Shown: positions 1-50,457 of the stretch, piece after piece | Position numbering within the stretch: the first letter of the stretch is position 1 | Layout: each line of letters begins with the position of its first letter | Source of the DNA: Hydrogenimonas sp. | Lineage (GTDB): Bacteria; Campylobacterota; Campylobacteria; Campylobacterales; Hydrogenimonadaceae | NCBI GenBank assembly: GCA_015490295.1 | Contig: WFYC01000055.1 | Location: 1-50,457 of the forward strand | Direction: 5' to 3' | DNA: 50,457 nt | Program-made: the position numbers and the translations under genes | The notes under the pieces: generated by a model | The model's database searches: none | What the model was told of the DNA's origin: nothing | The model's input: only the letters and a program-made list of their open reading frames with translations

Positions 1-54
<54 letters not shown>

Positions 55-71
55 ATATTTTTAGGATCGGT

Positions 72-77
72 ATTATA
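72..77 (-). promoter_or_regulatory. -10 box for tRNA-Gly
   Basis: TATAAT on the minus strand (ATTATA on +), about 18 bases upstream of the tRNA 5' end at 54, in an AT-rich stretch. No clear -35 hexamer is seen, which is common in this phylum. Confidence 0.55.
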
Positions 78-176
78 GCCCAAATTTTTCGGGATGTAAA
101 GAGCGAAAAAGTCGAAGGGTCTCTTTCAGTTTCCAGCAGCCCGGCTTATGCGGCAGGATTTAAAGAGCTTTTTCGA

Positions 177-182
177 TATAAT
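177..182 (+). promoter_or_regulatory. -10 box for ilvD
   Basis: TATAAT at 177-182, which would put the transcription start near 189 and leave a leader of about 23 bases before the ATG at 212. It overlaps the in-frame TTG at 182, which argues that the TTG is not the translation start. Confidence 0.55.
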
Positions 183-211
183 TGACGCAAATTAAAATAT
201 GGGAAAGAGAT

Positions 212-1891
212 ATGCGAAGCGACATTATAAAACGCGGATTCGAGCGGGCTCCGCACCGCAGTCTTTTAAGAGCCACGGGCCTCAAAGACGAAGATTTCGA
301 CAAACCGTTCATCGGGGTGGCCAACAGTTATATAGATATCATCCCGGGCCACTTTTTTCTACAAGAGTATGGGCGAATAGTCAAAGAGGCGATCCGGGAA
401 GCCGGCGGAGTGCCGTTCGAGTTCAATACAATCGGAGTCGACGACGGAATCGCGATGGGGCACGACGGCATGCTCTACAGCCTTCCGAGCCGCGAGATCA
501 TAGCCGACAGCATCGAGACCGTGATGAACGCTCACAAACTCGATGCTCTAATCTGCATTCCAAACTGCGACAAAATCGTTCCCGGAATGGTGATGGGTGC
601 ACTTCGTGTCAACGTACCGACTATATTTGTCTCCGGCGGTCCGATGAAAGCGGGTCATCTAAAAGACGGCACTCCGATAGATCTGGCCACAGCTTTCGAA
701 GCGGTCGGCGAACATGCGAAAGGCAAGATAACCGACGAGCAACTCTATGAGATAGAGTGCGAAGCGTGCCCAAGTGGCGGATCGTGCTCCGGAATGTTCA
801 CAGCAAACTCTATGAACACCCTCTGCGAGGCGATGGGCATAGCGCTGCCCGGCAACGGTACGGTCATGGCGATGACCGAAGAGCGCCTCGAGATGGTCCG
901 CACGGCTGCAAAAAGGGTTGTGGAGATGGCCAAGGCGGAGGGTCCCAACATTCGAGAAGTACTGAACGAAAAGGCAGTAAACAATGCCTTCGTCGTCGAT
1001 ATGGCCATGGGTGGAAGCACGAATACGGTACTTCACATGATGGCGATCGCCAAAGAGGCGGAAGTTGACTTCGACCTTGCGCGCATAAACGAGCTTAGCG
1101 ACAAAGTTGCAAATATCGCCAAGATCTCCCCTTCATTAACGACCGTTCATATGGAAGATATAAACCGTGCCGGAGGCGTAAATGCGGTGATGAACGAGAT
1201 CAGCAAACGCGGCGACGTTCTGAAGCTCGACGCCATTACCGTAACAGGCGAGACCATCGGTGAGCGCATCGCCGGTGCCGAAATAAAAGATACCAATATC
1301 ATCCATACGATAGACAACCCGTACAGCAAAGTGGGAGGGCTGTCCATCCTCTACGGCAACCTGGCAGAGGAGGGGGCGGTCGTGAAGAGTGCGGGGATAG
1401 ATCCGCATATGCGCCGCTTCAGAGGGCCGGCTGTATGTTTCGACAGTCAGCCCGAAGCGATTGCAGGCATTATGAGCGGAAAAGTGAAAGAGGGTGATGT
1501 GGTGGTGATCCGCTACGAAGGTCCCAAAGGGGGCCCGGGAATGCAGGAGATGCTTGCCCCGACGAGCCTCATTATGGGGATGGGGCTCGGCGACAAGGTC
1601 GCACTCATTACCGACGGGCGCTTCAGCGGAGCCACACGCGGAGCCTCCATCGGGCATGTAAGCCCGGAAGCGGCCGAAGGGGGCACCATAGCTCTGCTTA
1701 GAGACGGCGATATCATAGAGCTTGACGTAGATGCCCATATTCTGCGTGTCGATCTTGACGACGAAGAGCTGCAAAGACGCAAAAGAGAGTGGGAGCCCAA
1801 GAGAAAAGAGATACCGAGCAAGTGGCTCAAACGCTACAGTCTGCTCGTCTCGAACGCCGCCAACGGTGCAGTACTGAAGACGGAACTCTAA
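212..1891 (+). CDS. ilvD: Dihydroxy-acid dehydratase
   Basis: IlvD dehydrates 2,3-dihydroxy-3-methylbutanoate and its isoleucine-branch homologue to the 2-oxo acids, the penultimate cytoplasmic step of valine/isoleucine synthesis. The 559-residue product has the family signatures CDKIVPGM and [17 protein letters not shown], which carry iron-sulfur ligand cysteines, then GGSTN and the C-terminal [10 protein letters not shown] motif. The start at 212 is chosen because it follows GGGAAAGAGAT, gives the usual Campylobacterota beginning MRSDIIKRG, and because an earlier in-frame TTG at 182 coincides with the promoter box. The next gene starts 9 bases after the stop, so the two are probably cotranscribed although their functions are unrelated. 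Confidence 0.97.
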
Positions 1892-1900
1892 GGACGAGCG

Positions 1901-2908
1901 TTGGAGATAGCCGAGCTGGCCCTATGGGCGTTTGTGCTTTCGTTTACTACACAACTGCTGATCATAAGGCTGGCTCACAGACACAGGCTCTTCATCGACT
2001 CCCATACGGAAGATAAGCCGCAGCGTTTTCACGAAATGCCTACACCCAGAGCCGGCGGGATCGGCATAGTACTCGGCCTCGTCTTTCTACTTTTCACTCC
2101 TATGGGGTGGAATCTGCTTATATCTGTAATATTGGCCTTTTTGAGCGGAATATTCGAAGATTTCCACAGGTCTATCTCTCCGAAAGTGAGGCTTCTGCTT
2201 CAGCTTGTGGCGGCACTCAGCGCCATCTGGCTCACTAACGCCGTCGTCACCTATCTGGGGCTTGGCATTGTGCTGCCGTACGCGGTAGGGGTTATATTCA
2301 GTGCCTTCGCGATTGTCGGAGTCATGAACGCCATAAACATCATAGACGGCTTCAACGGATTAGCCGCCGGAATCGTGCTGCTTATACTTCTATCGTTCAG
2401 TATAACGGCCGTAAAGGTTTCGGAGATGGATATTCTGCAGCTAAACGCAATTGTGGCTGCGGCCGTAACGGGATTTTTTATTCTCAACTTTCCGAAAGGG
2501 AAGATATTCCTGGGTGACGGCGGAGCCTACCTGCTCGGTTTTCTTGTAGCGCTAAGCGGAATATTTCTGGCCGGAAACTACGAAAGTGTGAGCCCCTGGT
2601 ATATTCTCTGCGTAATGATATATCCGGTATGGGAGGTCATCTTTTCAATAATACGCAAAAAAAGAGAGGGCAAATCTCCTCTCGAGCCCGATCCCTACCA
2701 TCTTCATATGCTGATAAACCGCCATATAACGCGAAGCAACCCGCTGACAGCACTCTTTATAGTTGCAGCCTGCTCCCCTTTTATACTTGTGCCTACTCTA
2801 TATCAGAACAACTCCGGGGCGAACTTATTTACAGCCTCCATTTTTATTGTCTGCTATACCTTTCTGTACCGGCGTCTGATTGCACTCGAGAAACCGTCTA
2901 TATCTTGA
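1901..2908 (+). CDS. WecA/MraY-type polyprenyl-phosphate phosphoglycosyltransferase
   Basis: A polytopic membrane protein of 335 residues of the PNPT superfamily (WecA, TagO, MraY), which transfers a sugar-1-phosphate from a UDP-sugar to undecaprenyl phosphate on the cytoplasmic face. Visible motifs are PRAGG at about 49-53, an acidic pair ED at 86-87 where the family has DD, NxxNxxDGxxGL at 143-154, FLGDGGA at 203-209 and HLHML at about 267 in the position of the WecA HIHH motif. The start is TTG behind AAGGACGAGCG. The gene converges on pglB with an 11-base overlap. Next to a complete glycan locus that lacks a PglC-type enzyme, it is a likely initiating transferase for the lipid-linked oligosaccharide; the sugar cannot be read from the sequence. 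A role in O-antigen or another envelope glycan is the alternative. Confidence 0.85.
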   Translation: MEIAELALWAFVLSFTTQLLIIRLAHRHRLFIDSHTEDKPQRFHEMPTPRAGGIGIVLGLVFLLFTPMGWNLLISVILAFLSGIFEDFHRSISPKVRLLLQLVAALSAIWLTNAVVTYLGLGIVLPYAVGVIFSAFAIVGVMNAINIIDGFNGLAAGIVLLILLSFSITAVKVSEMDILQLNAIVAAAVTGFFILNFPKGKIFLGDGGAYLLGFLVALSGIFLAGNYESVSPWYILCVMIYPVWEVIFSIIRKKREGKSPLEPDPYHLHMLINRHITRSNPLTALFIVAACSPFILVPTLYQNNSGANLFTASIFIVCYTFLYRRLIALEKPSIS

Positions 2909-5009
2909 CTCTATAGACCTTTGCCCAAATACTCATGACGACAGGCTCGAAAAGCTCCGGATCGTATCGCTCGAAAAAGAACATCTGCATATAGACTGAA
3001 TTGAGCATCTCGTCATCCAGGATGAAAAATCTGTTATAGTCTTTGGCAAAAACGATCGATATAGTGCTTTCGGGGTAGATCTGCTGCGGAACCGTTTCCA
3101 GCTTTCCGTCGCTCCGGTGGCCGACCGTAATGAAACTTTTTATCGGCACCCTCCGATTGCCGAGCAGAAGCATGCCTCTGCTTTTATCCATTCTGACACC
3201 GTTGGAGAATGTAAGTATCTCTTTCGAATCCGATTTGACGGAAGTAGCCAAAAAAAGCGGTTTGCCCCTGCTTTCACCCGTCAGCAGGTCTATACTGCTG
3301 AAAACTTTTACCGTAGGAAATATGGTGTTCATGCGCCACGGCAGATATAGATATACCTCCCTGCTCTTTTTTGGCAGCGCCAACTGCTCTTTGGACCTGA
3401 GTCTCTCAAGATACTCCGCCGGATTCACCTGATCCGGTTTTCCGTTTTTAAAAAGCGTATCCGCAACGGTTTTGTAGCCGGAGCCTACATAAGTCTCCAC
3501 CGCGATTCTCGAAAGCCTGGCAGCTTCAAGCTGTGAATCCGTGGTTAAAATTTTCGATACTATGAAGTTATCATGGCTATGTTTACCGCCGTCGATCAAT
3601 GTATTCTTATCTGCATAGTACCAGATGGGGTAGCCGTAATCCCACCACGCAACGACATAATCTTTGTCGCTCCCTCTTTTACCAAGAAGGTCCAAAACCT
3701 TTACCTCGTGCTTGTTGAAAACGGTAGGAACTTTATATTCTGTAATATGTTTGATGTTTGGATAGAGAAGCAGGGCTGTACCTACAGCCATAAAGAGGTA
3801 CTGGTATTTTCTCTCTTTTATATAGGAGGCTATCACATAGAGTAGATATACGGCTCCTATCGCTGCGATGGGAACGGCATAGACGGTAAAACGCAAACCT
3901 CCCCAGAGAGCAAAAATTCCGATACCCATCAGGGGGAGAGTGACCACGAAAGACCTGTTGCGCCAAAGAAGCAGAAGATAGCCCGCCATCGCCAACAGAA
4001 AGCCGGGAATCGATCCCGATATTCTCCATGCGAGCATCTCGAAAGGTATCTGCCCCGCCTCCCTTATGGTTTGCGAAACCTGGAAGAAGCGCAGCCCATG
4101 CTCCTCTACACCGCGGCTGAAGTAGCTCATGAAGCGGTTGTAGGCGAAGTCGAACATATTGCCGGTAAAGAGGAAGAGAGCCACGACACCGTAGCAGAGA
4201 TAGGCCAGATATCTTTCCGGAATCAGCTCTTTTCTAAAGAGTATGTAAAGGGCCGCCACAAGCAGTAGCTTCAGGGGGAAGTATAGCGCCAGAGTTCCGG
4301 CGATAGCGAGCGTCACGAGCTGAAAAACACCCTGCTCCTTTTTGTAGAAATGGAGCGCCAGCATATAGAGTACATACATAATGCCGATGGCCAGCACCAT
4401 CGCCCTACCGGAGTTGTAGAGATAGGGGTATATCGCGAACATAAACGAAGCCGCCAGAGCGAACTCAAGTTTTTTGGTCTTTATCGCTCCAAGCAGAAAG
4501 TAGACGATAAACATGGGCGCCATCGCCGAAAACATGTCGCTGTCGTAGTAGCCGACCATTGTGCGGTTGTAGTAGCTCCACCCTATCGCAGCTACGAGAG
4601 AGGCGAAAAAACCGAGCATCGTCATACCGTAGAGGCGCCCTATCAGAATGACGGGCACCACCACGAGGCTCGATATCACTGCCGGCATATACAAAATTAC
4701 TGTATCTAGCGAGAAGGGGAGGAACTTGGCCGCGAAATAGCTCAGGGTCACTGTTGCGGTCATCCAGATATCGGGAACCCTCGGATTGTGTTGAAGCGTG
4801 CCGAAAAGCTCTTTCTGCACACCGCTGGCGAAGTAGTATCCGTCGTTGGTATTGATCATCAACTGCCCGTTCCAGAAAAACTCCGGAATGTCCGAGGCCC
4901 AGTTAACCCATATCATTCTTGCCGCTATGCTGAAGATGTAGGCCAGGACCATCAGCAGCAGAAGATTCTTAAAACCTATCTTCTCTTCCTCTATTCCGTC
5001 AATTTTCAC
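2898..5009 (-). CDS. pglB: PglB-type oligosaccharyltransferase (N-linked glycosylation)
   Basis: The 703-residue protein transfers a lipid-linked glycan to Asn of periplasmic proteins (STT3 family). It has a multi-spanning N-terminal region followed by a periplasmic domain. Residues match the Campylobacter lari enzyme: D56 in NTNDGYYF, R149, D156 and D158 in GYYDSDM, E317 in TIREA, R373, the WWDYGY motif at 455-460, DGGK at 473-476 and the MxxI motif at M560/I563. R329 lies 12 residues after E317, as C. lari R331 does after E319; that Arg reads the acidic -2 residue of the sequon. The C-terminus (SVYMQMFFFERYDPELFE) is collinear with C. lari. The start is GTG at 5009, 12 bases after the GT2 gene, and it is the last gene of the glycan operon. 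Confidence 0.95.
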   Translation of the reverse strand: MKIDGIEEEKIGFKNLLLLMVLAYIFSIAARMIWVNWASDIPEFFWNGQLMINTNDGYYFASGVQKELFGTLQHNPRVPDIWMTATVTLSYFAAKFLPFSLDTVILYMPAVISSLVVVPVILIGRLYGMTMLGFFASLVAAIGWSYYNRTMVGYYDSDMFSAMAPMFIVYFLLGAIKTKKLEFALAASFMFAIYPYLYNSGRAMVLAIGIMYVLYMLALHFYKKEQGVFQLVTLAIAGTLALYFPLKLLLVAALYILFRKELIPERYLAYLCYGVVALFLFTGNMFDFAYNRFMSYFSRGVEEHGLRFFQVSQTIREAGQIPFEMLAWRISGSIPGFLLAMAGYLLLLWRNRSFVVTLPLMGIGIFALWGGLRFTVYAVPIAAIGAVYLLYVIASYIKERKYQYLFMAVGTALLLYPNIKHITEYKVPTVFNKHEVKVLDLLGKRGSDKDYVVAWWDYGYPIWYYADKNTLIDGGKHSHDNFIVSKILTTDSQLEAARLSRIAVETYVGSGYKTVADTLFKNGKPDQVNPAEYLERLRSKEQLALPKKSREVYLYLPWRMNTIFPTVKVFSSIDLLTGESRGKPLFLATSVKSDSKEILTFSNGVRMDKSRGMLLLGNRRVPIKSFITVGHRSDGKLETVPQQIYPESTISIVFAKDYNRFFILDDEMLNSVYMQMFFFERYDPELFEPVVMSIWAKVYRVKI

Positions 5010-5021
5010 TATGCACTCTTT

Positions 5022-5771
5022 CTATCTATATTTTCGAAGGCTTCTGAAAGTATACCATCCGAAGTAATAAACGGCCCTGTACCACGGAAGCTTCTCCACC
5101 TCCCTGTAGAGTTTCCAGTTGTAGAGGCTGGAGAGAATCTTGTTGCTGGAGAGGGAGGAGCTTCTGACCCTGTAGCCGGCGAGCGGTTCGTTCAGACAGT
5201 AGGCGCGCGGCACCTTTTTCAAAATCTTGAGCCACAGGGCGAAGTCCTGCCGCTTCAGAATTTCGGGCATATATTGTTTGCCCAGTTTTTCCGCATCGTA
5301 TACGGCGGTAAGACATCCGATGACATTCTGTTTCAAAAGCTCGTAGTAATCCACGCTCGGAGGCGACTCTATCGTATCTATGATCTTGCCGCTCGACTCC
5401 TCTATCCTGTAGTAGTCGGTATAGCTGAGGGCCATATCGCCCTCTTTCATGAAGGCTATCTGCTTCTCGAGCTTCTTCTCGTCCCAGATGTCGTCCCCGT
5501 CCAGAAAGGCGATATATCTTCCGTTCGCCTCTTTTATCGCCCTGTTTCTGGCGACCGCCGGACCGCTGTTTCGCTCCAGCTCCACGAGCTTCACTCTGCC
5601 GTCGCGCTTCTGGTACTCTTTTACGATCTCCACACCCGAATCGGTGGATGCGTCATCTACGACGATCATCTCCCAGTCGCCGTAACTCTGGGCCGATACC
5701 GACTCTATGGTGGAAGCTATGAACTTTTCGGCGTTATACATGGGTGTAACGACCGAGACCAGATCGCTCAT
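5022..5771 (-). CDS. Glycosyltransferase family 2
   Basis: A 249-residue GT-A fold transferase with the family start VSVVTPMYNAEKFIASTIESV, the DDAS nucleotide-binding segment, NSGPAVARN and the metal-binding DGDD at about residues 91-94. It probably adds one sugar of the lipid-linked oligosaccharide at the cytoplasmic membrane face; donor and acceptor cannot be predicted. Its ATG overlaps the stop of the preceding GT9 gene as ATGA, so it is translationally coupled, and pglB follows 12 bases later. It resembles the small terminal GT2 enzymes (PglI-like) of Campylobacter glycan loci, but orthology is not claimed. Confidence 0.9.
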   Translation of the reverse strand: MSDLVSVVTPMYNAEKFIASTIESVSAQSYGDWEMIVVDDASTDSGVEIVKEYQKRDGRVKLVELERNSGPAVARNRAIKEANGRYIAFLDGDDIWDEKKLEKQIAFMKEGDMALSYTDYYRIEESSGKIIDTIESPPSVDYYELLKQNVIGCLTAVYDAEKLGKQYMPEILKRQDFALWLKILKKVPRAYCLNEPLAGYRVRSSSLSSNKILSSLYNWKLYREVEKLPWYRAVYYFGWYTFRSLRKYR

Positions 5772-6724
5772 TCGACTATCCTCTCTATCTTTGCAAAAAC
5801 CGTCTTCACCTCATCGTCGGTTTCGAGCTCTCTGAAATCGACTATATGCGAATTTTCACCGTACGGCTCTATCTTGCGGACATCGGCGTGGCTCTTTTTC
5901 GAAAATATCGTAAGCGTGGGAGTATCGAAACATGAGGATATATGGCCGAGACCGGAGTCGTTCGTCACCATCAGATCTATTTTTGAAATCAGCGCGGCGA
6001 CACTCTGAAGATCGCTCTGCACAAGCAGCGATTCCGGTACCGCACTTCTTATCGCTTCGCCCTCTTTTAGCTCCTGTGGACCGACGATGATCAGAACGGC
6101 CGAATCGTCGATCTTTTCCAAAACCCTCTTTACAAGCTCTATATACTTTTCGACCTCCCACCTCTTGTTGGCGAACTTTTCGTTGCATCCCGGGTGTATA
6201 GCCAGAACCCTCTTTCCGTTCAGCCCGTTGCGCTTCATGAAATCTTCGGCAAAATCGAGGCTTGCTGCATCCAGAAAAAAACGGGGATGGATCTCTGCTC
6301 TCTTTTCACATAGAGTCTCTACAAGCGCTATGTTGGAGAGCACCCTGTGCTCACCCTCTGCCCTTCTTCTTTGAAGATCGTACCACGGCACCCTGATGCT
6401 GCCGTACTCACCTACCTTCTTTTTTGCCCTTATAGCAAGCATTAGAAGCGACATTTTGAAAACGGAGGTTCCCGATGTATGAAGAGCCAGGTCGTAGCCG
6501 ATCCCGTTTAGTTTCGATACCGTCTTGATGATGGAGGCCGGAGTGAAGTCGCAGTAGTGGATGCGGCCCACAAAAGGGGCGTTGATTATGGGTGTCTCGG
6601 AGAGCCTTTGAAATATGAGCAGATCTATCTTCGCTTCAGGGTAGCACTCGGCAAGATTGATTATCGCCGGGGTGGCCATAATCATATCGCCTAGACCGTA
6701 TGTGTGAACGAGAAGAGTCTTCAC
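5768..6724 (-). CDS. Glycosyltransferase family 9 (heptosyltransferase-like)
   Basis: A 318-residue GT-B enzyme of the ADP-heptose:LPS heptosyltransferase family. It opens with LLVHTYGLGDMIMATPA (the G-D-x-x-x-x-P signature), has an IHPGCNEKFANKRW segment for phosphate and acceptor binding, and ends with VTNDSGLGHISS, the donor-binding TxDxGxxH-type motif. The start is GTG at 6724, which overlaps the preceding stop as GTGA and follows GGGAGC; an upstream in-frame codon would add 14 poorly matching residues. Inside an N-glycan operon a heptosyltransferase-type enzyme is unusual, so either the glycan carries a heptose-like sugar or the enzyme has another donor. Confidence 0.88.
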   Translation of the reverse strand: MKTLLVHTYGLGDMIMATPAIINLAECYPEAKIDLLIFQRLSETPIINAPFVGRIHYCDFTPASIIKTVSKLNGIGYDLALHTSGTSVFKMSLLMLAIRAKKKVGEYGSIRVPWYDLQRRRAEGEHRVLSNIALVETLCEKRAEIHPRFFLDAASLDFAEDFMKRNGLNGKRVLAIHPGCNEKFANKRWEVEKYIELVKRVLEKIDDSAVLIIVGPQELKEGEAIRSAVPESLLVQSDLQSVAALISKIDLMVTNDSGLGHISSCFDTPTLTIFSKKSHADVRKIEPYGENSHIVDFRELETDDEVKTVFAKIERIVE

Positions 6725-7656
6725 AATCTGCTCCCGACCTTTTTCAAAAGCGCCCGTGACGCACACAGAAACGAGTCGCCGTACTCTTTGAACCTTTTTG
6801 CGAAGGGAGCGAACCTCCTGTCCATTTCGCTCAAAACCTGAAGCTGCCTCGTCACCAGGCGGTGGTAGAATCCGCTGTCGATCTCGCCGTCGAGGGAGTA
6901 GAGGCTCCAGTACCCTGTATCGTAGAGCGGAAGGATCGCAAGAAGATTCTCGATATTCTCGCCCAAAACATCCCTGTGACCGGAGTCGACTTCGCAGAGC
7001 TCCGATATGGCCAGAACCGCCGATATATAGCCGTTTAGCACGCCATTGAGTTCGCTTCCGGGGTACTCCTCGTAGACAAACCCAGATACTCCATCTTTTT
7101 CAAAAGATCTCTTCACGCCCCCTTCGGCCATATCTTTGTCAAGGAACTCAAATGCACTCAACGCACCCCGCAGATACCTGCTATCTTCGGTATATCTGTA
7201 TGCCCTAAGCAGTGCCGAAATTGCCAGCCCCTGCGCTAACGCGGAGGGCCAGGGGGTCGGCAGATCCTCGAACTTGGGGTTTTTATGCCCGATTCTCCAG
7301 CCTCCGTCACCCTCCTGATGCTCTACAAGCCAGTCGCAGTGACTCAACGCACGATCGAGCCACACCCCATCGAAACTCTTGCGCCACGCCAGCCAGCAGG
7401 CCAACGCATATTGTGAAATCTCCAGAGCGTGAATGTGCCACCGGTCGTCATAGCCCCTGAAAAGATAGATGCCCTCGTCACTAAAAGGTCCTTTGAAGCC
7501 GGTCGCTTTTTTGGAGATGTCGTAAAAGTAGAGGTATGGATCGCTCTTTCGCTCTACAGGGTCTGTAAGGGGGTATAGTGTATGCCAGTAATCCTCTACA
7601 CCTTCAGTAAAGTACTGCATAACGGTTACAAGTTTGCCGTGCGAAAAGAGGCTCAT
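6721..7656 (-). CDS. D-glucuronyl C5-epimerase family protein (GLCE C-terminal domain)
   Basis: The 311-residue product matches the catalytic C-terminal domain of heparan sulfate glucuronyl C5-epimerase, which inverts C5 of glucuronic acid within a polymer to give L-iduronic acid. Numbering from 7656, it has EYP at 197-199, LNGY at 207-210, LPLYDTG at 242-248, a Tyr at 253 in SLYSL, YH at 264-265 followed by RQLQVL, and a closing FAPFAKRFKEY. Y198, Y253 and Y264 fall where human GLCE has the three tyrosines I recall as Y500, Y560 and Y578. No signal peptide is evident, so the cell side where it acts is open. The start at 7656 overlaps the preceding stop as ATGA; an ATG at 7665 is possible. 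With the 4-epimerase at 13888 it implies a uronic-acid-containing glycan. Substrate (GlcA or GalA) is inference. Confidence 0.85.
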   Translation of the reverse strand: MSLFSHGKLVTVMQYFTEGVEDYWHTLYPLTDPVERKSDPYLYFYDISKKATGFKGPFSDEGIYLFRGYDDRWHIHALEISQYALACWLAWRKSFDGVWLDRALSHCDWLVEHQEGDGGWRIGHKNPKFEDLPTPWPSALAQGLAISALLRAYRYTEDSRYLRGALSAFEFLDKDMAEGGVKRSFEKDGVSGFVYEEYPGSELNGVLNGYISAVLAISELCEVDSGHRDVLGENIENLLAILPLYDTGYWSLYSLDGEIDSGFYHRLVTRQLQVLSEMDRRFAPFAKRFKEYGDSFLCASRALLKKVGSRL

Positions 7657-8742
7657 TTTCGGCATATCTCCATATATATTCTCTGCATCGCCTCAACCTG
7701 CCCTCTCAATGAAAACTTCTCTTTCGCGACCTCTCTGTTTCTCTTCGCTATCAAAGCACGCTTTTCGTCGCCATAACCTGAGACCATGACTATCGCTTCT
7801 CTCAAAGCGTCGCAATCTCCGGGTGGAACCACTACGTTTCCATAGCTCTCACCAACTATTTCACGAACTCCTCCCACATCGGTAGCTATGACAATCTTTC
7901 CTTTAGCCAGCGCCTCTATTATAACGGTAGGCAGCGCCTCCTCAACGGTGGAGGTGAGCACCAGTACATCGATGCCGTCGAGATATGTGCCGATATCTTT
8001 TATGAATCCCCTCATGACGATGGAAGATTCGAGCCCCTTTCGCACAATCGTCTCTTTCAGTCTCTTCTCGAAAGGTCTGTTCACTTCCGAGGCCTTCCCC
8101 ACAATCTCGAAAAGAAGATCGGATCTCTCCGAAAGCCTCCCTGCGGCACATACAAACTCCAGCAGCCCCTTACCCGGGTCTATGGAACTAATGTTGGAAA
8201 AAATCATCCGGCAATCCGTTGTAGATAACAGTCAGCTTCTCTTTGGCCACACCAGCTTCCACCCAGCAGCACTTCACAGCTTCGGAAACACAGACAACTT
8301 TATCGGAACAGGTCCCGATATATCTGTACAATATAGTATATACTTTTCCTCTTCTTATCAGATGGTTGTGGGCTACAAACCCGAGCCCGAAGAGTTTTGC
8401 CCAGAACGCAAAATAGATACTCGATGTCAGAGAGTTGGAGTGTATAATATCGATCTTTTTGTCATACTTCATATCCCAAACGTATCTGCCGCTTACAAAA
8501 AAGTTCTTCATAGCCGCAAAAAAGGCGTTCGGTCCCCTTCTCAACCTCAACTGATACTGCCGAGGTATAATGACAACCGAACACCTGTCGCACCTCAGCA
8601 TCTCCACGAACTTCGTCTCTCTGGTATAGACAACAGGTTCGAAAAGCTTCGGATCAAGCCCCTCTATCAACCTTTTCAGAACAATCTCGCCGCCCGAGTA
8701 TCCATCCATTACGTTGACAAAAGCTATTCGGCAGAGACTCAT
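7653..8742 (-). pseudogene. Glycosyltransferase family 4, interrupted by a frameshift
   Basis: Two frames make one GT4 enzyme. The first (8742 to 8188) gives a GT-B N-terminal domain of 184 residues opening RIAFVNVMDGYSGGEIVLKRL and ending at YNGLPDDFFQH. The second (from about 8207 to 7653) gives the donor-binding C-terminal domain with DPGKGLLEF, VEEALPTVIIEALAKGK and ATDVGG. The switch lies at a run of six T (coding strand) near 8195-8200; removing one T joins the frames. Even joined, only about 15 residues separate YNG from PGKG, against about 30 in the two neighbouring GT4 genes, so a small deletion is likely too. Both ends still overlap their neighbours as ATGA. It may be a pseudogene, a recent mutation, a sequencing error, or two interacting half-proteins restarting at the ATG at 8207. 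Confidence 0.8.
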
Positions 8743-9950
8743 GACGACTCTCCCACCATTTCGGCCCTATACTCTTTCGCAAAGCTCTTATAGAGCTCTC
8801 CGTAACGTTTGGTGATACCGCTCCAGGAGTAGCCCTTCTCTATCAACTCCCTGGCGGCTCTTTGAATATGTTCGTACCTCTTTTGATCGGAGAGAACCTC
8901 CACTACCTTGGCGGCCATTTTCGCAGGATTAGGTTCCACGACGATACAGTTCCTGCCACTCTCTATCTCGATCCCCTCGAAACTGATCGGGGTCCCGATG
9001 ACCACTTTCGACATTGACATCGCTTCGAGCACCTTATTTTTTATTCCGCTTCCGAATCTTAGAGGAGAAATGTAGGCTCCCGCTCTCTCAATATACCCCC
9101 TTATATCCTCCACAAAACCCGTCACGACGATATCTTCGCTATCAAGTTTTCTAAGCCATTCTTTCGGCCTCTTTCCGACAACATAGAGTTTCAGCGGAAT
9201 CTGTTCTACTATCAGCGGTCGGACCTCTTCGATGAAAAATCTTACGGCATCTTCGTTTGGCGGATAGGAGAGGTCACCAGTAAAGACCAGAGAAAACTCC
9301 TCCCTCTCTACGCTGCCGCTGCTTTTGAAGTAGAAGGTGTCAACTCCGTTTGGTATAGACTCGGCCTCTATCGCCGGATTAAGCCTTTTTACATACTCCG
9401 AGTCGACATCGGATACAAATACCGTTTTTTTGTAGTTTGCATAGTTCAGGCTCTCGAATCTCCTGTATTTCAAATGCTCTATACGGGTCACCACCCTCTT
9501 TTTTATGGACCTCTCTTTCTCCAGCATCCTCTCTTTGTTCAAAGATACGGAGTCTATAGGAAAGAGTATAAGCTTTCTTTGAAGCTCTTTTGAGGCTTTC
9601 GAATGGAGCGCAGCAAAAAACGGTGAACTCAGATGGACTATATCGTAGTTCTCGTGAAGCTCTTCAAGTTTTTGGACCAAAAGATCCATATATCTCTCGT
9701 ATTTAATTACATTTAGCGGGGACGGCGATGTGAGCCACCTATAGAGCAGTTTGACTTTGGCAGGCGGTTCGATGAAGGGTATGCACTCTATCTTCACCCC
9801 ATCTATCCTTTTACGCTCGCTGTCGTCGACGGTAAGCAGGTCAGCTATGTATCCGTTTCGGTTCGTCAACAGATTGTAGTTTATTTTTGCCACACCGTCT
9901 TTATGCTCCGGATACGGAAACGAATGGGTAACGAGCAGAACCTTAACCAT
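8739..9950 (-). CDS. Glycosyltransferase family 4
   Basis: A 403-residue GT-B glycosyltransferase. The N-terminus VKVLLVTHSFPYPEHKDGVAKIN is the usual acceptor-domain start, IPNGVDTFYF marks the domain linker, and VFTGDLSYPPNEDAVRFF, VTGFVEDIRGYI, SPLRFGSGIKNKVLEAMSMSKVVIGT and FEGI form the donor site, with the E of the EX7E motif in KNKVLEAM. It resembles PelF/TuaC-type sugar transferases acting on membrane-bound oligosaccharides. The start at 9950 is preferred over an in-frame ATG at 9965 because the family fold begins there; both lie inside the end of the upstream gene. Its stop overlaps the next ATG as ATGA. Confidence 0.9.
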   Translation of the reverse strand: MVKVLLVTHSFPYPEHKDGVAKINYNLLTNRNGYIADLLTVDDSERKRIDGVKIECIPFIEPPAKVKLLYRWLTSPSPLNVIKYERYMDLLVQKLEELHENYDIVHLSSPFFAALHSKASKELQRKLILFPIDSVSLNKERMLEKERSIKKRVVTRIEHLKYRRFESLNYANYKKTVFVSDVDSEYVKRLNPAIEAESIPNGVDTFYFKSSGSVEREEFSLVFTGDLSYPPNEDAVRFFIEEVRPLIVEQIPLKLYVVGKRPKEWLRKLDSEDIVVTGFVEDIRGYIERAGAYISPLRFGSGIKNKVLEAMSMSKVVIGTPISFEGIEIESGRNCIVVEPNPAKMAAKVVEVLSDQKRYEHIQRAARELIEKGYSWSGITKRYGELYKSFAKEYRAEMVGESS

Positions 9951-11004
9951 CCAACAGACTCTCATAGAGCTTTATATGTTTTTCGGCCTGCCGGCCGATA
10001 GTAAACTCTTTTGCCCTCTCCAAAAAGACACTCGGACTGAAAGAGTCATAGTTCTCTATGGCCCTTTCGATCTTTTTCGAAAGATCGCGACTGTTTCGCG
10101 GCTCAAAGAGCAGACCGACATTTTCGGAATCGATTATATCCTTTATGCCCCCTATATCCGGAGCCACTATGGGCTTTGCACATGCAAGCGCTTCTATCGC
10201 CACCATACCGAACGACTCATACCTCGAAGGGATAACGACGAGGTCCGATCTTTCTATATAATCCCTGACATCGGAACGGAAACCTTCGAAGCGGATATCG
10301 AGATTTTCACAGAGGGCCTCTTTTGCCTTTTTGAGCAGAATATTTTTGAACTCCATATCCTCGGGGGTGGCCTTGTTGACATCCCCCACAAAATGGAGCG
10401 TTATCTTGCTCTCGGAGCTCTTCGAAAGCTCCATCAGAGCATCTATCAGCAGATCCTGCCCCTTGATATGCTGGAACCTGCCTATGCAGACTATATCTAC
10501 CGATTTTTTGTCGAAAGGGGCCCTTTCGCTTTCGGCTATCTCGAAACCGGTCCCAAGAAAGATCTTTCTCTTTTTCGACTCGTCGAATTTCGCGCCAGTG
10601 CATACATCCGTGGATACGCATACCACCTTGTCTACTATTTTGTCGATCACGAAACCTCTTACTCCGAAAGGTCTCTCCCAGTATCCGTGGTTGGTCCATA
10701 CCTTTTTGCTTTTGACGAAACAGAGCAGAGGAAGCACGTTTATAGAGTATGCATGCACTATATCGAAACCGTTCAGCTTCTCTGTAAGAACTTTTTCATA
10801 GCCGATAAGCGGAATGGATCCAAACCACCTCTTTTCCGTCCTGAAATCCTCTACGTCAAGGCTCTCTTCAAGCGCTTTCTCTTTTACGATACCGTGACAA
10901 AAGAGTGTAACCTCCACACTTTTTGCAAGCTCTTTAGCGAGACTCAATAGATTGGACTCCCCTCCTCCGATCATACTGTATTCGGTCATTAGAGCCACTC
11001 TCAT
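9943..11004 (-). CDS. Glycosyltransferase family 4
   Basis: A 353-residue GT-B retaining glycosyltransferase. It begins MRVALMTEYSMIGGGESNLLSLAK with the glycine-rich acceptor loop, has VVCVSTDV before the linker, VCIGRFQHIKGQDLLIDAL at the start of the donor domain, FEGFRSDVRDYI, and PSRYESFGMVAIEALACAKPIVAPDIGG with the EX7E glutamates. The start at 11004 overlaps the upstream stop as ATGA. It probably adds a sugar to the undecaprenyl-linked glycan on the cytoplasmic side. Donor specificity cannot be read. Confidence 0.92.
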   Translation of the reverse strand: MRVALMTEYSMIGGGESNLLSLAKELAKSVEVTLFCHGIVKEKALEESLDVEDFRTEKRWFGSIPLIGYEKVLTEKLNGFDIVHAYSINVLPLLCFVKSKKVWTNHGYWERPFGVRGFVIDKIVDKVVCVSTDVCTGAKFDESKKRKIFLGTGFEIAESERAPFDKKSVDIVCIGRFQHIKGQDLLIDALMELSKSSESKITLHFVGDVNKATPEDMEFKNILLKKAKEALCENLDIRFEGFRSDVRDYIERSDLVVIPSRYESFGMVAIEALACAKPIVAPDIGGIKDIIDSENVGLLFEPRNSRDLSKKIERAIENYDSFSPSVFLERAKEFTIGRQAEKHIKLYESLLDG

Positions 11005-12080
11005 TCCAGCCTCTCCAAAAACCTGTCGGTTTTCGCTCTCCACTCGGTATGATCTATCTTGCACTCCCTCCAGTTCTCGCCGTCCCCGACTTCGAGCACA
11101 ATATCGCTCTCTTCAAACCCTCTCTGCTCCAGAAATCCAGCCGTTTTATGGTGGTAGATTATCGGCAGAAACGGCTTGTTCATGGCATAGGCCAGAATGT
11201 TCCCGTGAAGCCTGAAGCTTACAATGCCTCTGCAGCTCTCCATCATGGAGATAGCCTCTTTGTAGTCTTTGGGAAATTCGACCACGATTCTATCGCCGAA
11301 CCTCTCAAGGAACCTATGTGCAAGCTCTTTCTCTATACTCTTTTGAAAAAAGATGAGCTTTGGAACATACCCATGCTCCAATAGACTCTCGATCTGTGCG
11401 CAGAAAGCCTCAAAAAGCGCATCCCATCTGTCTCTAAGTTCCGGTTTGAAAAATCTGCTTTTAAAATACTCCGTGTAGATCATACCGATGCACTTTTGGC
11501 TCTTTTTGCCGCTCATATATCTCTCTACATCCATTTGCGCGACCGGGTCTATCTCTATCTCTACAGGCTTCACGACCCCGACGTTGTTTACAAGCTCATC
11601 GTAAGAGGCTCTGTCTCTTACGCTCACTTTGTCAACGTAGTTGTCAATGTAGTGCTTTGTCGTTTTTTTGCCCTCTTCGCGCAAAAAGGGGCCGGCTCCG
11701 ACTCTGTAGAGCCATGTCTCCTTGCCGAAATATTTCGCTACTCTAAACTGCTTGAGCCAATCTTTCGGAACGTTAGGCTGCCAGTCAGAGAGAAATCCGC
11801 CGCCGCCCATAACGAACAGATCGCACTCCTTTATTGCCCTGACGGTTCCGACAATACCGAGGCTCAATATAGACTTTAGCCACCTCCTCTTTCCTGAGGG
11901 GTACTGCATAACGGCATCGATATTCTGTGTTTTTCTTGTATATTCCGGATCGAATGAGAGAGCCGTGATCTCGCACCCTTCGAACTCTTTTTCGAATATA
12001 TCGACCATAGCCTGCAGTATAGCCTCATCCCCGATATTACCGGGACCGTACCAGCCGGAAATCAATATCTTTTTACCCAT
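11001..12080 (-). CDS. Polysaccharide pyruvyltransferase family protein
   Basis: A 359-residue protein of the CsaB/WcaK-type polysaccharide pyruvyltransferase family, which uses phosphoenolpyruvate to add pyruvate ketals to glycans. Family features are the opening ILISGWYGPGNIGDEAILQAM, the glycine-rich FVMGGGGFLSDWQ at about residues 91-103, SVRDRASYDEL, and near the C-terminus SFRLHGNILAYAMNKPFLPIIY. The gene overlaps its upstream neighbour by 8 bases and its downstream neighbour as ATGA. Pyruvylation would give the glycan extra negative charge in addition to uronic acids. Some members of the family are not pyruvyltransferases, so the exact reaction is inference. Confidence 0.88.
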   Translation of the reverse strand: MGKKILISGWYGPGNIGDEAILQAMVDIFEKEFEGCEITALSFDPEYTRKTQNIDAVMQYPSGKRRWLKSILSLGIVGTVRAIKECDLFVMGGGGFLSDWQPNVPKDWLKQFRVAKYFGKETWLYRVGAGPFLREEGKKTTKHYIDNYVDKVSVRDRASYDELVNNVGVVKPVEIEIDPVAQMDVERYMSGKKSQKCIGMIYTEYFKSRFFKPELRDRWDALFEAFCAQIESLLEHGYVPKLIFFQKSIEKELAHRFLERFGDRIVVEFPKDYKEAISMMESCRGIVSFRLHGNILAYAMNKPFLPIIYHHKTAGFLEQRGFEESDIVLEVGDGENWRECKIDHTEWRAKTDRFLERLE

Positions 12081-12606
12081 CGAGATAGGTCCATTTCACT
12101 TTGCCGAGCTTTTTGAGCTTCATATAGTGCATTCCCTTTTCATCCAGCTCTTTGTAGCGCTCGATATCTCTTCTTCCTATAACCTGAGCCGGATTGCCGC
12201 CGACTATGGAAAATTTCGGAACATCTTTTGTCACCACGCTGCCCATAGCTACAACACTTCCCTCTCCTATCGTAACCCCGGGCACTATCATAACGCCATC
12301 TCCGATCCAAACATTCTTTTCGATAGTGACCTTTTTAAGATAGCTATATCCATCGTAGGGGAGCATAGAGGCCCCTTTAAATCTGTGGTTTGACGTATGT
12401 ATGGTCACTCTCGGGCCGATTATAACATTTTCACATATTTCCAACCCTCCAACAGCCCATATATATGCATACGGCCCAATGTAGATATTGTCATGCCAAA
12501 CAATTTTCTCCCAATCTCCAAATGTGGAGTTTTCGGTAATATCGATATTTTTGTGTAAAATTCCCAGTCTTCTCTTCAATAGATACCTTTTAAATCTACC
12601 TAACAT
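12073..12606 (-). CDS. Hexapeptide-repeat acyltransferase (WbbJ/CysE-like)
   Basis: A 177-residue left-handed beta-helix acyltransferase, the kind that O-acetylates sugars from acetyl-CoA. Hexapeptide repeats run through the centre (ENVIIGPRVTIHTSNH, EKNVWIGDGVMIVPGVTIGE, GSVVAMGSVVTKDV), ending with the typical IVGGNPAQVIGRR cap. The His of TSNHRF is the likely catalytic base. The second of two adjacent ATG codons (12606) is chosen for spacing to GGTGAG; 12609 is equally in frame. It overlaps the end of the flippase gene by 11 bases. It probably decorates the oligosaccharide. Confidence 0.9.
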   Translation of the reverse strand: MLGRFKRYLLKRRLGILHKNIDITENSTFGDWEKIVWHDNIYIGPYAYIWAVGGLEICENVIIGPRVTIHTSNHRFKGASMLPYDGYSYLKKVTIEKNVWIGDGVMIVPGVTIGEGSVVAMGSVVTKDVPKFSIVGGNPAQVIGRRDIERYKELDEKGMHYMKLKKLGKVKWTYLDG

Positions 12607-13858
12607 CATCCCTCACCTTTAAAAGATAGATAATTATATAAGCGCCGCCGAATATACGCAAAATCACGGTACTTAACGCCGCCCCTTCCGCCTGGAGCAG
12701 AGGAATGAGAATAAGATTTCCAACATAGTTCAAAGGAAGCTGTATCCAGTTGAGCAGAGTCAGAAGGTGCGCCTTCTCTATGGAGAGCATAACGAGAGAT
12801 ATAGGATTTACGATGACCCCAAAAATAAATGCGACCAGCAGTATCTGAAAAACGGCGACGCTTCCATGGTAGCCGCTGCCGAAAATCAGCTCTATCAAAA
12901 AAAACGACGATATTTCAAGCACTATCAGCACACCTACTACATACTTTGCCTTGGAGAGAATCCTGTAAACATATGTTCTTATATCATGCTGCTTCAAAAA
13001 GCTGTCCATTTTGGGAAGAAGCGTTGTAACCAGGCTGGCTGTTATGAGAGGAAATATCATCGCGAGGTTCAACGCGACACTGTAGTAGCCAACCTCTACG
13101 GAGCTGCTCATCTTCTGCAGCATCATTATATCGAGCCGCATAATTATCATCGTCGCGATTGACGAAAGAAATATCCAGAAACCGAGCTTGTAGATATGGA
13201 GCAGATGTTTCGGATTGAAACTGCCGATATATCCGAAATTTCTATATAGCAGCACGACAAGAAGCAGTACCACCGCATAGGAGTAGGCGATCAAAAAATA
13301 GTCGAGGTGTAGATCGTTTGAAAAAACGGAAGATATGGCCACAATCGCGACAAACTTCATGGCGTTGTGGGCTATCTTCAGCATTGAGTAGGCTCTGAAA
13401 TTCTGCATGGCCTGGTAGTGAGCTACAACCGCAGCGAATATTGAGTGGAAAACGACAGCAGCGCTCACCAGAGATATGAGGCCGCCATATCTGTCGCTTT
13501 CAAAAAAGAAGTCCGATATGCGGCCGGAGGCGGCACTCAAAAATATCACCACAAAAGCAGCAAGCAGAAGTTTAGCAAGAAGAACGGTGGTGAATATCTC
13601 TCTGCGCTCCGCCAAATGTTCACTTGTATACTTTACATAGGATGTGGATATTCCGAAGTCCGAAATCTGAACGGAGATTGTAAAGATCGCCAGAAGCAGA
13701 GAGAATATACCGTATTGCGAAGGACCTAGGTCTCTGGATATCAAAACGATAGTCAGAAATCCAAGTCCCTGGGCCGCTACATTGCCGGAGAGAACCTTGA
13801 GCAGATCCTGTATGGTTCTCGATTTTATCCTGTCGATGATCAACTCTCTCCACTCCAA
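12596..13858 (-). CDS. Wzx-type oligosaccharide flippase (MOP superfamily)
   Basis: A polytopic membrane protein of 420 residues with about a dozen hydrophobic segments. The N-terminal pattern (LSGNVAAQGLGFLTIVLISRDLGPSQYGIFSLLLAIF) and the central LGFWIFLSSIATMIIMRLDIMMLQKMSSSVEVGYYSVALNLA are diagnostic of the polysaccharide transporter (Wzx/RfbX) family. It should move the lipid-linked glycan from the cytoplasmic to the periplasmic leaflet, where PglB acts. Campylobacter uses an ABC-type flippase, PglK, for this job; none is present in this operon, so this gene takes its place by inference. It lies 29 bases after the 4-epimerase gene. Confidence 0.92.
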   Translation of the reverse strand: MEWRELIIDRIKSRTIQDLLKVLSGNVAAQGLGFLTIVLISRDLGPSQYGIFSLLLAIFTISVQISDFGISTSYVKYTSEHLAERREIFTTVLLAKLLLAAFVVIFLSAASGRISDFFFESDRYGGLISLVSAAVVFHSIFAAVVAHYQAMQNFRAYSMLKIAHNAMKFVAIVAISSVFSNDLHLDYFLIAYSYAVVLLLVVLLYRNFGYIGSFNPKHLLHIYKLGFWIFLSSIATMIIMRLDIMMLQKMSSSVEVGYYSVALNLAMIFPLITASLVTTLLPKMDSFLKQHDIRTYVYRILSKAKYVVGVLIVLEISSFFLIELIFGSGYHGSVAVFQILLVAFIFGVIVNPISLVMLSIEKAHLLTLLNWIQLPLNYVGNLILIPLLQAEGAALSTVILRIFGGAYIIIYLLKVRDDVR

Positions 13859-13887
13859 TCCCGCTTTTTACGCTGCCGTTTTCCGCA

Positions 13888-14940
13888 TCAGAGAGAGTAG
13901 AACTCCCTATACCACTTCACAAACTCCCCTATCCCTCTGTCAAGATCAGTCGAAGGCTTGTAGCCGACATCTCTCTCCAGCGCACTCGTATCGGCCCAAG
14001 TTGCCTCCACGTCTCCGGGCTGCATAGGCATCATGTTCATCTGCGCCTTTTTGCCGAGATGCTTTTCGAGAGTCGTTATGAAATCCAGCAGCTTTACGGG
14101 CCTGCCGTTGCCTATATTGTAGACCCTGTACGGAGCGGGCGACGAGGCCGGGTCCGGAGCGCGGTAGTCGAACTCTTCATTCGGTTCGGCCGGGTGCTCG
14201 ATTACCCGTACGACCCCTTCCACTATATCGTCGATATACGTGAAGTCTCTTTGCATCTTTCCGTAGTTGAATACATTTATGGGCCTGTCGTGCAAGATGG
14301 CATCGGCAAAGAGCATCGGCGCCATGTCGGGCCTGCCCCAGGGACCGTAAACGGTAAAAAACCGCAATCCAGTTGTCTTTATTCCGTAAAGATGGCTGTA
14401 TGTGTGCGCCATAAGCTCGTTGCTCTTTTTCGTAGCGGCGTAGAGGCTGACTGGGTGGTCTACGCTGTCGCTCACCCTAAAGGGCATCGACTTGTTCAGC
14501 CCGTAGACGCTCGAGCTGCTGGCATAGCAGAGATTTTCGACCTCATAGTTGCGGCAGTTTTCGAGAATATTGGCAAAACCCGTCAGGTTGCTCTGCACAT
14601 ATGCCGTCGGATTCTCAAGAGAGTACCTGACGCCCGCCTGTGCCGCCAGGTTGCATACGGCATCAAACTTCTCGCTTTTAAAAAGCGATTCCATGGCACT
14701 GCTGTCAGCAAGGTCGATCTTGCAGAAAGAGTGGTTTTCGAGTTTGGAGCTTTCTGCTCTCTTGCCGTATTCGACCTCATCTTCGGCAATGCCGAGTTCC
14801 CTTAAGCGGCCATACTTCAATCTTACGTCATAGTAGTCGTTTATGTTGTCCAAACCGACTACTTCGTACCCTTTTTCAAGAAGTCTCTTTGCGAGAAAAA
14901 AGCCGATAAATCCGGCCGTTCCGGTCACCAGTATCTTCAT
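13888..14940 (-). CDS. UDP-glucuronate 4-epimerase-like NAD-dependent sugar epimerase
   Basis: A 350-residue short-chain dehydrogenase/epimerase. It starts MKILVTGTAGFIGFFLAKRLLEKG (NAD-binding GxxGxxG), has DNINDYYDVRLKYGRL, SSSSVYGLNKSMPF, and the catalytic YAATKKSNE (YxxxK), then GLRFFTVYGPWGRPDMA and RDFTYIDDIVEGV. This combination is that of UDP-glucuronate 4-epimerases (LspL/Cap1J/WbnF type), which make UDP-galacturonate from UDP-glucuronate in the cytoplasm; a UDP-glucose 4-epimerase activity is less likely. It is the first gene of the glycan operon, about 45 bases downstream of a promoter box. No UDP-glucose dehydrogenase is in the window, so the UDP-glucuronate must come from elsewhere. 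Confidence 0.92.
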   Translation of the reverse strand: MKILVTGTAGFIGFFLAKRLLEKGYEVVGLDNINDYYDVRLKYGRLRELGIAEDEVEYGKRAESSKLENHSFCKIDLADSSAMESLFKSEKFDAVCNLAAQAGVRYSLENPTAYVQSNLTGFANILENCRNYEVENLCYASSSSVYGLNKSMPFRVSDSVDHPVSLYAATKKSNELMAHTYSHLYGIKTTGLRFFTVYGPWGRPDMAPMLFADAILHDRPINVFNYGKMQRDFTYIDDIVEGVVRVIEHPAEPNEEFDYRAPDPASSPAPYRVYNIGNGRPVKLLDFITTLEKHLGKKAQMNMMPMQPGDVEATWADTSALERDVGYKPSTDLDRGIGEFVKWYREFYSL

Positions 14941-14986
14941 TGTCCTGCTTTGTCGTAATATTTTCCGTCAACTATTATATGGGTAG

Positions 14987-14992
14987 ATTATA
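14987..14992 (-). promoter_or_regulatory. -10 box for the glycan operon
   Basis: GATATAATC on the minus strand, 46 bases upstream of the ATG at 14940, in an AT-rich interval with a second TATAAT nearer the gene (near 14974-14979). It is the only promoter-like site I see for the eleven-gene block, whose later junctions are all overlaps or short gaps. Confidence 0.5.
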
Positions 14993-15031
14993 TCAAAATA
15001 ATTTGGGGTAATTGGAGAAGTTTGAAGCCAG

Positions 15032-15049
15032 CGCCCGCAGATGCGGGCG
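15032..15049 (-). terminator. GC-rich hairpin after rplT
   Basis: CGCCCGCA and TGCGGGCG form a 7-8 bp stem with a 2-4 base loop, 22 bases past the rplT stop. The minus-strand tail has only a weak T content, so it may be an inefficient terminator; it separates the ribosomal operon from the glycan operon promoter. Confidence 0.5.
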
Positions 15050-15070
15050 TATATAATAAAAGCAGTAGCT

Positions 15071-15427
15071 TTACGCCAGAGCCGCTTTCGACTGCTCGAC
15101 GATTTTTGCAAACGCTGCAGGATTGTTCATGGCCATATCGGCAAGGATCTTGCGATCGAGCTCAATACCGGCCTTTTTCAATCCGTGCATGAATGTGGAG
15201 TAGTTCATATCGTTCAGACGGCACGCCGCATTGATACGGATTATCCAGAGCTTTCTGAATTCACGTTTCTTCTGTTTTCTGTCTCGGTAAGCGTATACCA
15301 GGCTTCTTTCGACCTGCTCTTTCGCCTTCCTGAAGTGTTTCCTTCTTCCGCTGTAGAAGCCTTTTGCAAGCTTCAGAATCTTCTTGTGTCGTCTTCTTCT
15401 TACGACACCCGTTTTTACTCGTGGCAT
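15071..15427 (-). CDS. rplT: 50S ribosomal protein L20
   Basis: A 118-residue protein of normal family length, with the strongly basic N-terminal tail ([21 protein letters not shown]) that threads into 23S rRNA and the globular C-terminal part ([43 protein letters not shown]). L20 is needed for early assembly of the large subunit and in many bacteria represses its own operon. It is the last gene of infC-rpmI-rplT. The 112-base gap before it holds a stable hairpin described separately. Confidence 0.98.
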
Positions 15428-15490
15428 CTATTTTTCCTTTCTTTACCTGTAATCTTCCAAGATTTGAGGTGCCGGCACTATCCGGACTTG

Positions 15491-15512
15491 CCCTTTTGCT
15501 GTCGCAAAGGGG
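15491..15512 (-). promoter_or_regulatory. Hairpin in the rpmI-rplT spacer
   Basis: A 9-bp stem (one G-U pair) closes a four-base loop in the RNA read from the minus strand; a smaller CCGG/CCGG hairpin follows at 15472-15485. There is no T run after either, so they do not look like terminators. Their position directly upstream of rplT makes a control element for L20 possible. Confidence 0.45.
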
Positions 15513-15539
15513 AACGCTTTGTCTGTAAACTTCCCGGGA

Positions 15540-15737
15540 CTACTTCATTCCCAGCATCGTTTTTACGCGTGCAGAGTCTACTTCGGCAACATACTGTGCA
15601 TTTCGAAGTCTGCGCTTGCGCTTCTGGCTCATTTTGGTCAGAATGTGGCTTCTAAACGCTGAACCGCGTTTGATCTTGCCGCTCTTTTTGACCTTGAAGC
15701 GCTTCGCAGCGCCGCGTACCGTCTTCATTTTCGGCAT
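15540..15737 (-). CDS. rpmI: 50S ribosomal protein L35
   Basis: A 65-residue basic protein, standard length, beginning [22 protein letters not shown] and containing the family segment [18 protein letters not shown]. It is a component of the large ribosomal subunit. It is preceded by a strong ribosome binding site (AAGGAGGAA) and by a promoter box about 55 bases upstream, so rpmI-rplT can be transcribed apart from infC. Confidence 0.98.
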
Positions 15738-15790
15738 GAACTTCCTCCTTTATAAGATAGCACAAAAAAATCTGTGCAAAACGGGGCGTA

Positions 15791-15796
15791 ATTATA
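15791..15796 (-). promoter_or_regulatory. -10 box upstream of rpmI
   Basis: GCTATAATTA on the minus strand between infC and rpmI, with long A/T stretches upstream. It would start transcription about 48 bases before the rpmI ATG. Confidence 0.5.
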
Positions 15797-15858
15797 GCGA
15801 AAAATATATAAAAAAGAAACGACCGCTCAAGCCCTCCCGGAAGATGGCCGGGACGGGA

Positions 15859-16392
15859 TCACTTTTTCGACTGTTTCTCTTTTTTCGGCACTACGTACAT
15901 ATTCACATAGCGTCCTTCGTGAAACGGCCCCTTCTCCAGATCGGCTATATCTTCGACCATCGGCCATACACTCTTGAGCACCTCTACCCCGGCTTCCGGG
16001 TTGGCCATCTCCCTGCCGCGGAGAAAGACGCGAAACTTCACATGTTTTCCGGCTTCGAGAAACTCCCTTGCGTGTTTGACTTTGTAGTTGATGTCGTTTT
16101 GGGCGATCTTTACGGAGAGCTTGATCTCTTTTACCTCTATCTGCTTCTGCTTTTTCTTCGCCTCTTTCTTTTTCTTCTCCTGCTGATACTTGAACTTGCC
16201 GTAATCCATAATCTTAGCTACCGGAGGGTTGGCCTGCGGTGCAATCAGAACGAGATCGAGCCCCTCTTCCGCCGCTCTCTCCAACGCCTCGTCGCGGCTG
16301 ACCACGCCGTACTGCGTACCGTCGTCTCCCACCAGGCGAACCTCACGGGCCCTGATATCGTCGTTCATGATCACATCGTTTTTCCTACTCAA
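15859..16392 (-). CDS. infC: Translation initiation factor IF-3
   Basis: A 177-residue protein with the IF-3 N-terminal domain ([21 protein letters not shown]), the lysine-rich linker ([21 protein letters not shown]) and the C-terminal domain ([29 protein letters not shown]). It binds the 30S subunit and checks start codons. The start is a TTG that overlaps the thrS stop as TTGA, giving the beginning [13 protein letters not shown] seen in this phylum. A rare start codon is typical for infC, which is known in enterobacteria to discriminate against its own AUU start; here that self-control is an inference. Confidence 0.97.
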
Positions 16393-18212
16393 ATTCTGAC
16401 CTCACTTGTCTGCTCCTTGATGAGTTTGATAAATTCTTCCGCATCCAGCGTATACTGTTTGCGCTCTCTTCTGTCTCTAACCGCCACCTTGCGGTTTGAA
16501 ACCTCCTCGTCGCCGATGATGGCGATCATCGGCACCCTCTGCTTCTCCGCCGTACGCACACGTTTTGCCAGAGATTCGTTCCTGTCGTATATCTCGCAGT
16601 CTATATCGAACTCCGTCAGCTCACCGGCAAGCTCTTTCGCATAAGCGATATGATCTTCGGCGATCGGAACGAAGATAACCTGCGTCGGTGCTATAAATAT
16701 CGGAAATTCGCCGGCAAAGTGTTCGGTCAAGATCGCAATGAAGCGTTCGAAGCTGCCCAGAATGGCACGGTGGATCATTACCGGGCGCTTACGCTCGTTA
16801 TCTTCGTCCACATACTCCATTTCGAAGCGCTCTGGGAGATTGAAATCTACCTGTATCGTTCCGCATTGCCATTTCCGCTTGAGCGCATCGGTAATTTTTA
16901 TATCTATCTTGGGGCCGTAGAAGGCACCGCCCCCTTCGTCGATGCCGTATTCGAAACCGTTCTCATCGAGCGCCTCTTTCAGTGCCGCGGTAGCGTTATC
17001 CCAAATTTCGTCATCGCCTATCGCCTTTTCAGGCCTGGTCGAGATCTCCATCTCGTACTCGAACCCGAAGATCTTCATAACCCTGTCGACAAACTCCAGA
17101 ACATCGATCACTACCGGCTTTATCTGCTCCGGAGTACAGAATATATGCGCATCGTCCTGGGTGAACTCACGCACCCTCAAAAGTCCGTGCAGCACACCGC
17201 TCTGCTCATGCCGGTGAACCACGCCGTACTCGAAATATTTGAGCGGAAGCTCCCTGTAGCTGTGGATATCCTTCTTGTAGATGAGAATATGGCCTATGCA
17301 GTTCATCGGCTTGAGCCCGTACTCCTGGGAGTCGATCTCGGTCAGGTACATATTTTCGCCGTAACATGCGTAGTGGCCGCTTATGCGCCACATATCGGCC
17401 TTGAGTATTTCCGGGCCCCTTACGGGCTCATAGCCCCTGCGGCGGTGAGCTCTCCACAGAATCTGCTCTATCTTGCTTCTGAGGCGCGCACCTTTGGGCA
17501 TCCAGAACGGAAGTCCCGCTCCGGCCTCCTCATCGAACATGAAAAGGCCGAGCTCGGTTCCGATCTTACGGTGATCGCGCTTTTTGGCCTCCTCAATCAT
17601 ATGAAGATACTCTTTGAGCGTCTCTTTGTCGGCGAAGGCTATGCCGTATATGCGGGTGAGCATCTCTCTGCTCTCGTCTCCGCCCAGATATGCCCCGGCG
17701 ACACGGGTGAGCTTGAAGTTGCGCAGAAACTTTGTGTTGGGCACATGGGGACCACGGCAGAGATCTTCAAAGTCGCCTTGGCGGTAGATGCAGAGCCTCT
17801 CGTCTTCGATGCGCTTCATCACCTCCTGCTTCAGATCGTCGTCCGCAAACTTCTCGGCGGCCTCCTCTTTGGGTATGCAGTAGCGCTCTATGGGCTGCTT
17901 TTTGCCGGCGAGTTTCTGCATCCTCTTTTCGATCTTTTTCAGATCGCTGTCGCTTATCTTCTCGTTTACTCTGAAGTCGTAGTAGAAACCTTCGTCGACG
18001 ACGGGGCCTACGAAAAACTGTGCATCGGGGTATAACTGTTTGATAGCCTGTGCCATCAGGTGAGCCGTGGAGTGTCGTATCACTTCAAGGGCTTCGGGGG
18101 AGTTGTCGAAAAATATCGGTTCGCAGTCGTCGCAGCCTCTTTCGGCGGCGGTCTGGGTGTCTATAATCTGCCCATCTTCGGATCTGTAGGCAATGATCTC
18201 TTTTTCTTCCAA
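16389..18212 (-). CDS. thrS: Threonyl-tRNA synthetase
   Basis: A class II synthetase of 607 residues that charges tRNA-Thr. Visible are the editing-domain HSTAHLMAQ and GPHVP segments, the catalytic core with [14 protein letters not shown], the zinc ligands in [10 protein letters not shown], and the anticodon-binding C-terminal domain ([15 protein letters not shown]). It is shorter than the 642-residue E. coli enzyme because the N-terminal TGS domain is largely missing, as is usual in Campylobacterota. The start is TTG behind AAGGAATTGC. Downstream infC overlaps it by four bases. Confidence 0.97.
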
Positions 18213-18336
18213 GCAATTCCTTCGTTTTTTTTAAAAGTCGAAAGGCGAAAAGCACTTTTTCGAGACATTAAACCCCGCCGGTTCACGGGTAGGTTTTGCT
18301 TTTCGGTTTTCGATTTTTCGTTTCGGGAAAAAAGAA

Positions 18337-18412
18337 TGGTGGCCACGACAGGACTTGAACCTGTGACCACTACCATGTCAAGGTAGTGCTCTACCAACTG
18401 AGCTACGCGACC
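18337..18412 (-). tRNA. tRNA-Val (GAC), CCA encoded
   Basis: The minus strand gives GGTCGCG, a D-arm AGCTCAGTTGGTAGAGC, the anticodon arm CTACC-TTGACAT-GGTAG with anticodon GAC, a T-arm with GGTTCAAGTCC, and CGTGGCC-A-CCA. The acceptor stem closes with two G-U pairs. It lies between lspA and thrS in the same orientation, with TAATAT about 15 bases upstream. Confidence 0.96.
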
Positions 18413-18503
18413 ATCCGTTGCGGATATATTAGCAGAAAAAAAACTCTTTTTCCATAAAAAGGCGTTTCGAGCGGAGATTTTGTGCCGGAATTATACAAAA
18501 TCT

Positions 18504-18959
18504 TCATTGATTTTTTCTTAAATCCCTGCGGAAAAAGAGGTGTTCGATCAAAAGCCACCCTACGGCGAAATCTATCATCACGTCCGCAAAGTTGAATACC
18601 GCGAAATCGAATCCACAGTGCCAGTGTACATAATCGACCACTCCGGGCTGAGCGAAACGATCGTATATGTTTCCGGCGGCGGCACCGAACAAGATCCCGA
18701 GCGGAAAAGAGTGCGCTTTCAGGTATTTTCCGTGGATGATGTACCCCATGACGGCGGCCAGCAGGCCGATCTGTATCCACTTCAGATAGGGCCCCAGGAA
18801 CGAAAACATCGAGAAGGCCACGCCTTTGTTGAATACCAGGCTCAGCGAAATACAGCTGCTGTGCCAGTTCCAGCCGGCAAGAAATATCTGCTTTATGCTC
18901 TGATCAACTATATATATGCCCGCGGCAGCGAGCAGAAAAACGGTCCACTCTTTAACCAT
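18504..18959 (-). CDS. lspA: Lipoprotein signal peptidase (signal peptidase II)
   Basis: A 151-residue inner-membrane aspartic protease that cleaves the signal peptide of diacylglyceryl-modified prolipoproteins. Four hydrophobic segments are visible. Catalytic aspartates are D109 in GVVDYVHW and D126 in [16 protein letters not shown] and AAGNIYDRF are the other signature blocks. The start overlaps the end of glmM by eight bases, so the two are coupled. Confidence 0.96.
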
Positions 18960-20292
18960 TTAGCGCTTTTTTAAAAAACCTCTCCATCTCCGCCATCCAC
19001 TTTTCTATCTTTTTGGAACTTTTACCCTCAAGCAGAATGCGCAGTTTGTTTTCGGTACCGCTGTAGCGTATAAGCGAACGCAGACCATCGGCCCTTATCT
19101 GCTCCTCTTTCTCTTTCAAACCCTCAATTGACTCGAGCGGCTTTTTTTCGGCAACACGCATATTGAACAACCGGTGCGGGTAGAGCTCAAACGGATTGAG
19201 TACTTCGCTCGCCTTTTTACCGCTTCTAAGGATCAGGGCCATCGTCTGAAGGGCCGTGACCAGACCATCACCCGTCTTTGCATATTCGCTGAAGATAACA
19301 TGTCCACTCTGCTCCCCGCCCAGAACGCAGCCGTTTTTCTGCATCTCCTCCAGGACATATTTGTCCCCTACGTTCGCTCTCACCAATCTTATGCCGTGGG
19401 CGGAGAGAAAATCTTCGAATCCCTGGTTACTCATAACCGTCGCTACGATGCAGTCGTTGACCAGTTTCTTTTCACTCTTCAGGTGCATTGCCAAAGCCCC
19501 AATAAGCTTGTCGCCGTCAACCAGCTCTCCCCTTTCGTCGACCACTACGAGCCTGTCGGCATCGCCGTCGAAAGCGAAGCCTATATCGGCACGGTACTCC
19601 TTGACTTTTTCGCTCAACGTCTCCGGATGTATGGCTCCGCAGTTGTCGTTGATGTTGTATCCGTTGGGACGGTTGTTTATGACGATCACGTCCGCACCGA
19701 GCTCTTCGAAAACCGTAGGCGCCACCTTGTAGGCCGCCCCGTTGGCGGTATCGAGCACGACTCGTACGTCGTTTAGCGTCAGATCCGTAGGGAAAGAGTT
19801 TTTAAGCTGTACGATATAGCGCCCGATCACATCGTCTATCCGCTTCGACGAGCCTATATCTCTGCCGGTCTTCTGTTCCGATATGAGAAGCTCCGTATTG
19901 AAATAGATCTTCTCTATCGCCGCCTCGTCCTTTTCCCCAAGTTTGTTTCCGCGGGCATCGAAAAACTTGATTCCGTTGTCCTCGAACGGGTTGTGGCTGG
20001 CACTTATCATGATTCCGGCATCACACCGCATGTTTTCCGTCAAAAAAGCGATCGCGGGCGTTGGCATAGGGCCTATCTGAATAACGTTGTAGCCGACTGC
20101 AGTCAGTCCGCTTACAAGGGCGTTCTCTATCATATAACCGCTTCTTCTGGTATCTTTGCCTACCAGGATCTTGTTTGTCTTGGCATGTTTCCTGAAGTAG
20201 ACACCTGCGGCCATCGCGAGCTTCATCGCCACAAAGGCATCGAGTTTTTTACCGGCCAGTCCTCTAACGCCGTCGGTACCGAAAAGCTTCAT
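18952..20292 (-). CDS. glmM: Phosphoglucosamine mutase
   Basis: A 446-residue alpha-D-phosphohexomutase that interconverts glucosamine-6-phosphate and glucosamine-1-phosphate for UDP-GlcNAc, the precursor of peptidoglycan, lipid A and probably the initiating sugar of surface glycans. It has the phosphoserine loop [12 protein letters not shown] with catalytic Ser at 99, the metal-binding DGDADR, the sugar-binding GGEQSGH, and the phosphate-binding [11 protein letters not shown]. The start [11 protein letters not shown] is typical. It heads the glmM-lspA pair. Confidence 0.97.
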
Positions 20293-20386
20293 ATTCTCCC
20301 TTTGCGGAATCCTTACATTTAATTTAAATTTAATAAATTTTAAGCTATGATTCCCCAGAATTTTCTAATGACAAGGATTATACCAT

Positions 20387-20656
20387 ATGGCACATCATAA
20401 ATCAGCGATAAAACGCATTCGCCAGACAGCGAAGCGAACGGCACGCAACCGCTACTACAAAACACGTATCAAAAACATCGTCAAAGCGGTCGTTACCGCC
20501 GTTGAGAACGGAGACAAAGAGGCTGCGGCCAACGCGATGAAGATTGCCAACCGCGAGCTTCACAAATATGTCAGCAAAGGCATCCTGAAGAAAAATACGG
20601 CTGCACGAAAAGTTAGCCGCCTGCAGACGAAAGTCAACTCGCTCGGCGCCGCGTAA
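20387..20656 (+). CDS. rpsT: 30S ribosomal protein S20
   Basis: An 89-residue basic helical protein with the usual opening [22 protein letters not shown] and standard length. It binds 16S rRNA in the small subunit. The ribosome binding site is AAGGAT, and the AT-rich divergent interval with glmM (20293-20386) should hold its promoter. prfA follows after 32 bases, a common pairing in this phylum. Confidence 0.98.
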
Positions 20657-20688
20657 CAGCGCGCCGGCCCCGGAGCGAACGCCCCCAT

Positions 20689-21759
20689 ATGCTAAAAGAG
20701 AAACTCCAGCCCTTCATCGACAGATACAACGAAATCAACGCACTTTTGAGCTCTCCCGAGATTACGGGTGATATAAAGAAGATGACCGCTCTCTCAAAAG
20801 AGCAGTCCGATCTCGAACCTCTTGTGGAAAAAGCCAGACTCTACATCGACACGGTGGATGCGATAGAGGAGAACCGCTCACTGCTTTCGGACCCGGAGCT
20901 CGGAGAGCTGGCAGCCGAAGAGCTCAAGGAGCTGGAGCCCAAACTGGAGAGGATGAACGAAGAGATAAAACTTCTGCTCCTTCCCAAAGATCCGAACGAC
21001 GACAAAAACATCTATCTCGAGATACGCGCCGGAACCGGCGGCGACGAAGCCGCACTATTTGTAGGCGATCTCTTCAAAACCTATGTCAGGTACGCCGAAA
21101 ACAAAGGGTGGAAGATCGTCATCGAGAGTTCGAGCGAAAGCGAAGCCGGCGGCTACAAGGAGATAGTGGCCCTGATAAAAGGCGACCGTGTCTACAGCCG
21201 TCTCAAGTACGAAGCTGGGACCCACCGCGTGCAGCGTGTTCCGGCAACCGAATCGCAGGGGCGTATCCACACTTCGGCCGTAACGGTGGCGATACTCCCG
21301 GAGGTCGAGGATGTAGATGTGCAGATCAACCCCAACGATCTCAAAGTCGACGTATATCGCTCCAGCGGATGCGGAGGGCAGTCGGTAAACACCACCGATT
21401 CCGCCGTGCGCATCACCCATATCCCTACGGGTATAGTGGTTGCGATGCAGGATGAGAAGTCGCAGCACAAAAACAGAGAAAAAGCCCTCAAGATTCTTAA
21501 AGCGAGAGTCTATGAAAAGCATCTGCAGGAGCAGCTGGCGGCATCGAGTGCCGACAGAAAAGCTCAGGTCGGTTCAGGCGACAGAAGCGAGCGAATCAGA
21601 ACCTACAACTACCCTCAAAACCGCATAACGGACCACAGGATCGGCCTTACTCTCTACAGGCTCAACGAGATTATGGAAGGCGGCCTTCTGGACGAAATCA
21701 TAGAGCCACTGATAGCACACTTTCAGGCTGAAGCTATCAAAGAGGCGGGGCTGCAGTAA
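20689..21759 (+). CDS. prfA: Peptide chain release factor 1
   Basis: A 356-residue class I release factor that reads UAA and UAG. The codon-recognition tripeptide PAT occurs in [12 protein letters not shown] and the peptidyl-tRNA hydrolysis motif GGQ in [14 protein letters not shown]. It follows rpsT in the same direction. It converges with the Bax-like gene, the two stops being 30 bases apart; I see no convincing terminator between them. Confidence 0.98.
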
Positions 21760-21789
21760 GGATGCCCGGTGCATGAGCGCCGCAGCGGA

Positions 21790-22581
21790 TTAAAAGTTTA
21801 TCACCCGTTCGGTAATTTTTGTAGAGAGCATCGCCATCTCTCTTCCAGTATCGAGTTTTGGTGTGCCCCGAGGAAGATCGAACAGATTCCACTGATGTTT
21901 TTTGATCGTCCTTTTCACCATATGGGTATACCTCTCTCCCATCTGTGAATAGCGCTTAAGATAGACAGCCGCAACAAAACCTGTAAATGTAATACCCTCT
22001 TGCCTGGCGGCCGCTCTCGCTTCGCGAAACTCCTCGTATGCCCAGTGGCGGTTCAGGTTGCGCATATAGGAGGCGATGGACTCCTCCAAAGAGGAGAAGA
22101 TTCTAATCTTGTAGCGCTCTCCTTCGGGTCTGTTTTTTGGGACTATCCCTCTTTTTCCCCATGTCCACTCCCCAAAAAGGTTGTTAGCCTCTCTCGCAAA
22201 GCGGCTCTTTCCCCAGTTGCTCTCTATAGCCGCCTGCGCGAGCACAAGCGATACCGGAATGGTATCTATCCGTTTTAGATACTCTTTTTTGTCGTAAAGA
22301 GATTTGACACGGTACTTTTTCGCGATTTTGGCGAGCTTAGCCATCGCTTCCGGATTGGCTATGCCGTCTTCGGTGAAGTGTGAGAAAAAAGCCTTTACAA
22401 ACGCCCTCTCTCGGCGAATCTTCCGCTCCTCTTTCAGAATCAGAGGATAGAGAATTTTGACGAAACTCTCCTTCTGTTTATTGACATCTTTTATCTTGTA
22501 GTAATCAGCCGGAAAAGAGTTCAGAGTGTCAGCCAGTATAACGGCCGACATGAACACAATTCCTGTAACAAATCTAATCAA
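21790..22581 (-). CDS. Bax-like glucosaminidase domain protein
   Basis: A 263-residue protein with an N-terminal signal peptide (FVTGIVFMSAVILADTLNS) and a glucosaminidase domain resembling the E. coli Bax protein. The key segment is PVSLVLAQAAIESNWGKSRFAREANNLFGEW, where the Glu of IESNWG is the likely catalytic acid. It should act on periplasmic peptidoglycan, hydrolysing GlcNAc linkages. Its start overlaps the end of dapF by eight bases; the pairing of a peptidoglycan precursor gene with a peptidoglycan hydrolase is suggestive. Confidence 0.88.
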   Translation of the reverse strand: MIRFVTGIVFMSAVILADTLNSFPADYYKIKDVNKQKESFVKILYPLILKEERKIRRERAFVKAFFSHFTEDGIANPEAMAKLAKIAKKYRVKSLYDKKEYLKRIDTIPVSLVLAQAAIESNWGKSRFAREANNLFGEWTWGKRGIVPKNRPEGERYKIRIFSSLEESIASYMRNLNRHWAYEEFREARAAARQEGITFTGFVAAVYLKRYSQMGERYTHMVKRTIKKHQWNLFDLPRGTPKLDTGREMAMLSTKITERVINF

Positions 22582-23326
22582 ATCTTCTCTCCAGTACTGT
22601 ATCGAATATATGGCGGACTTCGCCTTTTAGTGTAACTGTTTCATCTTTTTTTGCAAGCTCCAGCCTTTCACCGCCGGTCGGCACGACGACCATGCTGTTT
22701 CCAACTTCTCCTTCGAGGTTGGCACGGTAGAATGCCGCCGCCATCCCCGTTCCGCATGCAAGGGTCTCGCCCTCTACGCCTCTTTCGTATGTGCGCACCC
22801 TCAACAGACCCTCGTCGACAGCCGCTATATTGACATTGGCATCAAATCTGTCGCGAAGCTCTTTCGCCTCTTTCAGATCGAAGCTGTCAACAGTGTCAAC
22901 CATCGCTACAAGGTGCGGGACACCGGTATCTACAAGCCACCACACTTTTCCACCGGCCTCTATCTGACGCTCTTTGAGAACCGGCGGGGTAAGCTCGCTT
23001 GTGACAATGTTTCCGTCAACATAAGCCTCTATGGCGCCTGCTCCTGTAAGAAACTGCATCTTATAGCCTGTAAGCCCCTCTTTGCAGGCATAGTGTGCCG
23101 CAGCCCTGCTGCCGTTGCCGCACATCGCCGCAACGCTGCCGTCGGCATTGTAAAATTGCCATTCAAAGTCGTAGTTCCCATGCGGCAGAAGAACAATCAG
23201 ACCGTCCGCACCGACACCCTCCTGCCTGTGACACAGCGCTTTCGCCAGCCCGGAGCGATCTTTTTTGACAAATGTGTGAAATATAACAAAATCGTTTCCG
23301 CTGGCTGAATATTTGGCTACTGTCAT
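22574..23326 (-). CDS. dapF: Diaminopimelate epimerase
   Basis: A 250-residue PLP-independent epimerase that converts LL- to meso-diaminopimelate for lysine and peptidoglycan. The two catalytic cysteines are in MCGNGSRAAAHY and LACGTGMAAA, one in each half of the pseudo-symmetric fold. The opening is SASGNDFVIFHTF. The enzyme is slightly shorter than the 270-280 residues common elsewhere, as in other Campylobacterota. It heads a minus-strand pair with the Bax-like gene. Confidence 0.97.
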   Translation of the reverse strand: MTVAKYSASGNDFVIFHTFVKKDRSGLAKALCHRQEGVGADGLIVLLPHGNYDFEWQFYNADGSVAAMCGNGSRAAAHYACKEGLTGYKMQFLTGAGAIEAYVDGNIVTSELTPPVLKERQIEAGGKVWWLVDTGVPHLVAMVDTVDSFDLKEAKELRDRFDANVNIAAVDEGLLRVRTYERGVEGETLACGTGMAAAFYRANLEGEVGNSMVVVPTGGERLELAKKDETVTLKGEVRHIFDTVLERRFD

Positions 23327-23443
23327 AATTGACCCCGTTCAATCATATTGTAAACTTTGTCCATATATTATTCATGGCAAAAAAACGGTGCAATTATAGC
23401 ATAGCTTAAAGCGCGCTTATATTAAGTGGAATTATTAGTTTGA

Positions 23444-24034
23444 TTACCTGTTTTCGGTAATCTCTTTGAAGATACGCTCACACTCGCGTTGAAGATGCTT
23501 AAGGTTGCCGCTGTTGTCTATAATATATGCAGCCCGTCTCTTTTTCTCCTCGATATCCATCTGTGCGTCGAGCCTCGCTTCGGCTTCGGCTTCACTCAAT
23601 CCTTCACGCTCTATCAGGCGCAGTTTCTGAGTCTCTCTCGGTGCATATACGACAATAACCTTCTCTATAGGATAGGCACCTGTCTCGAAAAAGAGAGGAA
23701 TATCGACAATATATGGGCCTCCGAGTCTATCCTGCTCTTCACTTTGGCGCACTATCTCTTCCCTGATTTTCGGATGCAGCAGCTCTTCGAGCCTTTTTCT
23801 GGCATCTCTGTCCGAGAAGACCAGTGCACCGAGCGCCTTTCTGTCGACCTTTCCGTCCACTACGTACCGGTCGCCGAAAATTTCGGCAATACGACCGGTC
23901 TCTGCCTGCAGAACCTCCCTTGCTATCGCGTCGGCATCGATCACCCTGAGTCCATAAAGACGCAGAAGATTACAGGCTGTAGATTTCCCGCTGGCTATCC
24001 CTCCGGTCAGCGCTACCGCGTGCTCAAATGCCAT
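23444..24034 (-). CDS. coaE: Dephospho-CoA kinase
   Basis: A 196-residue P-loop kinase that phosphorylates the 3' ribose hydroxyl of dephospho-CoA, the last step of coenzyme A synthesis. The Walker A motif is GGIASGKST at the N-terminus, followed by VIDADAIAREVL and PYIVDIPLFFETG. The gene starts 2 bases after the stop of speE. Confidence 0.96.
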   Translation of the reverse strand: MAFEHAVALTGGIASGKSTACNLLRLYGLRVIDADAIAREVLQAETGRIAEIFGDRYVVDGKVDRKALGALVFSDRDARKRLEELLHPKIREEIVRQSEEQDRLGGPYIVDIPLFFETGAYPIEKVIVVYAPRETQKLRLIEREGLSEAEAEARLDAQMDIEEKKRRAAYIIDNSGNLKHLQRECERIFKEITENR

Positions 24035-24036
24035 AA

Positions 24037-24852
24037 TCAGCGTTTGATATACTCTTTAAGATTCTCGAACGTAGATGTGGGCAGAGCAAACCGTGCGATA
24101 TGAAGGTCGCTGTTGTAGTATTCGAACCCGTCCGTCAAATCGGCACGCTGAAGATTTATGTCGGCCGTGGGGTGAAAAAACCTGCTCCCCATGGCGAGCC
24201 ACCTCTCGCCGCCGAGGCGAACCATCGACGTATAACAAAACGGCATAACTATCTTGTACTCTTCGCAGAGCGCCGAAAGCGTCGCTTTATGGCCCGCCAT
24301 ATCGAAAAGCTGGCTGGAAGCGTCGCTTACGACTACACCCTTTTCCGACAAAACGGCGGCTATCTTCGCAAAAAATGCGCTGTCGCCGAAATCTATATCT
24401 TCGAAACGGTTTATCAGCACTATATCGTAGCGGCCTTCATCCGCCGCAGCCAGAAATTCGCCCGGGTCCATAACACTCAGAGCGACACGGTCATCCTCCA
24501 GGGCTCCGGCATAGAGCCCCATGGCCGATGCCGCCTCCACCATATCCGCATCTCTCTCTACGATCTCTATCTCGACCCCTTTATGCTTCAGGAGCTCATA
24601 CGCCAAAGCACCGTCGCCGCCGTCTATCACCAGCACCCTTGCCGGCTCTTCGTGCGTGCACATCGCTGTGTGCGCCATGACCTCGTGACGCATAGCACTG
24701 TCGTGTTCGCAATAGAGCGTATTTTCGCCCCGGACAAGAATTTTGCCGAAATACCCGGAACCGTAAACCTTTGCGGCACCCTTTTCAAAAATTGTCTCTT
24801 TTACGCCGTATTCGCTCTTTGCGATATCTCCGGCTTCCTGTGTCAACCACAT
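24037..24852 (-). CDS. speE: Spermidine synthase-like aminopropyltransferase
   Basis: A 271-residue Rossmann-fold aminopropyltransferase of the SpeE family. VLVIDGGDGALAYELL is the nucleotide-binding signature, VEIEIVERDADMV the acidic loop, and DIVLINRFEDIDFG the position of the catalytic region, where the usual DxxDP is replaced by NRFED. Helicobacter and Campylobacter have a similarly divergent short SpeE. It makes spermidine or a related polyamine from decarboxylated S-adenosylmethionine in the cytoplasm. coaE follows directly. Confidence 0.88.
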   Translation of the reverse strand: MWLTQEAGDIAKSEYGVKETIFEKGAAKVYGSGYFGKILVRGENTLYCEHDSAMRHEVMAHTAMCTHEEPARVLVIDGGDGALAYELLKHKGVEIEIVERDADMVEAASAMGLYAGALEDDRVALSVMDPGEFLAAADEGRYDIVLINRFEDIDFGDSAFFAKIAAVLSEKGVVVSDASSQLFDMAGHKATLSALCEEYKIVMPFCYTSMVRLGGERWLAMGSRFFHPTADINLQRADLTDGFEYYNSDLHIARFALPTSTFENLKEYIKR

Positions 24853-24908
24853 ATAATGCTCCGAAATCTAATTTTGCAAGATTGTAGCAAAATCGCTTTA
24901 AAGGGGTT

Positions 24909-25205
24909 TTAACCAAAAACGCTTTTGCCGGCAAGAAAGGAAACGAATATGAGCAGCGTCATAACACCGAACCGGTTCATGTAACGGCGATTGTTTATGA
25001 ATATCGAAATAACCGTCCCGGCAAGCACAAAAAGAATCAATATTCCATATAGTATGAATATGAGCGCTATCTGCTCTTGCGGCAGCTCCATTCTGGGCCC
25101 TTCGAGCATAAATGTCTGCACCGCCGTCCATACTATCCATATAAAAAGTATTACCGAGAATGAAAACAACCAAAAAAGCACCTGAACTTTACCGCTTCGT
25201 TTCAC
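24909..25205 (-). CDS. Small membrane protein of unknown function
   Basis: 98 residues with three hydrophobic segments (about 8-30, 46-66 and 80-95) and a basic N-terminus. I do not recognise a family. The start is GTG at 25205 with a distant GAGGAT; the other overlapping minus frame of similar size has no membrane pattern and is probably not real. It sits upstream of speE with a 56-base gap and divergent from the thiamine-binding gene. Confidence 0.6.
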   Translation of the reverse strand: MKRSGKVQVLFWLFSFSVILFIWIVWTAVQTFMLEGPRMELPQEQIALIFILYGILILFVLAGTVISIFINNRRYMNRFGVMTLLIFVSFLAGKSVFG

Positions 25206-25268
25206 GATACAGTATATCCTCTATGAATCTTTTCATTATAATACTCCAAAAAGGGTAAGGAGTCGATT

Positions 25269-25574
25269 ATGAGCGCACTGGTTGAGTTCGCAATGTTTCC
25301 TACAGATAAAGGCGAGAGTGTCAGCGCCTATGTAAGCAGAATCATGAAGGCCTTTGACGAGAAAGGGGTTGAGTATCAGCTGACACCGATGGGTACCATT
25401 TTCGAGTGCGATACAGTCGAGGAGGCGACGAAGCTGATCGATCTCGCCTACTCGGTTCTGGAGCCCGACTGCAACCGCGTATACACCACGATAAAGATGG
25501 ATATCAGAAAAGGACGATCCGGTCGGATGAAGCAGAAGATCGAGTCGATTCAGAGACGGTTATCGGAAAGTTAA
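25269..25574 (+). CDS. MTH1187/YqgV family thiamine-binding protein
   Basis: A 101-residue ferredoxin-like protein of the MTH1187 family (former DUF77), recognised by EFAMFPTDKGESVSAYVSRIM, YQLTPMGTIFECDTVEEATKLI and RVYTTIKMDIRKG. Members bind thiamine or related ligands and form tetramers; the physiological role is not settled. A TATAAT-like box near 25233-25240 and the ribosome binding site AAGGAG precede the ATG. Confidence 0.88.
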   Translation: MSALVEFAMFPTDKGESVSAYVSRIMKAFDEKGVEYQLTPMGTIFECDTVEEATKLIDLAYSVLEPDCNRVYTTIKMDIRKGRSGRMKQKIESIQRRLSES

Positions 25575-25579
25575 TGTGA

Positions 25580-25585
25580 TATAAT
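25580..25585 (+). promoter_or_regulatory. -10 box upstream of the small membrane gene at 25617
   Basis: TATAAT at 25580-25585, just past the stop of the MTH1187 gene, flanked by GTGA and TCAC so that the whole forms a short palindrome. It could start a transcript covering the small membrane gene, purM and the YdcF-like gene. Confidence 0.45.
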
Positions 25586-25616
25586 TTCACAAACTTTTCA
25601 CGTGGAGGCGACAGAT

Positions 25617-25856
25617 ATGTGTGCTGAAAGAGTTCAACGTATATTGACGGCCATAATGCTGGGTATAGCGCTTATGTTCATGGCCCAGGGGGCAGCCGGC
25701 GATGCCCTCTCTTTGAAAATCGGAGTCGCCCTGCAGGCGTTTATCATCTTGATGATGCTCGTATGGGCTTTTACAAACTTCTGTCCATCACTATGGTTCT
25801 TCACCAAAGTTTTCGGACCGTGCGACTGGAATAAGGAAAAGAGCTCGAATGAGTAA
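25617..25856 (+). CDS. Small membrane protein (DUF2892/YgaP-like)
   Basis: 79 residues from the ATG at 25617, which follows GTGGAGG at good distance; an upstream in-frame codon would add only MEATD. Two hydrophobic segments (about 9-28 and 35-55) are followed by NFCPSLWFFTKVFGPCDW. The pattern VQRILTAIMLGIAL...NFCP is like the DUF2892 inner-membrane proteins, whose function is unknown. It overlaps the start of purM by eight bases. Confidence 0.75.
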   Translation: MCAERVQRILTAIMLGIALMFMAQGAAGDALSLKIGVALQAFIILMMLVWAFTNFCPSLWFFTKVFGPCDWNKEKSSNE

Positions 25857-26844
25857 TGTAAGCTACAAAGATGCCGGTGTCGACATTGACGCCGGAAACG
25901 CCTTCGTCGAGGCGATCAAACCGGCGGTAAAATCGACGTTCGACAAAAATGTGATCGGCGGCATCGGCTCTTTCGCCGGGGCATACGCACTGCCCGGGGG
26001 ATACAAAGAGCCTGTAATGCTGGCGGCCACAGACGGTGTGGGGACAAAACTGAAACTCGCCATAGAGAGCGGAAAGCTCGATACCGTCGGAATAGACCTG
26101 GTGGCGATGTGCGTAAACGACCTTATATGCAACTTCGCAACACCGCTCTTTTTTCTCGACTACTACGCTACGGGCAGACTCAAAGTCGAAGAGGCGAAAG
26201 CGGTAGTGGAGGGAATAGCCGAGGGGTGCCGCAGGAGCGAGTGCGCCCTTATAGGCGGTGAGACCGCCGAAATGCCCGGTATGTACAGCGAAAACGATTT
26301 CGATCTGGCAGGTTTTTCGGTTGGAATCGCCGAAAAGTCGGAGATGAACCGCCTTGAGCATGTTAAAGAGGGCGACATTCTCGTAGCGCTCCCAAGCAGC
26401 GGGGTGCACTCCAACGGCTTTTCACTCGTAAGAAAGCTACTCTTCGAGAAACTTGGAATGGAGTTCGACGACGAATTCGACGGCAGACCACTCATAGAGA
26501 CACTCCTTGAACCTACGAAAATATATGTAAAGACATTCAAGGCGCTGAAAGAGAAGATAAACGCACTTGCCCATATCACCGGCGGCGGCCTTGTGGAGAA
26601 CCTGCCGCGTATACTGCCGGAAAATCTGCACGCCGTGATCGACTCATCCAAAATAGAGAGCCTCCCCATCTTTGACCTGATCGGAAAACATGTAGCAAAA
26701 GAGGAGATGTTCAGAACCTTCAACATGGGGGTCGGGATGGTTCTGGTAGTAAGTCCCGAAAATGTAACCGATGTGCTCGAAAATAGTGACGGTTACGTCA
26801 TAGGCGAGCTGAAGCTCGGCGAAAAAGGTGTAACCCTCTTTTGA
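25849..26844 (+). CDS. purM: Phosphoribosylformylglycinamidine cyclo-ligase
   Basis: A 331-residue ATP-dependent enzyme that closes the imidazole ring to aminoimidazole ribonucleotide in purine synthesis. Visible signatures are YKDAGVDIDAGN at the start, GGIGSFAG, ATDGVGTKLKLA, IGGETAEMPGMY, SSGVHSNGFSLVR and AHITGGGLVENLPR. Length is normal. Its start lies within the end of the preceding small membrane gene, and its TGA overlaps the next start as TTGA. Confidence 0.97.
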   Translation: MSNVSYKDAGVDIDAGNAFVEAIKPAVKSTFDKNVIGGIGSFAGAYALPGGYKEPVMLAATDGVGTKLKLAIESGKLDTVGIDLVAMCVNDLICNFATPLFFLDYYATGRLKVEEAKAVVEGIAEGCRRSECALIGGETAEMPGMYSENDFDLAGFSVGIAEKSEMNRLEHVKEGDILVALPSSGVHSNGFSLVRKLLFEKLGMEFDDEFDGRPLIETLLEPTKIYVKTFKALKEKINALAHITGGGLVENLPRILPENLHAVIDSSKIESLPIFDLIGKHVAKEEMFRTFNMGVGMVLVVSPENVTDVLENSDGYVIGELKLGEKGVTLF

Positions 26845-27623
26845 TATACGCCGTCTCCAAACTCTTCACGGCGCTCTTTCTGCCGCCGGGTATTTTCATT
26901 CTGATTCTGGGGATATGTGCGGCTTTTGCAAAGAGATACAGGGGGCTCCTTGCCGCATCGACCCTTCTGCTCTATGCGCTTAGCATCCACCCGGTAGCCG
27001 ACAGACTTCTCGCCCACTACGAAGAGCCGTTCAGAGACACCGCACTGCCGGTACGCGCCGATGCCGTAGTCTCCCTCGGAGGGGGCAACATGCGATTCAA
27101 CCCAATACCGCTTGTAGACGAGGCGTTCAAGCGCCATATATACGCTCTTGCACTGGCGAAAAAAATGGACGCTCCTCTAATAGTCAGCGGCACGGGAGAG
27201 AGAGGATACAACGAGTATCTCGCCCTGATCGACTCCCTGAAGAGCCTGGAGCCCATAGTTTCGCAGCAGCTCCGAAACAGTTGCGAAACAGAGTTGTCCC
27301 ACTTCTGCATAATTCCGGAGACTCGGAGCTCGGATACATACGAAAACGCGAAGCTCTCCGCCGAAATCCTTCAAAAAAATGATCCGGCAGTCGTGGTGGT
27401 CACTTCCGCCTACCACATGAAAAGAGCGCTCGCGCTCTTCCGTCTCGCTGGTATAAAAAGGGTTTATCCGGCCGCCGTAAACTTCTATATCGACAGCTCG
27501 AAAAAAGGTTTCGAAGCAAAAGATCTTCTTCCGTCCGTATGGGCACTTCTAAACAGCTACAGAGCAATACATGAGTTTTTCGGGATGGTTAAAGTAAAAC
27601 TGAGAGAGCTTGCGAAAAAGTAG
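26841..27623 (+). CDS. YdcF/ElyC-like DUF218 membrane protein
   Basis: A 260-residue protein with two N-terminal membrane segments (about 4-26 and 32-49) followed by a DUF218 domain: ADAVVSLGGGNMR, PLIVSGTGE, ETRSSDTYENAKLS and VVTSAYHMKRALALFRLAGIKRVYPA. This matches the SanA/ElyC/YdcF family, linked to envelope and undecaprenyl-carrier metabolism in E. coli. The segment from about 133 to 152 is longer than in YdcF. The start is TTG overlapping the purM stop. Confidence 0.85.
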   Translation: MIYAVSKLFTALFLPPGIFILILGICAAFAKRYRGLLAASTLLLYALSIHPVADRLLAHYEEPFRDTALPVRADAVVSLGGGNMRFNPIPLVDEAFKRHIYALALAKKMDAPLIVSGTGERGYNEYLALIDSLKSLEPIVSQQLRNSCETELSHFCIIPETRSSDTYENAKLSAEILQKNDPAVVVVTSAYHMKRALALFRLAGIKRVYPAAVNFYIDSSKKGFEAKDLLPSVWALLNSYRAIHEFFGMVKVKLRELAKK

Positions 27624-27626
27624 GTA

Positions 27627-27703
27627 TGGCGCGGTGGACGAGACTCGAACTCGCGACCCCCGCCGTGACAGGGCGGTATTCTAACCAACTGAACTACCAC
27701 CGC
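27627..27703 (-). tRNA. tRNA-Asp (GTC), CCA encoded
   Basis: The minus strand gives GCGGTGG paired with CCACCGC, D-arm AGTTCAGTTGGTTAGAAT, anticodon arm CCGCC-CTGTCAC-GGCGG with anticodon GTC, T-arm with GAGTTCGAGTCTC, discriminator G and CCA. It follows tRNA-Lys by 53 bases in the same direction. Confidence 0.97.
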
Positions 27704-27756
27704 ACCTATTGAAGAGCAAAACAGTACGCTTTCAATCCAATCAACACCAACCTACG

Positions 27757-27832
<76 letters not shown>

Positions 27833-27846
27833 GTAAAGAGAGTGAA

Positions 27847-27852
27847 ATTATA
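27847..27852 (-). promoter_or_regulatory. -10 box for the tRNA-Lys/tRNA-Asp pair
   Basis: GCTATAATTT on the minus strand, 15 bases upstream of the tRNA-Lys 5' end and just beyond the end of the histidine kinase gene. Confidence 0.55.
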
Positions 27853-27863
27853 GCCTCTTTTCT

Positions 27864-29078
27864 TTAAAATCTAATTATGAACCTGTTCTTCTCGTTAACA
27901 TACTCGTAGGCAAAGAGAAATCCGTGCGCCTTGACTATGATATCGACGATATAGAGCCCAAGCCCGAGCCCGCTGACGGCACCTTCGCCCTGTGTATAGG
28001 GCCTTGTATAGTAGTCGAGAGGGTGCTGCAGCTTTTTTCCCCTGCTCTCTACGACAATCTCTTCACTGTCGGCAACCACCTTGAAGTGTTTGTCGGGTGA
28101 GTACTTTAACGCATTGTCCAACAGGTTTTTCAACGCTATGCTGAATAGTTTGAAGTCCGCCTCGATGCGCACAGGGGCTATCTCGTACTCCCCCCTGCTC
28201 TTCTCTATCATGGCAAGATCTATAGCCTGATCCACGATATCCTGTATCATGAGTGCTCTTTTGTCTATCGGAAGGCGGCCGCTGCTCAGCTGCTCTATCG
28301 TCGAAAACTCGTTGATCGCACCGTCAAGGCGCACAAAGATGCTTTCGAGCCTCTCCTTCTGCTTCGACTCGGGCAGCATCTGCACTATCAGGTTCCCTTT
28401 CGCCAAAGGGGTTTTGAGCTCATGCATAATGTTTCGCATAAAGAGATTTCTCGAACTAATCAGCGCCCTTATTCGCTCTATCGCCTCGTCTATCGCCTGC
28501 GAAACCTGCGCTATCTCGTCGCTGCCTTCAATTTTGCAGTGCACGTCGAGATTCCCCTCTCCGAATCTTCTGATGCACTGCTGCAGAGACTTCAGTGGTT
28601 TGAGCTTCAGCCATATAGCCCAGTATATAAGAAGGATCAAGAGTGTGGTCAGACCGAAATAGATCCAGACTATTTTGGGATCGTAGGGCTTGAACTTTAG
28701 ATCTTCAAAGAGTATCAGTCTGCCGAAACTGTTTATAAGCAGATATATCCTGCCATCTTTTTCAAGCATATCTATAAAGCCGAATGCTGTGGGCTGGCGG
28801 CCGAGAAGTTTTGCTCCCTTTAGCAGTCGCACCCCCTCTTTGCGCTCTTTTATCCACTTCATACCGTATTTCAGCGCTGCCTCTTCGATCTCTCCCGGCA
28901 GAGTGCTGCGTTCCATGCGAAGAAGGATATTTTGCGCAAAGAGGATGTTGCGCTGAACCATAATCTGGGAATGGCGGTACCTGTCTCCGACGGAGTAGAA
29001 GTAAAAAGCGGTCCCGGCGGCAAGGATGGCTATTACGAATATCGCGGTTATAAAGAGGAATATCGATACGCGTCTCAT
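27864..29078 (-). CDS. cprS: Sensor histidine kinase, CprS-like
   Basis: A 404-residue membrane kinase. Membrane segments at about 6-28 and 136-157 flank a periplasmic sensor region; then come a HAMP-like linker, the phosphoacceptor H219 in NIMHELKTPLAKG, an N-box KNLLDNALKYSP and a G-box VSGLGLGLYIVD. The short, ArsS/CprS-type ATPase domain is typical of Campylobacterota. Its partner regulator gene overlaps it by four bases and htrA lies upstream, the order of cprS-cprR-htrA in C. jejuni, where the system governs envelope genes. The symbol rests on that synteny; ArsS or RacS would be the alternatives. Confidence 0.85.
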   Translation of the reverse strand: MRRVSIFLFITAIFVIAILAAGTAFYFYSVGDRYRHSQIMVQRNILFAQNILLRMERSTLPGEIEEAALKYGMKWIKERKEGVRLLKGAKLLGRQPTAFGFIDMLEKDGRIYLLINSFGRLILFEDLKFKPYDPKIVWIYFGLTTLLILLIYWAIWLKLKPLKSLQQCIRRFGEGNLDVHCKIEGSDEIAQVSQAIDEAIERIRALISSRNLFMRNIMHELKTPLAKGNLIVQMLPESKQKERLESIFVRLDGAINEFSTIEQLSSGRLPIDKRALMIQDIVDQAIDLAMIEKSRGEYEIAPVRIEADFKLFSIALKNLLDNALKYSPDKHFKVVADSEEIVVESRGKKLQHPLDYYTRPYTQGEGAVSGLGLGLYIVDIIVKAHGFLFAYEYVNEKNRFIIRF

Positions 29079-29755
29079 GGGGTCAGCCGATACCCCAAAC
29101 CGCGAACCGAGCGTATATAGCGCGGATGCTTCGGGTTGTCGGACAGCTTGTGGCGTATTCGACTGATAATTACATCTATGCTTTTTAGCGAGCTCTCTTC
29201 GTGAATCGCATCTACGCTATAAATAAGATCTTCTCTCGAGACAACTTCATTCGCATGCTCAAGCATATAGGAGAGAATTCCATACTCCGCTGCCGTAAGA
29301 TGGAGCGGCTCGTTCTTGAAATATATCATCTTGGTATCACTGTCGATACGAAGATCGGCCTCTTTTTTTTCATCCTCACCACGCTGACCATCACGCCCTA
29401 TTCGCCTGAGAATGCTCTTTATCCTGGCGACCAGCTCTCTGGGGTCATAGGGCTTCGGAAGATAGTCGTCGGCCCCCTTTTCCAAGCCGACTATCTTGTC
29501 CGTCAGGTCGCTTCTTGCCGAGGAGATCACGATGGGAACGTCGCTCCTTTTGCGTATCTGCTCGCACACCTCCAGACCGTCCATTCCCGGAAGGCTGAGA
29601 TCGAGGATAACGAGATCGAATTCATGCGTATCGAGCTCGCTCAGTCCCAAAAAAGGGTCCGGTACGTTGATCGTCTCTATATTGAAACGGTGAAGATATT
29701 CGCTCAGAATCTCTGCGAGCTCCTCGTCATCCTCTATCATCAGAACCTTGGCCAT
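29075..29755 (-). CDS. cprR: OmpR-family response regulator, CprR-like
   Basis: A 226-residue regulator with a receiver domain (phosphoacceptor D52 in DLVILDLSLPGMDG, acidic pair at 9-10, conserved K101 in YLPKPYDP) and a winged-helix DNA-binding domain ending IRSVRGLGYRLTP. It should bind direct repeats upstream of envelope genes when phosphorylated by the adjacent kinase. Three GTAAAC repeats in front of htrA resemble the [G/C]TAAAC consensus I recall for C. jejuni CprR. It starts 8 bases after the htrA stop. Confidence 0.88.
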   Translation of the reverse strand: MAKVLMIEDDEELAEILSEYLHRFNIETINVPDPFLGLSELDTHEFDLVILDLSLPGMDGLEVCEQIRKRSDVPIVISSARSDLTDKIVGLEKGADDYLPKPYDPRELVARIKSILRRIGRDGQRGEDEKKEADLRIDSDTKMIYFKNEPLHLTAAEYGILSYMLEHANEVVSREDLIYSVDAIHEESSLKSIDVIISRIRHKLSDNPKHPRYIRSVRGLGYRLTP

Positions 29756-29763
29756 ACTCTCTC

Positions 29764-31158
29764 CTATCGGACGACCAGTATCCTTATCATCCCTCTTCTG
29801 TTTACATAGACTCTTTTGTCACCGGGGTACTTCTTCATCGCTTTTTGGATATCGCCGACCCGTTTTATCATCGTGTCTTCTATCTGAATGATAATATCTC
29901 CGGCCATAAATCCCGCTTTATCCGCCGGGCTATCGGGCTTGACCCCCGTTACTATAACCCCTTCGATATCCTCGGGAATCCCCATCTGCCTGCGCATACG
30001 CTCGGTTAGATTGCTCAGCTCAAGACCATCCACGAAACCGCCCTCACCACCGCTTTTCATACTCCTTTCGGGGAAGTGGGCCAGTTTGACTTTCACACTC
30101 TTTATCTTTTTGTTGCGCTCAAACGTCAACTCCACCACACTGCCCGGGGAAATGGACCCGATCGCGTTTTTGAGATCACTGGCATCTTTTATCTCCTGAT
30201 CGTTGACCCTGATTATAAGATCGCCCCGTTTCAGGCCGGCCTTTTGTGCAGGAGTATCTTTATCGACATTCAGAACTACAGCACCCTCCTTGTTTCTGTA
30301 TACCTTCTGCAGCTGCGGCGTAAGGTCACTGATACTGACTCCCAGATATCCGTAATCGACCTTGCCGTGCTCTATCAACTGTGTAGCGACTCGCTTGACC
30401 ATATTGACCGGAATCGCGAAGCCTATCCCGTTGTTGGCTCCGCTTCTGGTTATGATGGCGCTGTTTATTCCTATCAGTACACCGCGGCTGTCTACAAGTG
30501 CCCCGCCGCTGTTTCCGGGGTTGATGGCGGCATCCGTCTGTATGAAGTTCTCATACTGATTTATTCCGACACTATCTTTTCCCAGGGCCGATACTATCCC
30601 CTGGCTTACACTCTCGCCGACGCCGAACGGATTTCCTATGGCAAAAACCAGGTCGCCTGTCTTAAGCGCATCAGAGTTGCCCATCGTTGCGGCCGGAAGC
30701 CCGCTAGCATCGATCTTTATAACGGCTATATCGCTTTTCGGATCCGTTCCGACCACTTTCGCACTGTAATCTTTTGTGCTGCCCGGAAGTGTCACATGAA
30801 CCTCATCGGCATCTGCCACGACATGGTTGTTTGTGACTATATACCCGTCACTTGTTATGATCACACCGGACCCCAGAGAGTGCTGTATCCTCTCTCTTGG
30901 CATCGCCTGCCCAAACGGCATATTGAAAAACTGCCGGAAAAAGGGGTCCATGAATGCGGGCGGAATATTCTGACGCACCCTCTTTTTCGCGGATATATTC
31001 ACAACCCACTCCCTCGCATCCTTTATAGCTTCGTTGAAAGAGAGTATCTTTCCCGCCTCCGGCATAACACGCTCTGCGGAAGGTGCCTGTTTGAACTCAA
31101 CACTGCTGGCCATGAGAGAAGCCGCCAAAACAGCGGACACAACTATTGTCTTTTTCAT
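29764..31158 (-). CDS. htrA: Periplasmic serine protease/chaperone HtrA (DegP family)
   Basis: A 464-residue Do-type protease for misfolded envelope proteins. It has a signal peptide (MKKTIVVSAVLAASLMASS), a trypsin-like domain with catalytic triad H112 (TNNHVV), D143 (KSDIAVI) and S217 (NPGNSGGAL), and two PDZ domains (YGYLGVSISDLTP and GVIVTGVKPDSPADKAG). In C. jejuni it also cleaves host junction proteins; here it is presumably a stress protease. The start follows AGGAG by 9 bases. It is the first gene of htrA-cprR-cprS and has an unusually structured leader. Confidence 0.96.
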   Translation of the reverse strand: MKKTIVVSAVLAASLMASSVEFKQAPSAERVMPEAGKILSFNEAIKDAREWVVNISAKKRVRQNIPPAFMDPFFRQFFNMPFGQAMPRERIQHSLGSGVIITSDGYIVTNNHVVADADEVHVTLPGSTKDYSAKVVGTDPKSDIAVIKIDASGLPAATMGNSDALKTGDLVFAIGNPFGVGESVSQGIVSALGKDSVGINQYENFIQTDAAINPGNSGGALVDSRGVLIGINSAIITRSGANNGIGFAIPVNMVKRVATQLIEHGKVDYGYLGVSISDLTPQLQKVYRNKEGAVVLNVDKDTPAQKAGLKRGDLIIRVNDQEIKDASDLKNAIGSISPGSVVELTFERNKKIKSVKVKLAHFPERSMKSGGEGGFVDGLELSNLTERMRRQMGIPEDIEGVIVTGVKPDSPADKAGFMAGDIIIQIEDTMIKRVGDIQKAMKKYPGDKRVYVNRRGMIRILVVR

Positions 31159-31186
31159 ATTTTTATTCTCCTGAAAACTCTTTTAG

Positions 31187-31306
31187 CCGGCTCTTTGGCA
31201 GGCCCTGCAAGGCTGCTGTAAATCTTGGAAGGTCTTGCATAGCTGAACACAGGCAGTCTAAAAGGAGGAGCAAAATGTCGCCGGGCAGGGCCTGCCAAAG
31301 AGCCGG
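31187..31306 (-). repeat. 22-bp perfect inverted repeat in the htrA leader
   Basis: Arms at 31187-31208 and 31285-31306 are exact reverse complements, separated by 76 bases. Inner sequences near 31212-31218 (CTGCTGT) and 31249-31256 (ACAGGCAG) could extend pairing imperfectly. The whole lies between the predicted htrA transcription start near 31313 and the htrA ATG at 31158, so the htrA RNA would fold into a long hairpin. The loop, read in the htrA direction, contains CTCCTCCTTTT, which can pair with the htrA Shine-Dalgarno AGGAG. No T run follows, so it is not a simple terminator. Confidence 0.85.
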
Positions 31307-31319
31307 TTTCTCAATTTGT

Positions 31320-31325
31320 ATTGTA
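31320..31325 (-). promoter_or_regulatory. -10 box for htrA-cprRS
   Basis: TATACAAT on the minus strand, with the first GTAAAC box (GTTTAC in this direction) ending about 11 bases upstream. It would give a leader of about 155 bases. Confidence 0.45.
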
Positions 31326-31336
31326 TACGCACCTCG

Positions 31337-31374
31337 GTAAACACCCGACAACGAATCGTAAACGGAAGGTAAAC
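31337..31374. promoter_or_regulatory. Three GTAAAC direct repeats between divergent promoters
   Basis: GTAAAC occurs at 31337-31342, 31358-31363 and 31369-31374, spaced 21 and 11 bases, so all three face the same side of the helix. Direct repeats with one-turn spacing are typical for OmpR-family regulators, and the CprR-like gene is the second gene of the adjoining operon. The boxes cover the -35 region of both divergent promoters. Confidence 0.6.
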
Positions 31375-31389
31375 GGTCCGTTTGGATGG

Positions 31390-31395
31390 TATAAT
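31390..31395 (+). promoter_or_regulatory. -10 box for the gene at 31451
   Basis: GGTATAATTT, 16 bases after the third GTAAAC box. Transcription would start near 31402, giving a leader of about 49 bases. Confidence 0.55.
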
Positions 31396-31450
31396 TTCAA
31401 AACTTCGCAAGAGCGCACAGATGCGCCTTAAATCATTCTAAAGGGTTCTT

Positions 31451-32269
31451 TTGGGCATATTTAAAAAACTTACGGCAGTCATCATAATTTTGGTACTGGC
31501 CAATATCGGCTTCATCTGGTACGGCCAAGCCAGCTTTGAAGCTACGGTAAAAACATTGGCGAAGTCGTTTACGGAAAACAATACTACTGCAAACCTCGGC
31601 GATCCGGCTGCAGAAGATATTGAAAAATATATTGAAAAAAGCGGGCTGAAAGAGCATCCGTATAAGACCATTGCCGTACAGTTTGAAGGAGAGTACAGAA
31701 ACAGGCCCTCCTCTAAATGGGCAAAGATGCACTCGCTGGCGCTTCTTAGGCCCTCTGCCGATATGATGTGGGCTGTTAAACTTGAAACCAACCCGGTCGT
31801 AACGTTCAACGCACTGGAGACATACCATGCGGGCCGTGCGTCTATGCAGATGCTGCTTTTTGGCATCATACCTACCGGCGAAGTGGAGGGAAAAGAGTTT
31901 GCCCGCTCGGAGCTTGCACGTCTTCTTGCATACAGTGTCTACAACCCAGCGCTGCTCGAACTGCCCTCCATAGAGTACAGGGCCGTTGACGAGAGGAGAA
32001 CGGAGGCCACCATACACGACGGCAATATCAGTGCGACGGTGACTTTCGTTACATCTTCAAACGGCGATATCGTGGAGATTACGAGCGGTGACAGGGTGAG
32101 ACCGCTGAAAAAAGGGGGCTTTATGCGGACCGCATGGCGTATGCAGATAAACTCTTACGGAGAGTTCGACGGACTGCGTCTTGCCAAAGATGTAGTGGAG
32201 GCGTGGATAGTCGACGGCAACTCCATAGAGTACTCAAAAAGCAGACTCGACTCCGCAAAACGGCTGTGA
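31451..32269 (+). CDS. Membrane-anchored protein of unknown function (DUF6544/DUF6920-like)
   Basis: 272 residues with one N-terminal membrane segment (about 7-24) and a long extracytoplasmic part. Conserved-looking blocks are QFEGEYRNRPSSKWAKMHS, ETYHAGRASMQMLLFGIIPTG, SELARLLAYSVYNPALL and FMRTAWRMQINSYGEFDGLRL. From memory these resemble a widespread uncharacterised family (DUF6544/DUF6920). The start is TTG behind AAAGGG; no ATG is available near the membrane segment. It is divergent from htrA and shares the GTAAAC boxes, so a role in envelope stress is plausible. pgeF overlaps its end as GTGA. Confidence 0.7.
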   Translation: MGIFKKLTAVIIILVLANIGFIWYGQASFEATVKTLAKSFTENNTTANLGDPAAEDIEKYIEKSGLKEHPYKTIAVQFEGEYRNRPSSKWAKMHSLALLRPSADMMWAVKLETNPVVTFNALETYHAGRASMQMLLFGIIPTGEVEGKEFARSELARLLAYSVYNPALLELPSIEYRAVDERRTEATIHDGNISATVTFVTSSNGDIVEITSGDRVRPLKKGGFMRTAWRMQINSYGEFDGLRLAKDVVEAWIVDGNSIEYSKSRLDSAKRL

Positions 32270-32961
32270 AGATAGATAGACTCTTTACAGACCGCCGGGG
32301 CGGGGTGAGCTCGTCGCCGTACGAGAGCCTGAACCTCGCACTCCATACCGGAGACGACCCCGCCTCGGTCGCACGCAACCGAAACATACTGCAAAAAAGA
32401 GTCGGCCTGCCTATCCGCTTCATGCAGCAGGTTCACGGCGACAATATCGCTATTGTAGACGAGAGTTCACCGGAAACTCTGCCGGATTGCGACGCGATAG
32501 TTACGAACAGGCCGGGCATTGCTCTCGCGGTTATGGTCGCTGACTGCATTCCTATGCTTCTTTTCGACAAGAAAAAGGGTGTAGCGGCGGCGGTTCATGC
32601 CGGGCGTAACGGCACCTTTTTGAATATCGGTGCAAAGTGTGTAAAAACGATGGTGGAGCGTTTCGGATGCCGAAGCGGGGATATATATGCCGAGATGGGC
32701 CCCTCTATCCGTGCCTGCTGCTACGAAATCTCGGAGGAGATGGCCCGGTTGGTGCGAAAAAGTTTCGGCGAAAGTTATATGAACGGTCGTTATCTCGATC
32801 TGCAGAGCCTAAACCGTGACCGACTGCTCGAAGCGGGGCTTAGAGAGGATAGAATCGATATTTCCGATATATGCACCTGCTGCAGCACAGATCACTTCTC
32901 GTATCGCCGCGAAGGTACGACCGGCCGTTTCGCCGGGGCGATATGGATTGAAAACCGCTAA
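32266..32961 (+). CDS. pgeF: Purine nucleoside phosphorylase/laccase-domain protein (YfiH family)
   Basis: A 231-residue protein of the YfiH/PgeF family, with zinc-binding residues in QQVHGDN, the Cys of MVADCIP and the His of AVHAGRNGT. Members phosphorolyse purine nucleosides, and E. coli PgeF edits peptidoglycan precursors carrying L-Ser. The GTG start at 32266 overlaps the upstream stop and begins the family fold (KIDRLFTDRRGGVSSSPYES); the open frame extends upstream without homology. The following gene, rarA, converges on it. Confidence 0.9.
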   Translation: MKIDRLFTDRRGGVSSSPYESLNLALHTGDDPASVARNRNILQKRVGLPIRFMQQVHGDNIAIVDESSPETLPDCDAIVTNRPGIALAVMVADCIPMLLFDKKKGVAAAVHAGRNGTFLNIGAKCVKTMVERFGCRSGDIYAEMGPSIRACCYEISEEMARLVRKSFGESYMNGRYLDLQSLNRDRLLEAGLREDRIDISDICTCCSTDHFSYRREGTTGRFAGAIWIENR

Positions 32962-32966
32962 ATCGT

Positions 32967-34169
32967 CTATTTTCGTCCGTTTTGGCCTTTTATCTTTTCA
33001 AGCCACTCCTCGAGCCGCTTTTCGAAGCCTGCCCCTTTCGATTCGTAAAACTTCAGATCTTCTCTCAGGTACTCCTGTTCGACCCAGCCGCCGAAATCGT
33101 GCGGGTAGAGATAGCCGGGGTGGTCGGGACTTCTAAGATGCTTCGGTACGGGTATCAGGGCTCCATTCTCCACAGCCTTCAAAGCCCTGTTCACTGCGAC
33201 ATAGGAGCTGTTCGACTTGGGGGAAGAGGCCAGATATACGGCGCACTGCGCCAAAATTATACGCGCTTCTGGATAACCTATGCGGCTTACGGCCGTCATC
33301 GTATCCACCGCGATTCCAAGTGCGTTGGGGTTGGCGTTGCCTATATCTTCGCTCGCGAATATCACCATGCGTCTGGCGATGAACTCCGGCGGTTCGCCGC
33401 CGGCTATAAGCCTTGCCATCCAGTAGAGGGCGGCATCGATATCGGAGCCTCTTAGACTCTTTATCATCGCACTTATCAGGTTGTAGTGGGTATCGGCCCC
33501 TCCCGCTCCGTCGTGAAGTGCACTCGGACGCAGGCTTTTTAGGGCTCGAAGAGTCACCGTCGACTCTACGGCCAGCGCCGCTTCGAGCAGGTTCAGCATC
33601 GCCCGCATATCGCCGCAGCTCGAGTCGACCAGATACTCTTTTGCACCCTCTTCGATCTCGAACCCTTCACTTCTGCGCACCCTCTCCAGCATAATAAGCA
33701 GATCTTCGGATTCGAGCGGCCTGAACTCAAAAAGCAGAGACCTCGAGCGCATCGCCGCTGTCAGAGAGAAGTAGGGGTTCTCGGTTGAAGCGCCTATCAC
33801 CAGGGCGTCGTAACGCTCCATAAAGGGCAAAAGAACCTCCTGCTGGTTCTTGCTCAATCTATGCACCTCGTCGATGAAAATGAGCGGTTTCAGAAGCGCT
33901 CCGGCATACTGCTTGAATATGGACCTAAGATCCTCCACCTTCATCGTGGTTGCATTGAGCTCGTAAAAAGGTCTCGCTAATTTGTCGGCTACTATACGAG
34001 CGAGAGTGGTTTTTCCTGTACCGGGTGGTCCGTAGAAGAAACTGTGCTGCAGCGCATCCTCTTCTATCAGGCGCCGCAGCGAAGCGCTTGGAGAGAGCAG
34101 GTGATCCTGGCCTATAAACTCCCCGAGAGAATTGGGCCGGTAGAGCAGAGCAAGATTTTTGGAGCCCAT
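32967..34169 (-). CDS. rarA: Replication-associated recombination protein A
   Basis: A 400-residue AAA+ ATPase (RarA/MgsA) related to clamp-loader subunits, acting at stalled replication forks. It has Walker A in YGPPGTGKTTLA, Walker B in LIFIDEVHRLS, the sensor 1 region GASTENPYFSL, an arginine region AAMRSRS, and the C-terminal MgsA part (MIKSLRGSDIDAALYWMARLIAGGEPPEFIARRM). It is the last gene of the rsmA-rnj-kdsD-rluB-yjbQ-rarA operon, 3 bases after yjbQ. Confidence 0.95.
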   Translation of the reverse strand: MGSKNLALLYRPNSLGEFIGQDHLLSPSASLRRLIEEDALQHSFFYGPPGTGKTTLARIVADKLARPFYELNATTMKVEDLRSIFKQYAGALLKPLIFIDEVHRLSKNQQEVLLPFMERYDALVIGASTENPYFSLTAAMRSRSLLFEFRPLESEDLLIMLERVRRSEGFEIEEGAKEYLVDSSCGDMRAMLNLLEAALAVESTVTLRALKSLRPSALHDGAGGADTHYNLISAMIKSLRGSDIDAALYWMARLIAGGEPPEFIARRMVIFASEDIGNANPNALGIAVDTMTAVSRIGYPEARIILAQCAVYLASSPKSNSSYVAVNRALKAVENGALIPVPKHLRSPDHPGYLYPHDFGGWVEQEYLREDLKFYESKGAGFEKRLEEWLEKIKGQNGRK

Positions 34170-34172
34170 ACC

Positions 34173-34568
34173 CTATCCATGCACCACCTGCACCACGACG
34201 GTACGCTCCCTGGGGCCGTCGAATTCGCACAGGAAAATACCCTGCCACCTGCCGAGCTGAAGCTTGGCATTCTCCATCGGTACGACGACCCTCGCACCGC
34301 AAAGAGCAGATTTGATATGGGCCGCCGCATTCTCCCCCTGGTGATGGTAGGGCTGAGAAGCCGGAGCTATACGACCGAGAGCTTCGAGAAAGTCGCGCCT
34401 TAGCTGGGGGTCTATGTTTTCAAAGAGTATGATACTTGCGGTAGTATGCGGAACGAAGACGGTAACAAGCCCGCTTTTTACACCCTCTTTTATCACGGCT
34501 TCATTCACCTTTTCCGTCAGATCGATCATCTCCGACGTATGCTTGGTATCGATTTTCAGTTCAATCAC
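34173..34568 (-). CDS. yjbQ: YjbQ family protein (UPF0047, secondary thiamine-phosphate synthase)
   Basis: A 131-residue protein with the family blocks VFVPHTTASIILFENIDP, YHHQGENAAAHIKSALCG and LQLGRWQGIFLCEFDGPRERTVVVQ. The conserved His and Glu residues form the presumed active site. Family members have weak thiamine-phosphate synthase activity; the main role is unknown. It overlaps rluB by eight bases. Confidence 0.93.
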   Translation of the reverse strand: MIELKIDTKHTSEMIDLTEKVNEAVIKEGVKSGLVTVFVPHTTASIILFENIDPQLRRDFLEALGRIAPASQPYHHQGENAAAHIKSALCGARVVVPMENAKLQLGRWQGIFLCEFDGPRERTVVVQVVHG

Positions 34569-35349
34569 GTTGTTCCTCCTGTTGGGCCTTCTTTATGAAA
34601 GCGTGCAGATCATCGTACTCTCTTTGTGTAAGAAAGCGCGTTTTCCCCTTGGGCAGGTTGTTTAGACTTATGCCCCCGAAGCTTACGCGATGAAGATCGA
34701 GCACCTCTCTGTCGAAATGGGCGAAAAATCGGCGAAGTTCGCGGTTTTTGCCTTCACCGATGGCTACACGGATCTTCGAGTAGTTGGTCCCGTTTTTAAT
34801 GATTTGGTATGCAAAAAACGGGGCGAACTCCATCTCTTCGATTCTACTCTTTTCGTGAGCTCCCTTTTTTCCTCTTATCTTCATGCCGCTTTGCATCGCT
34901 TTTTCCATGCCAGGGGTGATAGAGCCTCTTATTTTCAGGTTGTAAACACGCTCCAGGCTGCTGCGCATCAGCAGATCCGCCACCTTTGGAGAGTCGGTGA
35001 GCAGAAGCAGTCCTTCGCTCGCAAAATCGAGCCTGCCGACCGGTACGAAGTGGGCGAACCGCTTAGGAAGCGAATCGTAAATCGTTCTTCTGCCCACCGG
35101 GTCCTTTTTGGTAACGAGCTCACCCTTGGGCTTGTGGTAGACTAAAACCGTCATTTCGTGCATAGACTTCGGCTTTATCACACGGTCATTCAAAACCACC
35201 TTGTCGTCAGGGCCGACACGATAGGAGAAATCCTTCACCTGCTTGCCGTTTACCTGAACCCTACCCTCCTCTATCAGCCTGTCGGCTTCACGGCGGGAGT
35301 ACTTGGTATAGTGCGAGATAAATTTGTTGAGCCGCATGCCTTCGCTCAT
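34561..35349 (-). CDS. Pseudouridine synthase of the RsuA/RluB family
   Basis: A 262-residue enzyme with an N-terminal S4 RNA-binding domain (MRLNKFISHYTKYSRREADRLIEEGRVQVNGK) and the catalytic Asp in PVGRLDFASEGLLLLT. RsuA/RluB/RluE/RluF enzymes isomerise single uridines in rRNA; the length and KPKGELVTKKDPVGRRTIYD segment fit RluB best (23S position 2605), but the target is not certain. It overlaps kdsD as ATGA. Confidence 0.92.
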   Translation of the reverse strand: MSEGMRLNKFISHYTKYSRREADRLIEEGRVQVNGKQVKDFSYRVGPDDKVVLNDRVIKPKSMHEMTVLVYHKPKGELVTKKDPVGRRTIYDSLPKRFAHFVPVGRLDFASEGLLLLTDSPKVADLLMRSSLERVYNLKIRGSITPGMEKAMQSGMKIRGKKGAHEKSRIEEMEFAPFFAYQIIKNGTNYSKIRVAIGEGKNRELRRFFAHFDREVLDLHRVSFGGISLNNLPKGKTRFLTQREYDDLHAFIKKAQQEEQRD

Positions 35350-36332
35350 CTTTTTATCCCCGCTTCCACAAGGTCGTGAAGATGCAGAACGCCTTTTACG
35401 CGGCCGCTATCGTCCACTATGGGCAGAAGCTGTATCTTGTGGTTCTCTATCATCTCGAGGGCTTCTGAAGCGAGCATCCTCTTGTTTCTACAGGTTTTCG
35501 GGTTTCTGTTGGCGTACCTGATAGCTTCACTCTCGAGCGAAAAGCTGCTGTCCATAAGGGCGCGCCTGACATCGCCGTCGCTGAGTACCGCTACCAGCCT
35601 TCCCTCTTCATCCTCTATCAAAACGTTTCCGAGCCTTCCTTCGCTCATCACCACCACAGCCTCTTTAAGAGAGGTTTCCGGCGATATGACGGGCAGGTTT
35701 TCGCGCCTCATGAGATCTTCTATCTTCACAAAAAGACGTTTGCCCAGAGAGCCTCCGGGATGGAAAGATGCAAAATCTTCGGCCCTGAAATCTCTCTTTT
35801 TCATCAGTGCTACAGCCAAAGCGTCGCCGAGCGCCATTGTCAGGGTGGTGGAAGAGGTCGGTGCAGCCCCAAGCGGGCACGCCTCTTTTTCAACCTTTAT
35901 CGAAAGAGAGATATCCCCGTATTTTGCCAGTGTAGACTCACTCTCGCCCGTCATGGCTATGAGGGGGATATCGAAGCGCTTTATATGCGGGAGTATCTTT
36001 ACCAGCTCCTCGCTCTCTCCGCTGTAGCTTATGGCTATCACCAGATCGTCAGGGCCTATCATACCCAGATCGCCGTGAAGCGCCTCGGTAGGGTGGATAA
36101 AAAAGCTGGATGTGCCTGTACTCGCAAGCGTGGCCGCGATTTTGGCCCCCACAAGGCCCGACTTTCCAACTCCCGTGACGATACACTTTCCCTTTATTCC
36201 GTAGATGAGCTCTACCGCTTTGTCAAAACTCCCGTCAAGACCCTTTGCAGCACCCAGCAGCGCCTGCGCCTCGGTTTCGAGTACCTCTCGGGCAACGGCA
36301 AGCATATTGCCGCTCTCTTTTTCTCTCTTCAT
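35346..36332 (-). CDS. kdsD: Arabinose-5-phosphate isomerase (KdsD/KpsF family)
   Basis: A 328-residue protein with a sugar isomerase (SIS) domain (GKCIVTGVGKSGLVGAKIAATLASTGTSSFFIHPTEALHGDLGM) followed by two CBS domains (LMRRENLPVISPETSLKEAV and RMLASEALEMIENHKIQLLPIVDD). It makes D-arabinose-5-phosphate from ribulose-5-phosphate for the LPS sugar Kdo. The start is uncertain: 36332 follows GAGGCGAAGAGAGA, but in-frame ATGs at 36368, inside the end of rnj, and 36305 are possible. Confidence 0.93.
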   Translation of the reverse strand: MKREKESGNMLAVAREVLETEAQALLGAAKGLDGSFDKAVELIYGIKGKCIVTGVGKSGLVGAKIAATLASTGTSSFFIHPTEALHGDLGMIGPDDLVIAISYSGESEELVKILPHIKRFDIPLIAMTGESESTLAKYGDISLSIKVEKEACPLGAAPTSSTTLTMALGDALAVALMKKRDFRAEDFASFHPGGSLGKRLFVKIEDLMRRENLPVISPETSLKEAVVVMSEGRLGNVLIEDEEGRLVAVLSDGDVRRALMDSSFSLESEAIRYANRNPKTCRNKRMLASEALEMIENHKIQLLPIVDDSGRVKGVLHLHDLVEAGIKR

Positions 36333-36357
36333 TCTCTCTTCGCCTCTTTCACGGCTC

Positions 36358-38397
36358 TTAAACGACATAGATGGTAGGCACGATCAGCGGGTAGCGCTTC
36401 ATTTTTCTGAGCACATGTTTTCTCACAGCCTGCCTTATATCGTTCTCGATCATTCTGGTGTCGAGCTTCTCTGCCTCCTTCTGGTGTGCCATATATGTCT
36501 CTATTATAGCCTCTATCTCCTTGGCGAACCTCTTGTCCTCTTTGTCCGCGACTATCCCGAAACTGCTTACCCTCGGGTGTCCTACAAGCTTGTGCGTATT
36601 CTGGTCTATCTGCGCGACGATCATTATGATGCCCTCTGTGGCCAGTTTCTGGCGATCGAGAACAATGTCGTTCTCAATCTCTATATTCGCCTGGTTGTCT
36701 ATATATGTCTTGCCGGTCTTGATCGTCTTGACCTTCTTGAGATACCTGGGCGTTAGCTCAACCTGGTCGCCGTCGCTCATAAGAAGAATGTTCCTCTCGT
36801 CTACACCGCATGAGACCGCCGTCTTCGCGTGCCTTGCGATGTGGTTGTACTCGCCGTGCACCGGAAGGAAGAATTTGGGCTGTGTGAGTCTCAGCATCAG
36901 TTTCTGCTCCTCCTGCGCGGCGTGACCGGAGACATGAATCTCGCTGAAGTCCTGATAGGCGACGGTGGCTCCCGCGCGAACCAGATGGTTCATTATGCGC
37001 GAAACACTCGCCTCGTTCCCGGGAATCGCCTTGGCCGAAATGATAATCGTATCGGAGGGCTTTATCTTTATGTGCCGATGCTCGTCCGTCGCCATTCTAA
37101 AGAGTGCGCTCATCGTCTCGCCCTGGCTTCCGGTAGTCACTATGAGTACTTCGTTATCGTTGTACCTGGTCACTTCGTGGGCATCTATAAAGATATCTTC
37201 CGGAATATCTATATAGCCGAGCTGTCTTGCGGTTTCGAGGTTACGCTCCATGGAGCGGCCTATAACCGCCACCTTGCGGTTGTACTTTATGCCGTGCTCT
37301 ATCGCCTGGTAGACCCTGTGTACGTTGGAAGAGAAGGTCGACATGATTACGCGCCCCTTCGCTTTCGCGAATAGGTGGTCGAATGTGGGGCCGACCGTCT
37401 TTTCACTTCTCGTGATACCGCCCTTGTGGGAGTTTGTACTGTCGGACAGAAGGCACAGAACCCCCTTCTCGCCATAATAGGCGAGCCGCTGTAGATCGGC
37501 CGGGTAGTCGTCGACGGGTGTATGGTCGATCTTGAAGTCACCTGTGTGTATTATGACTCCCGCCGGGGTCGTTATCGCCAAAGAGGAGGCGTCTATGATG
37601 GAGTGGGTCATATGTATCCACTCCACCTCGAAATCCCCGATTTTTATGGGCTTTCTCTTCTCTATGAAACGAAAATAGCTCTTGTCGTTTTTGAGTCCGT
37701 GTTCGTCGAACTTGTTGGCGATCATACCCAGGGGCAGGGGAGTACCGTATATGGGGAACTTCAGCTCTTTGAACAGATAGGGGACCGCTCCGATATGATC
37801 TTCGTGCGCATGCGTGATTACGATTCCGTCGATCTTATCCTTTATCGCGTGCAGATAGCTGAAGTCGGGAACCAGAATGTCGACACCGTGCATATCTTCC
37901 GTCGGGAAGCTCATGCCCACATCAATTACTATGGCGCTGTTTTCGGTCTCAAGTACCGCAATGTTGCCGCCGATTTCACCAAGGCCGCCAAGAGGGGTGA
38001 AGCGTACGCGCGCCTTGTTGCTCATATCGATTTTGGCAGCTGTATCGAGGCGCTCTTTATGAACCTCTTTGTTTGCGGCTATAGCCTGGTTTATATCCGT
38101 ATAAACCCCGTCTGCGCTACGTTTTACGTTCGCAGGAGTTTTGTAGTGAGACTCCGGATTGCGGCCGTTGCCACGTCCTCTGCCCCTCTGTCCGCCCCGG
38201 TTGCGGGAGTTGCCGCCCCGTGGCCGGTTTCTGCCGCCTCCCTGCTGATCCTGGCTGCGCTGCTCAGGACGCCTCTCCGACTGTTTCTGCCCTCCGCCCT
38301 GTGCTCTTCTGGACCGGCGGTTACCGCTCTTTTGCGCTCCTCCGCCCTGATCGTTTCGAGACTGGTTTCCCCGGTTTTCGTTCTTTTTCTCTTCCAT
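36358..38397 (-). CDS. rnj: Ribonuclease J
   Basis: A 679-residue metallo-beta-lactamase/beta-CASP nuclease with endo- and 5'-exonuclease activity, the main mRNA decay enzyme in this phylum, which lacks RNase E. The metal motif HxHxDH is at about 196-201 (THAHEDHIG), then GDFKIDHTP, VTTGSQGE and LPVHGEYNH. The first 125 or so residues are a disordered Gly/Arg/Asn/Gln-rich extension, as in Helicobacter pylori RNase J. The ATG at 38397 follows AAGGTGA; an in-frame GTG lies at 38406. The start overlaps the end of rsmA by 77 bases. Confidence 0.95.
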   Translation of the reverse strand: MEEKKNENRGNQSRNDQGGGAQKSGNRRSRRAQGGGQKQSERRPEQRSQDQQGGGRNRPRGGNSRNRGGQRGRGRGNGRNPESHYKTPANVKRSADGVYTDINQAIAANKEVHKERLDTAAKIDMSNKARVRFTPLGGLGEIGGNIAVLETENSAIVIDVGMSFPTEDMHGVDILVPDFSYLHAIKDKIDGIVITHAHEDHIGAVPYLFKELKFPIYGTPLPLGMIANKFDEHGLKNDKSYFRFIEKRKPIKIGDFEVEWIHMTHSIIDASSLAITTPAGVIIHTGDFKIDHTPVDDYPADLQRLAYYGEKGVLCLLSDSTNSHKGGITRSEKTVGPTFDHLFAKAKGRVIMSTFSSNVHRVYQAIEHGIKYNRKVAVIGRSMERNLETARQLGYIDIPEDIFIDAHEVTRYNDNEVLIVTTGSQGETMSALFRMATDEHRHIKIKPSDTIIISAKAIPGNEASVSRIMNHLVRAGATVAYQDFSEIHVSGHAAQEEQKLMLRLTQPKFFLPVHGEYNHIARHAKTAVSCGVDERNILLMSDGDQVELTPRYLKKVKTIKTGKTYIDNQANIEIENDIVLDRQKLATEGIIMIVAQIDQNTHKLVGHPRVSSFGIVADKEDKRFAKEIEAIIETYMAHQKEAEKLDTRMIENDIRQAVRKHVLRKMKRYPLIVPTIYVV

Positions 38398-39202
38398 CAA
38401 TATCACCTTGCAAAATAGATTTTAGGTGGTGATAGAGGGATGTTTCCACTTCATGAGGACGGACCGAAGAGCCCAGGCCCAAAGAAGCCAGTGCGCCGTT
38501 TACATCTTTTTTGTCGAACCTGGACGAAAGGTTTTTTGCCAGAGTCTTTCTCGGCTGCTTGAAAGCCGTTTTCAAAAAATCTTCAAACTCCGGATCGTCG
38601 AGCAAACTCTTTTTCCGAATCTGAAGTACCGACGACATCACTTTGGGAGCCGGAACGAACGCTTCCGGAGGAACATCGAAACAGATATCTACCTCCGCAC
38701 AGCTCTGAGCCAGAACCGAAAGAGCACAAAACTGTTTTTCTCCCGATTTCGCACTGAATTTTTCGGCCACCTCTTTCTGAACCATGACCAGCATGCTTTT
38801 GCAGTTTGGGTCTTTCAGTGCTCTCAAAATGATATTCGTAGCAATGTAATAGGGCAGGTTCGCGACCAGATGGTACGGTCGGTCAACCAGACTATTTTGC
38901 TTCCAGTGGTCCAGAACATCCGTACAGTGGAGCCTGAATCTTCCATTTTCCATAGAAGATTCAAACTTTCTGCGCAGATGTCCGCATAGATCTTTGTCCA
39001 CCTCATAAGCGGTGACATCCTTAATCTTGACCAGATAACCGGTCAAATCACCTAACCCAGGTCCAATCTCGACCACTTCCAGGTCGTCATTGGGCATCGA
39101 TTCGATGATCTTGTGCAGTACCGTTTCATCTTTCAGGAAATTCTGGCCAAACTTTTTTTTGGCGATCTTTTCACTTTTTTGATGAAAATTAGGCTTTATC
39201 AT
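38321..39202 (-). CDS. rsmA: 16S rRNA dimethyladenosine transferase
   Basis: A 293-residue methyltransferase that dimethylates the two adjacent adenosines at the 3' end of 16S rRNA. Motifs are KKFGQNFLKD at the start, VVEIGPGLGDLTGYL (SAM site), VANLPYYIATNII (NLPY catalytic motif) and VPPEAFVPAPKVMSSVL. The last 26 or so residues are a basic tail (REKERKPGKPVSKRSGRRSAKER) read from the same DNA that encodes the beginning of RNase J in another frame. It is the first gene of a six-gene operon. Confidence 0.95.
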   Translation of the reverse strand: MIKPNFHQKSEKIAKKKFGQNFLKDETVLHKIIESMPNDDLEVVEIGPGLGDLTGYLVKIKDVTAYEVDKDLCGHLRRKFESSMENGRFRLHCTDVLDHWKQNSLVDRPYHLVANLPYYIATNIILRALKDPNCKSMLVMVQKEVAEKFSAKSGEKQFCALSVLAQSCAEVDICFDVPPEAFVPAPKVMSSVLQIRKKSLLDDPEFEDFLKTAFKQPRKTLAKNLSSRFDKKDVNGALASLGLGSSVRPHEVETSLYHHLKSILQGDIDGREKERKPGKPVSKRSGRRSAKER

Positions 39203-39278
39203 ACTGAAACTTTTCTTAAAAAGAGATTACATTTTTAAAGAATGCTTAAACTTTTCGTCACTTCGTGCCGGTTTGCGC

Positions 39279-39284
39279 TATAAT
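39279..39284 (+). promoter_or_regulatory. -10 box for hisF
   Basis: GCTATAATTT at the centre of the divergent rsmA-hisF interval, giving a leader of about 100 bases that includes a six-base-pair hairpin at 39310-39325. No run of His codons is present, so the leader is not a classical his attenuator. Confidence 0.5.
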
Positions 39285-39391
39285 TTGGCAAACATTATAC
39301 CAGTTTCGTCCCTGTATGCACAGGGCGCAGCCGCCAGTCGGTTTCAGCTCATGGGCCGGCCGTGCGTTATACAGTCCATGTATGAAAGAGA

Positions 39392-40159
39392 GTGGAGTTG
39401 GAAACATTTGCAAAACGTATCATCCCGTGTCTGGACGTCAAAGACGGACGCGTTGTCAAGGGTGTCAACTTCGTAGGCCTCAAAGACGCCGGCGATCCGG
39501 TAGAGGTTGCCAAACGCTACAACGATGAGGGTGCGGACGAAGTGACGTTTCTTGACATAACGGCAAGCCACGAAAACCGCGACACGATTGTACATATCGT
39601 GGAAGAGGTCGCGAAAGAGGTCTTCATACCTCTCACAGTCGGTGGAGGAATAAGAAAGCTTGACGATATATATGCACTTCTGAATGTCGGTTGCGACAAG
39701 GTAAGTGTCAACTCGGCCGCAATAAAGCGTCCGGAGTTCATCGATGAGGGGGCCAAACGGTTCGGCTCGCAGTGTATCGTAGTAGCGATCGACGCCAAAC
39801 GTAAGGCACCCGGCAGATGGAACGTATTTATAAACGGCGGGCGTATCGATACAGGTATCGATGTTCTGGCATGGGCAAAAGAGGTTGTAGATAGAGGCGC
39901 GGGAGAGATACTGCTTACCTCCATGGATGCCGACGGAACCAAAGCGGGTTACGACAACGAGTTGAACCATGCAGTCAGTTCAAGCGTCAACGTTCCTGTC
40001 ATCGCCAGCGGCGGAGCGGGCACGATGGAGCACATAAAAGATGCATTCGTGTCCGGTGCTGATGCGGCACTCGCAGCCTCCATCTTCCACTTTAAAGAGA
40101 TAGAGATCATGGATCTCAAACACTATCTTCGACAACACAACATACCGGTGAGGCTATGA
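39392..40159 (+). CDS. hisF: Imidazole glycerol phosphate synthase, cyclase subunit
   Basis: A 255-residue TIM-barrel protein that, with the glutaminase HisH, makes imidazole glycerol phosphate and AICAR in histidine synthesis. The two catalytic aspartates are in [15 protein letters not shown] and [27 protein letters not shown] and [11 protein letters not shown] are phosphate-binding loops. The start is GTG at 39392 or TTG at 39398; no ATG is available. Its TGA overlaps the next ATG. Confidence 0.95.
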
Positions 40160-40743
40160 TCGTCTCAGCCGGAAACAATGAAACATTTCCTTTTGCCGTG
40201 CCTATCGGCATAGGCCTCTGTGAGAGTGCCGTAAACCTTACCCGTCTCGTATTGATGCAACCACCGGAGTTCCTGCTTTTCGTCGGTAGCGCCGGCACAT
40301 ATGGAAGGCATGAGATCTTTGACATAGTCGAGTCGAAAGCCGCATGCCAGATAGAGCTTTCATATCTGCAAAAGAAAAGCTACACCCCTCTACAGGACAA
40401 CCTGATCGTCTCCGATCAGAATGTTTCACGTGAAACCCCAATCTTCACTCTCTCTTCGGGGGAGAAGCCGTCGATAGTCAACTCGAGCAACTATATATCC
40501 ACGGATATAGAGCTTGCAGGGAAGCTCAACAGGCTCGGAATCGGGCTTGAGAATATGGAGTTTTACTCCGTGATGGTGGTCGCTCAAAGATTTCAGATTC
40601 CATGCGGCGGCATTTTCGTTATAACCAACAGATGTGACGAAAATGCACACAGCGACTTTGTCAAAAACCATGAAAAGGCGATGTATCGTCTTGTCAAACA
40701 TTTGCAGAAGAGGGTACCCAATCTTGAATCCTTCTATACTTGA
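40156..40743 (+). CDS. Nucleoside phosphorylase superfamily protein
   Basis: A 195-residue protein with weak but recognisable PNP/MTA nucleosidase features: [26 protein letters not shown] as the phosphate/ribose loop, and [27 protein letters not shown] near the C-terminus, where EME contacts the ribose in the family. It is shorter than standard nucleosidases (about 230 residues). The substrate is unknown; purine nucleosides or futalosine-type compounds are possible. It is coupled to hisF by ATGA and runs into rlmN. A parS-like 16-mer lies within it. Confidence 0.7.
40422..40437. promoter_or_regulatory. parS-like ParB binding site, 15 of 16 bases
   Basis: TGTTTCACGTGAAACC differs from the canonical parS TGTTTCACGTGAAACA only in the last base. 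It lies inside the nucleoside phosphorylase-like gene, where it encodes NVSRET. A perfect copy is 1.7 kb away. Confidence 0.75.
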
Positions 40744-41788
40744 TTATACACAGGAAGAGCTCGAAAAACTTTTCCCGCCTAAATTCCGTGCCAAACAGAT
40801 TTACAACTGGGTTTACCAGCACCACATAGATGACTTTATACAGATGGAGAATCTGCCGAAAAAATTGCGATCCGAAATAGCAGAGAACTATAGACTCTCT
40901 CCACTTACTATAGTCCGAAAAGAGCAAAGTAGTGACGGAAGTATCAAATATCTGTTTCAACTTGAAGATGGCCATACAGTCGAATCGGTTCTATTGAAAA
41001 TGAAAGATGAAGAGTATGATGAGAGTGGAGAGCTGCTGCACCATGCGAAATATACGGTCTGTGTCTCCAGCCAGGTAGGGTGTAAGGTGGGATGCACATT
41101 CTGTCTAACTGCAAAGGGAGGCTTCGTCAGGAATCTTACAGCAGGCGAGATAGTAGGGCAGGTTCTTGAAATCAAAAAAGAGAACAACATCGCAAGCAAC
41201 CGGCGTGTCAATATTGTCTATATGGGTATGGGTGAACCGCTCGACAATCTTGACAACCTTGCCAAAGCGATAAAGATATTTTCGAACGAAAACGGTCTCA
41301 GTATCTCTCCGAAGAGACAGACTGTGTCAACAAGCGGCATCAGTACGAAGATCAAAAAGCTCGGTCAAATGGAGCTTGGTGTGCAGTTGGCAATAAGTCT
41401 GCATGCCGTTGACGATGAGTTAAGAGAGAAGCTCATTCCGATGAACAGAGCTTACAATATTGCCTCTATAATAGAAGCCGTCAAAGAGTTTCCTGTAAAT
41501 ACTAGAAAAAGAGTCATGTTTGAGTATCTTGTCATTAAAGATGTAAATGATGATGTAAATAGTGCCAAGAGACTCATAAAGCTTCTCGAAGGTATAAAAG
41601 CGAAGGTCAATCTGATCTACTTCAACCCTTACCCAGGAACCTCTTATGAAAGGCCTACAGAGCAGAGTATGAGACGTTTTCAGGAGTATCTGCTTCAAAG
41701 AGGGGTGCTTTGTACGATTCGTGAATCTAAAGGCATCGACATCAGCGCAGCGTGTGGCCAGCTGCGGGAACAGGAGATGACAACATGA
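40724..41788 (+). CDS. rlmN: 23S rRNA (adenine2503-C2)-methyltransferase (dual tRNA/rRNA)
   Basis: A 354-residue radical-SAM enzyme. The cluster motif CxxxCxxC is in [28 protein letters not shown] binds SAM; the methyl-carrying Cys is in ISAACGQL near the C-terminus. It methylates A2503 of 23S rRNA and A37 of some tRNAs. The TTG at 40724 is chosen for the AGAGGG upstream and because the fold starts there; the open frame continues upstream within the previous gene. It overlaps the following microprotein gene as ATGA. Confidence 0.93.
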
Positions 41789-41877
41789 GCTACACAGATT
41801 ACGCACTTATACTCTTTTTGATCCTTGTAACGGTTGTGGGGATAGGTGGGTTTATCATCGCTAACAGAGAGGATTGA
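41785..41877 (+). CDS. 30-residue single-pass membrane microprotein
   Basis: The sequence encodes [20 protein letters not shown] followed by [10 protein letters not shown]: a short polar start, one membrane helix of about 20 residues and a charged end. The ATG overlaps the rlmN stop (ATGA), as at many real junctions in this window, and GGAGATGACAAC provides a ribosome binding site inside the end of rlmN. Its last 17 bases overlap the end of the convergent RluD-like gene. No family is recognised; it resembles in form the small accessory subunits of membrane complexes. Confidence 0.6.
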
Positions 41878-42793
41878 CCCGTAATGATGGGTCTGCTATT
41901 TTCGACCTGTCTTTCTCGAAATCAATTTTGGAACTGAATGCATACTCGATACCTCCATACTCAAATTTCAACTCCTGTGCATGTAGCATAAGCCTGGATG
42001 CTCCCATCAATTTCAGCCTCTCCTCATCACTCAACTGTCGGTCAAGATAGGAGATGGCCGCCTCTGTAGACGCTCCGTATATCGGATCGCCGAGGATTGG
42101 ATGTTTCACGTGAAACAGATGGATTCGTATCTGATGCTGGCGGCCTGTATGGGGCACAGCCTGCAGCAGGGTGGCATCGAGCCGCTTATCGTATCGTAAA
42201 GGCTTGAAATATGTGAGTGACGGTTTTCCATTCGGGTCGATTAGCATTTTAAGCTTTATCGCTGAGTGATCGGAATTTCTGGCAATAGGCGCATCCACAT
42301 GAAACGGCTTAGTGAGTTTGCCTCGAACCCATGCAAGGTAGCTCTTTTTCACGCTGCGCGACTCGAACATCATCTTGAGTCGCTTTTCGGATTTTTTGGT
42401 GCGGGCGGCGAGAACGAGCCCACTCGTCTCCATATCGATACGGTGAATATTGTTTGCATCTTTTCCATAATAGTGGCGGATCTCATCAAGCAGGGAGTAG
42501 GGCGTTTTGTGCGTTTTGGGATGTACAAGAAGACCGCTCGGTTTGTCGAAAAGACCGAAATCTGGTGTGGTGAACGTGGGTGCAACGCCTCTCGATTCAG
42601 GCAGGAACTCTTGGACAACTATATCTCCGATGATCTTTTTTCCACTATGTCTGCACACCTCGTCGTTGACAATGAGACGTCGCTTCGCCACGATTTTTTG
42701 TGCTTGTCCCTGAGTAACACCTACATGACGCATAAGAAAAAGAAAAGCGGGCATCTCTTCGTTCAATCTGTAACGAATGTTATGAAACGGCAT
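41861..42793 (-). CDS. RluD/RluA-family pseudouridine synthase
   Basis: A 310-residue enzyme with an S4-like N-terminal region and the RluA-family catalytic block NNIHRIDMETSGLVLAA, where Asp is the nucleophile, followed by HTGRQHQIRIHL and LGDPIYG. It isomerises uridines in rRNA or tRNA; the exact site is unknown. Where relatives usually read IRVHFAHIGHPLLGDP, this protein has IRIHLFHVKHPILGDP, and the FHVKH part is encoded by a perfect parS. It converges with rlmN and the microprotein. Confidence 0.92.
   Translation of the reverse strand: MPFHNIRYRLNEEMPAFLFLMRHVGVTQGQAQKIVAKRRLIVNDEVCRHSGKKIIGDIVVQEFLPESRGVAPTFTTPDFGLFDKPSGLLVHPKTHKTPYSLLDEIRHYYGKDANNIHRIDMETSGLVLAARTKKSEKRLKMMFESRSVKKSYLAWVRGKLTKPFHVDAPIARNSDHSAIKLKMLIDPNGKPSLTYFKPLRYDKRLDATLLQAVPHTGRQHQIRIHLFHVKHPILGDPIYGASTEAAISYLDRQLSDEERLKLMGASRLMLHAQELKFEYGGIEYAFSSKIDFEKDRSKIADPSLRVNPLC
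42102..42117. promoter_or_regulatory. parS: ParB binding site, perfect 16-mer
   Basis: TGTTTCACGTGAAACA, identical to the canonical bacterial chromosomal parS and a perfect palindrome. It lies within the RluD-like gene. By chance such a 16-mer is very unlikely, and a near-perfect copy lies at 40422. Confidence 0.88.
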
Positions 42794-42885
42794 ATTTTTT
42801 CATCCGGTTTTTTACCTCTTTTTAACACTGATTAGAATAAAATCTTAATTAATTATACTCCAAAATATACTCCAAAAGGATGGCA

Positions 42886-44217
42886 ATGGTAGAACGGTAT
42901 GCCCGTGAAGAGATGAAATCGAAATGGACGATGCAGGCGAAATACCAGGCTTGGCTCGATGTCGAGATTGCTGCGGTGAAGGCCTGGAACAGATTGGGTC
43001 TGATACCCGATGAAGATGCTAAAGAGATCGAGCAGAAAGCGTCGTTTGATGTAGATAGGATAGATGAGATCGAAAAAGAGACGCGTCATGATGTCATAGC
43101 TTTTCTGACATCCGTTGCGGAGAGCCTGGGTGAAGAGAGCAGGTGGGTCCACTACGGCATGACAAGCTCGGATACTATTGATACGGCCGTAGCACTTCAG
43201 ATGCGCGAGAGCCTGAAACTGATCATAAAAGATGTAGAGAAGGTGATGGAGACGATCAGGCGGCGCGCAGTGGAACACAAGATGACGCTCATGGTCGGTA
43301 GAAGTCACGGCATACACGGTGAACCGATCACATTCGGCCTCGTGCTGGCGATCTGGTACGACGAGATGAAGAGGCACCTTAAAAACCTACAGGAGACATT
43401 CGAGGTTATAAACGTCGGCAAAGTCAGCGGCGCAATGGGAAACTTCGCACACGCACCGATCGAGCTGGAAGAGTATGTCTGCGAAGAACTCGGACTCAAA
43501 CCGGCCCCGGTGAGCAACCAGGTTGTTCAACGCGACAGATATGCCAGGCTAATGAGCTCTCTGGCACTTGTCGCTTCAACCGTTGAAAAGATCGCTGTAA
43601 ACATAAGACACTTTCAGCGCACGGAGGTTTACGAGTGTGAAGAGTATTTCCACAAAGGTCAGAAAGGGAGCTCGGCTATGCCCCACAAGAGAAATCCGGT
43701 TCTTAGCGAGAACCTTACGGGTCTGGCCAGGATGGTAAGGAGCTACTGCATTCCTGCAATGGAGAATGTTGCTCTTTGGCATGAGCGAGATATAAGCCAC
43801 AGCTCCGTGGAGAGGTTCATACTGCCCGACGCATTCATAACGGCAGATTTTATGCTGATGAGACTTGACGGACTGCTTGACAAGCTTGTCGTCTACCCTG
43901 AAAACATGATGAAAAACCTCAACCTTACAGGAGGGCTAGTCTTCTCCCAAAGGGTTCTTCTCGAGCTGCCGAAAAGAGGGGTTACCAGGGAGGATGCATA
44001 CAAGATTGTTCAACGAAACGCTATGAAGGTGTGGGAAGATCTGCAAAAAGGGAAACCCGCCCTCAACGAGAAAGGAGAGAGTCTCTACCTTCAATACCTG
44101 CTCTCCGACGAGGAGCTTAGAAGCAAACTGAGCGAAGATGAGATTCGCGACTGTTTCGACTACGGTTACTATACAAAAAATGTCGACCGAATTTTTGCTC
44201 GAGTTTTTGACAACTGA
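42886..44217 (+). CDS. purB: Adenylosuccinate lyase
   Basis: A 443-residue fumarase/aspartase-superfamily enzyme acting twice in purine synthesis (SAICAR to AICAR, adenylosuccinate to AMP). The signature GSSAMPHKRNP is present, with TSSDTIDTAVALQ and GRSHGIHGEPITFG as the other substrate blocks. The ATG at 42886 is favoured over the one at 42880 by the spacing from AAAAGG. Upstream, at 42853-42878, a short sequence ATACTCCAAAA occurs twice next to a TATACT box. Confidence 0.96.
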   Translation: MVERYAREEMKSKWTMQAKYQAWLDVEIAAVKAWNRLGLIPDEDAKEIEQKASFDVDRIDEIEKETRHDVIAFLTSVAESLGEESRWVHYGMTSSDTIDTAVALQMRESLKLIIKDVEKVMETIRRRAVEHKMTLMVGRSHGIHGEPITFGLVLAIWYDEMKRHLKNLQETFEVINVGKVSGAMGNFAHAPIELEEYVCEELGLKPAPVSNQVVQRDRYARLMSSLALVASTVEKIAVNIRHFQRTEVYECEEYFHKGQKGSSAMPHKRNPVLSENLTGLARMVRSYCIPAMENVALWHERDISHSSVERFILPDAFITADFMLMRLDGLLDKLVVYPENMMKNLNLTGGLVFSQRVLLELPKRGVTREDAYKIVQRNAMKVWEDLQKGKPALNEKGESLYLQYLLSDEELRSKLSEDEIRDCFDYGYYTKNVDRIFARVFDN

Positions 44218-44238
44218 TTAAAAAGGGGAGGGCACCAT

Positions 44239-46617
44239 ATGTCACTTGGAGTATTGACAGTCATAAAAAGAAACGGGCGGGCCGAATCGCTCGACATCAC
44301 GAAGATTCAAAAATATACCTCCGCCGCGGTGGAGGGGCTGGATGGTGTAAGCCAGAGTGAACTTGAGGTTGACGCCAAAATACAGTTTCGGGACAAAATA
44401 ACGACAGAGGAGATTCAGCTTACGCTTATCAAGACCGCAGTTGACAAGATTGACGTTGACAGACCGAACTGGACATTCGTAGCGGCAAGACTCTTTCTTT
44501 ATGACCTCTACCACAAAGTAAACGGTTTTACAGGCTATTGTCATTTGAGAGAGTACTTCGAGAATGGGGAGGCCGAAGGGCGCATTGTGCTCGGACTGAA
44601 AGAGAAGTACGACCTCGATGACCTGAACGACTACATCAAGCCCGAACGTGATCTTCAGTTTACCTATCTCGGCATACGCACCCTCTACGACAGATACCTG
44701 ATAAAAGATCGCGAAAACAACCCTATTGAGCTTCCGCAGCATCTTTTTATGGCGGTAGCCATGTTCCTTGCGCAAAACGAACTCAACTGCCAGGAGTGGG
44801 CAAAGAAGTTCTATGACGTCATCAGCAAATTCGAGGTAATGGTGGCCACTCCTACACTCTCAAACGCGAGAACTCCAAGGCACCAGCTCTCATCCTGCTA
44901 CATCGGCAGTACCCCGGACAAGATAGAGGGCATCTTCGATGCGTACAAAGAGATGGCGCTTCTAAGCAAGTTCGGAGGCGGTATAGGCTGGGACTGGAGC
45001 AAGGTTCGCGGCATGGGAAGCTATATAGACAGCCATAAAAATGCTGCCGGCGGAATCGTTCCTTTCCTGAAGATAACGAACGACATAGCGATAGCCGTAG
45101 ATCAGCTCGGAACACGAAAAGGGGCGATAGCGGTCTATATAGAGCCGTGGCATATAGATATCTGGGACTTCATAGACCTGAAGAAGAACTCCGGTGAAGA
45201 GAGAAGGAGGGCACACGACCTCTTCCCTGCACTCTGGATAAACGACCTCTTTATGAAGCGGGTAGAAGAAGACGGCGTCTGGACACTTTTTGACCCTTAC
45301 GAGACGGCCGACCTTACCGACCTCCACGGAGAAGAGTTCGAAAAGCGATATATCGAGTACGAAAAAGATCCCAATGTTCTCAAAGAGCGCGTAAAGGCGA
45401 AAGAGCTCTGGCGAAAAATTCTGATGAGCTATTTCGAGGTCGGAAACCCATTCCTATGCTTCAAAGATACGGCGAACAGGGTCAATCCCAACGACCATGC
45501 AGGGATAATCAGAAGCTCAAACCTCTGCACCGAAATATTCCAGAACACCGACCCGAACCACTACAAGGTGCAGGTCAAGTTCACTGACGGATCCATTGTC
45601 CACTATGAAGAGGAGGAGGATGTCACCGTTGACAGCGGCATTACAAAAAAGGCCAAGAAGATAACCGCCCTGGACTCCATAGGCGGCAAAGATATCTACA
45701 TAGTCGAGAAAGTTGGAGAAGATGGGAAAACGGCTGTCTGCAACCTCGCCTCGATCAACCTCTCCAAGATCAATACGAAAGAGGATATCGAACGGGTAGT
45801 GCCGATTGCGGTGCGGATGCTCGATAACGTGATAGACCTGAACTTCTACCCGCTCGAGAAGGTAAAGAAGACAAACGAACGCTCGAGGTCGATAGGGCTG
45901 GGAGTGATGGGCGAAGCGCAGATGGTCGCGGAAAAGCGCTTGAAGTGGGGAAGCAGCGAACACCTCAATACAATAGACGAAGTGATGGAGATGATAAGCT
46001 ACAATGCGATAAAAGCGTCATCCAACCTCGCCATAGAGAAGGGCTCCTACCCCGACTTCGAAGGTTCGAAATGGAGCCGCGGAATACTGCCTATCGACAA
46101 CGCCAACCCCAACGCCTTGGCCCTGACGGACAGGGGGGGGCTCTTCGGGTACATCTACGACTGGGAAGAGCTTCGCAAAAAGGTGAAAGAGGATGGAATG
46201 AGAAACGGCTACCTTATGGCGATAGCGCCCACGAGCTCGATCTCGATACTGGTGGGCACCACGCAGACAATAGAGCCGGTATACAAGCGCAAATGGTTCG
46301 AAGAGAACCTCAGCGGTCTGATACCTGTCGTAGTGCCGAACCTGAGCCCCGATACATGGGAGTACTACACACCCGCTTTCGAGCTCGATCAGAAGATCCT
46401 CGTCAGGGCGGCTGCAGTAAGGCAGAAGTGGATAGACCAGGGGCAGAGCCTCAATATCTTCATGTCTCTCGACAAAGCGAGCGGACGATACCTGCACGAG
46501 ATATACACAGAAGCGTGGAAGCTCGGCATCAAGTCCACATACTACCTGCGAAGCCAGTCTCCGGAGATGGCTGAAGAGGTTGCGGACCGAAGCATGGAGT
46601 GCATGGGCTGCCAGTAA
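44239..46617 (+). CDS. nrdA: Class Ia ribonucleoside-diphosphate reductase, alpha subunit
   Basis: A 792-residue catalytic subunit. The N-terminus is an ATP cone (VIKRNGRAESLDITKIQKY). ATPTLSNARTPRHQLSSCYIG has the first redox Cys, SSNLCTEIFQNT the radical-site NxCxE, AVCNLASINLSK the second redox Cys, APTSSISILVGTTQ the phosphate site, and the C-terminal ECMGCQ the shuttle CxxC. It reduces ribonucleoside diphosphates with NrdB. No intein is seen. The ribosome binding site is AGGGGAGGG. A terminator follows, so nrdB has its own promoter. Confidence 0.97.
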   Translation: MSLGVLTVIKRNGRAESLDITKIQKYTSAAVEGLDGVSQSELEVDAKIQFRDKITTEEIQLTLIKTAVDKIDVDRPNWTFVAARLFLYDLYHKVNGFTGYCHLREYFENGEAEGRIVLGLKEKYDLDDLNDYIKPERDLQFTYLGIRTLYDRYLIKDRENNPIELPQHLFMAVAMFLAQNELNCQEWAKKFYDVISKFEVMVATPTLSNARTPRHQLSSCYIGSTPDKIEGIFDAYKEMALLSKFGGGIGWDWSKVRGMGSYIDSHKNAAGGIVPFLKITNDIAIAVDQLGTRKGAIAVYIEPWHIDIWDFIDLKKNSGEERRRAHDLFPALWINDLFMKRVEEDGVWTLFDPYETADLTDLHGEEFEKRYIEYEKDPNVLKERVKAKELWRKILMSYFEVGNPFLCFKDTANRVNPNDHAGIIRSSNLCTEIFQNTDPNHYKVQVKFTDGSIVHYEEEEDVTVDSGITKKAKKITALDSIGGKDIYIVEKVGEDGKTAVCNLASINLSKINTKEDIERVVPIAVRMLDNVIDLNFYPLEKVKKTNERSRSIGLGVMGEAQMVAEKRLKWGSSEHLNTIDEVMEMISYNAIKASSNLAIEKGSYPDFEGSKWSRGILPIDNANPNALALTDRGGLFGYIYDWEELRKKVKEDGMRNGYLMAIAPTSSISILVGTTQTIEPVYKRKWFEENLSGLIPVVVPNLSPDTWEYYTPAFELDQKILVRAAAVRQKWIDQGQSLNIFMSLDKASGRYLHEIYTEAWKLGIKSTYYLRSQSPEMAEEVADRSMECMGCQ

Positions 46618-46654
46618 AAACCTTGGGGGAGAGCCCCAGGTTTTATTATGTTTT
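46616..46654 (+). terminator. Rho-independent terminator after nrdA
   Basis: AAAACCTTGGGG and CCCCAGGTTTT form a stem with one bulged base and a short loop, followed by TTATTATGTTTTC. It lies at the nrdA stop. Confidence 0.75.
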
Positions 46655-46696
46655 CTTATTTCTTATAGCTTCACCTTTTGTTAAACTACTTTAGGC

Positions 46697-46740
46697 TAAA
46701 ATCGATCTCCATACATAATCGTTACCCTATACCCGGTAAC
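46697..46740 (+). promoter_or_regulatory. nrdB promoter with downstream GTTACC-N8-GGTAAC repeat
   Basis: TAGGCTAAAAT with TAAAAT at 46697-46702 is a plausible extended -10; an inverted repeat GTTACC (46721-46726) and GGTAAC (46735-46740) lies about 10-30 bases beyond the expected transcription start. It does not match the NrdR box I know. It may be an operator that lets nrdB be controlled apart from nrdA. Confidence 0.4.
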
Positions 46741-46772
46741 AGCAAACCAACCAAAAGAGGTATACTAAAGCT

Positions 46773-47795
46773 ATGAAGAAAAAGCTATACAGCACCGAGT
46801 GCGACACTACGCGCTCGACAACCTCTATCATCAACGGCTGCACAGCGGGCATTATAAACCTGAACCGCTGCAGCTACGACTGGGCCTACAACCTCTGGGA
46901 GGTTATGATGGCCAACACATGGTTTCCGAAAGAGGTAGACCTTACCGAAGATGCAAGAGACTACAAACACCTGCTGCCGGCGGAGCGGCGCATGTACGAC
47001 AAGGTTCTGGCTCAGCTGATCTTCATGGACTCCATTCAGACAAACAATACGGTTGACAATGTCAACCCGTGGATTACAGCGCCGGAAGTCAATATGTGCC
47101 TTGTACGCCAGGCGTTCGAAGAGGCGCTTCACTCACAGAGCTACGCCGTCATGGTTGACAGTATCTCGATAAACACTGACGAGATATACGACATGTGGAA
47201 GTCCGACCGTGAACTGCTCCGCAAAAACTCATTCATAGGCGACGTCTACGAAGAGTTCGGGGAGAAGGCCCAGGATGACGACGAGGCGAAACTCTATATG
47301 CTTGTAGCGAACCAGTGCCTTGAGGGAATCTACTTCTACAGCGGCTTTTCGGCCATGTACGCCCTCGCACGAAGCGGCAAGATGCTCGGAAGCGCACAGA
47401 TGATCCGCTTTATTCAGCGTGACGAAGTGACCCACCTGGCTCTCTACAGCAACATAATAAAAGAGATAAAAAAAGAGTATCCTCAGCTCTTCAACGAGCG
47501 TGTAATCGCAAATATGCGCGAGATGTACCGTCAGGCTTATGAACTGGAGCGCGACTGGGGGTGGTACGTAACGGAAGATCAGATACTGGGCCTTAACCAG
47601 CAGATAATCGACCAGTATGTCCAGTACCTGACAGACAAGCGGCTAAGAGCGATAGGATTGGAGCCGATGTTTGGAGCCGACAACCCGATCAAGTGGGTAG
47701 ACAGCTTCTCTACATTCAACGACCAGAAGACCAACTTCTTCGAAGGCAACGTTACCAACTACTCGAAAGGGAGCATCAGTTTTGACGACTTCTAA
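46773..47795 (+). CDS. nrdB: Class Ia ribonucleoside-diphosphate reductase, beta subunit
   Basis: A 340-residue diiron protein that holds the tyrosyl radical for NrdA. Metal ligands and radical residue are visible in EEALHSQSYAVM (E, H and the radical Tyr), NQCLEGIYFYSGF and RDEVTHLALY. The C-terminal tail (NYSKGSISFDDF) matches the part that docks onto NrdA. The radical Tyr is present, so it is not a tyrosine-less variant. The next gene begins within its last codons. Confidence 0.97.
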   Translation: MKKKLYSTECDTTRSTTSIINGCTAGIINLNRCSYDWAYNLWEVMMANTWFPKEVDLTEDARDYKHLLPAERRMYDKVLAQLIFMDSIQTNNTVDNVNPWITAPEVNMCLVRQAFEEALHSQSYAVMVDSISINTDEIYDMWKSDRELLRKNSFIGDVYEEFGEKAQDDDEAKLYMLVANQCLEGIYFYSGFSAMYALARSGKMLGSAQMIRFIQRDEVTHLALYSNIIKEIKKEYPQLFNERVIANMREMYRQAYELERDWGWYVTEDQILGLNQQIIDQYVQYLTDKRLRAIGLEPMFGADNPIKWVDSFSTFNDQKTNFFEGNVTNYSKGSISFDDF

Positions 47796-48525
47796 CCCAA
47801 AATGGAAAACCTTCGCCATACAGATGGCGACCAGTGAAAATTTCGACGAGAATATCGCCCATCTGCTCGAGCTCATAGCGAACCTGCCAAGGCACTCGAT
47901 AGTCGTGACACCGGAAGTGTGCATCACCGGCTTCGCCTACGACAGGATGAACGAGGCGGCCGAAGCCGGCCTATACGCCCTCGAGCAGATAAAACGAATA
48001 AGCGACGACAAGATAATAACATTGACAACCATCGCCAAAGAGGGTGAAGATTTTGTCAACCGCACCGATGTCGTTTACAACGGAGAGATTATCCATACCC
48101 AACACAAGGTGAAGCTCTTCCCGCTCGGCAACGAACATCACCATTTCAAGGCCGGCAACGAAGAGGAGATCAAGATCTTCGAAGTGGACGGTATCAAATT
48201 CGGCCTTATCGTCTGTTTCGAGCTTCGTTTTACCGAATTTTGGCTGAAACTGCGCGGAGCCGATATAATCTTGAACCCATCTTTATGGGGAAAACCCAGA
48301 AAGCAGCACTACGAAATACTCACCCGCGCACTGGCGATTACGAACCAGTGCTATGTGGTGGCAGCTGACAGTGCAAATTCAGACATGGCACGAAGCAGTG
48401 CCGTCATAGATCCCAACGGCAAGGCGATAAGCGACGATTACGCCGAAGTGATAGAGGGGGTATTCGACCCCAGAGAGGTTAAACGTATAAGACGCTATAT
48501 AGAGATGGATCTCTTTCATGGATAG
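47782..48525 (+). CDS. Carbon-nitrogen hydrolase (nitrilase superfamily)
   Basis: A 247-residue amidase-type enzyme with the Glu-Lys-Cys triad in VVTPEVCITG, QHKVKLFP and LIVCFELRF, and the closing RSSAVIDPNGK. Likely substrates are small amides such as deaminated glutathione or omega-amides; the exact one cannot be read. The TTG start lies inside the end of nrdB behind AAAGGGAGC, so it is coupled to nrdB; pcm overlaps its end by eight bases. Confidence 0.9.
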   Translation: MTTSNPKWKTFAIQMATSENFDENIAHLLELIANLPRHSIVVTPEVCITGFAYDRMNEAAEAGLYALEQIKRISDDKIITLTTIAKEGEDFVNRTDVVYNGEIIHTQHKVKLFPLGNEHHHFKAGNEEEIKIFEVDGIKFGLIVCFELRFTEFWLKLRGADIILNPSLWGKPRKQHYEILTRALAITNQCYVVAADSANSDMARSSAVIDPNGKAISDDYAEVIEGVFDPREVKRIRRYIEMDLFHG

Positions 48526-49165
48526 AGCGAAGCAGATAATGCTTCAAAATTTTGCGGACGAGATAGCTGACGAGGTAGATCTTACACCCTCGATATACAG
48601 GGCATTCTCGAAAATAGAGCGGGAGCTCTTTGTGCCGCAGGGGTTTCGCCGCTGGGCCTATCGCCTCGACGCTCTTCCGATGGGTGCGAACCAGTGGATA
48701 AGCTCCCCCGTGACGGTCGCCAAAATGACTGCCTACCTGGAGCCGGATGGCGCAGACAACGTTTTGGAGATCGGCTGCGGAAGCGGCTATCAGGCTGCAA
48801 TACTAAGCACTATTTTGCGCCGTGTATTTACAATAGAGCGGATAGAATCTCTTCTGAACGAGGCCAAAGAGCGCTTCAGAAAACTGAATATAGTCAATAT
48901 TCATACACGACTAGATGACGGCCGCAGAGGGTGGAGAGAGTACGCCCCGTACGACAGGATACTCTTCTCCGCATCAACCCCGGAAATACCGGAAGAGATT
49001 TTCAAACAGCTTGCCGAAGGCGGAATACTGGTCGCCCCCATAGAAGAGGGAGGCAAGCAGGTAATCACACAGTTTACAAAAATTGACGGCTCCATCCAAA
49101 AAACAAAAAAAGAGAGCTGCCTCTTCGTCCCAATAAAAAAAGGCGTAGAGCAAAAGAGCGGGTAA
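48518..49165 (+). CDS. pcm: Protein-L-isoaspartate O-methyltransferase
   Basis: A 215-residue SAM-dependent enzyme that repairs isoaspartyl residues in damaged proteins. Motif I is VLEIGCGSGYQAAILS; the family blocks FVPQGFRRWAY, ISSPVTVAKM and APYDRILFSASTPEIP are present. It ends the nrdB-nitrilase-pcm unit and is followed at once by a strong terminator. Confidence 0.95.
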   Translation: MDRAKQIMLQNFADEIADEVDLTPSIYRAFSKIERELFVPQGFRRWAYRLDALPMGANQWISSPVTVAKMTAYLEPDGADNVLEIGCGSGYQAAILSTILRRVFTIERIESLLNEAKERFRKLNIVNIHTRLDDGRRGWREYAPYDRILFSASTPEIPEEIFKQLAEGGILVAPIEEGGKQVITQFTKIDGSIQKTKKESCLFVPIKKGVEQKSG

Positions 49166-49188
49166 AAAAGGGAAGCGCTTCCCTTTTT
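49164..49188 (+). terminator. Rho-independent terminator after pcm
   Basis: A perfect stem AAAAAGGGAAG/CTTCCCTTTTT with a minimal CG loop, ending in a T run; it begins at the pcm stop and could work in both directions. Confidence 0.85.
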
Positions 49189-49339
49189 CAAGACACTAAA
49201 GATCTCCTAAGAGGACTCGATATCTTTACACCTTCGAATCTTGCGCACAAATTATGTTGACGGCGACATTCAATACACTTTTATTGAATTTACATATATA
49301 AAAGACCTAATTTAGGCACTTTGCGTAGATTTATTTTGG

Positions 49340-49371
49340 TATAATTTGACAAACTGTCAACGGGGTCAACA
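49340..49371 (+). promoter_or_regulatory. Promoter and palindromic operator-like site before the HTH gene
   Basis: GGTATAAT (-10 at 49340-49345) is followed at once by the palindrome TTGACA-AAC-TGTCAA at 49346-49360, which covers the expected transcription start. GTCAAC then occurs twice, at 49357-49362 and 49366-49371, the second copy touching the ATG. The arrangement suggests repression at the start site, perhaps by the encoded protein itself. Confidence 0.5.
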
Positions 49372-50070
49372 ATGCAGCAACTTGTCAAGCCTTCAGAATA
49401 TGCCCAGATGCACGGACTCTCACGCCAAAGCGTCTATGCAAAAATAAAACGCGGAACCCTCCCTTCCAGAAAAATAGACGGCCGATACTATGTGATTGTT
49501 GCGGAAGATGTTGAACCGCAGATTGACAAAAGTGTATCGCAAGAGCCAATAGAGCATGTATCTCTTATTAACGAGTACAGAGAGATTTTGAAGGCGAAAG
49601 ATGAGACTATAGCCGTACTAAAGGCCTCCATAGAAGATCTAAAAGAGGCCAACGCCCAGATCACCCAAACACTGCAGGAAGAGATAAACCTGCTCAAACA
49701 GGCCTTTAACGAAATGCGCTCGATCTACAGAAGCGGACACCACCTTCCCCATGCAAAAGAGGGGGCCGCTTCCGAAGAGGAGGAGCATATCGAAGTTGAG
49801 CCCGACGAAGAGGTACCGCAGGAGGAGAGCCGAAAAAGCGACGAAAAGCAGAAAAGAGAGAAGAAGAGAAAAAAAGGCCAGGAGGAGGAAGAGGAGTGCT
49901 GGATTCCGCTCGGGGACCTGATACAGCGAAAGCAGTACAACTACAACCGCGCCAAGCAGGTTGTCAAACGCTTCAAAAAGGCTTACAAAAAAGGTGACAG
50001 GCGAATAAAAAAGCAAAACGGCATCTATTTTATCTCCTGCTACGACTTCTACGAAGATATTCTCGAATAG
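49372..50070 (+). CDS. HTH DNA-binding protein with coiled coil, unknown function
   Basis: 232 residues in four parts: an excisionase/MerR-like helix-turn-helix (LVKPSEYAQMHGLSRQSVYA, about 4-40), a coiled coil (about 62-118), a charged linker with acidic (133-152) and basic (153-169) stretches, and a C-terminal basic segment (about 177-232, CWIPLGDLIQRKQYNYNRAK onward) that may be a second small domain. I do not recognise the family. It stands alone between a terminator and a tRNA gene, beside an insertion sequence. A regulator, a nucoid-binding or a plasmid/phage-derived partition-type protein are all possible. Confidence 0.75.
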   Translation: MQQLVKPSEYAQMHGLSRQSVYAKIKRGTLPSRKIDGRYYVIVAEDVEPQIDKSVSQEPIEHVSLINEYREILKAKDETIAVLKASIEDLKEANAQITQTLQEEINLLKQAFNEMRSIYRSGHHLPHAKEGAASEEEEHIEVEPDEEVPQEESRKSDEKQKREKKRKKGQEEEEECWIPLGDLIQRKQYNYNRAKQVVKRFKKAYKKGDRRIKKQNGIYFISCYDFYEDILE

Positions 50071-50075
50071 AGCGC

Positions 50076-50103
50076 TTGCAAGAGCAAAAATATTTGGTAT
50101 AAT
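50076..50103 (+). promoter_or_regulatory. Promoter for tRNA-Pro
   Basis: TTGCAA at 50076-50081 and TATAAT at 50098-50103, spacer 16 bases, 18 bases before the tRNA 5' end. Confidence 0.65.
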
Positions 50104-50121
50104 TGCACTCCACTTTTATGT

Positions 50122-50199
50122 CGGGGTGTGGCGCAGCCTGGTTAGCGTGCTACCTTGGGGTGGTAGAGGCCGCGGGTTCAAATCCCGCCACTCCGACCA
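50122..50199 (+). tRNA. tRNA-Pro (GGG), CCA encoded
   Basis: CGGGGTG pairs with CACTCCG, the D-arm is GCGCAGCCTGGTTAGCGT, the anticodon arm CTACC-TTGGGGT-GGTAG gives anticodon GGG, the T-arm contains GGTTCAAATCC, and discriminator A and CCA follow. The C1-G72 start is usual for bacterial tRNA-Pro. Confidence 0.97.
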
Positions 50200-50310
50200 T
50201 TACTTTTACGTTATCTTCACCAGTTTAATCCCTTAAACACAACAAAACCGCCGTTTCATACTGCACTCTATTCTCATGCGACCGTTACGGTAAAATATTG
50301 ACTATGATAT

Positions 50311-50457
50311 TAGACTTCTTGCAAAACCCATTCAAACCACCTGAAATCCACGGTCGAAATTGATGAGTCCACAGATGAGATTGAAGCGTAGATTGAAACG
50401 CCTTCTTCTGTTGCGATAGGTCTGCACCATGATCTGAAATGTTTTGATTTTGGCGTT
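50311..50457 (-). mobile_element. Insertion sequence of IS5-like type, one end, cut by the window
   Basis: From about 50311 the sequence TTAGACTTCTTGCAAAACCC has the look of an IS5-family terminal repeat, and it is followed by the end of a transposase gene on the minus strand. The other end lies beyond the window, so size, integrity and target duplication cannot be judged. The element sits about 110 bases past tRNA-Pro. Confidence 0.7.
50332..50457 (-). CDS. Transposase C-terminus (DDE, IS5-like), partial
   Basis: 41 residues ending at TGA (50334-50332), including YRNRRRRFNLRFNLICGLIN, which matches the basic C-terminal segment (YRNRRKRFGLRFNLIAGIYN-like) of IS5-type transposases. The N-terminal part and the DDE residues lie outside the window. 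Confidence 0.75.
   Translation of the reverse strand, partial: NAKIKTFQIMVQTYRNRRRRFNLRFNLICGLINFDRGFQVV

Follow-up and report, generated by a model that had tools for sequence, protein, structure and literature searches.

A structured C/U-loop RNA in the 5' leader of htrA in the genus Hydrogenimonas

The htrA gene of Hydrogenimonas sp. (Campylobacterales; assembly GCA_015490295.1, contig WFYC01000055.1) is preceded by a long inverted repeat, and the question raised by this locus is whether the repeat works as an RNA structure and, if so, whether it acts on htrA or on other genes. A sequence-only reading of the window (the whole stretch of 50,457 nt analysed here) had placed perfect 22-bp arms, 76 nt apart, in the htrA leader, and had suggested riboswitch-like or thermosensing control of htrA or, as an alternative, a small palindromic mobile repeat. 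The features of the locus are listed in Table 1.

Table 1. Coordinates of the features at the htrA locus, numbered from the first letter of the window
Feature	Position	Strand	Basis
Sensor histidine kinase, ArsS family	27864..29078	-	NF038389, 401 bits, cut-off 250
Response regulator, OmpR type	29075..29755	-	Pfam Response_reg (receiver) and Trans_reg_C (C-terminal DNA-binding)
htrA, Do-family serine protease	29764..31158	-	TIGR02037 above cut-off; ATG at 31158
htrA ribosome-binding site CAGGAG	31168..31173	-	sequence
3' stem arm	31187..31208	-	complementarity and covariation
Loop, 76 nt	31209..31284	-	identity to two nearest relatives above htrA four-fold sites
28-nt stretch GCUAUGCAAGACCUUCCAAGAUUUACAG	31216..31243	-	identical in window genome, G001 and G002
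Box A (main C/U box) GCUCCUCCUUUU, two overlapping CUCC, anti-SD-like	31260..31271	-	CUCC enrichment, predicted unpaired
5' stem arm, 22 bp perfect	31285..31306	-	complementarity and covariation
-10 element TACAAT (predicted)	31320..31325	-	TACAAT or TAGAAT 5' of the stem in 17/17 leaders
Third GTTTAC element	31338..31343	-	sequence; recurs in relatives' leaders
GTTTAC-N5-GTTTAC direct repeat (likely response-regulator site)	31358..31374	-	3 genome copies; similar repeats in other leaders
DUF6544 gene, divergent, upstream of htrA	31451-32269	+	

The hairpin and its conservation in Hydrogenimonas

The arms were complementary at 22 of 22 positions across the 76-nt spacing, as had been described, and the loop of the htrA-sense RNA reads at box A as given before. 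When mismatches were permitted the arms reached 27 nt at 93% complementarity, and the runner-up inverted repeat in the 50-kb window, at a spacing of at most 300, had arms of only 11 bp. The fold predicted for the htrA-sense RNA (31150-31330) has an energy of -65.2 kcal/mol (z = -4.96 against shuffled sequences). A genome-wide copy search, for which the sequence-only reading had asked, found the element once in the 1.77-Mb genome of the window, and a covariance model placed it at a single site in each of the 17 genomes with a readable leader; in some of these the palindrome scored on both strands. No relevant match to the hairpin was obtained in Rfam up to E = 10.

A hairpin of like plan was found at the htrA leader in all 17 readable Hydrogenimonas leaders; the eighteenth genome (G014, 76% complete) gave no full-length HtrA match and thus no readable leader, and was left out of this count. 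The arms diverge widely among the species but remain complementary, with 96.6% of cells paired over 29 pairs. Two-sided changes were seen in 23 of these pairs and the covariation score was 0.643, compared with 0.224 for shuffled and at most 0.161 for slid controls, on a MAFFT alignment that was not structure-fitted and whose rows had been trimmed manually to the ends of the stem. RNAalifold recovered the stem unaided, with two-sided changes in 21 of 24 pairs. Loss of the arms as a pair in relatives, which had been named as grounds for rejecting the hairpin, was therefore not observed, since the arms co-vary in 17 leaders. The htrA-leader hairpin is a genuine structured RNA, previously uncatalogued.

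Among the genomes searched this structured leader is confined to Hydrogenimonas. In a search of 120 genomes the covariance model gave weak matches only (E 0.01-0.8) in other genera; these lay outside htrA leaders, appeared to be mostly coding and were taken as chance. The other Campylobacterales htrA leaders examined were without the element, and short near-start hairpins in L050 and L104 were rejected as copies, as they look like terminator-type stems.

The irregular positions of the stem indicate which molecule is under selection. G.U pairs (G.T in DNA) outnumber A.C mismatches 18 to 3 (p = 7e-4, an approximate value as related sequences are not independent), and 13 to 3 when each distinct type of column and pair is counted once. 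Had the likeness of the arms been maintained in the DNA or through templated repair, the two kinds of irregularity would be expected about equally; the excess of G.U points to selection on RNA of the htrA strand, and the functional molecule is most likely the htrA-sense RNA.

In six leaders (L013, L015, L016, L018, L019 and L020) an additional small hairpin stands ahead of the main stem, and a further stem of the GGGCACC..GGTGCC type lies in the loop between two CUCC boxes.

Promoter, neighbouring genes and loop

On the minus strand htrA is followed by the response regulator and then by the sensor kinase, the order in which Campylobacter jejuni carries htrA and CprRS. The divergent DUF6544 gene has its own TATAAT at 31390-31395, past the hairpin, which would then be transcribed with htrA only. 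The DUF6544 gene and htrA have a common intergenic region genus-wide, and the TATAAT is retained in many relatives.

GTTTAC-type direct repeats precede the -10 element in Hydrogenimonas htrA leaders. The exact GTTTAC-N5-GTTTAC occurs 3 times in the genome of the window and 0 times in a reversed control, and the copy before htrA is likely the response-regulator site of the htrA promoter. Transcription is predicted to start near 31313; the -10 element together with the upstream repeats argues for a start on the 5' side of the hairpin. The stem begins 10-16 nt past the -10 element in most species, which puts it within a few nt of the predicted 5' end, and in seven species the gap between stem and start codon is just 23-30 nt, which leaves no space for a later promoter and ribosome-binding site. 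A start downstream of the hairpin, the other objection foreseen by the sequence-only reading, is thus not what the leaders suggest, the predicted promoter being 5' of the hairpin in all 17. Many other Campylobacterales have similar repeats and a TATAAT-like element before htrA, with a leader of only ~25 nt.

In the cropped set the loops are 42-92 nt long. They hold 35 copies of CUCC in 17 loops, compared with 10.4 expected by shuffling and a maximum of 20 in 500 shuffles, and 16 of the 17 loops have at least two copies. On average the CUCC boxes are predicted to be 85% unpaired, against 62% for the entire loop. A C/U-rich loop that is predicted to be single-stranded and could pair with G-rich ribosome-binding sites is therefore present. 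Loop identity to the two nearest relatives is 87% and 82%, whereas at four-fold sites of htrA identity is 52% and 38%; conservation above four-fold sites indicates that the loop sequence matters and that a plain stabilising stem is insufficient as an explanation. Identity to the fourth subgroup member (L007) is 53%, and loop sequence and length are strongly divergent between Hydrogenimonas subgroups. A genus-wide, single-copy structured RNA thus forms the 5' htrA leader; its stem measures about 22-29 bp, and its loop holds CUCC boxes that are predicted to be unpaired.

On the plus strand the loop at 31262-31277 reads AAGGAGGAGCAAAATG, a ribosome-binding site with an ATG. A small plus-strand gene there was considered and taken as chance, as the ATG is lost in most relatives.

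Candidate functions of the leader

Thermosensing found no support when folding was predicted at five temperatures between 37 and 75 °C. The htrA ribosome-binding site is not in the stem and its predicted unpaired probability changed little (0.62 at 37 °C, 0.72 at 75 °C), while the stem is predicted to stay closed up to 75 °C, so an RNA thermometer was rejected. The riboswitch-like character suggested before holds in so far as the structured leader is real, but no described Rfam family was matched.

We favour, with somewhat less than even confidence, a reading in which a C/U-loop small RNA is freed by RNase III and represses the G-rich ribosome-binding sites of other mRNAs. RNase III was found in 16 of the 18 genus genomes and Hfq was detected in none of the 18; the long duplex, the C/U loop, RNase III and the lack of detected Hfq match CJnc190, and on these grounds the small RNA is favoured. 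The two-component system directly downstream of htrA would drive the htrA promoter, and RNase III would cut the long duplex of the transcript. The cut would leave an htrA mRNA with a short leader and would free a small RNA made up of the loop and part of the stem. Its C/U boxes may pair with other mRNAs at their G-rich ribosome-binding sites and repress these mRNAs. One transcript could then give both a protease and a regulatory RNA. That a two-component-controlled htrA mRNA doubles in this way, through an RNase III cut in its leader, as the precursor of a trans-acting small RNA is proposed more tentatively. No terminator consistent across the leaders follows the stem. Genus-wide, complements of box A were not above control; in G002 box A has many possible pairing partners, and the ranking there gave no convincing conserved target. 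Long-duplex target energies disregard accessibility and were set aside. Considering the divergence of the loop between subgroups, shared targets would depend on the short C/U boxes.

Control in cis, in which the C/U loop folds onto the htrA Shine-Dalgarno sequence and blocks translation until a target RNA, a protein or cleavage releases it, has in its favour that a 5' leader is the natural site for it and that CUCC and the GGAG core of the ribosome-binding site are complementary in nearly all species. The loop pairing proposed in the sequence-only reading is indeed possible, over about 5-7 bp, but co-evolution of loop and own ribosome-binding site was not seen: own-species pairing was not better than swapped pairing (mean -9.05 vs -9.63), in a test which, given a nearly invariant core, can detect only co-evolution beyond that core. 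In addition, htrA ranked 1247th of 2257 genes for box A pairing in the complete genome G002, the one genome ranked, and stem and start codon are anywhere from 23 to 337 nt apart, depending on the species. In G007 (spacer of L018) the hairpin and the htrA ribosome-binding site are separated by an inserted dispersed repeat of ~270 bp with inverted ends, GGGCACCTCTAAA... (several copies of this repeat occur in G002, near 571111, 1577536 and 341695). The variable distance and the G007 insertion fit a part that acts apart from the ribosome-binding site, and control in cis appears somewhat unlikely. The hairpin might also shield the 5' end of the htrA mRNA from a 5' exonuclease, or be an RNase III site that sets the lifetime of the mRNA, with no role in trans; a very stable stem lying so near the predicted 5' end in most species would suit this, yet the conserved loop and its CUCC boxes would be left unexplained, and we consider it unlikely.

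It is quite improbable that htrA expression is controlled through a protein or the transcription machinery binding to the C/U loop (e.g. at a NusB/S10 boxA-like or Rho-type site): the loops are pyrimidine-rich with repeated short boxes, but the boxes GCUCCUCC, ACUCCCUU and CUCCUUUCC vary more widely than the boxA consensus would permit. Template switching can homogenise the arms of a palindrome, and dispersed repeats that end in long terminal inverted repeats do occur in Hydrogenimonas genomes. Even so, it is very improbable that the hairpin is a mobile palindromic repeat, or a palindrome of DNA whose arms template-switch repair has homogenised, as the element is a single copy at one place, always before htrA, in the 17 readable leaders, its loop is conserved and its stem shows the excess of G.U over A.C given above; the mobile repeat of the sequence-only reading was accordingly rejected.

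The hairpin represents an RNA family that Rfam lacks; it covaries very strongly and is present genus-wide, in genomes without detected Hfq. If the favoured small RNA is real, the envelope stress response would gain an RNA arm from the 5' end of the protease mRNA, and the genus would be a natural system for testing RNase III in the making of small RNAs. CpxQ is a stress RNA cut from the 3' end of an mRNA, and the freed loop would be a 5'-derived counterpart to such 3'-end stress RNAs. If the htrA mRNA is also its precursor, envelope proteolysis and post-transcriptional repression would be joined in one transcript.

Comparison with known systems

In kind the hairpin would belong with the C/U-loop regulatory RNAs, and its new feature is the position in the 5' htrA leader; no precedent for a C/U-loop regulatory RNA as the 5' leader of htrA was found in the literature searched. 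In pre-CJnc190, RNase III cuts an intramolecular duplex and the C/U loop binds a G-rich ribosome-binding site (PMC8687705). CJnc190 of Campylobacter jejuni and RepG of Helicobacter pylori are, like the hairpin, from Campylobacterota and have a C/U-rich loop suiting G-rich ribosome-binding sites. CJnc190 also shares the long intramolecular duplex, whose cutting by RNase III is proven for pre-CJnc190 (PMC8687705), while we infer it for the hairpin. However, CJnc190 (opposite CJnc180) and RepG are free-standing small RNA genes, whereas the hairpin is the 5' leader of htrA.

The Listeria LhrC RNAs, of the LisRK regulon, are G-poor, bind Shine-Dalgarno sequences through several CUCCC/UUUU boxes and are induced by cell envelope stress through the two-component system (PMC4132741). 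They resemble the hairpin in their C/U boxes but are free-standing, multicopy and unrelated in sequence. RNA thermometers (ROSE, fourU) are likewise leader structures of heat- or stress-related genes, but the stem of the hairpin does not hold the ribosome-binding site.

The streptococcal CiaRH csRNAs carry anti-SD boxes, and the CiaRH regulon includes htrA and has TTTAAG-N5-TTTAAG promoter repeats (PMC3091779, PMC4507080). These repeats and the Hydrogenimonas GTTTAC-N5-GTTTAC have an equal spacing of 11 nt. Unlike the hairpin, the csRNAs are separate small RNA genes with terminators, in several copies and in Gram-positive bacteria.

One of the other exact copies of GTTTAC-N5-GTTTAC in the genome of the window stands before a moxR-type operon (G000:C3:7994-8010, L259), and a relaxed form of the pattern stands ahead of the moxR-type operon in other Hydrogenimonas members. 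Judging from the shared repeats, htrA and the moxR-type operon probably form one response-regulator regulon.
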